A DNA stretch of 64,000 nucleotides from assembly GCF_027622875.1 (NCBI RefSeq), contig NZ_JAPZVP010000013.1, positions 62,001-126,000 on the forward strand. Direction: 5' to 3'. Under the pieces are notes generated by a model. The model had not been told where the DNA came from. It did no database searches and saw only the letters and a program-made list of their open reading frames with translations. The position numbers and the translations under genes are program-made. Positions 1-64,000 of the stretch are shown one piece after another; position 1 is the stretch's first letter; each line of letters begins with the position of its first letter. This DNA is from Glycomyces luteolus. GTDB lineage: Bacteria; Actinomycetota; Actinomycetes; Mycobacteriales; Micromonosporaceae.

Positions 1-978
1 GACCGGGTGCCGGGCCTCATGCACGTCCAGTTCGGCGACTACCACGTGAACGACATCGAGTTCGTCGCCGCATTCGACGTCGACGCCAAGAAGGTCGGCC
101 AGGACCTGGCAAGCGCGATCTTCGCGTCGGAGAACAACACCATCAAGTTCGCCGACGTGCCTCCGACCGGCGTCCCGGTGCTGCGGGGCCCGACCCACGA
201 CGGCTTGGGCGAGTACTACACCGAGATGGTCACCGAGTCCACCGACGAGCCGGTCGACGTCGTCGCCGCGCTCAAAGCGGCGAAGACGGACGTCGTGGTC
301 TGCTACCTGCCCGTGGGCAGCGAGAAGGCCGCGAAGTTCTACGCGCAGGCCGCGATCGACGCGGGCGCCGCGTTCGTGAACGCCCTCCCCGTGTTCATCG
401 CCTCCGACCCCGAATGGGCCCAGAAGTTCACCGACGCGGGCATCCCGATCGTCGGCGACGACATCAAGTCGCAGGTCGGCGCCACCATCGTGCACCGCGT
501 GCTGGCGAAGCTGTTCGAAGACCGCGGCGTGCGCCTCGACCGCACGTACCAGCTGAACTTCGGCGGCAACATGGACTTCATGAACATGCTCGAGCGCAGC
601 CGCCTCAAGAGCAAGAAGATCTCCAAGACCCAGGCCGTGACCTCGCAGATCCCGCACGAGATGCTCGGCGCCGACGTGCACATCGGCCCGTCGGACCACG
701 TCCCGTGGCTGACCGACCGCAAGTGGGCGTACATCCGCCTGGAGGGCACCACCTTCGGCGACGTGCCCCTCAACGCGGAGCTCAAGCTCGAAGTGTGGGA
801 CTCGCCGAACTCCGCGGGCGTCATCATCGACGCCGTCCGCGCGGCGAAGATCGCCCTCGACCGCGGCCACGGCGGCCCGGTCGAATCGGCCTCCAGCTAC
901 TTCATGAAGTCGCCGGCCAAGCAGTTCTCCGACGAAGAAGCTCGCATCTCCGTCGAGAACTTCATCGCGGGCCTGTAA
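1..978 (+). CDS. ino1: myo-inositol-1-phosphate synthase (5' partial)
   Basis: Converts D-glucose 6-phosphate to 1D-myo-inositol 3-phosphate with NAD as internal redox cofactor, feeding mycothiol and phosphatidylinositol synthesis in actinobacteria. The frame is open to the left edge, so the N-terminus with the first glycine-rich strand (perhaps 35-40 residues of an about 360-residue family) lies outside. Visible hallmarks are [24 protein letters not shown], the lysine-rich [22 protein letters not shown] and a conserved C-terminal domain ending VENFIAGL. A strong hairpin begins 13 bases after the stop. Identification is secure; only the start is missing. Confidence 0.96.
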
Positions 979-991
979 GCCCTACACACTC

Positions 992-1030
992 CCAAGGGGG
1001 ACTCCGTATGCAAATCGGGGTCCCCCTTGG
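992..1030 (+). terminator. hairpin terminator after ino1
   Basis: Arms 992-1006 and 1016-1030 pair over 15 bp with one G-U, around a 9-nt loop. There is no U tract, as is common in high-GC actinobacteria. An in-frame ATG for the next gene at 1008 lies inside the loop, which argues against using that start. Confidence 0.8.
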
Positions 1031-1043
1031 CATTCACCGGAGT

Positions 1044-1049
1044 TATCCT
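1044..1049 (+). promoter_or_regulatory. -10 box, leaderless promoter of MFS gene
   Basis: TATCCT ends six bases before the ATG at 1056. No Shine-Dalgarno sequence is suitably placed, so a leaderless transcript starting at the ATG is the simplest reading. Confidence 0.5.
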
Positions 1050-1055
1050 CGGACA

Positions 1056-2405
1056 ATGCGCACCGACGGCCACGTTCGGAACCTCGCGAGCAACCGCCGA
1101 TTCAGGCACCTGCTGGCGGTGCGGCTGACGTCCCAAGCGGCCGACGGCATGTTCCAGGCCTCCCTCGCGCTCTCCGTCTTCTTCAACCCCGCCCTCGGCG
1201 AAGCGAGCGACCCGTTCCGGTACGCCGCCGCCGTCGCGATCCTCCTCGGCCCGTACTCCCTGCTCGGACCCTACGTCGGCACCGTCCTCGACCGGTTCAG
1301 CCGCCGCAACCTCATCGGCGGCGCGAACCTCGCCCGGGCCGCGCTCATGATCGTCATCTGCCTGACCCTCCCCGGCGGCTTCAACTGGTCCTGGGTGCTG
1401 TGCGCCATGATCGTGCTCGCCGCCAACCGGTTCGTGCTCGCCGGACTCGGCGCCGCCCACCCCCAGGTCGTCCCCGCCAAAGACCTCGTCACCGCCAACT
1501 CCCTCGCCTCCACCCTCGGCGCGCTCGCCTACGGCCTCGGCCTGGCCACCACCGGCATCGCGAAACTCCTCGACTCCGGGGTGTCCTACTCGATGCTCGC
1601 GCTGGCCGCCGGGGTCGGGTACCTCGCCTCGGCGTGCATCGTGGGGGCCTCGTTCCGCCGCCCCGACCTCGGCCCGCCCGTGGACGAGGACGCGCCGACG
1701 GGCCTGTGGCGCGGTATCGCCCAGACCAGCTCGGGCATGTGGGAGGGGTTCAAGCACCTCGGCCGCCGCAGAGGACCCGCCCTCGCCATGGCCGTGCAGG
1801 GCCTGCACCGGTTCCTGTACGGGATCGTGTTCATCATCGCGATCGCCCTGTTCATGGGCTTCTTCTGGGACGTGGAGTCGGACCCGACCCGCACCACCAC
1901 GATCTCGTGGCTGCTGGTCCTCGCCGTCCTCGGCAACGTCGGCGTCCTCGCGGCGGCGATCGCCACCCCGCGCGCGACCCGCGTCTGGGGGCCCAAGAAC
2001 TGGATCGTCGTGCTCATGGCGCTGTGCGCGGTCGTCGCCGCCTCGCTCTCGGGCACGATGAAGCCGGTCATGTTCGCCGTCGCGGTCCTCCTGGTGAACG
2101 TCGCCTCCCAGGGCCTGAAGATCACTGTGGACACGAGCATCCAGCGCGGCGTCGAGGACGCCTACCGCGGGCGCGTCTTCAGCGTCAACGACACCGTCTA
2201 CAACGTCGGCTATCTCGCCGGCCTCTTCGCGGCCGCGTTCGTCGTCCCCGAGAACGGCTACGCGCCCGGCACCCTCGTCGGCGTAGCGCTTTCCTACGGT
2301 CTGATCTGCGTCGGATACGCCTACCTCGCTCGAGACGAGGCACCGTACGATTCACAGACATGGACCCCCGCCGCGACCGAAGCGAGACCGAGCACGAACC
2401 CGTAG
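1056..2405 (+). CDS. MFS transporter
   Basis: A 449-residue polytopic membrane protein with about 12 predicted helices and an MFS-like loop between helices 2 and 3 (LDRFSRRNLIGGANLARA). Later it has GRVFSVNDTVYNVGYLAG, as in the TMS-type/antiporter MFS branch found in many actinobacteria. The substrate cannot be told. I chose ATG 1056 because a -10 box lies six bases upstream and the only earlier in-frame ATG (1008) is inside the ino1 terminator loop. The 3' end overlaps the start of the cyclophilin gene by 46 bases, so the two may be partly cotranscribed. Confidence 0.88.
   Translation: MRTDGHVRNLASNRRFRHLLAVRLTSQAADGMFQASLALSVFFNPALGEASDPFRYAAAVAILLGPYSLLGPYVGTVLDRFSRRNLIGGANLARAALMIVICLTLPGGFNWSWVLCAMIVLAANRFVLAGLGAAHPQVVPAKDLVTANSLASTLGALAYGLGLATTGIAKLLDSGVSYSMLALAAGVGYLASACIVGASFRRPDLGPPVDEDAPTGLWRGIAQTSSGMWEGFKHLGRRRGPALAMAVQGLHRFLYGIVFIIAIALFMGFFWDVESDPTRTTTISWLLVLAVLGNVGVLAAAIATPRATRVWGPKNWIVVLMALCAVVAASLSGTMKPVMFAVAVLLVNVASQGLKITVDTSIQRGVEDAYRGRVFSVNDTVYNVGYLAGLFAAAFVVPENGYAPGTLVGVALSYGLICVGYAYLARDEAPYDSQTWTPAATEARPSTNP
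2346..2351 (+). promoter_or_regulatory. possible -10 box for the cyclophilin gene
   Basis: TACGAT inside the end of the MFS gene is eight bases before ATG 2360, a spacing near the leaderless pattern seen repeatedly in this window. Confidence 0.35.
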
Positions 2406-3337
2406 CGTCGAATCCCTACCGCGGTACGGCCCCGTGGCAGCGCGAGGGCACCGGCAGCTGGAAGCGCGGACTCGCCGGACTCGGCGCGGTCGTCCTCACC
2501 GCCGGCTCGATCGCCGCGGTCGCCTGGCTCGCCTTCCGCGACGGCGGCGGCGAGGCCGGGGAGACCGGCGAGGTCATCGCCGAGCAGTGCAGCGTCACCC
2601 AAGCCGACGACGCCGGGCAGGGCGCCGACCCGATGGAACCGGGCACCCCCGCCGAACGCTCCCTCGCCACCGTCCAGACCAACTACGGCGAGATCGTCGT
2701 GCTCCTCTGGGGCGACCTCGCCCCCTGCGGCGTCCAGGCCTTCACGCACCTCTCGCAGACCGCGTTCTACGCCTCGCACGAATGCGACCGGATCACCACG
2801 CAGACCGTCGCCCCGACCGCGATCCTCCGCTGCGGCAGCCCCGGCACCGATCCCGAGACCGAGGAGTCGCACGGACCGGGCTGGCGCTTCCAGGCCGAGA
2901 CCGGCATGGCCGGCAACGACGTCTCCGACGTCCTCGCCCTCATCACCGACGAGCAGGGCCGGGCGGGCAGCTCCTTCGCGCTCATCCGCGGCGCGGCCGT
3001 CCCCACCCCCGGCGTCAGCGTCATCGGCGGCATCGTCGACGGCTACGAAGTGCTCGACCAGATCGCGGCCCTCACCGAGACCGTGGAATACGACGGCACG
3101 CCGCCCGTTCCCGTCGAGATCTGGGGCGTCACCATCAGCGACGTCGAAGGCCTCCCGACCGCTCCCGCGCCGACCGGCGAAACCCCCGGGCTCCCAACGG
3201 GAACCGCGACCCCGCCCCTCGGCGCGACCACCCCGCCCGGCGGCACCCCGAGCGGCACCCCCACGGGCACCGCGACACCAACAGGGTCCGCCACCGGCAC
3301 CGCGACGCCCACCGGCACCGCCACCACCGGCGGCTGA
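2360..3337 (+). CDS. membrane-anchored cyclophilin-like peptidyl-prolyl isomerase
   Basis: A 325-residue protein with a short cytoplasmic N-terminus, one membrane helix at about residues 37-59, and an extracellular cyclophilin-like domain at roughly 95-265 (TNYGEIVVLLWGDLAP, FTHLSQTAFYASHECDRI, SFALI, GVSVIGGIVDGYEVLDQI). It ends in a Thr/Pro/Gly-rich low-complexity tail of repeated TPTGTA-like units that may span or bind the wall. The usual catalytic Arg/Phe/Trp set of cyclophilins is poorly kept, so it may act as a chaperone rather than an efficient isomerase. The gene starts inside the end of the MFS gene. Confidence 0.85.
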   Translation: MDPRRDRSETEHEPVASNPYRGTAPWQREGTGSWKRGLAGLGAVVLTAGSIAAVAWLAFRDGGGEAGETGEVIAEQCSVTQADDAGQGADPMEPGTPAERSLATVQTNYGEIVVLLWGDLAPCGVQAFTHLSQTAFYASHECDRITTQTVAPTAILRCGSPGTDPETEESHGPGWRFQAETGMAGNDVSDVLALITDEQGRAGSSFALIRGAAVPTPGVSVIGGIVDGYEVLDQIAALTETVEYDGTPPVPVEIWGVTISDVEGLPTAPAPTGETPGLPTGTATPPLGATTPPGGTPSGTPTGTATPTGSATGTATPTGTATTGG

Positions 3338-3347
3338 GCCGCGGCCG

Positions 3348-4031
3348 TCAGTCCGAGGACTCGGCGCCCGAACCGTTCCGCTTGGCGTACTTGTCGACGT
3401 ACTCCTGGCCCGTCAACCGGCGGATCGCGTCCATCACCTCGTCGGTGACGGCCCGGATCACCACCCGGTCGTTCTCCATGCCCTTGTACCGCGTGAAATC
3501 GAGCGGCTTGCCCACACGCACGCCCACCGGCGCCACCCGCGGCCGCGACTCGCCGATCGGCAGCACCTTCTCCGTCCCGATCAACCCCACCGGGATCACC
3601 GGCGCCCCCGACGTGAGCGCCAACCGCGCCACCCCCGGCTTGCCCCGGTACAGCCGCCCGTCAGGGGAGCGCGTGCCCTCAGGGAAGATCGCGAACACCC
3701 GGCCCTCCTCGAGCACCTCGAGCGACGGCTCCAGGGAAGCGGCGCTCTTGCGACCGCCCGAGCGGTCCACGGCCACCTGGCCCAGCGCCTTCACCGTCGA
3801 CGAGATCAGCTTGCCCTTCAGGCCCGCACCCGTGAAGTACTCGATCTTCGCCATCGTCGCGATGTGCCGCTTGGTGGTCAGACCCAGGAAATAGTGGTCG
3901 GCCACGGAGAGGTGGTTGGACGCCAGGATGACCGGACCGTCCTCCGGGATGTTCTCTTTCCCGTCGATCCAAGGCCTGTAGATGAGCTTGATGGTCGGCG
4001 CGGCCGTCCATTGCAACGTCTTGTACAGCAC
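3348..4031 (-). CDS. PlsC-type 1-acyl-sn-glycerol-3-phosphate acyltransferase
   Basis: Acylates lysophosphatidic acid or a related acceptor at the inner membrane face. The family motifs are clear: HLSVAD (HX4D) after ILASN, the FPEGTRSPDG block, and VIPVGLIGTEKVLP. The C-terminus is polar. Length (227 residues) is normal. I chose the GTG at 4031 because GGAGAG lies nine bases upstream; a TTG 57 bases earlier (4088) keeps the frame but has no support. It converges on the cyclophilin gene, separated by ten bases. Which lysolipid it uses cannot be decided. Confidence 0.9.
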   Translation of the reverse strand: MLYKTLQWTAAPTIKLIYRPWIDGKENIPEDGPVILASNHLSVADHYFLGLTTKRHIATMAKIEYFTGAGLKGKLISSTVKALGQVAVDRSGGRKSAASLEPSLEVLEEGRVFAIFPEGTRSPDGRLYRGKPGVARLALTSGAPVIPVGLIGTEKVLPIGESRPRVAPVGVRVGKPLDFTRYKGMENDRVVIRAVTDEVMDAIRRLTGQEYVDKYAKRNGSGAESSD

Positions 4032-4233
4032 CGTGTTCAGCTCTCCAGTGGTCTCACCCCGACCGCGGGAAACGTCGGGGCCGCGCAAATTAACGGCTCG
4101 CGGGCTTCGCCGTGGCTACCAATTATGGCTCGCGGAACGCACGGGGCGAAACCCTCGAACCACACTGGCCCCCGCCGCGGGCGCGGCCGGACCCGCCGGG
4201 AAGGCAGGCCCGAGTCTAAGGCATGAGGCAGCC

Positions 4234-4851
4234 CTACAGGTACTGACCAGGGTGGTGGTCGCGATCGTCACCGCGCGCCGCCCGCTCCGCCATCACGGCC
4301 CGGAGCTGCGGCGGAAGGTCCTCACCCGCGGGCAGGGCCTTCAACTCGCCCGAACGCATCTGGTCCAGCTGCAGGCGCGCCGCCATCTGCTGCGCCACCA
4401 GCGCGGCCTGGATGCCGTGGAACAGGCCCTCCAGCCAGCCCACGAGCTGGGCCTGCGCGATCCGCAGCTCGGCCTCGGTCGGGATCTCGTCGGCGCTGAA
4501 CGGCAGCGACAGCCGCTCCAGCTCGTCGCGCAGCTCCGGCGCCAGCCCGGACTCGAGCTCGGCGATCGAGCGGGCGTGGATGTCGCGCAGGCGCTGGCGT
4601 CCCTTGGCGTCGAGGTCGGCGGCGCGGACCTCTTCGAGGAGCTGCTTGATCATCGAGCCGACGCGCATGACCTTGGCGGGTTCGGGAACGAGCTTGGTCG
4701 GGTCGGACTCGTAGCGGTCCTCGCCGTCCACGTCCGGGGCGTCGGCATCGGTCTTCACCGGGTTGCCGTCGGCGTCGACGATGAACGGCTGGTCCTCCGA
4801 ATCGCGCTCCTCGTAGCCGCCCTGCTCCGGCTTGCTGTTCGCTTCACTCAT
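4234..4851 (-). CDS. bpa: bacterial proteasome activator Bpa/PafE
   Basis: An ATP-independent ring activator that opens the 20S proteasome gate for unfolded substrates. After an acidic, disordered N-terminus of about 45 residues comes the helical core (VMRVGSMIKQLLEEVRAADL, RLRDIHARSIAELE, LGWLEG-like and AARLQLDQMR segments). The protein ends GQYL, the HbYX-like tail with which Bpa docks into proteasome pockets. ATG 4851 is preferred over an upstream TTG. It implies a 20S proteasome and probably Pup ligation elsewhere in the genome. Confidence 0.93.
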   Translation of the reverse strand: MSEANSKPEQGGYEERDSEDQPFIVDADGNPVKTDADAPDVDGEDRYESDPTKLVPEPAKVMRVGSMIKQLLEEVRAADLDAKGRQRLRDIHARSIAELESGLAPELRDELERLSLPFSADEIPTEAELRIAQAQLVGWLEGLFHGIQAALVAQQMAARLQLDQMRSGELKALPAGEDLPPQLRAVMAERAARGDDRDHHPGQYL

Positions 4852-4961
4852 GGTTCGGTGTGGCCCCAAACGTCTCGATGCTGATCCGGTACCTCTTCCC
4901 GAGCCTAACGCGGAAGGTTCGCGGGGTGTTCCCGCTCGCGCCGGCCTTGAAGGAAGCGAAA

Positions 4962-4987
4962 GGCCCGGAGGTCGAAACCTCCGGGCC
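4962..4987 (-). terminator. terminator of tRNA-Leu
   Basis: An 11-bp perfect GC stem (4962-4972 with 4977-4987) closed on the minus strand by a UUCG tetraloop and followed there by TTTCGCTTCCTT. It starts eight bases after the tRNA 3' end. Confidence 0.85.
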
Positions 4988-4994
4988 CTGTCGG

Positions 4995-5077
4995 TGCGCG
5001 AGGGGGGACTTGAACCCCCACGTCCTTACGGACACTGGCACCTGAAGCCAGCGCGTCTGCCATTCCGCCACTCGCGC
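4995..5077 (-). tRNA. tRNA-Leu (anticodon CAG)
   Basis: Read on the minus strand, the acceptor arms GCGCGAG/CTCGCGC pair perfectly. The anticodon stem CTGGC/GCCAG closes a TTCAGGT loop with anticodon CAG. A long variable arm (GTCC-GTAA-GGAC) marks a class II leucine tRNA, and the T loop is TTCAAGT. The 83-nt gene includes discriminator A; CCA is not encoded. It reads CUG, the commonest leucine codon here. Confidence 0.97.
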
Positions 5078-5102
5078 GAGTGTTGGTACTTGCAACGCGA
5101 CG

Positions 5103-5132
5103 ATACTACCGTGCCCGGACCTGGGTGTTCAA
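5103..5132 (-). promoter_or_regulatory. promoter of tRNA-Leu
   Basis: On the minus strand TTGAAC (5127-5132) and TAGTAT (5103-5108) are separated by 18 bases. The -10 ends about 25 bases before the mature tRNA. Confidence 0.6.
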
Positions 5133-5164
5133 CGGGGTATTGCCCCGGTTGAGTTGCAGGCCAC

Positions 5165-6142
5165 TCACAGGAGGGTGCGCAGGCGCCCGACCGGTTGGTC
5201 GCCGCCGAACACTTCCGGCCACATGAGCGCGTCCACCTCGGGCTTGGCCTCTCGGGGGATCTCGAGCCCGGCGATGGCGGTGAGGGCGCGGAGGGCGACG
5301 GGCGTGGAGGCCCGGCCCGCGCCGTCGTCGATCTTGACGGCGACCGCGCCGACGCCGGGGGCGGCGAGCACGTGGACGCCTTCGGCGCCGCCCTTGGCGA
5401 GCAGGCCGGGGAGGGCGGTCATCATGCGGTGGTCGGGGCCGCGGGTGCCGTCGATGAGCTTCGGGTTGGCGCGCATGGCATCCGCGACGCGGCGTTCGTC
5501 GGTGCCGGCGGGGGCTCCGACGAGGCGGGAGAAGGCGCGCGCGATCCCGGCGAGGGAGACGGCGAGGACGGGCGCGCCGCAGCCGTCGACGCCGATCGAC
5601 TCGACCGTGTCGCCGGTGAGCTCTTGGACGGTGGCGATCACGAGCCGCTGGAGCGGGTGCTCGGGGTCGCGGTAGGTGGCGAGGTCCCATTCGTTCGCGG
5701 CGCAGGCCGCGAGCATCCCGGCGTGCTTGCCGGAGCAGTTCATGTAGACGCGGCGGGTTTCCCCGCCTTCGGTGATGACCGCGTTGCGGGCGGTCGGGTC
5801 GCTCGGCAGGTCGGCCGGGCATTGGAGGTGGTCCTCGCCGAGTCCGGCGCCGCCGAGCACGGAGGCGACCTGGGCGAGGTGGAACGGCTCGCCGCGGTGG
5901 CTGGCGGAGGCGATGGCGAGGTCGGCCTCGGTGCCGGGGGCCCAGCCGGCGCGGAGCATGGCGAGGGCCTGCATCGGCTTGTTGGAGGAGCGGGGGAAGA
6001 CCGCGGAACCGGTGTCGCCGATCGAGGCGAGGAGGTTCCCGGACGGGTCGGTGACGGCGACGCTGCCTCGGTGGAGGCTCTCGGCGAATCCGGACCGGAC
6101 GATCTCGGCGACGGGTTCGCCGCCGCGGTAGGAAGCACTCAT
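5165..6142 (-). CDS. L-asparaginase II family protein (PF06089 type)
   Basis: A 325-residue protein of the asparaginase II/thermolabile family, which is unrelated to EcAII and hydrolyses L-asparagine to aspartate and ammonia. Recognisable blocks are RSGFAESLHRGSVAV, FPRSSNKPMQALAML, ASASHRGEP, NCSGKHAGMLA (with a serine in the conserved CSGKH motif), VDGCGAPVLAVSL and the late glycine-rich GVGAVAVKIDDGAG. It is probably cytoplasmic, since no signal peptide is visible. The start at 6142 is supported by TAACCT six bases upstream, a leaderless promoter. It is transcribed towards the tRNA. Confidence 0.88.
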   Translation of the reverse strand: MSASYRGGEPVAEIVRSGFAESLHRGSVAVTDPSGNLLASIGDTGSAVFPRSSNKPMQALAMLRAGWAPGTEADLAIASASHRGEPFHLAQVASVLGGAGLGEDHLQCPADLPSDPTARNAVITEGGETRRVYMNCSGKHAGMLAACAANEWDLATYRDPEHPLQRLVIATVQELTGDTVESIGVDGCGAPVLAVSLAGIARAFSRLVGAPAGTDERRVADAMRANPKLIDGTRGPDHRMMTALPGLLAKGGAEGVHVLAAPGVGAVAVKIDDGAGRASTPVALRALTAIAGLEIPREAKPEVDALMWPEVFGGDQPVGRLRTLL

Positions 6143-6148
6143 ACCGCG

Positions 6149-6154
6149 AGGTTA
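6149..6154 (-). promoter_or_regulatory. -10 box, leaderless promoter of asparaginase
   Basis: TAACCT on the minus strand with exactly six bases to ATG 6142. Confidence 0.55.
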
Positions 6155-6163
6155 ACCGCAGTG

Positions 6164-7234
6164 TCACTGGCGCGCTGCCTGATCGCCCACGATGAGACGC
6201 GCGTCAGTGTCGTCGGCGACGTTCCGCTTGAGCATGGCGAGCGCGATCTGGCCGAGTTCGTAGTGCTGCACGGCGGTGCCGATGGTGCCGACCTGCTTGT
6301 CGCCCATGGTGATCGGGGTGCCGTGGGCGGGCGGGTGCTCGTCGGTGCCGTCGAGGTGGAGCATGACGAGGCGGCGGGGCGGCTGGCCGAGGTGGTGGAC
6401 CTTGGCGACGGTCTCCTGGCCGCGGTAGCAGCCCTTGTCGAGGTGCACGGCGGCGGCGAGCCAGTGGTGCACCTCGTGCGGGACGGTCTTCTCGTCGGTG
6501 TCGATTCCGAAGGCGGGCAAGCCGGCCGCGACTCGGAGGGCGTCCCAGGCCCAGGTGCCGGCGTACTTGCCGGGATCGGCGTCCTTCGATTCGGCTTCGA
6601 ACTGCTCGCGGCTGACGAGCACGTCGACGGTGTAGACGCCGAGGGCGTCGGTGCGGCGGCTCCATCCTGCGGTGTCGCCGTGCGCGCGGCCCGGGTAGAC
6701 GGAGGTGGGGACCTTGAGAATGTCCTTCGACACGAACTTGGCGACCGGGATCGGCTGCACCACCGGGGTGTCGCCGTCCACGCTGTGGTCGGGGCCGGGG
6801 TGGGTGTAGGTGAACATGGCCCACTCGCCGGAGGCGTCCGCGACGTCGACCTCGGTGCGGAACTTCATGAGCTGCAGGTACTTCAGGAGCGCTTCGCCGC
6901 GGCCGGGCTCGGTGTCGAGCCAGGTGGTCTGGCCGTCGTCGTAGAGGTTCGCGTGGTGTTCGACGCGTCCTGTCGGCGAGAGGATGAGCGCCTCGGTGCC
7001 CTCGTGGGGATTGAGGTTGGTGAGCTGCTGGGTGCTGAGCGAATGGAGCCATTCGAGGCGCGCCGACCCGGTGACCGTGATGATGTCGCGGTCGGAGCGG
7101 TCGAAGATCGCGGCGGTCTCCATCGCCTTGCGCTGCTCGGTGAGCGGGCCGCCGTAGTGCCAGGCGGTGCGACCGCCGGCGTTGGCGACGGCGCCGGGAA
7201 GGCTGAGCAGCGGGGACGGGGTCGTCTCGGTCAT
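6164..7234 (-). CDS. ygfZ: YgfZ/GcvT folate-binding Fe-S assembly protein
   Basis: A folate-dependent protein that supports maturation of some iron-sulfur enzymes. The 356 residues show the GcvT-like fold: AIFDRSDRDIITVTG, LEWLHSLSTQQLTNL, then the diagnostic KGCYRGQETVAKVHHLG (KGCYxGQE motif of YgfZ) and PPRRLVMLHLDG. ATG 7234 is set by GGAGAAGG upstream and by an ATGA overlap with the fur stop, so the gene is translationally coupled to fur. pabC, a folate biosynthesis gene, lies just across the divergent promoter, a sensible neighbour for a folate-binding protein. Confidence 0.93.
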   Translation of the reverse strand: MTETTPSPLLSLPGAVANAGGRTAWHYGGPLTEQRKAMETAAIFDRSDRDIITVTGSARLEWLHSLSTQQLTNLNPHEGTEALILSPTGRVEHHANLYDDGQTTWLDTEPGRGEALLKYLQLMKFRTEVDVADASGEWAMFTYTHPGPDHSVDGDTPVVQPIPVAKFVSKDILKVPTSVYPGRAHGDTAGWSRRTDALGVYTVDVLVSREQFEAESKDADPGKYAGTWAWDALRVAAGLPAFGIDTDEKTVPHEVHHWLAAAVHLDKGCYRGQETVAKVHHLGQPPRRLVMLHLDGTDEHPPAHGTPITMGDKQVGTIGTAVQHYELGQIALAMLKRNVADDTDARLIVGDQAARQ

Positions 7235-7671
7235 CGTTCCTTCTCCAGGCATTCGGCGCAGGTCCCGAACACGGCGACGTGGCCGATGTCCATGACGAAC
7301 CCGCTGGCGTCGGCGACTTCCTCGCGCGCGTTCGCGAACAGGGCAGGGTCGACTTCGGTGATCCGGCCGCAGCGGTGGCACACGAGGTGGGCGTGGCCGC
7401 GGTCGCCTGACAGATGGTACGTCGGGGCGCCGTGGGAGAGGTGGGTGTGCGAGACGAGCTGGAGCTCTTCGAGCAGGTCGAGGGTGCGGTAGACGGTGGT
7501 GATGTTCACACCTTCGACCTGGCCGCGGATGCGCTCGTGGATCTGCTCGGGGGTCGCGTGCCCGAGCGCGCGGACGGCTTCCAGGACGAGCTGGCGCTGA
7601 GCGGTCATGCGCAGCCCCTTGGCGCGCAGCACCGCGGCCAGTTCGGTCTCCGCCTCGGCTTCGGTGGGCAT
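7231..7671 (-). CDS. Fur-family metal-dependent repressor
   Basis: A 146-residue Fur-family regulator. The N-terminal winged helix (LRMTAQRQLVLEAVRAL, HATPEQIHERIR, VNITTVYRTLDLLEEL) is followed by the metal-binding dimer domain with HLSGDRGHAHLVCHRCG and a C-terminal CAEC, giving the two CXXC zinc-type pairs. Fur and Zur cannot be separated from sequence alone; the late HXH-rich segment fits either. ATG 7671 is supported by TACGAT six bases upstream. Its stop overlaps the ygfZ start by four bases, so the repressor is the first gene of the pair and probably autoregulated. Confidence 0.9.
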   Translation of the reverse strand: MPTEAEAETELAAVLRAKGLRMTAQRQLVLEAVRALGHATPEQIHERIRGQVEGVNITTVYRTLDLLEELQLVSHTHLSHGAPTYHLSGDRGHAHLVCHRCGRITEVDPALFANAREEVADASGFVMDIGHVAVFGTCAECLEKER

Positions 7672-7677
7672 AAGTGC

Positions 7678-7683
7678 ATCGTA
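7678..7683 (-). promoter_or_regulatory. -10 box, leaderless promoter of fur-ygfZ
   Basis: TACGAT on the minus strand, six bases from ATG 7671. It lies between fur and dispersed-repeat copy 1. Confidence 0.55.
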
Positions 7684-7704
7684 CTGCGCCCGCGCGGAAA
7701 CACG

Positions 7705-7813
7705 TTCGGGTGACAAGGGCGCCGCGGGGGCCGGTTTTTGTCGGACCCGGGCGGGATGTTTGCGGCGGACCCTTCGTTCCCCTCCAGTGGTGGGTGGGGG
7801 TTTGTGGACGGGG
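7705..7813 (+). repeat. dispersed 110-bp repeat, copy 1
   Basis: Runs from TTCGGGTGACAA through TTGTCGGACCCGG to GTGGTGGGTGGGGGTTTGTGG. By hand alignment it differs from copy 2 (10471-10580, opposite strand) at about 8 of 109 positions, only one of them in the last 75. It sits in the fur/pabC divergent gap. Related, more diverged copies occur at 18551-18647 and 57947-58086. Confidence 0.85.
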
Positions 7814-7909
7814 ATCCACCGACGGCCGAAGCGGCTGCGGAGTGGCGTCGCCGGGACCGACACGGCCTCGCGGCGGCGGCCCCGCCCCGCCGAGGAGCAG
7901 AATGAGCTC

Positions 7910-8764
7910 ATGGCACTAGTGACCGCAGTACTGCACCGCGGCGTCGTCGACTCCGACGCGCCGCTCCTGTGCGCCGACGACCTCGGAGTCCTCCGGGGCG
8001 ACGGCGTCTTCGAGACCATCAACGTCCGCGCCGGTCAGGCGTTCCTGCTTTCGGAGCACCTCGACCGGATGGCGAACTCGGCGCGCCGCATGGAGTTCGA
8101 GCTGCCCGCGAAGGCGGAGATGGCCGAGCTCGCCGAGCAGGCCCTGGAGGCCTGGCGCGAGCGGGCCGACGGCGAGGGCGCGCTGCGCCTGGTCGCCACC
8201 CGCGGCCGCGAGCACGGCGGCCCGCCCACTGTCTACGCGACGGTGGACCCCGTTCCGCGCGAGCGCATCCTGCCGCGCCGGGACGGCCTGAAGATCGCCA
8301 CGGCGACCTTGGGGGTGAATGCCGATGCGCGGGGTGAAGCCCCGTGGCTTCTAGGCGGCGTCAAAGCCCTGTCGTACGCGTCGATGATGGCGGTGACCCG
8401 CTGGGCGAAGACCCAGGGAGCCGATGACGCCCTGTGGGTCTCGGCCGACGGCTTCGCCCTGGAGGGCCCGACCTCGTCGCTGCTGTGGCTCGAGGGCGAC
8501 ACGCTCTGCACGACGCCGACCTCGACGGGGATCCTGCCGGGCACGACGAGCGCGTATCTGCTGGAGCAGGCTCCGAAGGCGGGGCTGAAGACGGTCGAGA
8601 AGCTGATCTCGGTGGGGGACTTGAAGAATGCCGAGGCGGCGTGGCTGAGCTCCTCCGTACGAGGTGTGGCCTTCATCACCCAGATCGATGGCGAAGCTGT
8701 GGCTCAGCGCCCTGACATCACGGCTGAGCTGGACAAACTCGCGGGTTTCGAGGTCCCCGAGTAA
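7910..8764 (+). CDS. pabC: aminodeoxychorismate lyase / class IV PLP aminotransferase
   Basis: A 284-residue fold-type IV PLP enzyme that most likely cleaves 4-amino-4-deoxychorismate to p-aminobenzoate and pyruvate in folate synthesis. Visible features are DDLGVLRGDGVFETINVRAG, SEHLDRMANSARRM, the PLP lysine in GGVKALSYASMMA and PTSSLLWLEGDTLCTTPTS. Class IV aminotransferases of branched-chain or D-amino acids look similar, but length and the ygfZ neighbourhood favour PabC. ATG 7910 follows GAGGAG by about 13 bases. The product is cytoplasmic. Confidence 0.85.
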   Translation: MALVTAVLHRGVVDSDAPLLCADDLGVLRGDGVFETINVRAGQAFLLSEHLDRMANSARRMEFELPAKAEMAELAEQALEAWRERADGEGALRLVATRGREHGGPPTVYATVDPVPRERILPRRDGLKIATATLGVNADARGEAPWLLGGVKALSYASMMAVTRWAKTQGADDALWVSADGFALEGPTSSLLWLEGDTLCTTPTSTGILPGTTSAYLLEQAPKAGLKTVEKLISVGDLKNAEAAWLSSSVRGVAFITQIDGEAVAQRPDITAELDKLAGFEVPE

Positions 8765-8911
8765 CGGTTTGACATCGTTTCCCAGGTTCTTCTCAGGCTC
8801 AACACAGGCCACGCCCAGAGACGGTCCTCATAGTAATGAGTGTTCCGGTCACGCCGACAAGCCAAACGGACGGACATGGGCAGTCTTCCGGGAGGCACGG
8901 AACAATCCGGG

Positions 8912-9019
8912 GGCACAAAACCAGTAAGGGCAATCGGGCACAGCCCTACTGGTGCCAATGAAAAGTGGAGCTCCTCCACTTTATCGGGGCCGCAGCGAAT
9001 GGGCAAGCGCTGCGGCCCC
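8912..9019 (+). ncRNA. candidate structured RNA of three hairpins
   Basis: Hairpin 1 pairs GGCA-CCAGTA-GGGC (8912-8931, with bulges) with GCCC-TACTGG-TGCC (8943-8956). Hairpin 2 is a 9-bp stem with a 3-nt loop (8962-8982). Hairpin 3 is a perfect 12-bp GC stem with a 10-nt loop (8986-9019). It does not match tmRNA, SRP, RNase P, 6C or the riboswitch classes I know. It could be an independent small RNA or an elaborate 3' end of pabC. The strand is a guess, because stems look alike on both strands. Confidence 0.35.
8986..9019. terminator. strong hairpin, probable terminator
   Basis: A perfect 12-bp stem (8986-8997 with 9008-9019) between convergent pabC and the FAD-linked oxidase. It has no U tract and may stop transcription from both sides. 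Confidence 0.6.
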
Positions 9020-9084
9020 ATTAACGTGTAACAGGAACGACACGAAACCGTATCGGCTGCACGGGAAACGTGAGTCCGAGCCGC

Positions 9085-10446
9085 TCAACCTGCTAGGACT
9101 TTACCGGGGTTGAGGATGCCGAGCGGGTCGAGCGCGTTTTTGATCCGCCGCTGCACGGCGAGATTCACCGGGTCGAGTTCCTTTGCGAGCCAATCGCGTT
9201 TGAGCATTCCCACGCCGTGTTCACCGGTGATGGTGCCGCCCATGGCGAGTGCCATCTCGAGGATCTCGTCGAACGCGGCCCGCCCGGCTTCGAGCGAGGC
9301 TGGATCCTCGGGGTGGACGATGATGTTGGGGTGCAGGTTCCCGTCTCCCGCATGGGCGATGACGCCGATGACCACGCCGTGCCGTGACGCGGCGGCCTGC
9401 ACGCCGTCGAGCGCTTCGGCCAGGCGCGAGCGCGGCACCGCGATGTCGTCGACCAGGACCGTGCCCAGCCGCTCCATCGCGTGATACGCGCTGCGCCGCG
9501 ATTCGAGCAGGGCGTCCGCCTCTTCGGCATCGGTGGCCCGGTACACCTCGGAGGCACCGGATGCACTGCAGAGCAGCTCGATCGCGGCGAGCTCCTCGGT
9601 CGGGTTCGCGTCGGCGGCCACGAGCAGCATCGCCGCGGCATCGGTCGGCAAACCCATGGGGCGCAGGTCTTCCAGGGCCCGCAGGTGCACGTTGTCGATG
9701 AGTTCGAGCAGACTCGGCTGATGACCGGAGGCCATGATCGCGGTGACGGCGCGGCCGGCGTCGGCGGTGGTCGCGAAGACCGCCGCGAGGGTGAGCCGCC
9801 CGGCCGGGACGGGTGAGAGCTTCACCGTGGCCTCGGTGATGATCCCAAGGGTCCCTTCGGAACCGCAGAAGAGCCGCACCAGGTCGTACCCGGCGACGCC
9901 CTTGGCGGTCTCGCGGCCGCAGCGCATGACCTCGCCGGAGGCGAGTACGACTTCGAGGCCGAGCACGTACTCCGGGGTGGTCCCGTACTTGACGCAGCAC
10001 ATGCCGCCGGCGGCGGTGGCGATGTTCCCTCCGATCGTGGAGATCTGCCACGAGCCCGGGTCGGGGCTGTAGCGGAGACCGAATTCGCTTGCGGCGCCGG
10101 TGATCGCGGCGTTGAGGACGCCGGGCTGGCAGACCGCGAGGCGGTTCACGGGGTCGATCGAGAGGATGCGGTCCATCGGTGAGACGTCGAGGAGGATCGC
10201 GCCGTCGACGGCGGTGGCGGCGCCGGCGAGTCCGGTGCGGGCCCCCTGCGGCACCACGGGGGTGCCGAACTCGGCGGCGACGCGCAGCGCGGCGCTGACC
10301 TCCTCGGTCGACCGCGCCCGGATGAGCGCGACCGCCCGGCCGGGCGGCACGAGCGCCGCGTGGTCCACCGAATGCGAGGCGAGGACGTCGGCATCCGTGA
10401 CGGGCTCGAGCCCGGCTCCGGTCAACGCGGAGATCAGATCGCTCAT
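9085..10446 (-). CDS. FAD-linked oxidase, glycolate oxidase GlcD / D-lactate dehydrogenase type
   Basis: A 453-residue flavoenzyme oxidising a 2-hydroxy acid such as glycolate or D-lactate. The PCMH FAD-binding part is clear (VVPQGARTGLAGAATAVDG, VCQPGVLNAAI, GSWQISTIGGNIATAAGGM, GYDLVRLFCGSEGTLGIITE). The C-terminal substrate domain ends with AHAGDGNLHPNIIVHP, GTITGEHGVGMLKRDWL and LDPLGILNPGKVLAG. No GlcE or GlcF subunit lies nearby, so a stand-alone D-lactate dehydrogenase-like role is possible. ATG 10446 is fixed by TACCCT six bases upstream. Confidence 0.9.
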   Translation of the reverse strand: MSDLISALTGAGLEPVTDADVLASHSVDHAALVPPGRAVALIRARSTEEVSAALRVAAEFGTPVVPQGARTGLAGAATAVDGAILLDVSPMDRILSIDPVNRLAVCQPGVLNAAITGAASEFGLRYSPDPGSWQISTIGGNIATAAGGMCCVKYGTTPEYVLGLEVVLASGEVMRCGRETAKGVAGYDLVRLFCGSEGTLGIITEATVKLSPVPAGRLTLAAVFATTADAGRAVTAIMASGHQPSLLELIDNVHLRALEDLRPMGLPTDAAAMLLVAADANPTEELAAIELLCSASGASEVYRATDAEEADALLESRRSAYHAMERLGTVLVDDIAVPRSRLAEALDGVQAAASRHGVVIGVIAHAGDGNLHPNIIVHPEDPASLEAGRAAFDEILEMALAMGGTITGEHGVGMLKRDWLAKELDPVNLAVQRRIKNALDPLGILNPGKVLAG

Positions 10447-10452
10447 CCCGCG

Positions 10453-10458
10453 AGGGTA
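10453..10458 (-). promoter_or_regulatory. -10 box, leaderless promoter of FAD-linked oxidase
   Basis: TACCCT on the minus strand, six bases from ATG 10446 and 13 bases from the edge of repeat copy 2. The -35 region therefore lies at or inside the repeat. Confidence 0.55.
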
Positions 10459-10470
10459 AGGCCCGCAGCA

Positions 10471-10580
10471 CCCCGTCCACAAACCCCCACCCACCACTGG
10501 AGGGGAACGAAGGGTCCACCGCAAACATCCCGCCCGGGTCCGACAAGAACCGGGGCCCGCGGCGATGGTGTCACCCGAAA
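10471..10580 (-). repeat. dispersed 110-bp repeat, copy 2
   Basis: The reverse complement matches copy 1 at about 101 of 109 positions. Copies 1 and 2 form an inverted pair enclosing pabC and the FAD-linked oxidase (7814-10470). The element contains TTGTCGGACCCGG, reminiscent of a promoter -35 region. Confidence 0.85.
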
Positions 10581-10673
10581 GCGTGAGTACCGGCCCGCGA
10601 ACCGGCTTGCGGGCGATGGCGCCCTCTGGGCGCCGCGCCCGAGGTCGGGCTCGCTGCGAACCTCGCCTCCCGA

Positions 10674-10790
10674 GCGGCGGCCCCCGCAGGCCTGCATGCC
10701 AAGCCGGTGAGTCCGCCGGCGGGCCTGCGTGCCGAGCCTGTGAGCCCGCCCGCAGGCCTACGTGCGGAGGAGCCCGCGGGGGCCTACGCG
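10674..10790. repeat. imperfect 33-bp tandem repeat
   Basis: About 3.5 units; the clearest are 10707-10739 and 10740-10772, both beginning GTGAG(T/C)CCGCC. The last part runs into the stop codon of the serine hydrolase gene. Confidence 0.6.
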
Positions 10791-11755
10791 CTCGGGTCGG
10801 TGTCGACGATCTCGCGGATGATCTTCGCGAGCTCCTCGACCCGCTCGATGCCCTCGCCGTCCGAGGCCGAGCCGCCGGTGAGGATCGCGATCTTGATGGG
10901 CTCCTCGGTCTCGCCGTTGATCACGCCGATCGAGTTCACCACCCACTCGCCGCCCATCGCGTCGCGCGTGTCCCAGCCGTTCTTCATCCACACCGTCTCG
11001 CCCTCGGCCGCCGCGGCCGAGACGCCCCACTGCTGCGACTCCGCCAGGTCGCCCATGAGCGAGCGCGCGTACTCGACCTGCTCGGCGTCGAGCACGTCCT
11101 CGTACAGCGCGAGCTCCAGCATCCGCAGCTGGTCGACGGCGGTGGTCTGGGTCTTGCCCCACTGCTCGGTCTCGTTCGGGTTCGTATTCTCGAGCCCGTA
11201 GTCGATGTGCGCCTGCCGGATCGCGTCGTGCCCGTCGCCGAACGTGCCGCCGTACAGCATGTCGTTCGTCGCGTCGTTGGACGAGTCCTTGATCATCGCC
11301 TCGGCGCTGTCGAGCAGCCAGTCCGGGACCTCGTCGAGCGTCCCGTACTCCTCCAGCACCATCGTGAGGATCTCGACCTTCACGATCGAGGCCGTGTCGT
11401 GCTGCACCTCGCCCTCGTACGCGAGCTGGAACTCGGCGTCGTCGACGGCGACCGAGGCGTAGAAGTTCTCGTCCTCGAGGCCCGCCACGTACTCGCTGAC
11501 GGCGGCGTCGAGGTCGGACTGGAGCCGCGCCTGCGCGGCCGCATGGAGCTCCTCGTCCGAAAGCTGCATCGAGGAGTCGTCCTCGACGGACTCCTGGGAG
11601 CCGGGCAGGGTCCCATCGGCGGAACCGCCGGAGCCGTCGTCGTCACCGGAGAGGTCGACGACGTAGATGACGGCCGCGATGAGCACGGCGATCGCCGGCA
11701 CGGCGAGGAAAGGCCAGAGCCGTCGCGAAGGGGCGTGCTTGGGCTGGGAGGTCAC
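10784..11755 (-). CDS. membrane-tethered serine hydrolase, class A beta-lactamase-like
   Basis: A 323-residue exported protein with a signal-anchor helix at about residues 12-34, an acidic Gly/Ser/Asp linker, then a beta-lactamase/transpeptidase-like domain. The active-site triad can be read as ASIVK (SXXK with nucleophile serine), SSND (SXN-like) and KNGWD in place of the usual KTG. Threonine-to-asparagine change in the third motif and the lack of the class A E166 region suggest it is not a true beta-lactamase but a related serine hydrolase. The start is a GTG at 11755 without a clear ribosome site, so it could be slightly different. Confidence 0.82.
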   Translation of the reverse strand: MTSQPKHAPSRRLWPFLAVPAIAVLIAAVIYVVDLSGDDDGSGGSADGTLPGSQESVEDDSSMQLSDEELHAAAQARLQSDLDAAVSEYVAGLEDENFYASVAVDDAEFQLAYEGEVQHDTASIVKVEILTMVLEEYGTLDEVPDWLLDSAEAMIKDSSNDATNDMLYGGTFGDGHDAIRQAHIDYGLENTNPNETEQWGKTQTTAVDQLRMLELALYEDVLDAEQVEYARSLMGDLAESQQWGVSAAAAEGETVWMKNGWDTRDAMGGEWVVNSIGVINGETEEPIKIAILTGGSASDGEGIERVEELAKIIREIVDTDPSA

Positions 11756-12292
11756 AGCGGAAACCTGACTTCAGTACGGGGGCGCGAACGAAATGCTGCG
11801 GCCCACGCTAAAGCAGTCGTCGAAGCGATCACAAGCAGGGTTGATTGAGAGTTCCGTAACGGTTGCACAACACCGCCTGGACCATCCCGGTGATACTGCT
11901 CTCTCTGTGTCGCTCGCGGGTCCTCGCCGGCAACGGCGAAGCGCCCGCCGACCGGCGGGCGCTGCCTTGAACCTGTGGAATTCGGCGGGCCGTGAGGCAC
12001 TGGGACTGGCGTTCGCAGTGGGACCTGGGGAGGAAATGACCATCAACGAGCGCCCGAACCTCAGTGCCTCACGGAGACTCCACCGCACCGCGCCTCGGCC
12101 GTCCGGACCGCGAAACGCGGGCCTGGTCGGGGCCGGTGAGGCACCGGGCCGCTCGCAGCCGGTCGCGCCGGTTCCGCACGCGGCCGCTCGGCACCCACTG
12201 CGACGCTTGCGCGCCGTGGAGGTGCCGGGCCGAACCGTGCACGGGAGCGCTCGCGGCCGCCTGCGGCGCCGGGCCCGGGACGGGCACCGGCG
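11756..12292. other. 537-bp gene-free stretch
   Basis: No ORF with convincing composition on either strand. It contains the upstream region of the serine hydrolase, one perfect hairpin at 11940-11963, and after that nothing I can identify. Confidence 0.5.
11940..11963. terminator. perfect 10-bp hairpin with GACC loop
   Basis: AGCGCCCGCC pairs with GGCGGGCGCT. It may end the transcript of the minus-strand gene at 12293-13219, though it lies 330 bases downstream of it. Confidence 0.4.
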
Positions 12293-13219
12293 TCATGCCG
12301 CCGCCCGCTGCTTGAGGAGGGTGCGCATCACCGCGGCGGCCATGCCGACCAGGCAGATGATCGCGACCAGGGCCAGCAGGCCGTTCGCGCCGTCGGCCAC
12401 GGCCTTCGGGTCGACCGCCACGACCTCGTCCTCGACGGCGGGGGCGTCGTCGCCCGCGCCGGAGTCCTGCGCCGAAGGCGGCGGGCCGAACGCGTTCACC
12501 TCGTCCTCCTGGAGGACCTCCTCCGCGGGAGCGGAGGGCGCTTCGGCGTCAGGGGCCTGCTGGGCCTCACCGGCGCCGTCCGAGGCGCTGGCGTCCCCGT
12601 CCTGCGAGTCGTACTGGGGCGCTTCGGCATCGTCGTTCTCAGCGGCGGGCAGCCCGACGTCCTCGCCCGCTTCGTCCTCGCCCGCCGGCGCATCATCAGA
12701 CTGCGCTTCGACGACCCGCACCTGCGCCGACTCGTACTCGGCGAACAGCCCGTGGCAGTCCGGGACCATCGCGATCTCAGCCGAGCGGTTCATCTCGAAC
12801 ACCTGGCTCGAACCCGAGCCGATGTCGTAGACCTCGTCGCCCACGTGCAGCTTCGCGTCAGTGCCCAGGTCATTGCTGTACCGCACCTTCGAACCCTGCT
12901 CCACGGTGAGTTCGGACGCGTCAGGAGCGGACGTGGCCGAGACCAGCCCCAGGGTGCCGCAGTCGCCGCTGAACACGACCTCGCTGCCGCTGCCCGACTC
13001 CGACTCGTCCGCCGTCGCGATGCTCACCCCGGCAGCGCCGCCGACCGCGAGCATCGAGGCCGCCGAGATCGCCGCCAGGCGCGACTTCCTCCGATGCGCA
13101 CGCCGGTCCATGGACTCCCGGACCGCGGGCGCGACCCGGCCGTCGTTCACCGGGTACGGCAGCGGAGGACGCGTCTGGGCCCGGGACTGCTCGCCGGGCT
13201 TCGTGGTGTGACTTCCCAT
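12293..13219 (-). CDS. acidic cell-surface protein, unknown function
   Basis: A 308-residue protein I do not recognise. It has a basic cytoplasmic N-terminus, a first membrane helix or signal at about residues 48-69 after RRAHRRKSR, a small extracellular domain at roughly 75-170 with two cysteines (FSGDCGTLG and VPDCHGLF) that could form a disulfide, then about 100 residues of very acidic, Ala/Glu/Asp-rich spacer. A C-terminal helix (ANGLLALVAIICLVGMAAAVM) and basic tail follow. The C-terminal hydrophobic-basic end resembles a sorting signal but there is no LPXTG. Confidence 0.72.
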   Translation of the reverse strand: MGSHTTKPGEQSRAQTRPPLPYPVNDGRVAPAVRESMDRRAHRRKSRLAAISAASMLAVGGAAGVSIATADESESGSGSEVVFSGDCGTLGLVSATSAPDASELTVEQGSKVRYSNDLGTDAKLHVGDEVYDIGSGSSQVFEMNRSAEIAMVPDCHGLFAEYESAQVRVVEAQSDDAPAGEDEAGEDVGLPAAENDDAEAPQYDSQDGDASASDGAGEAQQAPDAEAPSAPAEEVLQEDEVNAFGPPPSAQDSGAGDDAPAVEDEVVAVDPKAVADGANGLLALVAIICLVGMAAAVMRTLLKQRAAA

Positions 13220-13438
13220 GCCTGCGTCTCTCCAACTGCGTCTTCGACCGGATACCGACCTGATCGCCAGTGGGGATCAGGTCTCAACAGCGTTCAACGA
13301 GCGGGCGCGGGAAAGGTGACGGCCCGGCCGCGCAGGATCCGGTCCCACGCCCGGATCCGTCCTCATGCGCCCGTAGCGAGCGGCGCACCCGTCCGTAGGA
13401 TGTGCGGGACAGCACCGAGCGAGGACCGCGAGAACCCC

Positions 13439-15343
13439 ATGGCGACGACCAAGCCCGACACCGAGCCCGCAGAGCCGCGCGAGCCCGAGACCCCCGCGCC
13501 CGCGCGCGCGGACGAAGCCCCCCGGACCGGCACCGGCGACAGCAGCATCAGCGAACACGAACGCTGGCAGCGCTTCGCGGGCGGCGAAGACCCGCCCGAG
13601 ACCCTCCCGCCCGGCCGCCTGCGCGCACTCGGCCGCGGCCTCCGCCGCGCCGCCACCAGCGAATGGACCCTCGCCGGACTCGTCAGCATCGCCCTCGCCG
13701 CGGCCATGACCTGGCCCCTCGCGCGCCACCTCACCGACCGCATCCCCCACGACACCGGCGACCCGCTCCTCCTCACCTACATCCTCGGCTGGGTCGGCCA
13801 CGCCCTCCGCGAAAACCCCGCCGGGATCTGGGACACCAACAGCTTCTGGCCCCTCGACGACGCCTACCTCTTCACCGACACCCTCATGGGCTACGCCCCC
13901 GCCGCGCTCCTCGCCACCAGCCCCACCAGCGCGCTCGTCGTCTACAACGTCCTCTACATCGGCACGTTCGCCCTCGCGTTCCTCGGCGCCTACGCCCTGC
14001 TGCGCCAGCTCGGCGCCCGCGTCGCCGGATCGGCCGTCGCCGCCGCGGCCTTCGCCTACGCCCCCTGGAAACTCGGCCAGGCCGGGCACCTGCAGGTGCT
14101 CTCCAGCGGCGGCATCGTCCTCGCCCTCGCGATGCTCGCGCGCGGCCACGGCTACTCGCTCCGCGGCGGGTTCAAGCCCGAGCGGCAGCGGCCCGGCTGG
14201 ATCCTCGCCGGATGGCTCACCGCCCTGTGGCAGTTCTCGATCGGCGCGGGGCTCGGCATCCCGTTCGTATACCTGCTGCTGGGCATCGGCGTGGTCGTGG
14301 GCATCCACTGGCTCGCCAAACGCCCCCGGCTGCGCTGGCAGACCCTGGCCGCCAACGGGATCGGCGGCTCGGTCTTCAGCCTCGGCGTGCTCTGGATCGC
14401 CGACAAGCACGCGGTCGTCGCCAAGGCCTACCCCGAGGCGGTGCGCGACGCCGAGTACATCAGCTGGTTCAGCCCGACCTGGCAGAGTTTCATCATCGCC
14501 CCGCAGGAGTCGCGCGTGTGGGGCGCGGCGCACGAGGCCGCGCGCGCGGAGCTGACGTGGGCGCCCGAGCAGGCGTTGCTCGTCGGCTTCACACTGGTCG
14601 CTTTGGCGGCCGCGGGGCTCGTCTGGTCCTGCTGGACGGGTTGGCAGCGGGTGTGGCTCGCGCTCGGCGGCGCCGTCGTGTTCGCGGTCGCCATGGGCCC
14701 CAACTTCCTCGACGACGGCTCGTGGGCGTGGGCGCTGCTGTACGAGTACGCGCCGGGCTGGGACGCGATCCGCACGCCGGGGCGCCTGGCGATCTACCTG
14801 ACGCTGATCCTGGCGGTGCTCGCCGCGGGGACGCTCACGCGCATCGCCGACGAGGCCGACGACCTGGCGCACCGCGCGCGCGTCGACAAGCGCTTGAAGG
14901 TGAAGGCGCCCAAGCGGGTGCATGCGCTGCTGTTCCTGCCGATCGGCCTGGTCCTGTGGGAGGGGCTCACCGTGGCCCCGTATGTCGAGGTGCCGGAGGC
15001 GCCGGTCGACATGTCCGCACTGGAGGGGCCGGTGCTGTTCCTGCCCGCGGGGGGCGGCGACACGAAGGTCCAGTACTGGAGCATCGACGGCTTCCCCGAG
15101 GTCGCCAACGGCGTCGCGGCGTTCACGCCCGACGAGCAGGCGGGCATCCGCTCGATGTCGATGGGCTTCCCGAGCGACGAGGCGATCGCGTCGCTGCGCG
15201 ATGCGGGAATCGAGACCGTCGTGGTCGTGCCCGGTTCGCTGCCGGGCAGCGACTGGGCGGGGATGGACACCGAAGCCGACCCGTTCGGCGTCGATGTGGA
15301 ACGCACGAGCACGGCCGCGGTCTACGACCTGAACCCGGACTAG
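13439..15343 (+). CDS. polytopic membrane protein, GT-C glycosyltransferase-like
   Basis: A 634-residue protein with a long charged Pro/Glu-rich N-terminus (about 80 residues), then about ten membrane helices and a C-terminal extracytoplasmic domain from about residue 500. After the first helix comes HDTGDPLLLTYILGWVGHAL, with an acidic pair in the first outer loop as in GT-C transferases that use polyprenyl-phosphate sugars. Later blocks are FAYAPWKLGQAGHLQ and WDAIRTPGRLAIYL. Function is inferred from architecture only. ATG 13439 is preceded by GAGGA; upstream in-frame starts lie in the divergent gene's coding region. Confidence 0.75.
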   Translation: MATTKPDTEPAEPREPETPAPARADEAPRTGTGDSSISEHERWQRFAGGEDPPETLPPGRLRALGRGLRRAATSEWTLAGLVSIALAAAMTWPLARHLTDRIPHDTGDPLLLTYILGWVGHALRENPAGIWDTNSFWPLDDAYLFTDTLMGYAPAALLATSPTSALVVYNVLYIGTFALAFLGAYALLRQLGARVAGSAVAAAAFAYAPWKLGQAGHLQVLSSGGIVLALAMLARGHGYSLRGGFKPERQRPGWILAGWLTALWQFSIGAGLGIPFVYLLLGIGVVVGIHWLAKRPRLRWQTLAANGIGGSVFSLGVLWIADKHAVVAKAYPEAVRDAEYISWFSPTWQSFIIAPQESRVWGAAHEAARAELTWAPEQALLVGFTLVALAAAGLVWSCWTGWQRVWLALGGAVVFAVAMGPNFLDDGSWAWALLYEYAPGWDAIRTPGRLAIYLTLILAVLAAGTLTRIADEADDLAHRARVDKRLKVKAPKRVHALLFLPIGLVLWEGLTVAPYVEVPEAPVDMSALEGPVLFLPAGGGDTKVQYWSIDGFPEVANGVAAFTPDEQAGIRSMSMGFPSDEAIASLRDAGIETVVVVPGSLPGSDWAGMDTEADPFGVDVERTSTAAVYDLNPD

Positions 15344-15347
15344 CCGC

Positions 15348-15851
15348 TCAGGCGGGGCCCATCGGCGTCAGGAACGTCAAGGACCCCACCGCGTCCAGGC
15401 GCGGCGGCGCGTGCAGCGGCGAGGCCGTCACGTCGAACGTGCGGTGCACGCCGCGGTGCTCGATCCGCATGAGGCTGCGCTCGAGCGCGTCCGTCTGCAG
15501 CGTCTGGACGGGGGCGAGCCGGGCGAGCTCGGAGTCGACGAGCGGGTGCGCTCCCGCAGTGAAGTCAAGGAAGCGGATGCCCGCGTCGAGGAAGCGCGGC
15601 ATCGCGGTCTCGACGTCCGCGCCGAACCCCAGCACGTGCCGGGCGGCACGGGAGACGGCGACGATCCGCGTGTCGGCGGCGAGGAGCAGGCAGGCGTCGG
15701 CGGAAGCGGTCACGGCGGTGCGCCAGGTGGCCAGCGCCGGATCCAGCCTTCTGCCATCGGGTCCGGGCGCGGTGGCCCGCAGCGGGATGACGAGTTCGAG
15801 TTGTGTCAATTTGGGCGTCCCGGGGGTAGTCGTAACGCTCAGTCTGTCCAC
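15348..15851 (-). CDS. PAS-like sensory protein, unknown function
   Basis: A 167-residue cytoplasmic protein. The central part (TASADACLLLAADTRIVAVS, HVLGFGADVE, RFLDAGIRFLDFTAG) resembles a PAS domain entered from its first strand and helix; no output domain follows. It could pass a signal to a partner such as a regulator elsewhere. The start is a GTG at 15851 with TATCTC seven bases upstream. It shares a 50-bp divergent promoter region with arginine deiminase, hinting at co-regulation. Confidence 0.6.
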   Translation of the reverse strand: MDRLSVTTTPGTPKLTQLELVIPLRATAPGPDGRRLDPALATWRTAVTASADACLLLAADTRIVAVSRAARHVLGFGADVETAMPRFLDAGIRFLDFTAGAHPLVDSELARLAPVQTLQTDALERSLMRIEHRGVHRTFDVTASPLHAPPRLDAVGSLTFLTPMGPA

Positions 15852-15866
15852 GTTAACAGAGATAAG

Positions 15867-15895
15867 TTGATCTTCGTCCCCCGCGCGTCTACCCT
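15867..15895 (+). promoter_or_regulatory. leaderless promoter of arginine deiminase
   Basis: TTGATC (15867-15872), a 17-base spacer, and TACCCT (15890-15895) six bases before ATG 15902. One of the best -35/-10 pairs in the window. Confidence 0.7.
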
Positions 15896-15901
15896 CAGAT
15901 C

Positions 15902-17125
15902 ATGAGTGCCAACGACGCGCCTGCCTTCGGTGTCGATTCCGAGGTGGGGCGCCTGCGCAGTGTCATGCTCCACCGCCCCGGGGGCGAACTGCGCCGCTTG
16001 ACCCCGCGCAACAACGGGGCGCTGCTGTTCGACGGGATCCCCTGGGTGGAGCGGGCGCAGGCCGAGCACGACCGGTTCGCCGGGACGCTGCTCGAACACG
16101 GCGTCGAGGTCCTGTACGTGGGCGCGCTGCTCGCGGAGTGCCTGGAGCTGCCGGAAGCCCGCGCGGCGGTCAGCGTCTCGGTGACCGCCGACCCGCGGCT
16201 GGGGCAGACGCTGGGGCGCGAGCTCGCGGCCTACCTGGCGGACCTCGAACCGGAACGCCTCGCGTCAGTCCTCGTGGAGGGCTTGACGAAAGAGGAGTTC
16301 GGCTCCTCGCTGTCGCTGCGGCACAAGATGATGCGGCCCACCGAGTTCGTGATCGACCCGCTGCCGAACATGATGTTCACCCGGGACTCCTCGGTGTGGA
16401 TCGGCGACGCGGTGGCCGTGACCAGCCTGGCGATGCCCGCGCGGCGCCGCGAGACCACGTTGACCGGCCTGATCTACCACCACCACCCGCGCTTCAGCGA
16501 GGTGCCGAAGCTGTACGACCCCTCGCTCGAGCACCTGGAGGGCGGCGACGTGCTGGCGCTGGCGCCGGGCGTCCTGGCCGTCGGAGTGGGGGAGCGGACC
16601 ACGCCTGCCGGCGCGGAGCGCTTGGCGCGCAGGGCTTTCGAGCGGGGCCGGATCCACACGGTGCTGGTCGTGCCGATCGCGCAGCGGCGGGCGACGATGC
16701 ACCTGGACACGGTGTGCACGATGGTCGACCGGGACCGGATGGTCATGTACGCCCCGGCGGAGCAGCGCCTGGAGGCGTTCACGCTCACCAGCGCCGACGG
16801 CGGCGCGAGCCTGTCCATCAAGGGCCCCAGGCGGTTCCTCGACGCGGCGGCCGAGGCAATCGGCGTCGACCGGATCGAGATCATCCACACCGGTGAGCGG
16901 GATGTGGTGACGGCCGAACGCGAGCAGTGGGACGACGGCAACAACACGCTGGCCCTCTCGCCGGGTGTGGCGGTCGCCTACGAGCGCAACACGGTCACCA
17001 ACGCGCGCCTCGAGCGCGCCGGGATCAAGGTCATGACGATCCCGGGTTCCGAACTCGGCTCGGGCCGGGGCGGCCCCAGGTGCATGTCCTGCCCGATCGC
17101 CCGCGAGGAGCCGACCGCCGAGTGA
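15902..17125 (+). CDS. arcA: arginine deiminase
   Basis: Hydrolyses L-arginine to citrulline and ammonia. The 407-residue protein has the full family signature: [33 protein letters not shown] (catalytic Asp region), [18 protein letters not shown] (catalytic His) and the C-terminal [14 protein letters not shown] with the nucleophilic cysteine. No arcB or arcC lies in the window, so the full ATP-yielding pathway cannot be shown here. It is transcribed from a leaderless promoter and ends at a strong shared terminator before convergent purD. Confidence 0.96.
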
Positions 17126-17165
17126 GGCGCTGCTGCCTGCGCTGACGCGTCGGAGGATGAACGCG

Positions 17166-17201
17166 AGTGAGGGCCGCTCCCGGTAGGGAGCGGCCCTCAC
17201 T
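17166..17201. terminator. bidirectional terminator, arcA/purD
   Basis: A perfect 16-bp stem (17166-17181 with 17186-17201) and GGTA loop between convergent genes. Confidence 0.88.
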
Positions 17202-17217
17202 GCTCTGCTGGTGTCGC

Positions 17218-18438
17218 TCAGATGTTGGCGGCGATGTCCTTGCGGTAGTAGCCGCCTTCGAGCTTGACGCCTTCGGCGAGGGCGTAGGCCTCTTGGCGCG
17301 CTTGGGCGACCGAGGCGCCGGTGCCGACGCAGTTGAGGACGCGGCCGCCGGTGGCGATGAGCTGGCCCGAGGCGTCGAGCGCGGTGCCGGCGTGGAAGAC
17401 CCCGGCCTCGTCGGCGCCGTAGAGCGGGCGCCCGGTCACGGTGTCGCCCGGGTAGCCCTCGTTGGAGACGACGACGCACACGGCCGCGCCTTCGCGCCAC
17501 CACAAGGATTTGATCGTGTCGAGCTTGCCGGTCGCGGCGGCGTGCAGGAGCCCGCCGAGCGGGGTCTCCAGGAGCGCGAGCACGGCCTGGATCTCCGGGT
17601 CGCCGAAGCGGGCGTTGAATTCGACGACCTTGAGGCCCTTGGAGGTCAGGGCCAGGCCGCAGTAGAGGGTGCCGACGAACGGGGTGCCGCGCCCGGCGAG
17701 CTCGGCAAGGGTCGGTTCGGCGACGCGCTCCATGATCTCGGCGACGAGGTCGTCCGGGGCCCACGGCAGCGGCGTGTACGCGCCCATGCCGCCGGTGTTG
17801 GGGCCGGTGCCGCCGTCGCCGATGCGCTTGAAGTCCTGGGCGGGCAGCAGCGCCTTCGCGTGCGTGCCGTCGCTCACGACGAAGAGGGAGACCTCGGGGC
17901 CGTCGAGGTATTCCTCGATGACGACGCGCTCGCATTCGAGCGCGTGGGCGAGGGCCTGCTCGCGGTCCTCGGTGACGACGACGCCCTTGCCGGCGGCGAG
18001 GCCGTCGTCCTTGACGACGTACGGCGCGCCGAACTCGTCGAGCGCGGCCTCGGCCTCCTCGCGGGTCTTGCAGACGCGCGCGGCGGCGGTCGGGACGCCC
18101 GCGGCGGCCATGACCTCTTTCGCGAAGGCCTTCGAGCCCTCGATGAGGGCGGCTTCGCCGCTCGGACCGTAGACCGGGATGCCCTTGGCGCGCACCGCGT
18201 CGGCGACGCCCGCGACGAGCGGGGCCTCGGGGCCGATGATCACGAGGTCGGCCGCGGAGGTCACCGCCAGGGACGCCACGGCGGCCGGGTCGGTCTGGTT
18301 CACCGGCACGCAGTCGCCGAGGGCGGCCATGCCGGGGTTGCCCGGCGCGCAGATGAGCTTGGTGACGGATTCGTCTGCGGCCAGCGACGCCGCGAGGGCG
18401 TGCTCGCGGCCGCCGGTGCCGATCAGGAGTACTCGCAC
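17218..18438 (-). CDS. purD: phosphoribosylamine-glycine ligase
   Basis: Second step of purine synthesis: joins glycine to phosphoribosylamine with ATP. The ATP-grasp protein (406 residues, slightly shorter than the usual 420) opens with VLLIGTGGREHALA and shows GPEAPLVAG, SKAFAKEVM, VVKDDGLAAGKGVVV, QDFKRIGDGGTGPNTGGMGA and VVEFNARFGDPE. The GTG start at 18438 is supported by TAAACT six bases upstream. It is divergent from purB, so the two purine transcripts share the region carrying repeat copy 3. Confidence 0.97.
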   Translation of the reverse strand: MRVLLIGTGGREHALAASLAADESVTKLICAPGNPGMAALGDCVPVNQTDPAAVASLAVTSAADLVIIGPEAPLVAGVADAVRAKGIPVYGPSGEAALIEGSKAFAKEVMAAAGVPTAAARVCKTREEAEAALDEFGAPYVVKDDGLAAGKGVVVTEDREQALAHALECERVVIEEYLDGPEVSLFVVSDGTHAKALLPAQDFKRIGDGGTGPNTGGMGAYTPLPWAPDDLVAEIMERVAEPTLAELAGRGTPFVGTLYCGLALTSKGLKVVEFNARFGDPEIQAVLALLETPLGGLLHAAATGKLDTIKSLWWREGAAVCVVVSNEGYPGDTVTGRPLYGADEAGVFHAGTALDASGQLIATGGRVLNCVGTGASVAQARQEAYALAEGVKLEGGYYRKDIAANI

Positions 18439-18444
18439 ACCGCC

Positions 18445-18450
18445 AGTTTA
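18445..18450 (-). promoter_or_regulatory. -10 box, leaderless promoter of purD
   Basis: TAAACT on the minus strand, six bases from GTG 18438. Confidence 0.55.
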
Positions 18451-18550
18451 CGTGGCGGATACGTGCAGGTTAACCGCCACGCCGAGTGGTTCCCGGCACT
18501 CGGGACCGCGAGCGGGCCCTGAACGGGGGCCGCGCTCGCGTCTTGTCCTC

Positions 18551-18647
18551 TTTCGGGTGACAACGGCGATTCGGGCGCCGGTTCTTGTCGTACCCGGCGG
18601 GGATCGTGGGCGCTACGGTCCCCTGGGTGGGTGGGGGCTTGGGATGG
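18551..18647 (+). repeat. dispersed repeat, copy 3 (diverged)
   Basis: Shares TTTCGGGTGACAA, CCGGTTCTTGTCG(T/G)ACCCGG and GGGTGGGTGGGGGCTTG with the other copies. Its middle reads GGCGCTACGGT where copy 1 has a different sequence, so it groups with copy 4. Confidence 0.75.
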
Positions 18648-18778
18648 TCTAACAGTGACCCACCCTTACTAGGGCGGGTACGCGCACAGCGCCAGCATCG
18701 AGGCTCGACCGCGCCGACCGGGTCACGGTCGGACGCCGACCCTGCGCAGGCGTGCACGAGCAGTGCCATGATGGGCGC

Positions 18779-20197
18779 GTGACTGCGAATGTGCTCGCCG
18801 AGCGTTATGCCTCCGCCTCGATGCGCGACATCTGGGACCCCGTCGGCAAGATCAAGGCCGAGCGGCGCCTGTGGCTGGCCGTCCTCCAGGCCCAGCACGA
18901 CCTGGGCGTCCACGTCCAGGACGGCGTGATCGCCGACTACGAGCGCGTGCTCGACCAGGTCGACCTCGCCTCGATCGCCGAGCGCGAGCGCGTCACCAAG
19001 CACGACGTGAAGGCCCGCATCGAGGAGTTCTCCGACCTTGCCGGGCACCAGCACATCCACAAGGGCATGACCAGCCGCGACCTCACCGAGAACGTCGAGC
19101 AGATGCAGGTCCGCCAGTCCCTCGAGCTGGTGCGCGACCGCCTCGTCGCCGCCCTCGTGCGCCTCGCCGCCCGCGCCGCCCAGCACCGCGACCTCGTCAT
19201 GGCCGGACGCAGCCACAACGTGCCCGCCCAGGCCACCACCCTCGGGAAGCGCTTCGCGACCTGGGCCGAGGAGCTCCTCGCCGCCCTCGACCGCATCGAG
19301 GACCTGCTCAAGCGCTACCCGCTGCGCGGCATCAAGGGCCCCGTCGGCACCGCCCAGGACATGCTCGACCTCTTCGACGGCGACACCGCGAAGCTCGCCG
19401 AGCTCGAGACCCGCGTCGCCGGGCACCTCGGCTTCGACCGCGTCATGGACTCGGTCGGCCAGGTCTACCCGCGCTCCCTCGACTACGAGGTCGGCTCCGC
19501 GCTCGTCCAGGCCGTCGCCGGGCCCTCCTCCGCCGCGATCACGATCCGCCTCATGGCCGGGGCCGAGCTCGCCACCGAGGGCTTCATGCCGGGCCAGGTC
19601 GGCTCCTCCGCCATGCCGCACAAGATGAACACCCGCTCCTCCGAGCGGGTGAACGGCCTCGCCGTGGTCGTGCGCGGGTACGCCGCGATGCTCGGCGAGC
19701 TCGCCGGCGACCAGTGGAACGAAGGGGACGTCTCCTGCTCGGTGGTCCGCCGCGTCGCCCTCCCCGACCTGTTCTACGCCGTCGACGGTCTGTATGAGAC
19801 ATTCCTCACGATCCTCGACAACTTCGGGGCCTACCCGGCCGTCATCGGCGCCGAACTCGACCGGTACCTCCCCTTCCTGACGTCCACAAAGGTCCTCATG
19901 GCGGCCGTCAAGCAGGGAGGCGGCCGCGAGGACGCCCACGAGGCCATCAAAGAGCACGCCGTCGCCGTCGCCCGGGCCATGCGCGAGAACGGCCAGCGCG
20001 AGAACGACCTCTTCGACCGCCTCGCCGCCGACCCGCGCCTGCCCCTCGACCGGGACGGCCTCGACGCCCTCGTTGCGAATCCGGGTGAATTCATCGGCGC
20101 CGCAGGCGATCAGGTGGACCGTGTAGCCGAAAGAGTGGCTTTGGCGGCCAAATCGCACCCCGAGGCCGCGTCCTACCGGCCGGGAAACATCCTATGA
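18779..20197 (+). CDS. purB: adenylosuccinate lyase
   Basis: Cleaves SAICAR to AICAR and adenylosuccinate to AMP. The 472-residue fumarase/aspartase-superfamily protein shows ERRLWLAVLQAQ, HIHKGMTSRDLTENVEQMQ, GRSHNVPAQATTLGKRF, RGIKGPVGTAQDM and the signature loop GSSAMPHKMNTRSSER. GTG 18779 (then TANVLAERYAS) matches the normal N-terminus; an ATG 27 bases upstream keeps the frame but adds unlike residues. The stop is only 107 bases from purS, leaving no room for purC, which often lies here. Confidence 0.96.
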   Translation: MTANVLAERYASASMRDIWDPVGKIKAERRLWLAVLQAQHDLGVHVQDGVIADYERVLDQVDLASIAERERVTKHDVKARIEEFSDLAGHQHIHKGMTSRDLTENVEQMQVRQSLELVRDRLVAALVRLAARAAQHRDLVMAGRSHNVPAQATTLGKRFATWAEELLAALDRIEDLLKRYPLRGIKGPVGTAQDMLDLFDGDTAKLAELETRVAGHLGFDRVMDSVGQVYPRSLDYEVGSALVQAVAGPSSAAITIRLMAGAELATEGFMPGQVGSSAMPHKMNTRSSERVNGLAVVVRGYAAMLGELAGDQWNEGDVSCSVVRRVALPDLFYAVDGLYETFLTILDNFGAYPAVIGAELDRYLPFLTSTKVLMAAVKQGGGREDAHEAIKEHAVAVARAMRENGQRENDLFDRLAADPRLPLDRDGLDALVANPGEFIGAAGDQVDRVAERVALAAKSHPEAASYRPGNIL

Positions 20198-20304
20198 CTC
20201 GCTGTGACCTGGCACCGTCCTCGTAGCTCGGCACTGGCCCTGGTCAGGGCCGGTGAATATGCTTGGCCTGTTGTCCCGTCCATGTGACCGACAGGAGTGC
20301 GCCC

Positions 20305-20550
20305 GTGGCCCGTGTAGTGGTCGACGTGATGCTGAAGTCCGAAATCCTCGACCCCCAGGGTGAGGCCGTCCTCGGGGCGCTGCCCCGCCTCGGCGTCAAC
20401 GACGTGTCGTCGGTGCGGATCGGCAAGCGCGTCGAGATCGAGTTCGACGAGAACGCCCAGAACGTCGAGGAGCAGTCGCGAGTGATCGCCGACCAGCTCC
20501 TGGCCAACCCGGTCATCGAGAGCTTCTCGCTGTCGATCGAGGGCGCATGA
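20305..20550 (+). CDS. purS: FGAM synthase subunit PurS
   Basis: The small 81-residue structural subunit of the three-part formylglycinamidine ribonucleotide synthase. [31 protein letters not shown] and [13 protein letters not shown] are typical. The GTG at 20305 follows AGGAG with good spacing; an upstream ATG at 20263 would add a non-family extension. It overlaps purQ by four bases (ATGA). Confidence 0.96.
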
Positions 20551-21245
20551 GCGCGCGCGTCGGGGTCGTGACCTTCCCCGGCTCGCTCGACGACCGGGAC
20601 GCCGCCCGCGCGGTGCGCCTCGCCGGCGGCGAGCCGGTGGGGCTGTGGCACGACGACGCCGCGCTCGGACGCGTCGACGCCGTGTTCCTGCCCGGCGGGT
20701 TCTCCTACGGAGACGCGCTGCGCTGCGGGGCCATCGCCCGCTTCTCGCAGGTGATGGACACCGTGAAAGCCGCCGCGGCCCAGGGGATGCCCGTCCTCGG
20801 GGTGTGCAACGGCTTCCAGGTGCTGTGCGAATCGCACCTGCTGCCGGGGGCCCTGGTGCGCAACGCCCACCTGCGCTACCGCAACCGTCCCGCGCGCCTG
20901 CGCGTCGAGACCTCCCGCACCGCGTGGACGCGTCTCTACCAGCCGGGCAGCGAAGTGGTCTTCCCCGCCAAGCACGGCGAGGGCCGCTACGTCGCCGACG
21001 AAGCCGTCCTGGACGAGCTCGAAGCGAACGGCCGCGTGGTCTTCCGGTACCTCGACAACCCGAACGGTTCGATGCGCGACATCGCCGGGGTGACCAACGA
21101 GGCCGGGAACGTCGTGGGCCTCATGCCCCACCCCGAGCACGCCGTCGACGAGCTGACCGGCCCGTCGACCGACGGGCTCGGCATTGTCGCCTCCGTCCTG
21201 GCCCACCTCACCGGGGCCGTCGACACCAGTGGAGTCAGCCGATGA
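20547..21245 (+). CDS. purQ: FGAM synthase glutaminase subunit PurQ
   Basis: A class I glutamine amidotransferase that supplies ammonia to PurL. The 232 residues contain [35 protein letters not shown], the nucleophile cysteine in [11 protein letters not shown] and the His/Glu pair in [11 protein letters not shown]. It starts in an ATGA overlap with purS and its own stop overlaps the purL ATG in the same way, so the three subunits are translationally coupled. Confidence 0.97.
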
Positions 21246-23518
21246 GCCAGCTCAACGTCGCGATAGACACGGTCGGGGTCGCCGACGCGACCCCCGACGA
21301 GAAGCAGCCGTGGCTTGAACTGGGCCTGAAAGAGGACGAGTACCAGCGGATCCGCGAGATCCTCGGGCGCCGCCCCACCCAGTCCGAGCTCGCCATGTAC
21401 TCGATCATGTGGTCCGAGCATTGCTCGTACAAGTCGAGCCGCGTGCACCTGCGCCAGTTCGGCGAGAAGAACCCGAAGACCCCGCGCCTGCTGGCCGGGA
21501 TCGGGGAGAACGCGGGCGTCGTCGCCATCGACGAGAACCTCGCGGTCACCTTCAAGGTCGAATCCCACAACCACCCGTCGTACGTCGAACCGAAGCAGGG
21601 AGCGGCCACCGGCGTCGGCGGCATCATCCGCGACATCATCGCCATGGGCGCCCGCCCGATCGCCGTCATGGACTCCCTCCGCTTCGGCGCCATCGACCAC
21701 CCCGACACCGCCCGGGTCCTCCCGGGCGTCGTCGACGGCATCGGCCACTACGGCAACTGCGTGGGCCTGCCCAACATCGGCGGCGAGACCTACTTCGACC
21801 CGTGCTACCAGGGCAACCCGCTCGTCAACGCGCTCAGCGTCGGCGTCCTGCCCCGCTCGCGCCTCCAGTCGATGCAGGCCAGCGGCGTCGGCAACACCGT
21901 GATCCTCATGGGCGCCAAGACCGGCCGCGACGGCATCGGCGGCGTCTCCGTGCTCGCAAGCGCCACCTTCTCCGAAACCGGTGAAGGCGACGCCCGCCCG
22001 AGCGTCCAGGTCGGCGACCCGTTCACCGAGAAGCTGCTCATCGAGGTCTGCCTCGAGCTCTTCGACGCCGGACTCGTCGTGGGCGTCCAGGACCTCGGCG
22101 GCGCCGGGCTCACCTGCGCGCTCTCCGAGACCGCGGCCGCCGGCGACGGCGGCATGCACGTCGACCTCGAACGGGTCCCGCTGCGCGCCAAGGGCATGGA
22201 GCCGCACGACATCCTCGCCTCGGAGTCGCAGGAGCGGATGCTCCTCATCGTCGACCCCGCCAAGGCCGAGGAAGTGCTCGCGCGCTCGCGTCGCTGGGGC
22301 CTGCTCGCCACCGAGATCGGCACCGTCACCGACTCCGGTCGCCTGGTGATCGACTTCCACGGCCAGACCGTCGTGGACGTTCCGCCGAAGTCGCTCGCCG
22401 ACGAGGGCCCGGTCTACCACCGGCCCATCGCCGAACCGAACGACCTGGCGCTCATCGCCGTCGACCGCGCCGAGACGCTGCCGCGTCCGACCACCGACGA
22501 GGAGATCCGCCAGACCGTCCTCGACATGGCCGCCAGCCCGAACCTGTGCGACAAGTCCTGGATCACCGAGCAGTACGACTCCTCGGTGTTCGGCAACACC
22601 GTGCTGGGAACGCCGCACGACGCGGGCGTGGTCCGCTTGGACGAGACCACGGGCGTCGGCATCGCGATCTCCCTGGACGGCAACGGCCGCTTCGCGCGGC
22701 TCGACCCGTACACGGGCGCGCAGCTGGCGCTCGCCGAGGCCTACCGGAACGTCGCCGTCACCGGTGCGACCCCGATCGCCATCAGCGACTGCCTCAACTT
22801 CGGCTCGCCGGAGGACCCGCACGTGATGTGGCAGTTCGAGCGTGCCGTCACCGGCATCGCCGACGGCGCGCAGAAACTCGGCATCCCGGTCACCGGCGGC
22901 AACGTCTCGTTCTACAACCAGACCGGCCGCGACGCGATCCACCCGACGCCCGTCATCGGCGTGCTCGGCGTGATCGACGACGTGCACCGCCGCATCCCGC
23001 TGGGGCTGGGCAAGACCGGCGACACGATCGCGCTCATCGGCGAGACCCGCGAGGAGCTCTCGGGCTCCGAATGGGCCTCGGTGAAGCACGGCCACCTCGG
23101 CGGCGTCCCGCCGGTCGTCGACCTCGACCACGAGATGAAGCTCGCCGAGCTCCTCTCGCGCATGGCCGAGACCGAGCAGCTCGCCGGCGCGCACGACCTC
23201 TCCGAGGGCGGGCTGGCGCAGGCGCTCGTCGAGGCGATCTGCCACTCCGGGCTCGGCGCGCAGGTCCTCCTGCCCGAGGGCGCGGACCCGTTCACGTACC
23301 TGTTCTCGGAGTCGTCCGGGCGGGTGCTCGTGGTGATCCCGCGCGGCCAGGAGCTGGCCGTGCGCACCGCCTGCGAGCAGCGCGCCCTGCCGATCACGCC
23401 GCTGGGCGTGGCCGACGCGAACACCGACGGCCTGCACCTGCGGGACCACTTCGACATCGGCCGCGATGAGCTCGAGGCGTCCTGGAAGGGCCGCATCGGC
23501 GCCCTGCTGGGCGAGTAG
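21242..23518 (+). CDS. purL: FGAM synthase large subunit PurL
   Basis: Catalyses ATP-dependent conversion of FGAR to FGAM with PurQ and PurS. The 758-residue protein has the duplicated PurM-like architecture: [54 protein letters not shown], then the second half with [23 protein letters not shown] and [17 protein letters not shown] 21242 overlaps purQ by four bases. A wide antisense reading frame exists but is a codon-bias shadow. Confidence 0.98.
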
Positions 23519-23531
23519 CGCATCGACACGA

Positions 23532-23570
23532 GAACCGCCCCGGGGCTTCGGCTCCGGGGCGGTTCGTTTT
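23532..23570 (+). terminator. terminator after purSQL
   Basis: A 15-bp stem with one G-U (23532-23546 with 23551-23565), a TTCG loop, and GTTTT after it. The only classical U-tailed example on the plus strand here. Confidence 0.9.
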
Positions 23571-23718
23571 CGGGGCACGCCGAAAGCCGCCGTGCCTCTG
23601 GGTTAAGGGTCCCCGGTTTTCCAAGCTAGCGGGGTGGACCTGAAGCGGACCTGAAGCGACCTGAAGCCGAGCTGAAGGCAAGGAGACGCGAGTCGCCATA
23701 TAAGAGAGGTATCGGCGG

Positions 23719-24081
23719 CTACTCGCCGATGAGTTCGCCCTCGGGGGTCGCGAGCGGGAGCAGTCGGCTGAGGTCGGCGCGCTGACCCGAGGCCGTGACC
23801 TTGCCGGTCGCGACCGCTTCCTGCCATGCGGTGCGGCCGGTGGCGAGGAGGAGGAACACGAGCGGTTGACATTCCACGACGTTCGGGGGAGTGCCGCGGC
23901 GGTGCCGCGGGCCTTCGACGCACTGCACCGCCCCGTACGGCGGGACCCGCACTTCCACGGTGTGACCAGGGGCTTTAGCCGCCAGCGCCTGGAGGAGTCC
24001 CCGCACGGCGCCCTTGAGCGTCTCCCGATCGGGGGCCTCATCGTTGTCGATTGCGGCCATGGCATCGACCACAGCATCCAC
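23719..24081 (-). CDS. sterol-carrier-family protein, unknown function
   Basis: A 120-residue conserved actinobacterial protein of the kind often annotated as sterol carrier family and found near purF/purL. The segment VEVRVPPYGAVQCVEG, then RGTPPNVVECQPLVFLLLATGR and WQEAVATGKVTASGQRADL fit an SCP2-like fold with a hydrophobic pocket. Its ligand and link to purine synthesis are unknown. The start is a GTG at 24081 with GGAGG eight to twelve bases upstream. Confidence 0.78.
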   Translation of the reverse strand: MDAVVDAMAAIDNDEAPDRETLKGAVRGLLQALAAKAPGHTVEVRVPPYGAVQCVEGPRHRRGTPPNVVECQPLVFLLLATGRTAWQEAVATGKVTASGQRADLSRLLPLATPEGELIGE

Positions 24082-24346
24082 GAGGAGACCTCCGACCCAC
24101 GTTAGACTGCCCGTTACGGCACGTCACCGAACCGGCGTGCCCCAGAAAATTGTGTGCTCTCAGACCACTGCGCGCTCGGTCGCCCGGGCGCCATATGGTT
24201 GCCGCAGTGCCTGCACCCCGGTCCCGTGACCGAAATGAGACCAGGCATAGTGGCGACGATGGCCCGCTTCCGTGGGTTCGTCGTGCCTGCCCGTGGCAGA
24301 TCGCCGCGAGTAGCGCCGGATGGCACATGCCCAGGAGGGGATGTAG

Positions 24347-26386
24347 ATGACCGTAGCGTCCGAACCGAGCGGGACCCAGACTAACGTCCCGCGGTCCCGG
24401 CGCGGCGGACGGGGTGGCCTGCGGTCACGCCTGGCCGGCCTCGCCGCGGCGGGCGGCGTCCTTCTCGGCATCCTCGCGTTCCCGCAGGCCGCGTCCGCGC
24501 AGGACGTCGCAGGCTGGTTCAACGGCTCGTTCAATCCGAACCCGGTGTCCATCGGCGGTCAGGCCACGGTCATCAGCTTCACGGTGATGAACAACAACCC
24601 CGTGCAGCCCAAGGACATCACGGTCAAGGCGAAGGTCGACGGGCTCAACGACGTCGTCGGCGGCATCGACAACGACGGCGGCGCCGGCCTCTGCACCCGC
24701 GAGGACGCGGACAAGGTGAAGTGCGCCCAGGTCGAGCCGGGCGGGCAGCGGACCATCTCGTTCACCGTCTCCACCGTGACCGAGTCCGAGCTGCCGAGCG
24801 GCGAGCAGGTCTCGGGGAACTTCACGGTCGACTTCGAGGGCCAGACCCAGTCCAGCGGACTCAGCGTGGTCGGCACTGCCACCGTCTCGACGGTCTCCTC
24901 GATCAGCGGCGAGGTGACCTCGAACGCCGAACCGGTGCCGGACGCGAAGCTCGAACTCACCGACGGCGAGGGCGGCGAGCACGAGGCCACCACCGACAGC
25001 GACGGCAAGTACGAGTTCACCGGCGACAACTCCAACCCGATCGCGCCGGGCGACATGACGCTGAAGATCACCGCGGAGGGCTTCGAGGAGAAGACCGAGG
25101 AGTTCAACGTCCGCGAAGGCAGCCAGACGTACCAGATGAACATCACGCTCGCCCAGGTCCAGGAGGCCGAGCCGAGCACGGCGGCGACCACCGAGGCCGC
25201 GCCGACCTCCTCCGCGGAGCCGAGCGAGCCCCCTGCCGACGACGGCGGGATGTCCGCAACGCTGATCTTCCTCATCATCATCGGCGCGCTTCTGGTGATC
25301 GGCGGCATCGTCGGCATCTTCTTCCTGCTGCGCGGCGGCAAGGACAAGGACGATGACGACGCGGAGAGCTTCGCCCCCGACACGCCGCCGGACCACACGC
25401 CGACCGCGGCCCAGGTCGGCACGCCCGGCGTCTACCAGGCCGCGCCCGGCCCCGAAGCCGACGCGCCGACGATGATCCACCCCGGCGGCCTCGTCGGCGG
25501 GAGCCCGGCCGCGCCGACCCAGTTCGGGCCCGCGTACGGCGGTTCGGATTCGACGCAGGTCATGCCGCAGGGCGGCTTCGGCGCCGCACCGGGGATGCCG
25601 GGCGGCCAGGTCGGCCCCGACGGCACCACGATCCTCCCGGTCGTCAAGCAGCCGGGCGGGCCCGGCGCCTCCGACGCCACGCAGATCATGCCGCAGGCGA
25701 ACCTCGGCTCGCAGCCGCCGGCCGCGCCGCCGAGTCCTTACGGCGACATGGGTTCCAGGCACGCGGCCCCGTCGGCGCCGGCGAGCCCGGTCGCGCCTTC
25801 GAACCCGTACGACCCGGCCGCGACCCGGCCGCATCCGGGGCCGTCCCCGGCTGGCGCACCGAGCCCGTACGGCGACGCCGGTTCGACGCGCCCGCACCCG
25901 GCGCCCACGCCGCCGCCGTCCGCCGGTTCCATGTTCGATCCGCAGCAGCCGGGGCACGCGCCGCAGGACCAGGGCTACGGGGCGCCGAGCGCGCCGCGCG
26001 ACCAGGGCTACGGCCCGCAGGGCTCGCCGAGCGCGCCGCAGTACGGTCCGGGCTCGCAGAGCTACGGGCCGCAGGGCGGCCAGCCGGGCTATGGCGCGCA
26101 CGGTGCGCCGAGCGCTCCGCCGAGTGCGCCGCGCAGTGCCCCGCCGAGCAATGACGCGTACCCGAGCCAGTCGCTGCGCCGCGACCCGTACGCGCCGCAG
26201 GAGCAGCCTCCGCAGCCGACGGGCGAGTACGGGGCGACCCGTGCGATGCCGCAGTACGGCGACCAGCCCCAGCCGCCGGCCGCGCCGTACGGCGGCGAGC
26301 CGGACCGCGAGGGCGAGGACCCGGACGCCAAGCGCACCGACCGCCGCAACTGGGGCGAGTGGGACGACCGTCCCCGGTCCTGGTGA
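24347..26386 (+). CDS. exported Ig-like membrane protein with long proline-rich tail
   Basis: A 679-residue single-pass protein. A signal sequence ends near residue 51 (FPQAASA-QD). Residues 55-180 look like a CARDB-type Ig domain, and 184-270 a carboxypeptidase-regulatory-like domain (ISGEVTSNAEPVPDAKLELT, GKYEFTGD). A Thr/Ala/Glu stalk precedes a membrane helix at about 303-328. The remaining 350 residues, presumably cytoplasmic, are Pro/Gly/Gln-rich and contain five threonine motifs of the type D-x-T-x-(V/I)-x-P near residues 375, 403, 428, 445 and 637, resembling kinase/FHA sites. Function unknown. A strong AGGAGGGG precedes the ATG. The product has no catalytic domain. Confidence 0.75.
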   Translation: MTVASEPSGTQTNVPRSRRGGRGGLRSRLAGLAAAGGVLLGILAFPQAASAQDVAGWFNGSFNPNPVSIGGQATVISFTVMNNNPVQPKDITVKAKVDGLNDVVGGIDNDGGAGLCTREDADKVKCAQVEPGGQRTISFTVSTVTESELPSGEQVSGNFTVDFEGQTQSSGLSVVGTATVSTVSSISGEVTSNAEPVPDAKLELTDGEGGEHEATTDSDGKYEFTGDNSNPIAPGDMTLKITAEGFEEKTEEFNVREGSQTYQMNITLAQVQEAEPSTAATTEAAPTSSAEPSEPPADDGGMSATLIFLIIIGALLVIGGIVGIFFLLRGGKDKDDDDAESFAPDTPPDHTPTAAQVGTPGVYQAAPGPEADAPTMIHPGGLVGGSPAAPTQFGPAYGGSDSTQVMPQGGFGAAPGMPGGQVGPDGTTILPVVKQPGGPGASDATQIMPQANLGSQPPAAPPSPYGDMGSRHAAPSAPASPVAPSNPYDPAATRPHPGPSPAGAPSPYGDAGSTRPHPAPTPPPSAGSMFDPQQPGHAPQDQGYGAPSAPRDQGYGPQGSPSAPQYGPGSQSYGPQGGQPGYGAHGAPSAPPSAPRSAPPSNDAYPSQSLRRDPYAPQEQPPQPTGEYGATRAMPQYGDQPQPPAAPYGGEPDREGEDPDAKRTDRRNWGEWDDRPRSW

Positions 26387-27066
<680 letters not shown>

Positions 27067-28584
27067 GTGGCCCGAGGTGACGGTCGACTCACCACGGAAC
27101 TCGATCCCGACAATCCCGGCCCCCGCGACGCCTGCGGCGTCGTCGGCATCTGGGCCCCAGGGGAAGAGGTCTCGAAACTCACCTACTTCGGGCTCTACGC
27201 GCTGCAGCACCGCGGGCAGGAAGCCGCGGGCATCGCCGTCTCCGACGGGGCGCGCACCGTCGTCTACAAGGACCTCGGCCTCGTCGCCCAGGTCTTCGAC
27301 GAGTCCACCCTCGCCCCCCTCCAGGGCCACCTGGCCATCGGCCACGCCCGCTACTCCACGACCGGCGCCCCCACCTGGGAGAACTCCCAGCCGACCATCC
27401 GGTCGACCTCGACGGGCACCGCGATCGCCTTGGCGCACAACGGCAACCTGGTGAACACCGCCGACCTCCTCAAGGAGGTCGACCGGCTGGGCATCGACAT
27501 GGGCACCACCACCTCCGACACGCACCTGATCACCGCGCTCCTCGCGGCGCACCCGGACGAGTCCGTCGCCGCTGCCGCCGAGCGGGTCCTCCCGCAGCTG
27601 CGCGGCGCGTTCTGCCTGGTCTTCATGGACGAGAACACGCTGTACGCGGCCCGCGACCCGCAGGGCGTGCATCCGCTCGTCCTCGGCCGCCTCGCCTCCG
27701 GCTGGGCCGTCGCCTCCGAGACCGCCGCGCTCGACACCATCGGCGCCCACTTCGTGCGCGAGGTCGAACCCGGCGAGCTGCTCACCATCGACGAGCACGG
27801 CCTGCGCTCGACCCGCTTCGCGAACCCCGAGCCCAAGGGCTGCCTGTTCGAGTACGTCTACCTCGCCCGCCCCGACACGAAGCTGGCCGGACGCAACGTC
27901 TACGCCACCCGCGTCGAGGTCGGCCGCACCCTCGCCCGCGAGTACCCGGCCGACGCCGACCTCGTTATCGGCGTCCCCGAGTCCGGCATCCCGGCCGCGA
28001 TCGGGTTCGCCGAGGAGTCCGGGATCCCCTACGGCCAGGGCTTCACCAAGAACCAGTACGTGGGCCGCACCTTCATCCAGCCCTCGCAGTCTTTGCGCCA
28101 GTTGGGCATCCGCCTGAAGCTCAACCCGCTCGTCGACCAGATCAAGGGCAAGCGCCTGGTCATCGTCGACGACACGATCGTGCGCGGCAACACCCAGCGC
28201 GCCCTCGTCCGGATGCTCCGCGAAGCGGGCGCGGTCGAGGTACACATCCGCATCTCCGCGCCGCCGGTCAAATGGCCGTGCTTCTACGGCATCGACTTCG
28301 CCACGCGCGCCGAGCTCATCGCCGGATCGCTCGACACCGACGGCATCCGCGCCCAGATCGGCGCGGACTCCCTCGGCTACGTCTCGATGGAGGGCCTCGT
28401 CCGCGCCACCGAGCAGCCCGCGTCCCGGCTCTGCATGGCCTGCTTCGACGGCCAGTACCCCATCGAACTGCCCGCTTCCGACCTCATCGGCAAGCACCTC
28501 ATGGAAACGCCGCAGGCAGCGAAGCCGGGCGCCCAGCGATCGACCGAAGCGAGCACGCAAGTGCGGGAAGGGACCACAGCGTGA
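27067..28584 (+). CDS. purF: amidophosphoribosyltransferase
   Basis: Commits PRPP to purine synthesis by transferring glutamine amide nitrogen. The 505-residue precursor has a short propeptide before the N-terminal nucleophile cysteine (DACGVVGIWAP), the glutaminase core (YALQHRGQEAAGIAV, HNGNLVNT, SDTHLI), and the PRPP loop VIVDDTIVRGNTQRAL. The cysteines in GCLFEYVY, WPCFYG and LCMACFDG are consistent with the Bacillus-type 4Fe-4S enzyme. It starts with GTG and its stop overlaps the GTG of purM (GTGA). Confidence 0.97.
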   Translation: MARGDGRLTTELDPDNPGPRDACGVVGIWAPGEEVSKLTYFGLYALQHRGQEAAGIAVSDGARTVVYKDLGLVAQVFDESTLAPLQGHLAIGHARYSTTGAPTWENSQPTIRSTSTGTAIALAHNGNLVNTADLLKEVDRLGIDMGTTTSDTHLITALLAAHPDESVAAAAERVLPQLRGAFCLVFMDENTLYAARDPQGVHPLVLGRLASGWAVASETAALDTIGAHFVREVEPGELLTIDEHGLRSTRFANPEPKGCLFEYVYLARPDTKLAGRNVYATRVEVGRTLAREYPADADLVIGVPESGIPAAIGFAEESGIPYGQGFTKNQYVGRTFIQPSQSLRQLGIRLKLNPLVDQIKGKRLVIVDDTIVRGNTQRALVRMLREAGAVEVHIRISAPPVKWPCFYGIDFATRAELIAGSLDTDGIRAQIGADSLGYVSMEGLVRATEQPASRLCMACFDGQYPIELPASDLIGKHLMETPQAAKPGAQRSTEASTQVREGTTA

Positions 28585-29660
28585 GCAGCGGCACCACCAC
28601 TCCGAGGACCATCTCCTACCAGTCCGCGGGCGTCGACATCGACGCCGGAGACCGGGCGGTCGACGCCCTCAAGCCCTTGATCAAGAAGACCGTCCGGCCC
28701 GAGGTGGTCGGCGGCATCGGCGGGTTCGCCGGGCTCTTCGCGCTCGACACCGAGAAGTACAAGAAGCCGCTGCTCGCCTCCTCGACCGACGGCGTCGGCA
28801 CGAAGCTCGTGATCGCCCAGAAGCTCGACATCCACGACACGGTCGGCATCGACCTCGTCGCGATGGTCGTCGACGACCTCGTCGTGTGCGGCGCCGAGCC
28901 GCTGTTCCTCCTCGACTACATCGCCACCGGCCAGGTCGTGCCGGAGAAGATCGCCGACATCGGCGCGGGCATCGCCGACGGCTGCCGGTACGCCGGCTGC
29001 GCGCTCATCGGCGGCGAGATCGCCGAGCACCCGGGCGTCATGAAGCCCGACGACTACGACATCTCCGCCACCGGCGTCGGCGTCGTCGAGGCCGACCAGC
29101 TGCTCGGCCCCGAGCGCGTCAAGCCCGGCGACGTCGCGATCGCCATGCGCGCCTCCGGCGTCCACTCCAACGGCTTCTCGCTCGTGCGCGAGGCCCTGTT
29201 CGGCGTCGGCAAGATGGACCTCGGCACCGTGGTGCCGGAGTTCGGCAACCAGCGGACCCTCGGCGAGGAGCTGCTGACCCCGACCCACATCTACGCCAAG
29301 GACTGCCTCGAGCTCGCCAAGGAGTGCGACGTGCACGCCTTCGCGCACATCACCGGCGGCGGCATCGCCGGGAACCTCGTGCGGTCCGTCCCCGAGGGCC
29401 TCCAGATCGAGGTCGACCGCGGCACCTGGGCGCCGAACCCCGTGTTCGACGTCGTGCAGCGCATCGGCGGCATCGGCGGCGAGGAGATGGAGCGGACCTT
29501 CAACATGGGCATCGGCATGGTCGCCATCGTCGCCCCCGACCAGGTGGACCGCTCGCTGGCGGTGCTCACCGCCCGCCACGTCGAGGCCTGGACCATCGGC
29601 GAGGTGACCGAGGGCGACGCCGGCGTCAAGCTTTCGGGTGACTATCTGACGGCTGGCTAG
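28581..29660 (+). CDS. purM: phosphoribosylformylglycinamidine cyclo-ligase
   Basis: Closes the imidazole ring: FGAM plus ATP to AIR. The 359-residue protein contains SYQSAGVDIDAGDRAVD, LLASSTDGVGTKL, GIDLVAMVVDDLVVCGAEPL, IGGEIAEHPGVM, ASGVHSNGFSLVR and HITGGGIAGNLVR. The GTG start overlaps purF by four bases, so both are made from one message. The last 35 bases overlap the 3' end of the convergent PAP2 gene. Confidence 0.97.
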   Translation: MSSGTTTPRTISYQSAGVDIDAGDRAVDALKPLIKKTVRPEVVGGIGGFAGLFALDTEKYKKPLLASSTDGVGTKLVIAQKLDIHDTVGIDLVAMVVDDLVVCGAEPLFLLDYIATGQVVPEKIADIGAGIADGCRYAGCALIGGEIAEHPGVMKPDDYDISATGVGVVEADQLLGPERVKPGDVAIAMRASGVHSNGFSLVREALFGVGKMDLGTVVPEFGNQRTLGEELLTPTHIYAKDCLELAKECDVHAFAHITGGGIAGNLVRSVPEGLQIEVDRGTWAPNPVFDVVQRIGGIGGEEMERTFNMGIGMVAIVAPDQVDRSLAVLTARHVEAWTIGEVTEGDAGVKLSGDYLTAG

Positions 29661-30744
29661 GGATCTCAGGGTCCCCTTCGGGACCCTGGCCCGCGGCCTC
29701 CCCGTTGGCGGCGGCCTCGAGTTCGGCCGCTTCGATCGCGTCCCGGTGCTGCTTCGCCTTCGTGCTGAGCCACAGCCAGATCAGGCCGAGCGTCGGCAGG
29801 ACCGCGGCCGCGATGAGCGCCGGGATCAGGTGCAGGGTCGGCGTGAGCATGACGCCGAGGATGAGCAGCACCGAGATCAGGATCGTGCGGCGCGTCGCCG
29901 GGTCGAACACCGACAGCGGGCCGAGCGGGATCGTGTGCCACGGCACCCGCTTGGCGCTGCGGATGATGATGAGGCCCAGCAGGAATCCGGCGGGCTCGTC
30001 CGTGAGCCAGTGCTGGCCCAGGTACACCTGCGAGCTGAAGACGATGACCGGCGGGGCGATGAGCAGCGTCCAGCGCGCCCACGCGGGGATGACGTGGCCG
30101 ATGAGCATCACGATGAGGCCGAACAGCAGGATCGAGTTGACGGCGTGCCCTGAGGGGAACGCCGTCGCGTCGACGATGGCGCCGCCGCCCTCGGCGTGGT
30201 AGGTGAAGAGCATCGGCCCCTCGGGGGAGACCTCGAGGAGCTTGAACGGGTGCTGCGAGAGCGGGCGGCCCAGCAGATGCTTCAGGCCGAGGATGCTCGC
30301 CAGGGTGATGAACGAGATGACGTACATCAGCAGCGGCCGGATCGACCTCGAGCGGAGCGCGCACCAGATCGCGATCAGCAGCGTCACCGTCGCCACCGTG
30401 CGGGCCTGGCCGAACTCGGCCCCGCCCCTGGCGAGGGCGGTGAGCCATTCGAGGTCGTTGGCGTCCACGGCCCATAGGCGCACCTCCACGTCGAGGCGCA
30501 CGAGCCACGACGGGTAGCTCACGGCGAACGAGAGCGCGAGGAACCCCAGGAACATGAAGACGTCGGGCCACCAGCTCTTGGGCCGCTTCCCGTACGGCTC
30601 CCAGTCGAACCAGCCCACGGGGATGTAGCGGCGCAGCGGCGTGATGATCTGTCCGACGAACGCGTCGTCACGGACAGTCACACCTCGGTCCGTGATCCCC
30701 GCACTCCTGCGCGCGGTCGCAGGCCGGTTCGATTCAGAAGGCAT
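29626..30744 (-). CDS. PAP2-superfamily membrane phosphatase
   Basis: An integral membrane phosphatase of lipid phosphates or polyprenyl diphosphates. The three PAP2 motifs are present: KHLLGRPLS (KX6RP), AFPSGHAVNS (PSGH) and SSQVYLGQHWLTD (SRX5HX3D-like, with S for R). About six to eight helices follow a soluble N-terminus, with two more helices and a charged tail after the domain. I prefer ATG 30744; another in-frame start lies 42 bases upstream. Its 3' end overlaps purM by 35 bases. Substrate unknown. Confidence 0.88.
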   Translation of the reverse strand: MPSESNRPATARRSAGITDRGVTVRDDAFVGQIITPLRRYIPVGWFDWEPYGKRPKSWWPDVFMFLGFLALSFAVSYPSWLVRLDVEVRLWAVDANDLEWLTALARGGAEFGQARTVATVTLLIAIWCALRSRSIRPLLMYVISFITLASILGLKHLLGRPLSQHPFKLLEVSPEGPMLFTYHAEGGGAIVDATAFPSGHAVNSILLFGLIVMLIGHVIPAWARWTLLIAPPVIVFSSQVYLGQHWLTDEPAGFLLGLIIIRSAKRVPWHTIPLGPLSVFDPATRRTILISVLLILGVMLTPTLHLIPALIAAAVLPTLGLIWLWLSTKAKQHRDAIEAAELEAAANGEAAGQGPEGDPEIPSQPSDSHPKA

Positions 30745-31125
30745 AGATGGATGTTCGCCTGCCAAAGTGAATTTTGATGCCGCCACACCCGAACTGGACC
30801 GAATTTGTTATCAGGTCGGTATATATGGTGTGGTTTGGGACGCACACAGATTGAGCTGCACCGATAGTCCGCGATTCCGGTCACGTTCTGACGTAGCGAT
30901 AGTCGCGGGGCTTCGTCACGCTCTGAAGTCGCCGGTGCGGGTCGACTCGGCCGAGTCGTCGCTTCGGTTCGCGTGCGGTAGAGAGTGATCGACAGCATAG
31001 GTCGCGGGCGGACGATCAATCCCGATCCGGCGCGGGTCCGGGGAGTGACGGTCGGAGCGGCTGGAGGGCCGCCTGATTGCCCGCTCCGCCGGCCGCGGCT
31101 CGCCAATTGGCCCATCGGAATCCAT
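30745..31125. other. 381-bp gene-free, relatively AT-rich stretch
   Basis: Upstream region of the PAP2 gene. It has an AT-rich patch around 30805-30835 with TATATA-like elements that may form its promoter. No ORF. Confidence 0.45.
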
Positions 31126-31355
31126 AGAGGACTAGCGCGCGGGGTGCTCGCGGCGGTGAAGAGCTCGGGAGGGGCCTCGGTGCTGCCGGCGTACCGGTGC
31201 ACCGAGGACCTGGCCTCGGGGGAGATCGTCGCGCTGCTCGAACCGGAGATCCCGCCGATCAACACCCTGTCTCTGGCGGCGCGTTCGGGCGGGCCGAAGC
31301 CGAGCTGGCGTCCTCCCACGGCTACCTGCTGGTGAAGGCCCGCTCGTGGACGTGA
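31126..31355 (+). pseudogene. C-terminal remnant of a LysR-type regulator
   Basis: The translation ASVLPAYRCTEDLASGEIV then PEIPPINTLSLAAR matches the end of the LysR effector domain (the pattern VLP-Y-C---LA-G-LV--L----PP-N-L-L--R). A frameshift near 31300 moves the remaining ELASSHGYLLVKARSW into another frame ending at 31355. Nothing upstream resembles the N-terminal HTH or the rest of the domain, so only about 75 codons survive. Confidence 0.65.
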
Positions 31356-31413
31356 GCCGTTCCGGCGCAAGCCGGTTCGGGTCCTCGCAGCTGGACGGCG
31401 AGGACCCGACGCT

Positions 31414-32550
31414 TCATGCTTCGGCCGACTCGAGCGAGAGCAGGGTCGGATAGTCGGTGTAGCCCTCGGCCCCGCCGCCGTAGAGCGGCAGGTCGGTGCG
31501 GAGCGGGTTGACGGGCGCGCCGGTCCGCAGGCGCTCGACCAGGTCGGGGTTGGCGATGAACGGGCGGCCGATGGCCACCAGGTCCGCGCCCGCGTCCATG
31601 ATGCGCGCCGCCGCGGCCAGGCCGCCGTCGGCCGGGATCGGATCCGCCTCGGGCGCTTCGGGATTCGACGGGTTCGCGATCAATATGCCCTGCCAGCTCC
31701 GGCGAAGCGCCGCGAACAGCGGGGTGGGGGAGGCGTAGGCGAGGTGGAGGTAGGCGAGGCCGAGCGGTGCGAGCGCGTCGAGCAGGGCCGGGAAGAGCTG
31801 GTCGGCGTCGTCCATGTCGATCCCGTTGTGGGGGTTGCCGGGTGAGAGGCGCAGGCCGGTGCGTTCGGGGCCGATGGCGGCGGCCACGGCTTCGACGGCT
31901 TCGACGACGAACCTGATGCGGTTCGCGATGGAGCCGCCGTACTCGTCGGTGCGGTGGTTGGTGCTGGTGGCGAGGAACTGGTTGAGCAGGTAGCCGTTGG
32001 CGGAGTGGACTTCGACGCCGTCGGCTCCGGCGCGGAGGGCATTGCGGGCGGCGGCGGTGAAGTCGTCGATGGTGGCGCGAATCTGGGCGGTGGTCATGGG
32101 GTGCGGGACGGGCGGTTCGCCGTGGCCGTTCGGGGTGTGGATGTACCCGGGGAGGGCGATCGCGGAGGGCGCCATTGGGATCAGACCGCTGGTGTCGGGG
32201 TGGCCGATGCGGCCGCCGTGCTCGATCTGGAGGAAGATGCGGCCGCCGTTCGCGTGGACCGCGCCGGTGACGCCGCGCCAGCCGTCCACTTGGGAGTCGG
32301 TGAAGAGGCCGGGGATGTTCGGGTAGGTGTAGCCGACCTGGCTGGGGGAGCTGGCTTCGGCGATGATGAGTCCCGCGGAGGCGCGCTGCGCGTAGTACTC
32401 GGCCATGAGGGGTGTGGGGACGCCCCTGGGCGCGCGGTTGCGGCTCATCGGTGGCATGACCAGGCGGTTGGGCAGGTCGAGTGCGCCGACGCGGGCGGGC
32501 TGGAAGAGGTGCTGGGCCGTGGGTTCGACAGGTGCGGTTTCGTTCGTCAT
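31414..32550 (-). CDS. Old Yellow Enzyme-type alkene reductase
   Basis: A 378-residue FMN-dependent ene-reductase using NAD(P)H to reduce activated C=C bonds, typical of detoxification of quinones, enals or nitro compounds. Motifs are FQPARVGALDLPNRLVMPPM, LQIEHGGRIGHP, VEVHSANGYLLNQFL, TNHRTDEYGGSIANR and DLVAIGRPFIANPD. The gene is divergent from a MerR regulator and its leaderless promoter has a MerR operator in a 20-base spacer, so induction by an electrophile is likely. Confidence 0.93.
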   Translation of the reverse strand: MTNETAPVEPTAQHLFQPARVGALDLPNRLVMPPMSRNRAPRGVPTPLMAEYYAQRASAGLIIAEASSPSQVGYTYPNIPGLFTDSQVDGWRGVTGAVHANGGRIFLQIEHGGRIGHPDTSGLIPMAPSAIALPGYIHTPNGHGEPPVPHPMTTAQIRATIDDFTAAARNALRAGADGVEVHSANGYLLNQFLATSTNHRTDEYGGSIANRIRFVVEAVEAVAAAIGPERTGLRLSPGNPHNGIDMDDADQLFPALLDALAPLGLAYLHLAYASPTPLFAALRRSWQGILIANPSNPEAPEADPIPADGGLAAAARIMDAGADLVAIGRPFIANPDLVERLRTGAPVNPLRTDLPLYGGGAEGYTDYPTLLSLESAEA

Positions 32551-32556
32551 GGCGGT

Positions 32557-32588
32557 ACCGTAGAACCTGACGCCAATGTCAGGTTCAA
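32557..32588 (-). promoter_or_regulatory. MerR-type promoter of the ene-reductase
   Basis: On the minus strand TTGAAC (32583-32588) and TACGGT (32557-32562) are 20 bases apart, the lengthened spacing of MerR/SoxR-activated promoters. TACGGT is six bases from ATG 32550. Confidence 0.72.
32563..32586. promoter_or_regulatory. predicted MerR operator
   Basis: A perfect inverted repeat GAACCTGAC-N6-GTCAGGTTC between the divergent ene-reductase and merR genes. Confidence 0.75.
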
Positions 32589-32606
32589 GGGATTGTGAGG
32601 CACGCC

Positions 32607-32972
32607 ATGCGCATCGGGGAACTGGCCCGCCGGACCGGCGTGAGTGTGCGGTCGCTGCGCTACTACGAGGAGCAGGGCCTCTTGGAGTCCGACCGTACCC
32701 CGGGCGGGCACCGCGAGTACCCGGAGCGGGCGGTCGACCGGGTCATCAGGATCCAGGTGCTCTACGCGGCGGGGTTGAACAGCCGCGTCATCGACAGCAT
32801 CCTGCCCTGCATGCGCGACCACGACGGCGGTCCGAACGAGGCGGCTACGGCCTCCCTCGCGGCGGACCTCACGGCCGAACGCGAACGCATCGACCGCGCC
32901 ATCGCCGACCTCCAGCGCTCCCGCGAAATCCTCAACGAGGTCATCGAAGCCGCAGCGCCGAGCGAGGTGTAA
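32607..32972 (+). CDS. MerR-family transcriptional regulator
   Basis: A 121-residue regulator with the N-terminal winged helix (MRIGELARRTGVSVRSLRYY, EEQGLLESDRTPGGHREY), a dimerising helix and a short C-terminal part. One cysteine (ILPCMRDHDGG) sits at the start of the effector loop. There is no CXXXC pair for SoxR-type metal binding, so it is more likely a small-molecule or electrophile sensor. ATG 32607 is used; a GTG 12 bases earlier is in frame. It should act on the operator 20-40 bases upstream, controlling the ene-reductase and itself. Confidence 0.92.
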   Translation: MRIGELARRTGVSVRSLRYYEEQGLLESDRTPGGHREYPERAVDRVIRIQVLYAAGLNSRVIDSILPCMRDHDGGPNEAATASLAADLTAERERIDRAIADLQRSREILNEVIEAAAPSEV

Positions 32973-33220
32973 GCCGAGGCGCCGAGCGCCGCAAGGCGAT
33001 CCCCCGACCGCCTCTGCGCCCTCACCAACGCCTGCTTGCGAATCGCGTGCTCCGGCATAGCCGGCAGCCGCGCTCGCCGGTCGCGGCTCATCGCGGTGCC
33101 GCGCCTTCCCGACCGCGCGCTCCGCGGCCCGCCCTCCCGCCGCGCGATCCTGCGCGTCGCTGCTGATCCTGTTCGGCTCGCGCATTCGGCGGTGGCGCAG
33201 GCGGCGTGCGCTCTCGGCTC

Positions 33221-33931
33221 TTAGGCCAAGGGGCCCTTTAGCACTGCGAGTGCCGCGTTGCGGTCGCCCGTCCAGCGGAACACGTCGTCGGCCGGGGTTC
33301 GCCTGCCGCGCAGCAGGAGCAGGAGATCGCCCGCGGTGCCCGCGATGTCGGCCACCGGCTCGCCCGGGCCGAAGACCCACCAGTCGTCGGTGTCGGTGGC
33401 GTCCAAGCGGATGCACACGTCCGGCGGCCAGGCCTTGCCGCGCCCGATCTGCCTGGGGGCCAGCACGTCGAAGACCTCCGAGATCCCCTCGCACGCCAGC
33501 TCGGCGTCGAGCGGGCCCGCGTCGCCGATGGCACGTTCGGCGTCCCACCGGTGCAGCATCATCGAGACCGCGCGCGAACGCTGCCAGTACCCGGCGGTCG
33601 GCGGCGTGTAGTAGCCCCAGGCCGGGGCCGAAGGGTCGATGTCGAGCGACATGAGCAGCACCTCGCCGGTGCCGTCGACCCAGCGCGTCAGCTCGTACCG
33701 GTCCTCGGGGACCTTCGGCGGGTCGGCGTCGGGCGGCTCGGGCCTGCCGTCCCAGTCGGTGACGGCCGCGGCGGCGAACAGGTTCGCGGTGCCCACGTGC
33801 GCGGCGAGTTCGGCGAGGGTCCGGGCCTCGTCCACGTGCTCGATCGGCGCGTCCAGGTCGCCGCCGGCCAGGCAGGCACCGAACGCGTCGAGCTCGCGCC
33901 GGAAATGGCGGAGAAACGACGCAGCATCCAT
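33221..33931 (-). CDS. mycothiol-dependent maleylpyruvate isomerase-family protein
   Basis: A 236-residue DinB-fold protein of the actinobacterial TIGR03083/maleylpyruvate isomerase group. The N-terminal four-helix part (DEARTLAELAAHVGTANLFA, then ALSMMLHRWDAERA-like segment with the second metal His) would hold a divalent metal, followed by the C-terminal domain VFDVLAPRQIGRG and WWVFGPGEP. Many members use mycothiol but the reaction here is unknown. ATG 33931 is supported by TAGGCT seven bases upstream. Confidence 0.83.
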   Translation of the reverse strand: MDAASFLRHFRRELDAFGACLAGGDLDAPIEHVDEARTLAELAAHVGTANLFAAAAVTDWDGRPEPPDADPPKVPEDRYELTRWVDGTGEVLLMSLDIDPSAPAWGYYTPPTAGYWQRSRAVSMMLHRWDAERAIGDAGPLDAELACEGISEVFDVLAPRQIGRGKAWPPDVCIRLDATDTDDWWVFGPGEPVADIAGTAGDLLLLLRGRRTPADDVFRWTGDRNAALAVLKGPLA

Positions 33932-33938
33932 GCTCCCC

Positions 33939-33944
33939 AGCCTA
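33939..33944 (-). promoter_or_regulatory. -10 box, leaderless promoter of DinB-fold gene
   Basis: TAGGCT on the minus strand, seven bases from ATG 33931. Confidence 0.45.
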
Positions 33945-34131
33945 TCCACGACTGTGACCCGGCGCTCCCTCAAGGTCCCTCGGCTGCAGTGCGTAACCAC
34001 CTCCTTCCGATGCGGTCGCCGGTCGCGGCCGCGATGACCTCGGTTCAAAGCTCCGGTCATTGCTGCCCGCAGCCGCCGACTCCTCGGCTCGATCCACCCG
34101 CGCCGTCGGTTCCCTCCGCCGCGCTTCTTGA

Positions 34132-34593
34132 TCAATCGCCGTGCGGCGGAACGGGAACGATGGTGCCCGTTCCCGTGAGCGGAGCGGAGTCGACGTAGCG
34201 GACCTCGTACACGCGCTCGCTGAACCTCCATCCGTCCGCGGTGCGCGCGTACCGGTCGTGGTAGACCGCGATGTTCTGATGCCCGCCGTGGTCGTTGAGT
34301 TCCAGGAGCTCTTGGATGTAGGCGCGGCCGGTCGCGGTGTCGCCTTCGAGCACGATCACGCCCGGATGCGAGGTCTGGATGAAATAGCGCCAGAAGGTGG
34401 GTGCGCGCCGGCCCCACGCCTGGATCTGCTCGCGGCCCTCCAGCTCGACGGGGATGTTCGGCATCCGCAGTGCGCCGTCCTCGGCGAACAGCGAGGCGAG
34501 CCGGTCGTAGTCGCGCATCATGGCCGCGTCGGAGTACTCGGCTCGCAGCGCCTCGATCTCCACGCGGTCGGCGATGGCCTGGAAGTCGGTCAT
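34132..34593 (-). CDS. NTF2/SnoaL-like protein
   Basis: A 153-residue cone-fold protein (SnoaL-like). RVEIEALRAEYSDAAMMRDYD, LASLFAEDGALRMPNIP, GREQIQAWGRR and YHDRYARTADGWRFSERVYE fit the fold used by many small isomerases, hydrolases and polyketide enzymes. The reaction cannot be inferred. GAGGAAGG precedes ATG 34593; the upstream part of the open frame overlaps the divergent gene and is not coding. Confidence 0.85.
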   Translation of the reverse strand: MTDFQAIADRVEIEALRAEYSDAAMMRDYDRLASLFAEDGALRMPNIPVELEGREQIQAWGRRAPTFWRYFIQTSHPGVIVLEGDTATGRAYIQELLELNDHGGHQNIAVYHDRYARTADGWRFSERVYEVRYVDSAPLTGTGTIVPVPPHGD

Positions 34594-34696
34594 GTCGGGG
34601 TTCCTTCCTCTCGGGCGTACACACAGAGGACGGAACAGCGCCGCGAAGTGTGACGGCCGGGAGGAAGATGTCGCACCTGTCACGGAGGATGGGCCC

Positions 34697-35695
34697 ATGA
34701 CCGAGACACCCGCCGCTCCAGACCAGGTCATGGAAGCCGTCGGCCGAGCCGTCATGCAAGGCCAGAACGGCGACATCGTTTCTGCCCGAACGGCACTGCT
34801 CGACCTCTGGGAACAGATCGGCGTCACCGGCGACCCGCTGCACCGCTGCACGCTCGCCCACTCCATGGCCGACCTCTACGACGACGCCGCCAGCGCCCTC
34901 GCCTGGGACGTTCGCGCCCTCGACGCCGCCGACGCCGCGACCGACGAACGCGTGCAAGCCCATCACGCCGGCCTGCGGATCACGGGCTTCTACCCGTCCC
35001 TCCATCTCAACCTCGCCGACGACTACCGCCGCCTCGGCTCCTTCGAGACCGCCGAGACTCACATCGGCGCGGCCGAACAGGCCGCCCCGGCACTTCCCGA
35101 AGGCCCCTACGGCGACCTGATTCGCAGCGCCATCAAGGAAGTCGCCGCGGCCATCGCCGAGAAGGACACCGTGCCAAGGCCTTCGTCCCCGGGCGGAGGC
35201 CGACACGCTCGACCCGGTCGCGACGACCTGCGGCTTCGGCACCACGGACACCCTGGTCCGGGCCTTCCGCCGCGTCCTCGACACGACCCCCACGGACTAC
35301 CGCAACCGTTTCCGCATCACGACCGGGTCCTGACGCGCGGCACGGAAGAAGCCGGGCCGCGGCGGCAAGGCACCGCCGCGGCCCGGCTCATGCGCCGCTC
35401 AGCAGGACGCGACGACCTTGATGCTTTCCATCCAGTCGTTGTACGCGCCGCCGCCGGCGCCTTCGTCGTTCAGGTTCCGGACGTCGTCGCCCGGGCCGAT
35501 GCAGATCGAGAAGCCCGAGGCGTTGTCGCCGTTGTAGAGCCGGAGCTTCCTGCCCGACTCGTTCGAGAACGAGGAGATCTCGTTGTCGCCGTCCCAGCCG
35601 TCGATCTCGTACACGGTTCCGACGCCGCCGACGCGCCAGTTGACCCACTTGTCGCCGCTGTAGCCGCTGTCCTCCCAGCCGCAGAAGTAGCCTGA
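34697..35695 (+). CDS. TPR-like conserved protein with disrupted 3' end
   Basis: The first roughly 160 codons (EAVGRAVMQGQNGDIVSART, LHRCTLAHSMADLYDDAAS, RVQAHHAGLRITGFYPSLHL, HLNLADDYRRLGSFETAETH) look like a normal actinobacterial tetratricopeptide-like protein that should end near 35175. Instead the frame reads on without a stop through an out-of-frame AraC fragment and across the antisense I36 gene to 35695, with composition no longer protein-like. The natural end was probably lost in a deletion joining two genes. GGAGGATG precedes ATG 34697. Function unknown. Confidence 0.55.
   Translation: MTETPAAPDQVMEAVGRAVMQGQNGDIVSARTALLDLWEQIGVTGDPLHRCTLAHSMADLYDDAASALAWDVRALDAADAATDERVQAHHAGLRITGFYPSLHLNLADDYRRLGSFETAETHIGAAEQAAPALPEGPYGDLIRSAIKEVAAAIAEKDTVPRPSSPGGGRHARPGRDDLRLRHHGHPGPGLPPRPRHDPHGLPQPFPHHDRVLTRGTEEAGPRRQGTAAARLMRRSAGRDDLDAFHPVVVRAAAGAFVVQVPDVVARADADREARGVVAVVEPELPARLVRERGDLVVAVPAVDLVHGSDAADAPVDPLVAAVAAVLPAAEVA
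35172..35333 (+). pseudogene. C-terminal remnant of an AraC-family regulator
   Basis: In the frame different from the preceding gene, ATTCGFGTTDTLVRAFRRVL followed by TTPTDYRNRFR ending in a stop at 35331-35333 matches the last helix-turn-helix of AraC/GlxA regulators (pattern CGFG-AD-L-R-FRR-L---P--YR-RF). About 45-50 codons remain, with no start of their own. Confidence 0.7.
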
Positions 35696-35848
35696 GGCGC
35701 ACCCGCCGGCCATGATCTCGGCGTCGGTGTTGGTCTCGGCCTGCGCCGAGCCGGCGGTCAGGGCCAGGCCCGCGACCACCGCTACACCGGCCATCGCCGC
35801 TCCGGACTTCAACCGGCGCTTCATCGATTCGATCTTCTCGCCGCTCAT
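35399..35848 (-). CDS. secreted peptidase inhibitor I36-like protein
   Basis: A 149-residue exported protein: a twin-charged N-terminus (MKRRLKS), a hydrophobic signal and an AQA-E type cleavage near residue 38, then a gamma-crystallin-like domain of the I36 (SMI) inhibitor family (SGYFCGWEDSGYSGDKWVNW, ISSFSNESGRKLRLYNG, FSICIGPGDDVRNL). Four cysteines may form two disulfides. Members inhibit metallopeptidases or only share the fold. AAAGGTG precedes ATG 35848; longer starts run into an unlikely region. Confidence 0.85.
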   Translation of the reverse strand: MSGEKIESMKRRLKSGAAMAGVAVVAGLALTAGSAQAETNTDAEIMAGGCASGYFCGWEDSGYSGDKWVNWRVGGVGTVYEIDGWDGDNEISSFSNESGRKLRLYNGDNASGFSICIGPGDDVRNLNDEGAGGGAYNDWMESIKVVASC

Positions 35849-36080
35849 ATGAGCACCTTTCGCCGTGCAGCGCCTGTTTGCGCCGCGTTCTCCCGAGTTC
35901 GACACGGTTGCAGCTGGTTTGCTGTATTCCGTGCACCGAGGAGACGCGTGGCGGCGCGGCGAAGGATGCCCTCGGTGACCCTCCTCCCATTTGAGGGGGA
36001 GCAGGCAACCGAATGTGGTGCGAGGGGACATGCATTACCCTTGCGCTGCAATGAAACTGGAGAGATTCTTTAGGGAAGGG

Positions 36081-36827
36081 CTAGCGGACGATCCGCAAGC
36101 CGGCGAGGCCGCCGTCGACGGCGAGGCTGGTGCCGGTGAGGGATTTGTTGTGAGGGTCGGCGAGGTAGACGATCGCGGCCGCGACCTCTTCGGGGCTCAC
36201 GAGGCGGCCGGTCGGCTGGCGGGCCTCGAGCCGGGCGCGCTCGGCGGCCGGATCCTCGGCCTGCTCGAGGAGGCGCTGCACCCACGGCGTGTCGGCCGTG
36301 CCGGGGCTGACGCAGTTGACGCGGATCCCTTCGGCCACATGGTCGGCGGCCATCGCCAGGGTGAGCGAGTGGACCGCGCCCTTCGACGCCGAGTACAGGG
36401 CGCGATTGACGAGCCCGGTCAGGGCGGCGATCGAGGTGGTGTTCACGATCGCCGGGGCCGCGGACTCGCGCAGGTGCGGGAGGCACGCGCGCGAGAGGCG
36501 GACCATGCCGAGGAGGTTCACGTCGAGCACGCGGAACCACTGCTTGTCGGAGTTCTCCTCGACGGTGCCGACCGCGCCGATCCCGGCGTTGTTCACCACG
36601 ATGTCGACGCCCCCGAAGTGCTCCTTGACGGCGGCGACGGCCAGGCGGACCTGGTTGTCGTCGGACACGTCGCACTTGTGGGACCAGTGCTTCGGGCTCT
36701 CGTTGAGGTCGAGCACCGCGACGTTGGCGCCTCGTTCGGCGAAGGCGTCGGCCGCGGCCGCGCCGATGCCCGAGGCGCCTCCGGAGATCACGGCGGTGAG
36801 GCCCGCGAAGCCGTTGGTGCCGCTCAT
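36081..36827 (-). CDS. SDR dehydrogenase, probable 2-keto-3-deoxy-L-fuconate dehydrogenase
   Basis: A 248-residue classical short-chain dehydrogenase: SGGASGIGAAAA (NAD site), DLNES for cofactor choice, VNNAGIGAVG, and the catalytic Ser-Tyr-Lys in NTTSIAAL and ALYSASKGA. Position in the operon points to oxidation of 2-keto-3-deoxy-L-fuconate to the 2,4-diketo acid. GGAGGAG precedes ATG 36827, which shares a base with the dehydratase stop (TGATG), so it is the last, translationally coupled gene of the five-gene fucose operon. Confidence 0.85.
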   Translation of the reverse strand: MSGTNGFAGLTAVISGGASGIGAAAADAFAERGANVAVLDLNESPKHWSHKCDVSDDNQVRLAVAAVKEHFGGVDIVVNNAGIGAVGTVEENSDKQWFRVLDVNLLGMVRLSRACLPHLRESAAPAIVNTTSIAALTGLVNRALYSASKGAVHSLTLAMAADHVAEGIRVNCVSPGTADTPWVQRLLEQAEDPAAERARLEARQPTGRLVSPEEVAAAIVYLADPHNKSLTGTSLAVDGGLAGLRIVR

Positions 36828-38116
36828 CAGTTGCTCCTCCATTCAGGACCGTGCGGATAGGAGAACCGAATCAGGCTGTCGCGCTTCATCTCGGCGGAGA
36901 AGCCCGGTTCGGTCGGCGCCTGGTAGCGGCCGTCCTTGATCACGGTGGGTGCGGTGAAGTGCTCGTGCAGGTGGTCCACGTATTCGATCACGCGGTCTTC
37001 CATGGTCGCACTCACCGAGGTGTAGTCGAACATGGAGAGGTGGCAGACCAGCTCGCACAGGCCCACTCCGCCCGCGTGCGGGCACACCGGGACACCGAAC
37101 TTCTTGGCCAGCAGCAGGATCGCGAGGTTCTCGTTCACTCCGGCGACGCGCGCGGCGTCGAGCTGCAGGAAGTCGATCGCGCCCGCCTGGAGCAGCTGCT
37201 TGAACATCACCCGGTTGTGGACGTGCTCGCCGGTCGCCACCTTGATCGGGGCGACCCGCCGCCGGATCGCGGCGTGCCCGAGCACGTCGTCCGGGCTCGT
37301 GGGCTCCTCGATCCACCACGGGTCGAACTCGGCGAGCGCCTCCATCCACGCCACGGCCTGCCCGACGTCCCAGCGCTGGTTCGCGTCGACCGCGATCCGG
37401 ATGTCCGGGCCGACAGCCGAGCGGGCGGCGGCGAAGCGGCGGCGGTCGTCCTCGAGATCGGCGCCGACCTTGAGCTTGATCTGCGTGTACCCCTCGGCGA
37501 CGGCCTCGCGGGCGAGCCGCACGACCTTCTCGTCGTCGTACCCGAGCCAGCCGGGGGAGGTGGTGTACGCCGGGTAGCCGTCCCGCTCGATCTCCTCGAT
37601 CCGCTCGGCCTTCCCCGGTTCGGCCTCGCGCAGCATCGCCAGGGCCTCATCGGGAGTGAGGGCGTCGGAGAGGTAGCGCCAGTCGATGGACTGGACGATC
37701 TCCTCCGGAGTGAGGAGCGTGAGGAACTTCCACAGTGGATATCCGGAGCGGCGCGCGGCGAGGTCCCAGGCGGCGTTCACGAGCGCGGCGGCCGCGAGGT
37801 GCATGACGCCCTTCTCAGGGCCGAGCCAGCGGATCTGCGAGTCATGGGTGAGGCGCTTGTACAGGTCGGCGAGATCCGCCGCGCTGTAGACGTCGGCGCC
37901 GATGACGTACTCGCTGAGCGTCTCGATGGCGGCGCAGCAGATGTCGTTGCCGCGTCCGATCGTGAAGGTGAACCCGTGGCCCTCGTGCCCGCTGTCGGTG
38001 TGCAGCACCACGTAGGCGGCCGAGTAGTCGGGATCGGGGTTCATCGCGTCGGAGCCGTCGAGGCTCCGCGAGGTGGGAAAGCGGACGTCGAGGACGTCCA
38101 CTGCCGTGATCGTCAT
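36827..38116 (-). CDS. L-fuconate dehydratase, enolase superfamily
   Basis: Converts L-fuconate to 2-keto-3-deoxy-L-fuconate. The 429-residue mandelate-racemase-type protein has the N-terminal lid with [20 protein letters not shown], typical of Fuc[12 protein letters not shown] (catalytic Lys), AVDANQRW and [11 protein letters not shown] (metal ligands), [16 protein letters not shown], and [13 protein letters not shown] with the catalytic histidine. Its neighbours supply the steps before and after. ATG 38116 overlaps the FAH gene by four bases. Confidence 0.93.
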
Positions 38117-38958
38117 GCCTGCACCGTCGGGTTCTCGGTGCTGCCCAGGCCTTCGATGCCGACGGACACGACGTCCCCGGCCTTGAGGTAGGGGAAGCGG
38201 CCGGAGAGCGCGACGCCCTCGGGGGTGCCGGTGAGCAGCAGGTCGCCCGCGTCGAAGGCCATGAACTGCGACATGTGGTGGATGATGCGGGCCACCGAGA
38301 AGATCATGTCCTTCGAGTTCGAGTCCTGGCGGATCTCGCCGTTCACTTTGGACCACATGCGCAGTGCCTGCACGTCAGTGATCTCGTCGGGGGTGACCAG
38401 GTACGGGCCGAGCGGCGTGAACGTGGGGCAGGCCTTGCCCTTCGAGAACTGGCCGCCGGAGCGCTCGATCTGGAACTCGCGCTCGGAGAGGTCGTTCGCG
38501 ACGACGAACCCGGCGATGCACTCCAGCGCCTCCTCTTCGGACTCCAGATAGGACGCCCGCTTCTTGAAGACGACGCCGAGCTCGACCTCCCAGTCCGTGC
38601 GCGTGGACCCCCGGGGGATCTCCACATCGTCGTTCGGGCCGACGATCGTGTTGGGGTGCTTGTAGAACACGACGGGCTCGGCGGGCGGCTCGGCGCCGGA
38701 CTCGGCGCAGTGCGCGGCGTAGTTCATGCCGATGCAGACGATCGCGGAGGGCTTGGCGATCGGCGGGGCGATGCGCTCGCCCGCGATGTCGATCTCCGGG
38801 AAGCCCTCGAGCGTGCCGATACCGCCGCGCCCCAGGCTGTGCTCGGAGAAGAAGGCGCCGTCGATGTCGCCGACGGGACCCGAGAGGTCGTAGTACTTGC
38901 CGTCCGAGAACGCCACGGGGGTCTCGAAACCGGGCCGGCCGATGCGCAGGTACTTCAT
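38113..38958 (-). CDS. FAH-family hydrolase, probable 2,4-diketo-3-deoxy-L-fuconate hydrolase
   Basis: A 281-residue fumarylacetoacetate-hydrolase-like enzyme. [14 protein letters not shown], the metal ligands in WEVELGVVF and ANDLSERE, and [10 protein letters not shown] are typical. In the L-fucose pathway this enzyme cleaves 2,4-diketo-3-deoxy-L-fuconate to pyruvate and L-lactate. The family is versatile, so the substrate rests on the operon. It overlaps its neighbours by four bases on both sides. Confidence 0.87.
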
Positions 38959-39806
38959 TGCTCTCCTAGCTGGTAGGTCCGGGCGGCGGTGCCGCCGAAC
39001 ACGTCGGGGTCGATGCGCCCGAGCACCTCGGTGAGGGCGTCCTTGACGCGGGTGTAAGTGGCGGCCAGTTCGCAGACGGGCCAGTCGGAGCCGAACATGA
39101 GGCGGTCGGGTCCGAACAGTTCGAGGGCGGTCTGCGCGAAGGGGCGCAGGTCGGCGGGGGTCCAGTGCCGCCAGTCGGCTTCGGTGACGAGGCCGGAGAG
39201 CTTCGCGGTCACGTTGGGCTGCTTCGCGAGCGGCGCCACGGCCTCGCGCCAGGCCTTGAGCCCGGCGTCGCCCTCGCGCACCTGGGGCTTGCCGAGGTGG
39301 TCGAGCACGAACCCCAGTTCAGGAACGGCGGCGGCGGCCTTGGCGGCGGCCGGGAGCTGGTCGACTCGCACGATGAGATCGAAGGTGGGGACGGTGCCCG
39401 CGATGGTCTTCAGCGCGGTGATGACCTCGGGCCGGGCGAGGAAGTCCGGGTCGGGGCGGCCCTGGACCTGGTCGCGGAGACCCACGAGGTAGCGCGCGCG
39501 GGGGTGGTTCGCGTAGCGCGCCAAGGTGCTCGGCAGGCGCGGGTCGAGCAGGTCGATGAAGCCGACGACCCCGGCGATCTCGTCCACGGCCCCGGCGAGG
39601 TGCAGGAACTCGATGGTCTCGGAGGGGTGGCCCCAGTCGGCCTCGACGAGCACCGTGCGGTCGACCCCGGCGGCCTTGAGGTTGGCGCGGAGGTCGGCGA
39701 CGCCGTAGTCGCGGCGGATCGGCTCGAGCTCGGGTTTGCTTGCGAGCCACGGATAGTCGGCGGTCCAGACGTGGTGGTGCGCGTCGATCACAGGTGAGCT
39801 GCTCAT
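38955..39806 (-). CDS. amidohydrolase, probable L-fuconolactonase
   Basis: A 283-residue COG3618-type amidohydrolase TIM barrel. The metal site is visible as IDAHHHVW (HXH), FVLDHLGKP and the late aspartate in LMFGSDWPVCE. In this family members open sugar lactones; the operon points to L-fucono-1,4-lactone hydrolysis to L-fuconate. ATG 39806 overlaps the aldo/keto reductase stop and its own stop overlaps the FAH start, both ATGA. Confidence 0.87.
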   Translation of the reverse strand: MSSSPVIDAHHHVWTADYPWLASKPELEPIRRDYGVADLRANLKAAGVDRTVLVEADWGHPSETIEFLHLAGAVDEIAGVVGFIDLLDPRLPSTLARYANHPRARYLVGLRDQVQGRPDPDFLARPEVITALKTIAGTVPTFDLIVRVDQLPAAAKAAAAVPELGFVLDHLGKPQVREGDAGLKAWREAVAPLAKQPNVTAKLSGLVTEADWRHWTPADLRPFAQTALELFGPDRLMFGSDWPVCELAATYTRVKDALTEVLGRIDPDVFGGTAARTYQLGEQ

Positions 39807-40792
39807 GCGGGAACCGGTGCCTCCTCGGCCAGCAGACCGGCTCGCTTGAGGTCGTGCCAGAGCGTGCCGGGAATGGGGTGGGCGTACATGGCGAGGGCGT
39901 CGTCGACCTCTCCGGGGTTGCGGGCGCCGACGAGGATCGACGCGACGGCGGGATGGGCCGCGGGGAACTGGAGCGCGGCCGCGCGCAGGGGAGTGTCGTA
40001 CCTGGCGCATACCGTGGCGATGGCCTGGGCGCGGGCCAGCAGCCGCTGGTCGGCCTCCGCGTAGTTGAAGTGCGCCCCGGGCTTGGGGTCGGCGAGGATC
40101 CCGGAGTTGAAGACGCCGGCGGCGATCACCGAGACCCCGCGATCGACGCAGAGGGGGTAGAGCCGGTCCAAGGCGGACTGGTCGAGCAGCGTATAGCGCC
40201 CGGCGATGAGCGCCACGTCGAAATCGGCCTGCGAGAGCAGGTCGGCCGCGGCATCGGTCGAGTTCATGCCGATGCCGACGGCGCCGATGCGCCCGGCGGC
40301 CTTGAGCTCGGTGAGCGCCTTGTGCGTCCCGGCGAGGGCCTCGGACGCGTGGTCGTCGGGGTCGTGGATGAGGCCGATCTCGACGCGGTCGGTGCCGAGG
40401 CTCTCGAGGCTGCCGAGGTGGGCGTCGTGCGCACCGCGGTAGGAGAAGTCGAAGACCGAGGCCTTGCCGTTCGGCTCGCCCCAGATGTCCCAAGGGCCTT
40501 CGTGGTCGACGAGGACGCGGCCCATCTTGGTGGACAAGGTGAACGCGTCGCGCGGCCGCGAGGCGAGAGCGCTCCCGAGCCGCTCCTCGGAGAGCCCGGC
40601 GCCGTAATGCGGGGCGGTGTCGAAGTGCCGGATGCCGCCGTTCCAGGCGGCGTCGACCGTGGCGGCGGCGACCGCCGGGTCGACGGGCGAGAAGAGCCCG
40701 GCGAGCGGGGCGCAGCCGAGTCCGACGGCGGTCACGGACACGTCGGTGTCGCCGAGGGTGCGGGTGGGGAGTGCGTGCCGGTCTCCGACCAC
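39803..40792 (-). CDS. aldo/keto reductase, probable L-fucose (D-threo-aldose) 1-dehydrogenase
   Basis: First step of the pathway: oxidation of L-fucose to L-fuconolactone with NAD(P). The 329-residue AKR has the catalytic tetrad in RHFDTAPHYGAGLSE (Asp, Tyr), LSTKMGR (Lys) and GLIHDPDDH (His). Its resemblance to D-threo-aldose dehydrogenases lies in ASVFDFSYRGAHDAHLGSLE. The GTG at 40792 has AGGAGG upstream. It is the first gene of the operon, about 80 bases from the GntR palindrome. Confidence 0.87.
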   Translation of the reverse strand: MVGDRHALPTRTLGDTDVSVTAVGLGCAPLAGLFSPVDPAVAAATVDAAWNGGIRHFDTAPHYGAGLSEERLGSALASRPRDAFTLSTKMGRVLVDHEGPWDIWGEPNGKASVFDFSYRGAHDAHLGSLESLGTDRVEIGLIHDPDDHASEALAGTHKALTELKAAGRIGAVGIGMNSTDAAADLLSQADFDVALIAGRYTLLDQSALDRLYPLCVDRGVSVIAAGVFNSGILADPKPGAHFNYAEADQRLLARAQAIATVCARYDTPLRAAALQFPAAHPAVASILVGARNPGEVDDALAMYAHPIPGTLWHDLKRAGLLAEEAPVPA

Positions 40793-40863
40793 GGGGGCCT
40801 CCTATGGGAGCAAAAGGTGCGTCGAGGCGGCTCGAGCAGTGCTCAGCCGCGCCGTCGCGTCAT

Positions 40864-40875
40864 ATCCTATAGGAT
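40864..40875. promoter_or_regulatory. predicted GntR operator
   Basis: A perfect 12-bp palindrome ATCCTATAGGAT in the divergent gap. Its right half is the -10 (TAGGAT, 40870-40875) of gntR, seven bases from ATG 40883. A bound regulator would block that promoter. Confidence 0.65.
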
Positions 40876-40882
40876 TGCGCGC

Positions 40883-41596
40883 ATGACGGCTACACCAGCG
40901 ACCCCCGAGAAGCGCACGCTCGCGGACGAGGCCTACGCGAAGCTGAAGGCCCGGGTCATGCGCTCCGAGCTGGTCCCCGGGGCGAAGCTGAGCATCGACG
41001 GGCTCGCCAAGCAGCTCGCGTTCTCGCACACCCCGATCCGGGAAGCACTGGCGCGCTTGGAGTCCGAAGGGCTGCTCGCGCGGCGGCCGCTGAGCGGATA
41101 CACCGTGGAGCCGCTGCTGTCCGCCGCCGAGTTCGACGACCTCTTCGAGATCCGCATGATGCTCGAGCCGCGCGCGGCGAAGCGGGCCGCCGAGGGCCGC
41201 GCCTCCGGCCTCGTTGCGGCCGAGGCGAAAGCGCTGACGGACGCCGCGCGCGCGCCCGGCGAGGGCGCCGACAAGCTGGAGTTCACCGAGGCGGACGCCC
41301 GCTTCCACAACGCCGTCGCCGAGCTGAGCGGCAGCGCCCAGCTCGCGAAGGCGATCCGCCGCCTGGACGCGCACCTGCACCTCCACCGCGCCTACATCGA
41401 GCCCGAGTCGATCGGGGAGACCGAGGTGGAGCACCTGGCGGTCGCGGACGCTATCATTGCCAAGCAACCGCTTGCCGCCGAGGAGGCGATGCGCCGCCAC
41501 CTCGAACGCTCCCGGATCCGGCACCGCGCCGCCTTCGAAGCGGCCCGCACCACCGAACCGGCCCCGAAACCCAAGCGCGCCAAGGCGACCCGATGA
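40883..41596 (+). CDS. GntR-family regulator (FadR/FCD type)
   Basis: A 237-residue regulator: winged helix at about residues 13-75 (YAKLKARVMRSELVPGAKLS, HTPIREALARLESEGLL) and an all-helical FCD effector domain (FEIRMMLEPRAAKRAAEG, DARFHNAVAELSG, HLHLHRAY, EHLAVADAIIAKQ), where Asp and three His usually bind a metal. The C-terminus is a basic Pro/Ala tail. It should sense a fucose-pathway intermediate or lactate and repress the divergent operon and itself, possibly also lutABC downstream. Start set by a leaderless -10. Confidence 0.92.
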   Translation: MTATPATPEKRTLADEAYAKLKARVMRSELVPGAKLSIDGLAKQLAFSHTPIREALARLESEGLLARRPLSGYTVEPLLSAAEFDDLFEIRMMLEPRAAKRAAEGRASGLVAAEAKALTDAARAPGEGADKLEFTEADARFHNAVAELSGSAQLAKAIRRLDAHLHLHRAYIEPESIGETEVEHLAVADAIIAKQPLAAEEAMRRHLERSRIRHRAAFEAARTTEPAPKPKRAKATR

Positions 41597-41703
41597 ACGA
41601 AACCGACCAGCGACACCACCGCGCAGCGGCAAGCGCCCGGCCGCCGCAGTCCGCACCGCGACCCCCCGACGGCCGCCCGACCCCGGAAGCCGAGGTGCGA
41701 TAG
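41593..41703 (+). CDS. possible 36-codon ORF between gntR and lutA
   Basis: Starts in an ATGA overlap with the gntR stop and ends two bases before the lutA ATG. The product would be Arg/Pro/Ala-rich with no recognisable feature. It might serve only to keep ribosomes moving from gntR to lutA. Confidence 0.3.
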   Translation: MNETDQRHHRAAASARPPQSAPRPPDGRPTPEAEVR

Positions 41704-41705
41704 CC

Positions 41706-42401
41706 ATGCCCCGCGTAGGCCTGTTCATCACCTGCGTCAACGACGCGCTCTTCCCCGCGACCCCCAAAGCCGTCGTCCAGATCCTCGAACGCCTCGGCTA
41801 CGACGTCGACTTCCCCGCCGCCCAGACCTGCTGCGGCCAGATGCACGCCAACTCCGGCTACAAGAAGGACGCCGCGACACTCGCCGGCGCGTTCGAAGAC
41901 GTCTTCGGCGCATACGACGCGATCGTCACCCCCTCCGGGTCCTGCGCCGCCATGGCCCGCGACCAGTACCCGCACCTCATCGGCTCCGACATCGGCGATC
42001 ACGTGTACGAGCTCTCCGAATTCCTCATCGACGTCGCCGGCGTCGAAGACGTCGGCGCCCGCTTCCCCCACACCGTCACCTACCACCCCACCTGCCACGG
42101 CACCCGCGCACTCGGCCTGGGCGACAAGCCCCTCCGCCTCCTGCGCGCCGTCCAGGGCATCGAACTCGTCGACCTGCCCGCCGCCGACCAGTGCTGCGGC
42201 TTCGGCGGCACCTTCGCCCTGAAGAACAGCGAGGTCTCCTCCGCGATGCTCGCCGACAAATGCCGCCACGCCGCCGACACCGGCGCGGAGTACCTCGCCG
42301 CCGCCGACAACTCGTGCCTCACCCACATCGGCGGTGGCATCTTCCGGGCGGGCGGACCCCGCCCCATCCACTACGCCGAGATCCTCGCGAGCACCGCATG
42401 A
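41706..42401 (+). CDS. lutA: L-lactate utilisation protein LutA (CCG-domain Fe-S protein)
   Basis: A 231-residue subunit of the LutABC L-lactate oxidation system. It carries the cysteine-rich CCG motifs QTCCGQMHANSGY and DQCCGFGGTFA plus YHPTCHGTR, which hold an unusual Fe-S cluster in this family. The chain starts PRVGLFITCVND, normal for LutA/YkgE. ATG 41706 follows the small ORF by two bases and lutA overlaps lutB by four (ATGA). Confidence 0.94.
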   Translation: MPRVGLFITCVNDALFPATPKAVVQILERLGYDVDFPAAQTCCGQMHANSGYKKDAATLAGAFEDVFGAYDAIVTPSGSCAAMARDQYPHLIGSDIGDHVYELSEFLIDVAGVEDVGARFPHTVTYHPTCHGTRALGLGDKPLRLLRAVQGIELVDLPAADQCCGFGGTFALKNSEVSSAMLADKCRHAADTGAEYLAAADNSCLTHIGGGIFRAGGPRPIHYAEILASTA

Positions 42402-43819
42402 GCACCCGCATCGTCCCGGCCGCCTCGCTCATCCCCGCCGACGCGCCCTTCCCCAAGGCCGCCAAGGTCGCCCTCGGCATGCCGCAGCTCCGCAAGAACC
42501 TCGCCCACGCCACCGGCACCATCCGCGCCAAACGCGCCAACGTCGCCGGTGAACTCGACGACTGGGAGTCTCTGCGCGATACCGCATCCGCGATCAAAGC
42601 CGACGTCCAGCACCGCCTCCCCGAACTCGCCGTCGAGTTCGAACGCAACGCCACCGCCGCCGGAGCCCGCGTCCACTGGGCCCGGGACGCCCAGGAGGCC
42701 AACGAGATCGCCGCCCGGATCGTGCGCGAGGCCGGAGCCGACGAGGTCGTCAAGGTCAAGTCCATGGCCACCCAGGAGATCGAGCTCAACGAGCACTTCG
42801 AGGCCGTGGGCCTCAAGGCCTTCGAGACCGACCTGGCCGAACTCATCGTCCAGCTCGCCGAGGACAAGCCCAGCCACATCCTCGTGCCCGCGATCCACTA
42901 CAACCGCACCGAGATCCGCGACATCTTCGATCAGAAGATGGGTGACGCCCCGAAGGGCCTGACGGACGAGCCGGCCGCGCTGGCCGAGGCCGCGCGGCAG
43001 CACCTGCGGCGGCGGTTCCTGTCGGCGAAGGTGGCCGTATCGGGCGCGAACTTCGCTGTAGCCGAGACGGGTTCACTGGTCGTGGTCGAATCGGAGGGCA
43101 ACGGCCGCATGTGCCTGACGATGCCCCGAACGCTGATCAGCATCGTGGGCATCGAGAAGCTGCTGCCGCGCTTCGCGGACCTCGAGGTGTTCATGCAGCT
43201 GCTTCCGCGATCCTCCACAGGGGAGCGGATGAACCCGTACACCTCGGTGTGGACGGGTGCGCGCGAAGGCGACGGGCCGGAGGACGTGCACGTCATCCTC
43301 CTCGACAACGGCCGCACCGGCGTGCTCGCCGACGAGGTCGGCCGCCAGGCGCTTTCGTGCATCCGCTGCTCCGCGTGCCTCAACGTGTGCCCGGTGTACG
43401 AGCGCACGGGCGGCCACGCCTACGGGCACGTCTATCCGGGTCCGATCGGCGCGATCCTCGCGCCGCAGCTCGAACCGGGCAGGCATGACGACCTGCCTTA
43501 CGCCTCAAGCCTGTGCGGGGCCTGCTACGAGGTCTGCCCGGTCAAGATCAACATCCCCGAGGTGCTGGTCCACCTGCGCCAGCAGGGTCCGCACCAGGCG
43601 GGAGAGCGGGCCGCGATGCGCGCCGCGAAAGCGGTGATGGCGCGGCCGAGGCTGTGGCGGGCGGCGCTCAAGGCCGCGAGGATCGGGTCGATGCCGTGGC
43701 GCCGCAAGGGCTTCCTGCGCAGGCTCCCGTGGCCCGGATCGAAGTGGACGGTGAGCCGGGACCTGCCCGTGCCGCCGAAGGAGGACTTCCGGGACTGGTG
43801 GAAGGAGCGGCAGCGATGA
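42398..43819 (+). CDS. lutB: L-lactate utilisation Fe-S protein LutB
   Basis: The 473-residue electron-transfer subunit. The N-terminal domain (FPKAAKVALGMPQLRKNLAH, VKVKSMATQEIELNEHFEA, AVAETGSLVVVESEGNGR) is LUD-like. Two ferredoxin-type clusters follow: CIRCSACLNVCPVYERTGG and LCGACYEVCPVKINIPEVL. The basic C-terminus ends with a short LutB-specific segment (PPKEDFRDWWKER). It is coupled by ATGA overlaps to lutA and lutC. Confidence 0.95.
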   Translation: MSTRIVPAASLIPADAPFPKAAKVALGMPQLRKNLAHATGTIRAKRANVAGELDDWESLRDTASAIKADVQHRLPELAVEFERNATAAGARVHWARDAQEANEIAARIVREAGADEVVKVKSMATQEIELNEHFEAVGLKAFETDLAELIVQLAEDKPSHILVPAIHYNRTEIRDIFDQKMGDAPKGLTDEPAALAEAARQHLRRRFLSAKVAVSGANFAVAETGSLVVVESEGNGRMCLTMPRTLISIVGIEKLLPRFADLEVFMQLLPRSSTGERMNPYTSVWTGAREGDGPEDVHVILLDNGRTGVLADEVGRQALSCIRCSACLNVCPVYERTGGHAYGHVYPGPIGAILAPQLEPGRHDDLPYASSLCGACYEVCPVKINIPEVLVHLRQQGPHQAGERAAMRAAKAVMARPRLWRAALKAARIGSMPWRRKGFLRRLPWPGSKWTVSRDLPVPPKEDFRDWWKERQR

Positions 43820-44421
43820 GCGCGAGACCGACTGCGCGCGAGGAGATCCTGGCGCGGATGCGCCGGGCCCTCGACGGCGCGGGCGAGGCCCCGGTGCCGC
43901 CGCGCGAGTACCGGCGTTCGCTGGACGCGGATGCGGACATCACCGCGATGCTCATCGACCGGCTGGTGGACTACAAGGCGAACGTCCACCACGGCCTCGC
44001 CTCGATCGCTGCCGCGCTCGGTGATGCGAAGCGCGTCGTAGTGCCCGCCGACCTCCCCGAGGACTGGCGGCTCGGCGGGGCCGAGTTCGTCCCCGACACT
44101 GGTCTGTCCACTGCGGACCTCGATGGGACGGACGCGGTCCTGACCGGCTGCGCCGCCGCCGTCGCGGTTTCCGGCACGATCATGCTCGATACCGGTGCCG
44201 CCCAAGGCAGAAGGGCGATCACGCTGGTGCCGGACCACCATGTGGTGGTGGTCCGGCGCGAGCAGATCGTGGGCCACCTGGCTGAGGCGCTGCCGATGCT
44301 CGACCCAGTCGCCCCGCAGACCTGGATCTCGGGGCCCTCGGCGACGAGCGACATCGAACTCCAACGCGTCGAAGGCGTGCACGGCCCCCGCCGCCTTGAC
44401 GTGGTGCTCCTCGAGGACTGA
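43816..44421 (+). CDS. lutC: L-lactate utilisation protein LutC
   Basis: A 201-residue LUD-domain protein that completes the LutABC complex. ARPTAREEILARMRRALD, LGDAKRVVVPADLPEDW, LTGCAAAVAVSGTIMLDTG, ALTLVPDHHVVV-like segment and TWISGPSATSDIELQRVEGV are typical. It starts in an ATGA overlap with lutB and is the last gene of the transcript. With LutA and LutB it would turn the L-lactate released by the fucose pathway into pyruvate. Confidence 0.94.
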   Translation: MSARPTAREEILARMRRALDGAGEAPVPPREYRRSLDADADITAMLIDRLVDYKANVHHGLASIAAALGDAKRVVVPADLPEDWRLGGAEFVPDTGLSTADLDGTDAVLTGCAAAVAVSGTIMLDTGAAQGRRAITLVPDHHVVVVRREQIVGHLAEALPMLDPVAPQTWISGPSATSDIELQRVEGVHGPRRLDVVLLED

Positions 44422-45207
44422 CCTCGTCCGCCCGCTTCAACATCGCGATGGGACTGCGAATCGCGTGCCGATGGTGCGCTGGAGACGAATGAAAGGCGAG
44501 GCGATGACCTGCCCCAATCGTCGATCGTGGCAGCAGGCCAAGGAGGACTGCGAGGTCTGGGGCCGGTCTTCGGTCGCGGTTCAAGCAGTCAGCGACAGAG
44601 CGGCGAGGACCAATCCTGGGATGTGACGCTGCGGCGAGGACTGGTTGCCGGTCGCGGTCAGAGCGATCAGCGACGGCGACGGCGGAACTCGGGTGGATTG
44701 CCGTGGCCGGGGCACCCGGGACCCCGGCCGGGATCCCGGGCCATTGCCGTTGTCGCTGCGGCGGCCGATGTGGCCGGGGTGATGGCCGATGGGCACTGCA
44801 ACCGCGGAAATGGCGAAGGCCGGTCGGGTGTGGTCCCGGGGATCGGTCCGCGGTCGCCGTGGCTTTCGCCGCTGGATCGGTGTGCCGGTGCCGTGGCTTT
44901 CGCTGCGTCGATTCGATGGCATGGCCGCATTCCGCATGGTCGATTCACCTCCTTCCGAGTTGCCGTGGCTGCTCATGGAAAGCGCCGCCGCGCCGAGCTC
45001 CTCGGCGCGGGCCTCTGCCTGTCCACGTCCTGCCTGAGGGGGGAGGGCGTTCTTGCCCTCCACGCCTGCCTGACCGATGTGGCCGCCCCGGTGTCTGCCT
45101 GGCGGCGGTATCGCCTCCCGCTGCTTGCCGTGCCTTGCTTGGGGTTCCGTCCTGAAGGCACGGCCTCTCTCGCGCATGGGGGCGCGCGGACGGAACGAGT
45201 GCTCGCC
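44422..45207. other. 786-bp stretch without a firm gene
   Basis: It has imperfect direct repeats of GGTCGCGGTTCAAGCAGTCAGCGA type at about 44572-44680. Several long frames exist but have poor composition. One minus-strand ORF has a perfect Shine-Dalgarno sequence and is listed separately. Confidence 0.5.
44581..44937 (-). CDS. possible small protein with perfect Shine-Dalgarno sequence
   Basis: AAGGAGGTGA (44946-44955, minus strand) is eight bases from ATG 44937. The 118-residue product is basic and Pro/Arg/Ser-rich with no known motif. The ribosome site is the strongest in the window but the composition looks non-coding, so this may be a degraded gene or a short peptide. Confidence 0.25.
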   Translation of the reverse strand: MRNAAMPSNRRSESHGTGTPIQRRKPRRPRTDPRDHTRPAFAISAVAVPIGHHPGHIGRRSDNGNGPGSRPGSRVPRPRQSTRVPPSPSLIALTATGNQSSPQRHIPGLVLAALSLTA

Positions 45208-45333
45208 ATGGACGTGCTGGTGCTGCGGAACCGAGTCCTCTCATTGCTCGGCATGGCACTACCGGTCACGCTGGCGGGTCTTGCTCTGGTCGCATATGCC
45301 ACCGTGTGCGGCACTGCCTTCTGGTTGGGGTGA
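45208..45333 (+). CDS. possible 41-residue single-helix membrane peptide
   Basis: MDVLVLRNRVLSLLGMALPV begins a peptide whose second half (LAGLALVAYATVCGTAFWLG) would span a membrane. No good ribosome site. It stands alone between lutC and the kinase gene. Confidence 0.3.
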   Translation: MDVLVLRNRVLSLLGMALPVTLAGLALVAYATVCGTAFWLG

Positions 45334-45861
45334 TCCCAACTAGGAAACCGTCCACCCAGTCACGGCCCATCGGGGGCGCGGACAGCTGCGGGCGATAGCA
45401 CGGGGATGAGGTCTGGAACCCCCGGTGGGGGCTGAGTGCCTCGAAACAAGTCGGTTTGTCGATTCAGCCAGAGGCTTGTCGTAGTCTGCGTACACCTACT
45501 CGACACCTGTACGAATTCCCTGTCCCTGTACGTATCTCAAGTATCCTCAATACGCCCCCCACCGTCATCACCCACACGATGCGAAAACCTTCACGTCCCG
45601 CGCCCGCCGCGCACCCTGACCGACTGCGCCCCAACCCCAACCGAGCCGACCGCCGCCTCCCGACCCCGCCCCGTCACTCGCCTCTTCGTCGCTGACCGCC
45701 TGAACCCCGACCCAGAACCAACCTCGCTGGGAACACGGCGGAGTACCACCGCTTGCCCCTGGAAAGCGGCGGGTGCGGCGAAGTGCCAAGCAGGCCGCCC
45801 CGACCTGGCCTGTCACGCATTGCCGATTCACCATGAACGTCCAGTAGTGGTCGGACGCGGC
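45334..45861. other. 528-bp gene-free stretch before the kinase
   Basis: Contains a locally AT-richer patch (45480-45560) with CCTGTACG repeated at 45506 and 45525 (19-base period). I see no gene. Confidence 0.5.
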
Positions 45862-45867
45862 CATAAT
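45862..45867 (+). promoter_or_regulatory. -10 box, leaderless promoter of kinase gene
   Basis: CATAAT seven bases before ATG 45875. Confidence 0.45.
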
Positions 45868-45874
45868 CGGCGCC

Positions 45875-47474
45875 ATGCTCCTCACGAGACCCGGTGTGCT
45901 GCTTGGCAGCCGCTACCTCCTTCGGCAACGGATCGGCGCGGGGGGGGATGGGCGAGGTCTGGCGGGCCGAGGACACCATCCTGCGCAGGCCGGTCGCCCT
46001 CAAGGTCCTGCATCCGGCGCTCTCCGACGACGAGGGCTTCCAGCGCCGCTTCGTCGAGGAGGCGCGCACGGTGGCGGCGCTGCGGGCGAGGGGCGTGGTC
46101 GAGATCTTCGACATCCGCGCCGAACGCGACGAGCACGGCGAAGCGATGACCTACCTGGTCATGCAGTTCCTGGAAGGCCAGTCGCTCCACACCGTGATCG
46201 AGCGGCACGCGCCGATGCCCGCCCAGCGGGTGCTGCCGCTGCTCGCCCAGATCGCGGACGCGCTGGAGGTGGCGCACCAGGCCGGGATCGTGCACCGGGA
46301 CATCAAGCCCGCCAACATCATCGTCGACGCCAAGCGCGTACCGACCATTCTGGACTTCGGGATCGCGCTGCGCCGCGACCAGACCGCGCTGACGGCCACC
46401 GGGACCGTCCTTGGCACGGTCGGGTACGCCTCGCCCGAGCAGCTGCGCGGGGAGGACCTGACCGGGGCGTCGGACCTGTACTCGCTCGGGGTCATCGCCT
46501 ACGAATGCCTCAGCGGCGCCATCCCGTTCGATCGGAACTCGCCCGCCGCGGTGATCACCGGGCACCTGCACGAGGCGCCGCCGCCGCTGCCTCCGGGCGT
46601 GCCGCCGGTCGCGGCCGAGCTGGTCGACTGGGCGATGGCGAAGGACCCGGCGGACCGCCCGGCCTCAGCCGGGATGTTCGCGCAGGAATGCAGAGTGGCC
46701 GTGCAGCAGACGAAACCGGCCCCCGCCGAATCCAACCGCACCACAGTGGACCTACTGGTGTCGTCGTCCCCGCCGGTGCGGCCGACCGCGCCGATGCCGG
46801 CCGCCCCGGAACCGGAGCGGCCGCGCCGCCGCCGCGGCAGGGGCGTGCTGTGGGGCCTCGCCGCCGTGATCGCCGCCGTCGCGTTGACGATCGGCACCAT
46901 GCGGCTCTTCGACGAGGACGAGCCCGGAGGCCAAGGCGCGAGCGAGGACCCGACGGCCGAGGGAGGCGCACCGGAGGCGACCGAGCCCGCGACCGCCGAC
47001 GAGGCGACGAGCGAGGCGGTGAGCGAGGAGGAGGCGCCGCCGCTCCCGGGCACGTCGGTCCTGGTGAGCGCGGCGACGGGCGATTGCCTGGTCGGCTACC
47101 ACGACACGCCGCCGCCGAGCGCGCAAATGGGGCTGTGCGATGACAACGGCATCGACGAGTTCGCGTTCGTCACCGAAGGCGACGAGGTGAGCATCGCCCA
47201 CTCGTACGAATACGACAACTGGCCCAACGGCAGCGAGACCATCACCGAATGCATCTGGTGGGACGAGGAGCACCTCAATCTCGCCGAACGATGCGGGGAA
47301 ACGACCTGGCAGTTCACGTACCTGCGCACCGACGAGGCCGAAGACGCCGACTTCTGGCAGGTGCGCGCCTCCGGCGACGGCAACTACTGCCTCACGGTCG
47401 CCGACCCGGCGCCGACGCTCAGTCCGTGCACGGCCGACGATGTGAACCAGCAGTGGCGGACCACCGCGGGCTGA
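45875..47474 (+). pseudogene. receptor-type serine/threonine protein kinase, frameshifted in the P-loop
   Basis: The first 22 codons (GVLLGSRYLLRQRIGAG) and the rest (GGMGEVWRAEDTILRRPVAL) form one perfect PknB-type kinase start, but lie in different frames: the Gly-loop G tract (45940-45947) has one G too many. After the shift all kinase motifs are intact (VALKVLHP, GIVHRDIKPANIIVD, LDFGIAL, YASPEQLRG, SDLYSLGVIAYECLSG). A membrane helix (GVLWGLAAVIAAVALTIG), an acidic linker and an extracellular domain ending NQQWRTTAG (ricin-like QXW) follow. As written the gene cannot make a full kinase; a sequencing error is as likely as a true mutation. Confidence 0.85.
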
Positions 47475-47486
47475 CCCGAGGGGCGG

Positions 47487-48182
47487 CTAGCGCTTCGTGC
47501 GGCGCACGCGTTCGCGGCCGAGGAGCCAGAGGGCCTGCACGCCGTCGGTCCAGGTGATCTTCTTGCCCTCCTCGCGGCTGCGCGCCGTGTAGGAGATCGG
47601 CACCTCGTACGGCCGGATGCCCTGCTTGAGCAGCTTCGCGGTCAGCTCGGCCTCCATGCCGAAGCCGCCCGAGCGGATGTTCAAGTCCAGGTACATCTGG
47701 CGCGGCAGGAGCTTGTAGCAGGTCTCCAGGTCCGAGATGTACGAGTTGAAGAGGATGTTCGCCGCGAGCGTGATGCCCTTGTTGCCCATCACGTACCAGA
47801 ACGAGTAGGCCGAGTGCGAGCCGAACGAGCGCGACCCGTAGACCACCTCGGCCTTGCCGTCGAGCACCGGCGTGAGGAGCCGGGGCAGGTCGGCGGCGTC
47901 GTACTCGCCGTCGGCGTCGAACACGACGACGTAGTCGCCTTGGGCGGCCTTGGCCGCCGTGCGGATCGCCGCGCCCTTTCCTTTGTTGCGGTCGTGGCGG
48001 ATCAACCGCACCCGCGGATTGTCCTCAAAGGTCTGCAAGACCTCCCAGGAGCGATCGCGGGAGCCGTCGTCGACGGCAACGATCTCGGTCTCGCAGGGGA
48101 ACTCCACTGCGAGCAGCTCTTTCAACGTTCCGGCAGCGAGGCGTTCCTCATTGAAGACCGGAACGAGAATCGACAACAGCAT
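47487..48182 (-). CDS. family 2 glycosyltransferase, polyprenyl-phosphate sugar synthase-like
   Basis: A 231-residue GT-A enzyme: SILVPVFNEERLAAGTL, VAVDDGSRDRSWEVL, KGKGAAIRTA, VFDADGEYDAADL (DXD metal site) and VYGSRSFGSHSAYSF. It resembles dolichyl/polyprenyl-phosphate glucosyl- or mannosyltransferases without their C-terminal membrane helices. Such enzymes load a lipid carrier for GT-C transferases, and a GT-C-like protein is encoded divergently 96 bases away. GGATGGAG lies before ATG 48182. Confidence 0.9.
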   Translation of the reverse strand: MLLSILVPVFNEERLAAGTLKELLAVEFPCETEIVAVDDGSRDRSWEVLQTFEDNPRVRLIRHDRNKGKGAAIRTAAKAAQGDYVVVFDADGEYDAADLPRLLTPVLDGKAEVVYGSRSFGSHSAYSFWYVMGNKGITLAANILFNSYISDLETCYKLLPRQMYLDLNIRSGGFGMEAELTAKLLKQGIRPYEVPISYTARSREEGKKITWTDGVQALWLLGRERVRRTKR

Positions 48183-48278
48183 TGCTGCTCCATCCCCGCG
48201 GATCGAACAAGATTGCACAACCATAACGCGCTCATGCCAGGACGGCATCGGCCGGACGGCTCGTGTTGAATCCTGGTC

Positions 48279-50432
48279 GTGTTGAATGAACGGGTGCTGC
48301 TCGTTCTGTGGCTCCTGATACTGCTTCCGGCGCTCGCCTACGCCCTCCGCCCCCGCGACGGAGCCGTCCTGGCCCCCGCGAGGCTCGCCGTCGTGCGGGC
48401 ATCGATCCTGCTGGGGGCGTACGCGATCGGCGTCGTCGAGGTCGCCTCCGCCTTCACCGCGCTCACCGCGCCGACGGTCCTCATCGCGTGGATCGCCGCG
48501 ACCATCGCCGTGATCGCTGCCGTGCTCGCCCGCTGCGTTCGGGACGTAACCCCAGATGAGGGCTCCGGGCCGTTCGCGCGCCGCGGCCAGCCGCTCGACG
48601 CCCTCCGCGAGGAACTGCGGTCCCGCCGCGGCGCCACCCGCCGCACCTGGCGGCGCACCAAGTCCGCCGCCGCCGCGGCCCCCGCCTGGCAGTGGGCGCT
48701 CGGATGCGTCATCGCGATCCTCGCCATCAGCGTCGCCGTACTCGCGATCGGCTCGTCCCCCAACAACTTCGACTCCCAGACCTACCACCTGCCGCGCATC
48801 GAGCACTGGATCCAGAACGCCAGCGTCGCCGTCTACCCCACGGACATCCACCGGCAGGTCGACATCGGGCCCGGCTCCGAATACCTCCTCACCCACGTGC
48901 GGCTCCTCTCCGGCGGCGACGGCGCCTACAACCTCTTGCAGTACCTCGCCGCGATCGGCGCGGCCCTCGCCGCCTCCCGGATCGCCGCGCAGCTCGGCGG
49001 CGGCCCCGTCGCCCAGCTCGCCACCGTCTTCATCCTCGCCACCACCCCCGAAGTGCTCCTCCAGGCCTCCAGCACCCAGGTCGACCTCGTCGCCGCCGCC
49101 TGGGTCGCGTGCCTCGCCACGATCGTGCTCGACGAATTCACCCGACCCGGGGACGCGAGCGGGATCCTCCATGTCGCCGCCCCCCGCTCCGACGCCCTCT
49201 ACCTCGGGCTCGCGCTGGGCCTCATCGCAGTCACCAAGAGCACCGGGCTGCTCGCCGCCGCCCCGCTGCTGCTCGTGTGGGGCATCGGACGGCTCGTGCG
49301 CGACGGCCACCGCCGCCGCCCCTGCCTCTGCGGGCGCAACCCCCAGCAGTGCTCCCGCTCCGACGCCTCGCGCGCCGCCATAGCCCGCGCCGCCACGGTG
49401 GCCGCTTCCCTCGCCGTCCTCGCCATCGCCCTGATCCTGGTGGGGCCGTTCCTCGTCCGCATGCAGCAGACCTTCGGGCACCCGCTCGGCCCCGACGTGC
49501 TGCGCGACTCGATCGGCGTCCAGACCGCCGACCCGCGCCTGCTCCTCATCAACGGCCTGCGCATCGCCCAGACCAACCTCGACACGCCCCTGTTCTTCCT
49601 CTCCGACGCGTTCGCCGCCGCGATCAGCGGCCTCGCCGGCCTCATGGGCGTCGACCCCAACGACCCCCGGATCACCTTCGGCTCCACCCAATTCCCCGTA
49701 CCCGCCTGGTACCCCGACGAAGACCGCGCCGCGTTCCCCGTCACCGGCCTCGCCGCCGTCGCCGGACTCGCCTGGTTCGCGGTCAAAGGCCCCCGGCTGC
49801 GCCGCGCCTACGCCGCCGCGCTCGTCATCGCCTTCATCGGCGTCGTCTGCACCGTCTCCTGGCAGCCCTGGATCAACCGGCTCGTCATGTTCCTCGTCGT
49901 CCTCGGCGCCCCCGCCGCCGGACTGCTCGCCGCCGGCCTCGTGAAGGGCTTCGCCGCCACCGCCCGCGACCGGAGCCGCCGCCGCGCCGCCTGCGTCCTC
50001 GTCACCGTGATCGCCGTCGCCGCCTCCCTCGCCGGCGTCCTCACCGTCGCCTACGGCTACCCCCGGCGCCTCGCCGGAACCTGGTCCGTCTTCAGCCTCA
50101 CCGACATCGAGGAGCGCTTCGTCCGCCGCCGCGAATGGCTGCCCCAGTACGAGGAGGCCGCCGCCGCCGTCGCGGCCGCCGAACCCGAACGCGTGGGCCT
50201 CGTGCAGGGCAACGACTCCTGGGAGTACCCGTGGTGGATCCTCCTCCCCGAGGACACCGAGATCGTCGCTCTGCAATCGATCGTCCCCGGCGAGGAGCCC
50301 GCCGACCCCTCCACCGTCGACGCCATCGTCTGCGCCGAAGACCTCGAGGAATGCGAGGACCTCACTCCCGACGGCTGGGAGTTCCACGACCTCGGCACCG
50401 TCGCCTACGCCCTCCCGCCCGCCGGATCGTGA
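48279..50432 (+). CDS. polytopic membrane protein, GT-C glycosyltransferase-like
   Basis: A 717-residue protein with about 12 helices. Two N-terminal helices and a basic cytoplasmic loop precede a helix followed by SSPNNFDSQTYHLPRIEHWI, which places an aspartate in the first outer loop as in GT-C enzymes, then GPGSEYLLTHVRLLSGGDGA. The C-terminal 130 residues, with the cysteines of VDAIVCAEDLEECEDL, form a soluble domain. A sugar acceptor cannot be named. The start is a GTG at 48279. Divergence from the GT2 gene suggests the two act in one glycosylation route. Confidence 0.75.
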   Translation: MLNERVLLVLWLLILLPALAYALRPRDGAVLAPARLAVVRASILLGAYAIGVVEVASAFTALTAPTVLIAWIAATIAVIAAVLARCVRDVTPDEGSGPFARRGQPLDALREELRSRRGATRRTWRRTKSAAAAAPAWQWALGCVIAILAISVAVLAIGSSPNNFDSQTYHLPRIEHWIQNASVAVYPTDIHRQVDIGPGSEYLLTHVRLLSGGDGAYNLLQYLAAIGAALAASRIAAQLGGGPVAQLATVFILATTPEVLLQASSTQVDLVAAAWVACLATIVLDEFTRPGDASGILHVAAPRSDALYLGLALGLIAVTKSTGLLAAAPLLLVWGIGRLVRDGHRRRPCLCGRNPQQCSRSDASRAAIARAATVAASLAVLAIALILVGPFLVRMQQTFGHPLGPDVLRDSIGVQTADPRLLLINGLRIAQTNLDTPLFFLSDAFAAAISGLAGLMGVDPNDPRITFGSTQFPVPAWYPDEDRAAFPVTGLAAVAGLAWFAVKGPRLRRAYAAALVIAFIGVVCTVSWQPWINRLVMFLVVLGAPAAGLLAAGLVKGFAATARDRSRRRAACVLVTVIAVAASLAGVLTVAYGYPRRLAGTWSVFSLTDIEERFVRRREWLPQYEEAAAAVAAAEPERVGLVQGNDSWEYPWWILLPEDTEIVALQSIVPGEEPADPSTVDAIVCAEDLEECEDLTPDGWEFHDLGTVAYALPPAGS

Positions 50433-50482
50433 GCCGCGCACGCACCCCAGGGCCCGTTGAGCTGCGCCTACAGGCTTGGCAC

Positions 50483-50488
50483 TAACCT
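50483..50488 (+). promoter_or_regulatory. -10 box, leaderless promoter of dcd
   Basis: TAACCT six bases before ATG 50495. Confidence 0.55.
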
Positions 50489-50494
50489 GAGGCC

Positions 50495-51070
50495 ATGCTG
50501 CTTAGCGACCGCGACATCCTCGATGCCGTCAAGAACGACCGCCTCGGCATCCAGCCGTTCGAAGACGAGCTCGTGCAGCCCTCCAGCATCGACGTCCGGC
50601 TCGACCGGCGCTTCCGGGTCTTCAACAACCAGAAGTACACCCACATCGACCCCTCCAAGCAGCAGGACGACCTCACCGCCGAAGTCGAGGTCGGCGACGA
50701 CGAGCCGTTCGTGCTCCACCCCGGCGAGTTCGTGCTCGCCTCCACCCTCGAGGTCTTCACCCTCCCGAACGACCTCGCCGCGCGCCTCGAAGGCAAATCC
50801 AGCCTCGGCCGCCTCGGCCTGCTCACCCACTCCACCGCCGGGTTCATCGACCCGGGCTTCTCCGGGCACGTCACCCTCGAGCTCTCCAACGTCGCGAACC
50901 TCCCCATCACGCTCTGGCCCGGCATGAAGATCGGGCAGCTCTGCGTCTTCCGGCTCTCCAGCCCCGCCGAGAACCCGTACGGCGCCGGCGCCAACTTCTC
51001 CCGCTACCAGGACCAGCGCGGCCCTACCCCGTCGAAATCGTGGATGCACTGGCGCACTTGGCCCACCTAG
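50495..51070 (+). CDS. dcd: dCTP deaminase
   Basis: Produces dUTP (or dUMP in the bifunctional form) from dCTP for thymidylate synthesis. The 191-residue trimeric-dUTPase-fold protein contains [50 protein letters not shown] and [12 protein letters not shown]. The actinobacterial enzymes are often bifunctional, and the retained [17 protein letters not shown] region allows this. The C-terminal tail [12 protein letters not shown] is normal. Confidence 0.97.
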
Positions 51071-51157
51071 GCTGCATTTGTCCGTAATCACCGTTTCTAC
51101 TTGCACAACCGTCAAGCGTTTCTCACGCGAATCGCTGAACACGGGTGTCATTCGGCC

Positions 51158-51163
51158 TAACCT
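51158..51163 (+). promoter_or_regulatory. -10 box, leaderless promoter of CmpX-like gene
   Basis: TAACCT six bases before ATG 51170, identical to the dcd arrangement. Confidence 0.55.
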
Positions 51164-51169
51164 GCGGTT

Positions 51170-52015
51170 ATGGACATCTCGCAGAGCTTCCAGAACATGT
51201 GGGACAGCGTCATCGCCTTCTTGCCGCGTGCGCTGGCCTTCCTGGCGATCCTCCTCATCGGCTGGATCGTCAGCAAATTCATAGGCAAGATGGTCGGTAA
51301 GCTGCTCCACCGTGTCGGGCTTGACCGCGCCGGCGACAAATCCGGGCTGCGGCGCTTCACCGGCAAGTTCGAGCTGAGCGACCTGCTCGGCAAACTCGTG
51401 TATTACGCGTTGCTGCTGTTCACGCTGCAGCTGGCTTTCGGAGCATTCGGGAACAACCCGGTGTCGAGCCTGCTGAACCAGCTCGTCGGCTGGCTGCCGC
51501 AGCTGTTCATCGCGCTGGTCATCATCGTGGTGGCCTTCGCGGTCGCCAACGCGGTGTACGAGCTCGTCAGCGGCATGCTCGCCGACACCAGCTACGGCAA
51601 CACCGTGGCCCGGATCAGCCAGTTCGGGATCATCTTCTTCGGCGTCGTCGCGGCGTTCGGCCAGGTCGGGATCGCCACGACGGTGACCACGCCGATCTTG
51701 TGGACGGTGCTGGCGATGATCGCGGGCGTCGTGATCGTCGGCGTGGGCGGCGGGCTCGTCGGCCCGATGCGCCAGCGCTGGGAACGGATGCTCGACACCG
51801 CCGAGACCGAGGCCACCCGGAGGAAGACGACCGGTGGCATGCGCCGCGGCGACACCACCTCGCCGATGTCCAAGACGTACCGTTCCGGCCGGTACGGGGC
51901 CGAGACCGACGCGCAGGCGCCTTCGGGGTCGATGCGCGAGGACACCACGCAAGGGATGCCGGGCGCCGGCGCCGGGGTCGAGTCCGAGCGTCCCATGCCG
52001 CCGAACGAGCCGTAG
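51170..52015 (+). CDS. CmpX-like mechanosensitive-channel-type membrane protein
   Basis: A 281-residue protein with five hydrophobic helices, including two TM-helix repeats (LPRALAFLAILLIGWIVSKF and LPQLFIALVIIVVAFAVANA) of the CmpX/MscS-related type, and ends in a polar Gly/Thr/Arg-rich cytoplasmic tail. It lacks the beta-domain of true MscS channels, so it may be a minor channel or a stress-related membrane organiser. The message is probably leaderless. Confidence 0.82.
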   Translation: MDISQSFQNMWDSVIAFLPRALAFLAILLIGWIVSKFIGKMVGKLLHRVGLDRAGDKSGLRRFTGKFELSDLLGKLVYYALLLFTLQLAFGAFGNNPVSSLLNQLVGWLPQLFIALVIIVVAFAVANAVYELVSGMLADTSYGNTVARISQFGIIFFGVVAAFGQVGIATTVTTPILWTVLAMIAGVVIVGVGGGLVGPMRQRWERMLDTAETEATRRKTTGGMRRGDTTSPMSKTYRSGRYGAETDAQAPSGSMREDTTQGMPGAGAGVESERPMPPNEP

Positions 52016-52260
52016 CCACCGCGCCGGGAGACGATGTGTCCGGTCTCCCGTGGTGGTGACACGCGGCGCCGACCGGCGGGCGGCGCCGCGAATAGGGAAG
52101 CACTGCTCGGCACACGGCCGCGCTCCGTTCTCGGAGTGCGGCCGGCCCGCGTTCGGGGTCGACTTCGGGCGCTCCTACCTCGCGGCGCTGCGCCGGCGGC
52201 GGTCCGGCGCTCGATTCACCGCCTGCACACCCGGGGAAAGTGGGCTTTTGCTCCCTGCTT

Positions 52261-52290
52261 GCGCGAGTACGCGCGAGTAGCCTCATCGAG
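52261..52290 (+). promoter_or_regulatory. promoter and possible operator of tetR gene
   Basis: Tandem 10-bp repeats GCGCGAGTA(C/G) at 52261-52280 overlap the -10 TAGCCT (52278-52283). The latter is seven bases from GTG 52291. The repeat may be an operator for the regulator itself. Confidence 0.45.
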
Positions 52291-52884
52291 GTGGACATGA
52301 ATGGCGATAACAGGGGCGGTTCCAAACGCCGCCGCGAGATCCTCGATGTGGCCGTCAGACTGCTCGCCAAGCACGGGTACCACGGAGTGTCGATGGACGA
52401 CATCGGCGCGGCCGCCTCCATCACCGGGCCGGCGCTGTACCACCACTTCAAGGGCGGCAAGGAGCAGATGCTCGCCGATGCGCTCATTCCCGTCTCGGAG
52501 CGGCTGCTGGCCGGCGGGCGGCACTGGGCGTCGCTGCACTCGGAGGACCCGCAGGCCGCGCTTGAGGCGCTGGTCGACTTTCATCTCGAGGTCGTGATCG
52601 ATTCGCCGGAGATCGTCATCCTCCATCTGCACGAACTCGACCGGCTCCCGGAGGAGCCGCGGCGGCAGGTGCGCAAGCTCCAGCGCGTGTACGTCGAGGA
52701 GTGGGTGGGCGTGCTGTGCCGCCTGCGGCCGGGCCTCCAGCCCGAGCAGGCCCGCGTGCTCGCTCACGGCGCCTTCGGCCTCATGAACTCGACCCCGTAC
52801 CTCTCCCTGGGGGACGAGGTCAGCGCCGACGAGACGGCGGCCCTGCTGCGAGCGGCGGCCCTGCGAGCCCTCGACCCGGGCTAG
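52291..52884 (+). CDS. TetR/AcrR-family regulator
   Basis: A 197-residue regulator with the TetR HTH (KRRREILDVAVRLLAKHGYH, GVSMDDIGAAASITGPALYH, HFKGGKEQMLADAL) and a helical ligand domain ending in a conserved C-terminal helix (VSADETAALLRAAALRALDP). The ligand domain looks like that of fatty-acid/acyl-CoA-responsive members. I chose GTG 52291 because TAGCCT lies seven bases upstream; ATG 52297 is a fair alternative. Targets might include the HMG-CoA lyase gene nearby. Confidence 0.9.
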   Translation: MDMNGDNRGGSKRRREILDVAVRLLAKHGYHGVSMDDIGAAASITGPALYHHFKGGKEQMLADALIPVSERLLAGGRHWASLHSEDPQAALEALVDFHLEVVIDSPEIVILHLHELDRLPEEPRRQVRKLQRVYVEEWVGVLCRLRPGLQPEQARVLAHGAFGLMNSTPYLSLGDEVSADETAALLRAAALRALDPG

Positions 52885-53142
52885 CCTGCTCGGGCTTTCC
52901 GGCCCCGCCCGCTCACCACCGCTGTCCGCGATCGCCGTTTCTCCTGCCGATCGTGTCTTTTGCGCGCCTCGCTGCCGTCGGGCGCTCGTTGGATGTCGGT
53001 CGACGCGAGGTGTTGACCTTGTCGGGCCCGGTCGCGCCTTTGCGGCACCTCCTTTCCTGTGGGCGTCCGTCCCGTATTTCGGGATCGGGGGTTAGCATGG
53101 GCTGATGGGCCGCAACGGTTCGCGGCCCGGGGAGGCGGAGCG

Positions 53143-54048
53143 ATGCACCAGCCCGATCGGGTCTCATTGCGCGAGGTCGCCCCGCGCGACGGCCTGCAGA
53201 ACGAACCTCCCGTCCCGACCGCGGACAAGATCCGGCTGATCGATGCGCTCTCGCGCACCGGCCTGGAGCGGATCGAGGCCGTGAGTTTCGTGAGCCCGAA
53301 GGCCGTGCCGCAGATGGCCGACGCCGCCGAGGTATGGGCGGCCGTCGAGAAGCACTCGGGCATCCGCTACAGCGCACTCGCCCCCAATCTCCGCGGCGTG
53401 CAGCGGGCCCTCGACGCCGGGTTCACCGCCGTCGAAGTGGTCGTCTCGGCCTCCGAGACCCACAACCGCGCGAACATCGGTCGCAGCGTCGACCAGTCCC
53501 TCGCCGAACTGCCCGACATCTGCGGCCTGGCGCGCGAGCAGTTGGCCTCGATCGAGGTCATCATCGCCACGAGCTTCGGCTGCCCCTTCGAAGGCGACAT
53601 CGCACCCGCGCAGGTCGCCCGGATCGTGGAGGCGGCCGAGGCTGCAGGGGCCGGTCGGGTCGCGTTCGGCGACACCACCGGTATGGGCACCCCTCGCCGC
53701 GTCACGGAACTGCTCGATGCCGTCGACACCGCTCTGCCGATGCTCATGCACTTCCACGACACCCGGGGGACCGCCCTCGCCAACCTCCTCACTGCGCTCG
53801 ATCGCGGCGTCGTGGAGTTCGACGCCAGTGTCGGTGGGATCGGCGGCTGCCCGTTCGCTCCAGGCGCCTCCGGCAATGTGGCGACCGAGGAAGTGGTCCA
53901 CATGCTCCACGACATGGGTGTGGAGACCGGTGTGGACCTCGAAGCCCTCATCCGCACTGCCGAACTCGCCCAAGAGATCGTGGGCCGTCCGCTCGAATCC
54001 GGCGTCCTTCGCGCCGGACCAAGGACGAGTCTGACGCCGAAACCTTAA
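53143..54048 (+). CDS. hydroxymethylglutaryl-CoA lyase
   Basis: Cleaves HMG-CoA to acetyl-CoA and acetoacetate, the last step of leucine breakdown. The 301-residue DRE-TIM barrel shows SLREVAPRDGLQNEPP (catalytic Arg/Asp), EAVSFVSPKAVPQMAD, ATSFGCPFEGDI, HFHDTRGTALAN (metal His) and the signature cysteine in GGCPFAPGASGNVATEE. ATG 53143 has GGAGG upstream. TAGCAT (53093-53098) is a possible -10 giving a short leader. No other leucine-degradation genes lie nearby. Confidence 0.95.
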   Translation: MHQPDRVSLREVAPRDGLQNEPPVPTADKIRLIDALSRTGLERIEAVSFVSPKAVPQMADAAEVWAAVEKHSGIRYSALAPNLRGVQRALDAGFTAVEVVVSASETHNRANIGRSVDQSLAELPDICGLAREQLASIEVIIATSFGCPFEGDIAPAQVARIVEAAEAAGAGRVAFGDTTGMGTPRRVTELLDAVDTALPMLMHFHDTRGTALANLLTALDRGVVEFDASVGGIGGCPFAPGASGNVATEEVVHMLHDMGVETGVDLEALIRTAELAQEIVGRPLESGVLRAGPRTSLTPKP

Positions 54049-54057
54049 GCCAGGCTA

Positions 54058-54077
54058 AAGCCGCCTGAAGGCGGCTT
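54058..54077 (+). terminator. short hairpin after HMG-CoA lyase
   Basis: An 8-bp stem AAGCCGCC/GGCGGCTT with a TGAA loop, ten bases after the stop. Confidence 0.55.
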
Positions 54078-54128
54078 CAGGAACCTACAGCGCAGTCCCG
54101 CGGCCCGGATGCGATTGGCGGACATGGG

Positions 54129-54164
54129 GAAGGCCCCGGGGTCTCGAACCTCCCCGGGGCCTTC
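54129..54164. terminator. bidirectional terminator
   Basis: A 13-bp perfect stem (54129-54141 with 54152-54164) and 10-nt loop, followed by TTCC. Lies between HMG-CoA lyase and the convergent membrane-protein gene. Confidence 0.75.
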
Positions 54165-54297
54165 TTCCGGACACCGCCACAGGACGGCCGGTGCCCGCGC
54201 GCCGGGTAAAACCTCCGAATACCCGGACGGATCTCGTCGTGACATTCAAGCCTCAGAGCGCCCGTGGAGCTCAGGCGAATCTCACGTCACATTTCTC

Positions 54298-54906
54298 TCA
54301 CACGGCGTTGTCATCCGGGACATATTCCGCGAACTTCCATGCCGCGAGCACCGCCGCGACCACCACGAGACCGAACACGCCCCGCCAGCCGTACAGCGGC
54401 ACCGCGAACAGCGCGCCCACGCCCGCCGCGATCCCGGCGAGGAGCGCCGCGGCTGACAGCACCACCGAAGCCGAGCCGTCCCCGACCTCCGCGGCCGCCA
54501 CCACCCGCCCCGCCAGCGCGATCGCGAACCCCGCGGCGATCCCGAACGCCCCGGCCGCGCCCACCGCGAACCCGAAGCCCGGGGCCAGCGCGAGGGCGAC
54601 GGCGCTGAGCGCCAAGGCCCCCAACGCGATCGACCCCGTGTAACGGGCACGTCCGAGTGCTCCGGTGCGTCGAGTGGCGTTGGCGGCCACCACCAGGCCG
54701 ATCGCCAGGGCGCCGAGGGGCCACAGCCGCGTGCCCGGTGAGGCGTCGAAGGCGGCGGCGATGTCGGTGATCAGGAACGCGGTCACCGCGGCGGCCGCGT
54801 AGGCCACGGCCTGCGCGTAAGCCGCCCACAGCGCCGGCGCCCAGCGGAGCGTGCCCCGCGAAGGCGCTGCGTCCCTTGGCGTCTGGGTCTCTGTCGGTGC
54901 GGTCAT
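54298..54906 (-). CDS. small polytopic membrane protein of the LAL module
   Basis: A 202-residue protein with about six helices and little soluble sequence; AALWAAYAQAVAYAAAAVTA-like N-terminus and GWRGVFGLVVVAAVLAAWKF near the end. It resembles half of an MFS transporter, so it may derive from one by truncation, or act as an accessory subunit. The ATG at 54906 lies seven bases from TAGCGT. The gene shares its divergent promoter region and boxes with the LAL regulator. Confidence 0.7.
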   Translation of the reverse strand: MTAPTETQTPRDAAPSRGTLRWAPALWAAYAQAVAYAAAAVTAFLITDIAAAFDASPGTRLWPLGALAIGLVVAANATRRTGALGRARYTGSIALGALALSAVALALAPGFGFAVGAAGAFGIAAGFAIALAGRVVAAAEVGDGSASVVLSAAALLAGIAAGVGALFAVPLYGWRGVFGLVVVAAVLAAWKFAEYVPDDNAV

Positions 54907-54913
54907 GCCGTCG

Positions 54914-54970
54914 ACGCTAAGGCCGCGCGCGCCCGCGCGCCCCGGTCGGGCGACTGGGCCCGGCGACTGG
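54914..54970 (-). promoter_or_regulatory. LAL-module promoter 1 (towards 54906)
   Basis: On the minus strand two CCAGTCG boxes (54964-54970 and 54951-54957), then three bases, GACCGGGG (54940-54947), 20 bases, and TAGCGT (54914-54919), seven bases from ATG 54906. Confidence 0.65.
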
Positions 54971-55016
54971 TCCCCGAACCCGGTCGGTGCGGGCGTTCGA
55001 CCTGGTGGCGGGCGTC

Positions 55017-55071
55017 CCAGTCGACCCCAGTCGAATGACAGATGCGGGCCGTCGGTACTCGTGGCTACCCT
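55017..55071 (+). promoter_or_regulatory. LAL-module promoter 2 (towards LAL regulator 1)
   Basis: CCAGTCG at 55017 and 55027 (10-base period), three bases, GACAGATG (55037-55044), 21 bases, TACCCT (55066-55071). The GTG start is 36 bases further, after a GGAG. Confidence 0.7.
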
Positions 55072-55107
55072 GGAGGAGTCCCCGGTCGTCCTGAGGATGG
55101 AGCCGCC

Positions 55108-57909
55108 GTGAAACCCATCGCCGACAGCACGCGCGCGCGCCAGGACGCCGCCGGTGCCCCATCGCTCCTCGACGAGCCCGACCTCGATCGCCCGGTCCTG
55201 TACGGCCGCGACGCCGAGCTCGATTCGATCCAGGCCCTCCTCGACGGCGCCCGCGTCGGCCACGGCGGCGCGCTCGTCGTGCGCGGCGAGCCCGGGATCG
55301 GCAAGTCCGCGATCGTCGACGCCGTCATCCCGCGCGCCGAGGGCTTCACCGTCCTGCGCACCCTCGGCGTCGAGGCCGAGCACACGTGGTCCTATGCGGG
55401 CCTGCAGATGCTGCTCCACCCGCTGCTCGACCGCGTCGACCGTCTCCCGGCCGCCCAGTCCGAGGCGCTGCGCACCGCGCTCGGCATGGGCGACGGCACC
55501 GGCCGCGCCCACTCGCTCCAGGTCGGCCTCGCCCTCTTGAACCTCCTCGTGGACGCCTCCGCGAAGCAGCCCGTGTACGTGGTCATCGACGACGCCCACT
55601 GGCTCGACCGGGACTCCACGAACGCGCTCCTGTTCGCCGCCAGGCGCCTCTCGACCGAGTCGATCACGATGGTCCTGGTCGTACGCGACGGCTTCGCCCC
55701 CGACTTCCCCGCCCCCGGCATCCCCGAGATGACCCTCGGCCCGCTCGACCTCGACGCCTCGCAGGCGATCCTCGACATGCGCACCGACGAGATCCCCTTC
55801 ACCGGCCGCGACTGGATCCTCCGCATGGCGGAAGGGAACCCGCTGGCGCTCTTGGAGCTTCCGGCCGCCGACAACGAGGAGTCGCTGCTGCGCGCCGACA
55901 CCTCCAACAGCCGCTACTCCACGACCTCGCGCATCAAGCAGGCGTTCACGGAACGCATCATCGCCCTCCCCGAGAGCACGCGCACGATCATGCTGCTCGC
56001 GGCCGCCGAGGAGACCGGTGAGACCGCCGTGATCGCCGAGGCCGCCGCGAAGCTCGACGCCAGCCTCGCCGACCTCGAACCGGCCGAAGTGGACGATCTG
56101 CTGCGCTACCACCGCGGCCGCATCGAGTTCGTGCACCCCCTGATCCGCTCCACCGCCTACCACTCGGCGCCCCGCGCCCGCCGCATCGAAGCCCACCGCG
56201 CGCTCTCCGAAGCGTTCGGCGACGGCGACATCCGCGCCGCCCGCCACCTCGCCGCCGCCACCACGGGCCTGGACGAGAAGGCCGCCGCGGCCCTCGAATC
56301 CATTGCGTCCTATGAGGCCGAACGCGGCGGCTGCGTCGCCGAGATGGCCGCCCTCGAACGCGCCGCGAGCTTCACCCCCGACCCCTGCCGCCGGGCCCGC
56401 CGCCTCACCGAGGCCGCCCAATGCGCCTATGTCGCAGGCATGACCGGCAAGGCGGTCGAACTCGCCGAGGCCGCCGAGCGCCTCACCGACGACCACGTGC
56501 TCCTCGCCCGCACCGCCCTCATCCGCGCCACGATCCTCTCCTGGGCCGGGAACTCCAAGGGTTTCGACGTGTGGATGGACTCGGCCGAGCACTACGCCGC
56601 CACCGGCCACGAGAACACCGGCTACCCGCTCCTGCGCGGCGTCTGGAACGCCTGGGAGACCGGCGATTTCACGAAGGTGAAGTACGCGTCCGGGCTCGCC
56701 TCCAAGTACGGCGGCTCCAACAACGCCTGGGTGCGCCGACTCGCCCGTGCCGCCGCCGGGCTCAACCGCCAGCCCGACGACACCGCCGGGGAAGCGGTCG
56801 ACGCGCTGCGCTCCCTCTACGACTACTACCAGCCGCTCCACGAGGACTTCCAGGCGTTCGACCAGGTTCTGGCCGCGCGCTGGCGGTTCCTCGCCGGTGA
56901 CGTGCCGGCCGCGCACCAGGCCGCGGCCGAGCAGGTGCGGGCCTGCCGTGAGCGCGGCGCGCTGAGCCCGCTCGTGCAGGCGCTGCTGGTGCAGGCGCAA
57001 ACGCAATTCCACTATGGACGATATGCGGACGCGCAGGCGTCCGCTTCCAGCGCGATCGAGCTGGCGCACGAGCAGAACGACCGCCGGGCGCTCATGCAGG
57101 GCCGCATCTGGGTGCTGCTGCCGATCGCCGCGATCAGGGGCGAGGAGCGGCGCTGCCGCGAGCTCGTGGCCGCCGCGATCCAGGACGCGCCCGAGGACTC
57201 GGTGATCCCTGCCGACACCGCGCTGGGGCTCTTGGAGCTCGGGCTCGGGCGGTACGAGGCCGCGTTCGAGCGGCTGCTGCGGATCGCCGAGGGCGTCACG
57301 CCCATGGAGGTCCTGATGCAGGTCCCGACCCTCGTGGAGGCCGCGTTCCGGTCAGGGCGGCTCGCCGAGGTCAAGGAGGCGTTCGACTGGTTCGCCGACT
57401 GGGCCGACGCCACCGGGCGGTCCTACTGGGAGGCGCTCGTGGAGCGCTGCCGCGCGCTGTTCGCGACCGAGGCCGAGGCCGGGACGCACTTCGCGCGGGC
57501 CGTGGAGCTGCACCGCGCCGACGACATCGACCCGTTCGAGCGGGCCCGCACCGAGCTGCTGTACGGCGAATGGCTGCGGCGGGTGCGGCGCATCAACGAG
57601 GCGCGGGCGCACCTGCGCGAGGCCACCGAGGTGTTCGAGCGGCTCGGCACGGTGCCGTGGACGCAACGGGCCCAAGGGGAACTGCGCGCCGCGGGCGACT
57701 CGACGGCCGTCGAGTCGAAGCCCGACCTCGCCGAACTCCTGACGCCGCAAGAGCTTCAGGTGGTGCGGCTGGCCGCCGACGGGCTCACCAACCGCCAGAT
57801 CGGCGAGCAGCTGTTCGTCAGCCCCCGCACAGTGGGCTACCACCTGTACAACGCTTACCCGAAGCTCGGCGTCTCCTCGAGGACGGAACTGGCGAAGCTC
57901 GACCTGTAG
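55108..57909 (+). CDS. LAL-type LuxR regulator 1 (large ATP-binding)
   Basis: A 933-residue MalT-like regulator. The N-terminal STAND ATPase has Walker A VRGEPGIGKSAIVDAV and Walker B VYVVIDDAHWLDRD; a long helical TPR-like middle (about residues 400-860) follows; and it ends with a LuxR HTH (LTPQELQVVRLAADGLTNRQ, IGEQLFVSPRTVGYHLYNAY, PKLGVSSRTELAKL). Such proteins activate transcription on binding an inducer and ATP. GTG 55108 follows GGAG; an ATG at 55042 would start inside the promoter. It is the likely reader of the CCAGTCG boxes, including those of its own promoter. Confidence 0.92.
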   Translation: MKPIADSTRARQDAAGAPSLLDEPDLDRPVLYGRDAELDSIQALLDGARVGHGGALVVRGEPGIGKSAIVDAVIPRAEGFTVLRTLGVEAEHTWSYAGLQMLLHPLLDRVDRLPAAQSEALRTALGMGDGTGRAHSLQVGLALLNLLVDASAKQPVYVVIDDAHWLDRDSTNALLFAARRLSTESITMVLVVRDGFAPDFPAPGIPEMTLGPLDLDASQAILDMRTDEIPFTGRDWILRMAEGNPLALLELPAADNEESLLRADTSNSRYSTTSRIKQAFTERIIALPESTRTIMLLAAAEETGETAVIAEAAAKLDASLADLEPAEVDDLLRYHRGRIEFVHPLIRSTAYHSAPRARRIEAHRALSEAFGDGDIRAARHLAAATTGLDEKAAAALESIASYEAERGGCVAEMAALERAASFTPDPCRRARRLTEAAQCAYVAGMTGKAVELAEAAERLTDDHVLLARTALIRATILSWAGNSKGFDVWMDSAEHYAATGHENTGYPLLRGVWNAWETGDFTKVKYASGLASKYGGSNNAWVRRLARAAAGLNRQPDDTAGEAVDALRSLYDYYQPLHEDFQAFDQVLAARWRFLAGDVPAAHQAAAEQVRACRERGALSPLVQALLVQAQTQFHYGRYADAQASASSAIELAHEQNDRRALMQGRIWVLLPIAAIRGEERRCRELVAAAIQDAPEDSVIPADTALGLLELGLGRYEAAFERLLRIAEGVTPMEVLMQVPTLVEAAFRSGRLAEVKEAFDWFADWADATGRSYWEALVERCRALFATEAEAGTHFARAVELHRADDIDPFERARTELLYGEWLRRVRRINEARAHLREATEVFERLGTVPWTQRAQGELRAAGDSTAVESKPDLAELLTPQELQVVRLAADGLTNRQIGEQLFVSPRTVGYHLYNAYPKLGVSSRTELAKLDL

Positions 57910-57946
57910 GCCGCGGCGGGGCATTCGGGGCGGGTCCATCCGGCTC

Positions 57947-58086
57947 CCGTCCACAAGCCCCACTCACCGCCCGTCCACAAGCCCCCACCCACCACGAGAG
58001 GGGAAGCGGCTGTAGCGCCGATCCTCCCGGCCGGGTACGACAAGACCCGGGCCCGATCCGGGCCCGGGGCGTCGTTTTTCACTCGA
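57947..58086 (-). repeat. dispersed repeat, copy 4 (diverged)
   Basis: The minus strand reads TTGTCGTACCCGGCCGGGA, GGCGCTACAG, CCCCTC-GTGGTGGGTGGGGGCTTGTGG, like copies 1-3. The CCGTCCACAAGCCCCA end is doubled. Confidence 0.75.
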
Positions 58087-58116
58087 ACAGAGTAGTGAAC
58101 CCGAGGAGGCCCCGAA

Positions 58117-59499
58117 TCACGGCGCCGCCGGCACCGGTGTCCGCCACGGTTTCGTCGTCGCCTGGAGCGCCGCGCCCAGGACGAGCATCGCCGCCACGGC
58201 CCAGGCCGAGAACCGGTACCCCTCCACGCCCGTCGAGCCCAGGCCCCAGGCCAGCGCCGCCAAGACCGGGCCCACGGACGTGCCGATCGTGCGGGTCGTC
58301 GCCATGAACGCGCCCGCGGTGCCCGACTGCTCCGCCGGGGCCGAGTCCAGCAGGTACGCGTTCATGGGGCTGTTGAAGAGCCCGAACGCCAAGCCCAGCA
58401 GGGCGATCCGCACCCCCAGGTCGACCAGGCCGGTGTCCGCCTCCACGAACAGGAGCGGCACCACCGCCGCGATCACCAGCCCCGCGCCCGCCAGCGAGAC
58501 CCGGCCGGGCCCGAACCGGTCGGCGAGCCACCCGGCCACCGGCGTCATCGCGGCCACGCCGCCGATGAACGTCAGCAGCACCGTCGACACCAGCTCCGGG
58601 CGCACCCCCTGCACGTCCGTGAGCAGGAACGGCAGGCTGAAGTTCAGCAGGCCCGTCACCGCCGACAGCAGCGTCAGGCTCAGCAGCGCCCCGCTCACCT
58701 GCGGCGACCGGAGCAGCGCCACCGTCGGCGCCGACGTCTTCTGCCGCACCCACACCGTCGCCAGGGCCACGCTCGACGCCAGGGCCGCCAACGAGATCCA
58801 GGGCGCCGAGTCGACGTACTCGAACGCGAGCAGGAACGCCGCGATCGCGCCGCCCGAGGTCGCCGTGTCCATCAGCAGCGCCCGGTCCGGCCGCGGCAGG
58901 CCTGTCCCGTTGCTCGGCACCGACACCGCCACCGCCACGAGCGCCGCCGCGGACATGGCCGCGTGCACCCAGAACAGGCCCGGCCAGTCGAAGGCCGCCA
59001 TGATGAACCCGCCCGCACCGATCATGCCCATGCCGCCCACCGTCATGAGCAGCGCGATCACGGACATCGCCCGGCCCCGCTGCTCCGGCGAGGCCGAGGT
59101 GACGATGATCCGCCCGGTCATGCCGAACAGCAGCCCGCCGAGGAGACCGCCGGCCGCGCGGGCCGCCAGCAGCAGCCCGAACGTCGGCGCGAACGCGGCG
59201 GCGACCGAGCCGACCGTCAACGCCCCCATCGCGAATACCGCGACCGCCCGCAGGTCGGCGCGGTCGGCGAGCCGCCCGGCGGCGATCGCCACCGCGCCCA
59301 TCGGCAGCGCGTAGGAGAGCAGCACCCAGGCCGTCGCGGCCTCGGTCACGTTGAAGTCGGTGCGGATCGCCGGGAGGGCGACGGCGAGGGTGGACATGCC
59401 GCCGGCGACGACGAGCTGCGCGAAGCCGACGGCGAGGATCGCTCCCCATCGGGTGGTGGTCGCGGCCTCCGGGGCCGCCGTGGTTTCCGTGGAAGTCAT
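58117..59499 (-). CDS. MFS transporter (DHA2-like exporter)
   Basis: A 460-residue transporter with 12-14 helices. GFAQLVVAGGMSTLAVALP, the motif A GRLADRADLRAVAVF, and RAAGGLLGGLLFGMTGRIIV are typical of drug/metabolite exporters. ATG 59499 is seven bases from TAGCGT. It shares the LAL-module box set with the divergent FMN reductase, so export and redox functions are probably turned on together; the substrate is unknown. Confidence 0.9.
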   Translation of the reverse strand: MTSTETTAAPEAATTTRWGAILAVGFAQLVVAGGMSTLAVALPAIRTDFNVTEAATAWVLLSYALPMGAVAIAAGRLADRADLRAVAVFAMGALTVGSVAAAFAPTFGLLLAARAAGGLLGGLLFGMTGRIIVTSASPEQRGRAMSVIALLMTVGGMGMIGAGGFIMAAFDWPGLFWVHAAMSAAALVAVAVSVPSNGTGLPRPDRALLMDTATSGGAIAAFLLAFEYVDSAPWISLAALASSVALATVWVRQKTSAPTVALLRSPQVSGALLSLTLLSAVTGLLNFSLPFLLTDVQGVRPELVSTVLLTFIGGVAAMTPVAGWLADRFGPGRVSLAGAGLVIAAVVPLLFVEADTGLVDLGVRIALLGLAFGLFNSPMNAYLLDSAPAEQSGTAGAFMATTRTIGTSVGPVLAALAWGLGSTGVEGYRFSAWAVAAMLVLGAALQATTKPWRTPVPAAP

Positions 59500-59506
59500 G
59501 GCGGCC

Positions 59507-59564
59507 ACGCTAAGCGGCGGCCGACCGGGCCCGCATCCGTCGCTCGACGGGCACACCCGACCGG
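59507..59564 (-). promoter_or_regulatory. LAL-module promoter 3 (towards MFS 59499)
   Basis: Minus strand: CCGGTCG (59558-59564), CCCGTCG (59545-59551), three bases, GACGGATG (59534-59541), 21 bases, TAGCGT (59507-59512), seven bases to ATG. Confidence 0.65.
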
Positions 59565-59616
59565 TCACTGCGCCGCGGGCCGCCGCGCCGGGCCGGCGGC
59601 GGCGTGGCCGACCGGT

Positions 59617-59672
59617 CCAGTCGCGCCCCAGTCGGCCGACAGATGTCCCGCCGGTCGAACCGTTCGTAGCGT
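59617..59672 (+). promoter_or_regulatory. LAL-module promoter 4 (towards FMN reductase)
   Basis: CCAGTCG at 59617 and 59628, three bases, GACAGATG (59638-59645), 21 bases, TAGCGT (59667-59672). The ATG lies 36 bases further with AAAGGAACGGAA before it. Confidence 0.7.
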
Positions 59673-59708
59673 CGGATCCGAACCAATCAGGCAAAGGAAC
59701 GGAACATC

Positions 59709-60311
59709 ATGAGCGACAGACTCAACCTCGGCGTCATCATCGGCTCGACCCGCGAGGGCCGCTGGGCCCCCGCCCCCGCCAAGTGGATCGCGGGCGTCGC
59801 CGAGCAGCACGGCGGCTTCGACGTCGACCTCATCGACCTCCTCGACGCCGACCTGCCACAGCACCTGGTCGAGGACGACATGTGGTCCACCGAGGCCGAC
59901 CCGTCCGCGCCCGTCGCGGCCCTCTCCGAGCGGCTCCACCGCGCGGACGCGTTCGTCGTCGTCTCCGGCGAGTACAACATGTCGATCCCCGCGTCCCTCA
60001 AGCACGCGATCGACTACTACATGAACGAGTGGGCCGCCAAGCCCGTCGCCATGGTCACCTACGGCGGCAAGATCACCGGCGGCCAGAACGCGGCCCAGCA
60101 CCTGCGCCAGATCTTCCCCGAGCTGCGCACCATGACCATCCGCAACTCGATCGCGTTCCCGCGCTTCTACCAGCACTTCGACGACCGCGGCGAGTTCACC
60201 AAGTTCGGCGAGACCGAACCGGCCGCCAAGACCCTCCTCGACGAACTCCACTGGTGGGCGCTGGCACTCGCCAACGCCCGCAACGCGACCCCGCTCCCCA
60301 GCCCCTTCTAG
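59709..60311 (+). CDS. NADPH-dependent FMN reductase-like flavoprotein
   Basis: A 200-residue flavodoxin-fold protein: LGVIIGSTREGRWAPAPAKW (phosphate loop GSTREGR), FVVVSGEYNMSIPASLKHAI with the conserved GEYN of the NADPH:FMN reductase group, and MVTYGGKITGGQNAAQHLRQ. It likely reduces FMN, azo or quinone compounds. It has the same promoter layout as its divergent exporter. Confidence 0.93.
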   Translation: MSDRLNLGVIIGSTREGRWAPAPAKWIAGVAEQHGGFDVDLIDLLDADLPQHLVEDDMWSTEADPSAPVAALSERLHRADAFVVVSGEYNMSIPASLKHAIDYYMNEWAAKPVAMVTYGGKITGGQNAAQHLRQIFPELRTMTIRNSIAFPRFYQHFDDRGEFTKFGETEPAAKTLLDELHWWALALANARNATPLPSPF

Positions 60312-60384
60312 TCCCCGCCGGACCGGGTTGAGGGGCTGCCCTGCGGATCAGGTCATCCGGCCCGTTGGTCCGCGCCGCGTTGTC

Positions 60385-60418
60385 GGCCCCCCCGATGCAA
60401 CACCGGTATCGGGGGGCC
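60385..60418 (+). terminator. terminator after FMN reductase
   Basis: A long GC stem (60385-60396 with 60408-60418, one bulged C) followed by TTCC. Confidence 0.7.
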
Positions 60419-60567
60419 TTCCGCGGCGATGCTTGCGAGCCGTCAATCAGTAGAGCGAGAGCGAACGAACGGACTCGGATACCGCCGCTCCCCGATCCGC
60501 AAGGGAGTCCCTAGGCAATACGTCCTAGGACCCGGTCCGGGGCCCTGGCGCCGCGCGAATGCGCCGG

Positions 60568-60573
60568 TACCGT
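60568..60573 (+). promoter_or_regulatory. -10 box, leaderless promoter of LAL regulator 2
   Basis: TACCGT six bases from GTG 60580. An imperfect inverted repeat GTCCCTAGG/CCTAGGAC lies about 40-60 bases upstream. The CCAGTCG boxes of the other four promoters are absent. Confidence 0.5.
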
Positions 60574-60579
60574 TGAACC

Positions 60580-63309
60580 GTGCTGTACGGACGCGACACC
60601 GAGACCGCCGCCCTCGCCGACCGCTTGGCCGCCGCCCGCGAGGGCCGAGGTTCGGCCCTCGTCGTGCGCGGTGAAGCCGGCATCGGCAAATCGAGCCTGG
60701 TCGCCGCCACCGCCGAGAACGCCGCCGACGTCACCGTGCTGCGCTGCACCGGCGTCGAATCCGAGCACGCCTGGTCCTTCGCCGGCCTCCAAGCGCTCCT
60801 CCTGCCCCTGGCCGGGCACCTCGAGGCCATCCCCGAGCACCACGCGTGCGTCCTCTCCCGCACCCTCGGCCTCGACCCCGCCCCCGAGAAGGAAGCGCCG
60901 CCCGGGGACCTGCGCTTCACCGTCGGCCTCGCCGCCCTCAGCCTCCTCACCGAAGCCGCCGGGCACCGGCCTGTGCTCTGCATCGTCGAAGACGCCCACT
61001 GGCTCGACCCCGACTCCGCCGACGTCCTGCTCTTCATCGCCAAACGCCTTGCAGCCGAGGCGGCCCTGATGATCTTCACCGTCCGCGAAGGCTACGCTCC
61101 CGACTTCCCCACCCCCGGTCTCGACGAACTCCGCCTCGGCCCGCTCGACGACGCCGCCGCCGCGTCGCTCCTCGCCGAGCGCCTCGGCGGCCACACCCAC
61201 GCCGACAGGGGCCGGATCCTGCACTCAGCCGAAGGCAACCCCCTCGCGCTCCTGGAACTGCCGCTTGTGGAATCCGACACGCGCCTCGCCGCCGACTGGA
61301 CCGGGCGGCGCTCCACCACCAGCCGCCTCAAGCAGGTCTTCGGCGACCGCATCGACCGCCTCCCCGAACCCACCCGCACCCTCCTCCTCGTCATCGCCGC
61401 CGACGACACCGCCGACACCGGTCTCGTCCTCGACGTCGCCGCGAAGCTCGGCGCCCAGCTCACCGACCTCGCCCCCGCCGAAGCCGACGACCTCGTGCGC
61501 TTCCACGGCGACCGCTTCACCTTCGGCCACCCCCTCATCCGCACCGCCGCCTACCAGGGCGCGCCGGTCTTCCGGCGCCTCGAGGCCCACCGCGTGTACA
61601 CCGAGATCATGGGCGCCGACGACCACCGCCGCGTCCTCCACCTCGCCGCCGCCGCGACCGGACCGGACGAAGCCGTCGCCGCCGCCCTCGAAGCCGCCGC
61701 CGACTGCGGCTCCACCTGCGGCGGGCACGGCTACGAGTACACGGTGTTCGAACGCGCCGCCGCGTTCACCCCGGACCCGCGCGAACGGGGCCGCAGGCTC
61801 CTGCGCGCCGCCGAAGCCGCCGTCGCGGCGGGCAACGGCCCCAAGGCCCGCGCCCTGTCCATCCAGATCGGACGGATCACCGAGGACCGCGCGATCCTCG
61901 CCCGCGCCACCCTCATGGCCGCGATGGTCGCCGCCTGGGACAACGACATCCGCGAGTCCTACCGGCTCTACATGGAGGCCGCCGACCACTACGTCGCCGC
62001 CGACATCACCTCCACGGGCTATCCGCTGTTCCGCGCGGTCGAACTCGCCTGGCAGGCAGGGGACTTCTCCCGCGCGGAGGTCGCCGCCGAATACGCCGAG
62101 CGCCTCGGCATCGACCACTCCCCGTGGGTGCGGGACCTCGCGAAGGCCACTGCCGGGCTCAACCGCTCCTGCACCGTCACCGTCGCGGAGGCGGTCGCCG
62201 CACTCCGGAACCTGATCGACATCCACCTCGGCTTCGGCGAATCCGTCTCCCCCGAGAACCGCGCGATGGTCGCCTGGTGGCAGACCCTCATCGGCGACAT
62301 CGACGCCGCCGAGCAGACCGCTTCCGGCACGGTGCACGCGGCCCGCACCACCGGGGCGGCCGGAGCCCTCCCGAGAGCGCTCACGCTCAACGCGATCACC
62401 GAGTTCCACAGGGGCCGTTGGAAGGACGCCGAAGCGCTCGCCTGGAACGCCGTCGAGTTCTCGATCGAGCTCGGGCAGCGGATCGGGCCCGTCAAGGCCC
62501 GCGCCCACGTGCTCGCCCCGATCGCGGCCCTGCGCGGCGAGGAGGAACGCGTGCGCGAACTCGTGGAGGACGCGCATGCCGGTTCACCGGGCGACACGGT
62601 CGTCGCCATCGACAACGCGCTCGCCCTCCTCGACATCGCGCTGGGGCGCAACGAGGAAGCGCTCGACCGCTTCATGATGCAACTCGAGTCCAGCGCGCCC
62701 GGCGAAGCGCTCGACTGGGTGCCGTTCGCCGTCGAGGCGGCGGTGCGCGCGGGCGAACCGGAGCGGGTCGCGGGCGCGTTCGACTGGTTCACGCAGTGGG
62801 CCGAGGCGAGCGGGCAGCCGCATCTGATGGCTCAGGTCGAACGCTGCCGGGGCCTGCTCGCGGACGAGCAGGAGGCCGGGGCGCACTACCAGCGCGCCGC
62901 CGAACTGCACAAGGAGACCGACGCGCTGTTCCCGTTCGAGTCCGCGCGCACCGACCTCGTCTTCGGCGAATGGCTGCGCCGGGCCCGGCGCGTCAACGAG
63001 GCGAAGACCCGGTTGCGTTCGGCCGCAGCGGTGTTCGAGCGGCTCGGGGCCGAGCCGTGGAGCGAGCGTGTGCGCAGGGAGCTGCGCGCCGCCGGCGACG
63101 CGGGCCCTATCGAGGCCGCTCCCGACCTCGCCGGCAAGCTCACTCCGCAAGAGCTGCAAGTGGTCCGGCTCGCCGCGGCCGGTCTCAGCAACCGCGAGAT
63201 CGGCGAGCAGCTCTACCTGAGCCCGCGGACGGCCGGATACCACCTGTACAAGGCCTATCCGAAGCTCGGCGTGGCCTCACGGAACGACCTGGCCAAGCTC
63301 GGCCTGTAG
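60580..63309 (+). CDS. LAL-type LuxR regulator 2
   Basis: A 909-residue paralogue of regulator 1 with the same order: Walker A VRGEAGIGKSSLVAAT, Walker B LCIVEDAHWLDPDS, a helical repeat middle, and a LuxR HTH (LTPQELQVVRLAAAGLSNRE, IGEQLYLSPRTAGYHLYKAY, PKLGVASRNDLAKL). The recognition helix differs at a few positions (LYLSPRTAGY against LFVSPRTVGY). The start is a GTG without extra N-terminal tail and is probably leaderless. The pair suggests duplication followed by split inducer specificity. Confidence 0.92.
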   Translation: MLYGRDTETAALADRLAAAREGRGSALVVRGEAGIGKSSLVAATAENAADVTVLRCTGVESEHAWSFAGLQALLLPLAGHLEAIPEHHACVLSRTLGLDPAPEKEAPPGDLRFTVGLAALSLLTEAAGHRPVLCIVEDAHWLDPDSADVLLFIAKRLAAEAALMIFTVREGYAPDFPTPGLDELRLGPLDDAAAASLLAERLGGHTHADRGRILHSAEGNPLALLELPLVESDTRLAADWTGRRSTTSRLKQVFGDRIDRLPEPTRTLLLVIAADDTADTGLVLDVAAKLGAQLTDLAPAEADDLVRFHGDRFTFGHPLIRTAAYQGAPVFRRLEAHRVYTEIMGADDHRRVLHLAAAATGPDEAVAAALEAAADCGSTCGGHGYEYTVFERAAAFTPDPRERGRRLLRAAEAAVAAGNGPKARALSIQIGRITEDRAILARATLMAAMVAAWDNDIRESYRLYMEAADHYVAADITSTGYPLFRAVELAWQAGDFSRAEVAAEYAERLGIDHSPWVRDLAKATAGLNRSCTVTVAEAVAALRNLIDIHLGFGESVSPENRAMVAWWQTLIGDIDAAEQTASGTVHAARTTGAAGALPRALTLNAITEFHRGRWKDAEALAWNAVEFSIELGQRIGPVKARAHVLAPIAALRGEEERVRELVEDAHAGSPGDTVVAIDNALALLDIALGRNEEALDRFMMQLESSAPGEALDWVPFAVEAAVRAGEPERVAGAFDWFTQWAEASGQPHLMAQVERCRGLLADEQEAGAHYQRAAELHKETDALFPFESARTDLVFGEWLRRARRVNEAKTRLRSAAAVFERLGAEPWSERVRRELRAAGDAGPIEAAPDLAGKLTPQELQVVRLAAAGLSNREIGEQLYLSPRTAGYHLYKAYPKLGVASRNDLAKLGL

Positions 63310-63560
63310 TCGAGCGCCGCCGGTCAGACGGTCGGAGTCCTGTCCGGGATCGCGACAGGCAGGGTCCGCCGGGCCGGCCCTGCGCGGCGCGCCGAGTACC
63401 GGCCCCCTCCGGCTACGACTACGGCGGCGCTTCCGGGCGCGGTACCGGGGGCAGGATCCGACGCTTCACGGGGCCTCTTGGCTGGAGATCTCCGCCCAGA
63501 TCGTCGGCATCCTCGGTCTCGTCGCCGCTGTGATCGCCCTGGTCATGAATTGAACGGGCG

Positions 63561-64000
63561 TCAGAGGCCGTGGCGCTCAAGGAAGTCCAGGACCAGCCCG
63601 TGCCAGGCGTCCGGCTGCTCGGCCATGAACACGTGCCCGGCCTTGACCTCCGCGTACTCGGCGCCCGCGATGCGCTCGGCCAGGAACCGGTGGTTGGCCG
63701 GATCGACCAGGAGATCCTCGCTCGCGCTGATCGCCAGGGTCGGGACGGCGATGCCGGGCAGGTCGGCGGTCGTGTCGACCGTCCCGATCAGGGCCGCCTG
63801 CGCGGCCGTGCCGCCGGGAATCGACGCCGCGATCTGCTCGACCGTAGCGGCGACGTCGGCGGCGGGCATGCCGTTCACGAAGTCCGCGCTGAACGCCGAT
63901 CCGAGCACGAAGCGCGCGAACGACTCCCGGTCGCCCGCGGCGAGCAGCGAGCGCCACAGGTCGAGGGCGAGCCGCAGCCGGTTGTCGGCGCGGGCGATCC
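63561..64000 (-). CDS. alpha/beta hydrolase (N-terminus beyond the window)
   Basis: The 146 C-terminal residues of an alpha/beta-hydrolase: PGIAVPTLAISASEDLLVDP carries the usual acid residue after strand 6 and VKAGHVFMAEQPDAWHGLV the catalytic histidine. The nucleophile elbow lies beyond base 64000. The cap region is FSADFVNGMPAADVAATVEQ. It is opposite to the LAL genes. Substrate unknown. Confidence 0.8.
   Translation of the reverse strand, partial: IARADNRLRLALDLWRSLLAAGDRESFARFVLGSAFSADFVNGMPAADVAATVEQIAASIPGGTAAQAALIGTVDTTADLPGIAVPTLAISASEDLLVDPANHRFLAERIAGAEYAEVKAGHVFMAEQPDAWHGLVLDFLERHGL

Follow-up and report, generated by a model that had tools for sequence, protein, structure and literature searches.

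A candidate LAL-regulator operator with fixed promoter geometry in Glycomyces luteolus

The four promoters of a LAL-regulator module in Glycomyces luteolus share a putative operator built around an inverted 7-2-7 palindrome, CCNGTCR-NN-YGACNGATG, which stands at a fixed distance from the -10 element. We consider it likely that this palindrome is the operator of a regulon governed by a LAL (MalT-like AAA/LuxR) protein, which would switch on efflux and redox genes by NarL-like class II activation. The site probably marks a small co-induced set of genes, whose role would be detoxification. The module lies in a 64-kb window, the whole stretch of DNA analysed; its genes and promoter elements are collected in Table 1.

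Table 1. Genes and promoter elements of the LAL module, with positions in the window.
Feature	Position	Strand	Remarks
202-aa membrane protein	54298..54906	-	Predicted A- target; no Pfam family at E 0.001
A- -10 element TAGCGT	54914..54919	-	25 bases after GAC; 7 bases before ATG
A- core operator CCAGTCG-CC-CGACCGG	54942..54957	-	CCAGTCG 54957-54951, CGACCGG 54948-54942
A- accessory half-site CCAGTCG (membrane-protein promoter)	54964..54970	-	Period 13
A+ accessory upstream half-site CCAGTCG (LAL1 promoter)	55017..55023	+	Period 10 to palindrome
A+ core operator CCAGTCG-AA-TGACAGATG	55027..55044	+	CCAGTCG 55027-55033, TGACAGATG 55036-55044
A+ -10 element TACCCT	55066..55071	+	26 bases after GAC; 21 bases after TGACAGATG; TSS inferred
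LAL1, 933 aa, AAA_16 + C-terminal GerE	55108..57909	+	AAA_16 residues 31-186; GerE E 6.6e-17; likely regulator and autoregulated target
MFS exporter	58117..59499	-	MFS_1 E 6.6e-59; predicted B- target
B- -10 element TAGCGT	59507..59512	-	26 bases after GAC; 7 bases before ATG
B- accessory half-site CCGGTCG, in spacer (+23)	59522..59528	-	Sequence read-back
B- core operator CCCGTCG-AG-CGACGGATG	59534..59551	-	CCCGTCG 59551-59545, CGACGGATG 59542-59534
B- accessory half-site CCGGTCG (MFS exporter promoter)	59558..59564	-	Period 13
B+ accessory half-site CCAGTCG (FMN reductase promoter)	59617..59623	+	Period 11
B+ core operator CCAGTCG-GC-CGACAGATG	59628..59645	+	CCAGTCG 59628-59634, CGACAGATG 59637-59645
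B+ second accessory half-site CCGGTCG, in spacer	59651..59657	+	23 bases after first palindrome base
B+ -10 element TAGCGT	59667..59672	+	26 bases after GAC
NADPH-dependent FMN reductase	59709..60311	+	FMN_red E 7.4e-37; predicted B+ target
LAL2, 909 aa, AAA_16 + GerE	60580..63309	+	AAA_16 residues 2-160; GerE E 8.2e-13; HTH closely similar to LAL1's; alternative or second candidate regulator

A first-pass annotation of this DNA had described one box arrangement at four promoters in both divergent gaps: two tandem boxes, a GAC(A/G)GATG-like element, and a TA(G/C)C(G/C)T element downstream. All boxes read back at their coordinates, including the box periods (10 and 11 rightward, 13 in both leftward promoters) and the near-constant spacing, with a spacer of 21 bases in three promoters and 20 in A-, so that TAnnnT starts 26 or, in A-, 25 bases after GAC. 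In A- the third element is GACCGGGG, which poorly matches GACAGATG. At this position all four promoters carry YGACNG, which repeats the half-site of box 2, the second CCNGTCG, in inverted orientation; box 2 and the third element thus together form a palindrome of 7-base arms 2 bases apart, whose arms are imperfect in A+ (TGAC) and elsewhere at several sites. With transcription start sites inferred from TAnnnT and leaderless starts (A- and B- both look leaderless), the palindrome is centred at about -43/-44, within the class II range of -41 to -45 and in fixed phase with the -10 element. The earlier picture, in which a dimer would occupy tandem half-sites some 50-70 bases ahead of the start, is not supported. 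One additional half-site accompanies each operator, either upstream of the palindrome or within the spacer. By eye, none of the module promoters has a recognisable TTGACA 16-18 bases from its -10 element.

The full pattern, palindrome plus 22-23 bases plus TAnnnT, occurs four times in the window, each time at one of these promoters, whereas 20,000 simulations of both gaps under a first-order Markov model gave no match; direct CCNGTCG pairs with a period of 10-13 were observed four times against 0.012 expected per simulated gap pair. Across 21 Glycomyces loci, the window included (two end before the B gap, leaving 19 there), palindrome and TAnnnT are kept in 21/21 at A+, 21/21 at A-, 19/19 at B+ and 13/19 at B-; the arrangement thereby withstands one refuting condition set by the first-pass annotation, a lack of conservation in orthologous gaps. 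As to geometry, at Glycomyces module sites TAnnnT falls 26 (or 25) bases after GAC in 74 of its 87 hits, the A- spacer is the shorter one in every one of the 21 loci, and the distance from the -10 element to ATG is 7 bases at A- in 19 of 21 loci (6 in the remaining two) and at B- in 12 of 13 (8 in one).

The upstream box 1 is kept less well, in 20/21 loci at A-, 16/19 at B+, 9/13 at B- and just 9/21 at A+, and the spacer half-site is found in 13/19 loci at B+ and 7/13 at B-. A tandem-repeat, SARP-like core is rejected because box 1 is present in 9 of 21 LAL1 promoters and the inverted arm in all 21; the tandem box that had been taken as the core is accessory. The period of 10 or 11 did resemble that of PimR-type SARP-LAL operators, which are reported to be heptameric direct repeats 3-4 bases apart with the consensus CGGCAAG, bound through an N-terminal SARP domain by a protein without a LuxR HTH (PMC5930380). 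Here the core is inverted, and the Pfam hits of LAL1 and LAL2 include no SARP/BTAD domain.

The best conserved part of the operator is GAC(A/G)GATG, and its distance to TAnnnT is fixed, as would be expected if an alternative sigma factor recognised GACNGATG as a -35-like element, set apart by an unusually long spacer, and the remainder were GC-rich background. We regard this as very improbable: the left arm GTCR is conserved too, 2 bases from the right arm, a spacer of 21 bases is longer than is usual between -35 and -10 elements, and TACCCT, TAGCGT, TACAGT and TACGGT fit the housekeeping TAnnnT class.

The design extends beyond the module. It is present at a quinone-oxidoreductase-like (QOR) gene far from LAL1 and is kept there in 19/19 orthologues, in all of which box 1 is replaced by a half-site within the spacer. 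The first-pass proposals of one arrangement at four promoters, with constant spacing and upstream of a -10 element, and of a regulon are supported, and the predicted regulon also extends outside the module, to the QOR gene. Within the genome, 6 of 7 TAnnnT hits lie at offset 26/25. Counting sites without this geometry is uninformative: the loose palindrome occurs 33 times and the control 30 times. The tighter pattern CCNGTCGNNYGACNGR, also without geometry, matches 26 times, at 20 places, compared with 5 for the control; at four of these places, every one of them in the module, an upstream box is present and TAnnnT stands at the expected distance, and a fifth (L090) has TAnnnT 1-2 bases nearer, no upstream box and an apparent position inside coding sequence. 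Sites with geometry at a VTT-domain gene (one genome only) and at a Cys/Met-metabolism (CGL) gene (12 of 30 loci read) are single-genome candidates that may be due to chance. Many CGL loci without the site are paralogues with other promoters, so that the 30 loci form a mixed set.

Chance assembly of GTCG and CGAC words, which are frequent in GC-rich actinobacterial DNA, would account for how common the loose palindrome is without geometry, both in this genome and in the class-wide scan described below, where 54 of 61 sites look coding or random. The pattern with geometry is nevertheless rare and conserved, which refutes a chance origin at QOR and at all four promoters of the module and makes this explanation of the design as a whole vanishingly improbable. 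The design is thus confirmed as real and wider than first described, while the interpretation first placed on it is partly supported.

Outside Glycomyces, the design recurs beside some related LAL genes with its offset unchanged. Among 58 non-Glycomyces LAL loci, 13 of 24 TAnnnT hits fall at offset 26/25, against 1, 1, 0, 0 and 0 for the pattern controls, and the exact pattern is absent from 47 of the 58; the same offset accounts for 5 of 9 hits in 26 further LAL loci and, across other genomes in the class, for 7 of 9. Looser palindromes blur the offset histogram, giving 12 of 42 hits at 26, 2 at 25 and 5 at 59 in the non-Glycomyces set and 7 of 34 at 26 in the class-wide set. Strict sites with geometry number 3 in 0.80 Mb of LAL loci and 7 in 393 whole genomes.

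Those 393 genomes were scanned blind to LAL genes. In samples that are not independent, because five of the six site-bearing genomes belong to one genus, 3 of the 7 sites with geometry had a LAL gene within 7 kb, against 0 of 54 without (p 0.001; proximity computed for the LAL family alone), and a LAL at E <= 1e-60 was found in 6 of 6 genomes having sites with geometry as against 135 of 387 others. The operator also tracks the recognition helix: it occurs in 10 of 20 loci with a GYH LAL helix and 5 of 88 others, the GYH criterion having been picked after the helices were inspected. Three LALs of GHH type (L290, L294, L295) also have such a site slightly more than 1.5 kb away; with these included, the contrast falls to 10/20 versus 8/88 (p 9e-5). 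Co-occurrence with LAL genes thus suggests a LAL as the binding protein, and regulators with a GYHL-type recognition helix are the best reading of which LALs bind.

Set against known systems, the operator is NarL-like in form. MalT, the archetype LAL activator, is an ATP-binding, oligomeric protein of the LuxR family with several sites per promoter; MalT boxes are hexamer-type and asymmetric and are arrayed both as direct and as inverted copies, in contrast to the one fixed palindrome seen here. NarL has the arm consensus TACYNMT, by eye unlike CCNGTCG, so the half-site sequence differs; NarL is a phosphorylated response regulator, whereas the candidate here is a large AAA/LuxR protein; and here the distance to the -10 element is fixed at all promoters, with the extra half-site at -10/-11/-13 or +23. 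The likeness lies in inverted 7-base arms 2 apart, extra single elements and a GerE/NarL-type HTH: NarL dimers at E. coli yeaR and ogt are reported to occupy 7-2-7 inverted repeats, sometimes with lone 7-base elements in addition, and ogt has a site that abuts -35, its centre at -44.5 (PMC7419079).

That response regulators of the NarL type are known to bind inverted 7-2-7 repeats (PMC7419079) would also suit another regulator (NarL-type, or TetR/MarR-type) with the LAL genes as mere targets, and so would the 4 of 7 class-wide geometry sites that have no LAL within 7 kb and targets such as QOR that are distant from LAL1 in the same genome. The class-wide proximity to LAL genes, the recurrence beside them in two LAL-selected sets and the match between operator presence and LAL recognition helix speak against this reading, which we find doubtful.

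A LAL could instead repress, blocking polymerase beside the -10 element until a ligand relieves it. SCO6993, a Streptomyces coelicolor LAL, is a repressor that binds short palindromes, two of them in its own promoter region; its authors report that these sites share no homology and that no consensus could be predicted, and the protected sequences given there are by eye unlike CCNGTCR-NN-YGACNG (PMC9628970). Short palindromes, including in the regulator's own promoter, are common to both cases, and at locus L023 a single palindrome between two divergent promoters serves both, as might suit a repressor. Still, we think repression unlikely: the distance to the -10 element is fixed across genera and no TTGACA is recognisable, as expected of an activator, and a repressor site would tolerate variation. 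Position thus argues for activation.

Under activation by a LAL, a GerE-domain dimer of LAL1, possibly of LAL2 too, would sit on the palindrome at about -43/-44, abut the place of the absent -35 element and bring RNA polymerase, in its housekeeping form, to the -10 element TAnnnT. The one extra half-site, whether at -10/-11/-13 on the upstream side or at +23 inside the spacer, may hold a further protomer of the LAL oligomer. Upon a signal, LAL1 would boost its own transcription, consistent with a site at its own start in 21/21 Glycomyces loci, and raise that of the exporter, the FMN reductase, the membrane protein and the distant quinone-oxidoreductase-like enzyme. Points against this reading are that no operator was seen at LAL2's own start and that B- is missing from 6 of 19 loci, besides the non-Glycomyces LAL loci that lack the exact pattern and the class-wide sites far from any LAL.

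Among the papers listed by the literature searches there was neither a described operator with this consensus nor a consensus site for LAL proteins, which are numerous in actinobacteria; a site with fixed geometry would make their regulons predictable from sequence. The putative operator would tie orphan LALs to target enzymes (FMN reductase, quinone-oxidoreductase-like, RibD_C, DsbA, SnoaL-like and mycothiol-dependent isomerase-like) and would be a ready reporter for seeking the inducing signal, and the varying position of the third half-site could be used to test directly how an AAA/LuxR activator that forms oligomers contacts polymerase. On balance, we lean towards a broader proposal, that this 'LAL box', CCNGTCR-NN-YGACNGATG-N21-TAnnnT, is the operator of the whole actinobacterial GYHL-helix LAL subfamily: its class II geometry would be fixed in several families, and it would control, in many cases from leaderless promoters, a compact regulon of efflux and redox/electrophile detoxification, with the third half-site reporting an oligomer rather than a dimer.

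Reading the window back, we found all four promoters of the first-pass annotation at their coordinates, with the periods and spacers it had described. At each of them, the third element (a GAC(A/G)GATG-like box) pairs in inverted orientation with box 2, the second of the tandem CCNGTCG boxes; these two therefore form the core, a 7-2-7 inverted repeat, and box 1 is an accessory half-site. The annotation's proposal of one regulon activated by a dimer on tandem half-sites was thus right in kind but wrong about the geometry of the binding site. The distance from the GAC of the right arm to the start of TAnnnT is 26 bases at A+, B+ and B- and 25 at A-. At A- and B-, 7 bases separate the end of TAnnnT from the ATG; this spacing matches that of leaderless genes, supports the assignment of TAnnnT as the -10 element and would place the palindrome centre near -43/-44. 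The palindrome plus TAnnnT pattern has four matches in the whole window, all at these promoters, and none in 20,000 simulations of the two gaps. LAL2, the second of the two large AAA/LuxR-type regulators (LALs), has its own start without an operator (window 60312-60580) and an apparently separate leaderless promoter (TACCGT, six bases, then GTG); a GC-rich hairpin, perhaps a terminator, lies between it and the FMN reductase gene.

Module genes, operator cores and predicted target genes
Set	Location	Gene	Core or remark
Module	flanked by the two divergent gaps	LAL1	933 aa; AAA_16 + GerE
Module	after LAL1, either side of second gap	MFS exporter; FMN reductase	
Module	next after FMN reductase	LAL2	909 aa; AAA_16 + GerE
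Promoter	A+	LAL1	CCAGTCG-AA-TGACAGATG
Promoter	A-	membrane protein	CCAGTCG-CC-CGACCGG
Promoter	B+	FMN reductase	CCAGTCG-GC-CGACAGATG
Promoter	B-	MFS exporter	CCCGTCG-AG-CGACGGATG
New, own genome	contig C34	zinc-type dehydrogenase/quinone-oxidoreductase-like (QOR)	
New, own genome	contig C5, L225:8348	VTT-domain (DedA-like)	8 kb past window end
New, own genome	contig C8	Cys/Met-metabolism PLP enzyme	
Other LAL loci	L025, L026, L069	FMN reductase	
Other LAL loci	L023	MFS + FMN reductase	one site in common
Other LAL loci	L063	SnoaL-like	by scan; L024 gene similar
Other LAL loci	L070	DsbA-like	
Other LAL loci	L056	HXXEE membrane protein	by scan; L058 gene similar
Other LAL loci	L030	FAD-binding oxidoreductase	
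Other LAL loci	L051	LAL itself	
Class-wide scan	L155	RibD_C-type	scanned; L157, L159, L160 closely similar
Class-wide scan	L158	mycothiol maleylpyruvate isomerase-type	
Class-wide scan	L171	NmrA-like	

The nearest LAL1 relatives are Glycomyces proteins (97-99% identity), which places the window in that genus. We compared 21 Glycomyces loci, the window among them; two stop short of the B gap. The palindrome plus TAnnnT at offset 25 or 26 was present in all 21 loci at A+, in all 21 at A- (each time 25), in all 19 at B+ (each time 26) and in 13 of 19 at B-. The 7-base gap to the ATG is kept in 19/21 loci at A- and 12/13 at B-. The accessory box lies at -13 in 20 of 21 loci at A-, at -11 in 16 of 19 at B+, at -13 in 9 of 13 at B- and at -10 in 9 of 21 at A+, and an extra spacer half-site occurs 23 bases after the first base of the palindrome at B+ (13/19) and B- (7/13). 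The shared box arrangement first observed holds and is strengthened.

Among the 20 distinct places in the genome that match CCNGTCGNNYGACNGR, only the four module promoters combine an upstream box with a -10 element 22 or 23 bases after the 16-base match (25 or 26 after GAC). The looser RGTCRNNYGACRGAKG, with one mismatch, gave no excess in this genome (33 matches versus 30 in the control). When the next 70 bases were read for 30 of these matches, TAnnnT began at 26 in six, of which three are module promoters and three are new, and at 53 in a single case. The QOR gene, whose 'quinone oxidoreductase' name is our reading of the sequence (Pfam gives zinc-binding dehydrogenase), is found at E <= 1e-100 in 19/22 Glycomyces genomes, all 19 with GAC-N26-TAnnnT upstream. 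Each of these (L227-L245) carries its third half-site at +23, within the spacer, and lacks an upstream copy; the place of this half-site therefore varies by promoter and is fixed per gene. The Cys/Met-metabolism gene has a site with the geometry (TAnnnT 26 or 25 bases after GAC) in 12/30 loci. The VTT-domain gene has a leaderless GTG start, and its site fits the geometry exactly. Directly upstream of QOR, on the same strand, is a large regulator that by eye resembles BTAD/AfsR (L224:7037-10084).

In 58 loci from other genera, with LAL relatives of 32-48% identity, GTCRNNYGAC followed 24-28 bases on by TAnnnT gave 13 matches in 11 loci, versus 1, 1, 0, 0 and 0 in controls (three changed words, two shifted windows). 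Exact offsets were 26 in 11 cases and 25 in two, with at most two at any other. A replication set of 26 further LAL loci (147 kb, 1.5-kb flanks) gave five sites at 25/26, in four loci, out of nine TAnnnT matches. Some further loci (for example, L027) have the right arm alone at an unchanged distance. In a metagenome-assembled actinomycete, the MFS and FMN reductase genes are divergent and a long perfect palindrome (L023:590-700) separates them. It stands 21 bases from the -10 in each direction, serves both promoters and reads as a B gap reduced to its minimum.

The operator with this geometry also appears to track the LAL recognition helix. Among 108 non-Glycomyces LAL loci, it occurs in 10/20 with a GYH helix versus 5/88 others (p 9e-6), the GYH criterion having been picked after the helix list was seen, flanks being 6 kb or 1.5 kb by set, and related species not being independent; L023, whose LAL is cut off, is left out. 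In three GHH loci, a site falls just past the 1.5-kb flank; counting these loci as positives gives 10/20 versus 8/88 (p 9e-5). The helix is SPRTVGYHLYNAYPKLG in all 20 Glycomyces LAL1 orthologues and SPRTAGYHLYKAYPKLG in LAL2, so the two regulators could share a binding site.

A scan blind to LAL found CMRGTCRNNYGACRGATG at 63 sites in 53 of 394 genomes of the class (control, 15). We read every one of the 61 sites that lie in other genomes (60 stretches); TAnnnT began at 26 in seven, 30 in one and 58 in one. A LAL (tblastn score over 100) lay within 7 kb of 3/7 sites with the geometry versus 0/54 others (Fisher p 0.001). For one of the seven (L156), our script found no target gene. LALs at E <= 1e-60 occur in 6/6 genomes with geometry sites, five of them from one genus, versus at least 135 of the other 387, these counts being lower bounds as two candidates were scored per genome. 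One genome (G368) has a second such site upstream of the LAL in the LAL locus itself (L276). Within genus g46, LALs are present in 5/5 genomes with sites and 3/7 without. LAL loci totalling 0.80 Mb contain the strict site with geometry three times, versus seven times in 393 whole genomes. Sites at L163 (7018 and 7787, two copies <800 bases apart in one genome) and L162 read CCAGTCNNNTGACNGATG and then a near-identical GCGGTGTTGTTGATCTTG context, which suggests a repeated element and another use of the palindrome. Near 7000 in L186 and L188, from two genomes of one genus, the same site has conserved flanks (GAAAGCACCGGTCATGTGACAGATGTTGCCCGATCCCCTTTC) without TAnnnT at 26 and is perhaps another conserved operator.

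The best-supported account is that a LAL dimer would occupy the palindrome in a class II position, with one more LAL protomer on the accessory half-site. Because the distance to the -10 is fixed, we infer activation. Repression by LAL at the operator is possible; SCO6993, a LAL, is described as a repressor that binds palindromes, its own promoter included, with a consensus that was not predictable (PMC9628970). Activation by a bound dimer remains our preferred reading. The nearest described architecture is that of NarL, for which a 7-2-7 site, at ogt with its centre at -44.5, and single 7-base elements at some promoters are reported (PMC7419079). The heptamer repeats of PimR-type regulators are described as direct and bound by the SARP domain (PMC5930380). 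We found no description of the present operator in the literature searched. It is a putative operator of NarL-like type serving a LAL subfamily; its spacing is unusually rigid, and its conservation extends across the genus and beyond. The genes it is predicted to control encode an exporter and, for the most part, flavin- or NAD(P)-dependent or thiol enzymes; judged from these gene families, the regulon probably responds to quinones, electrophiles or a xenobiotic.
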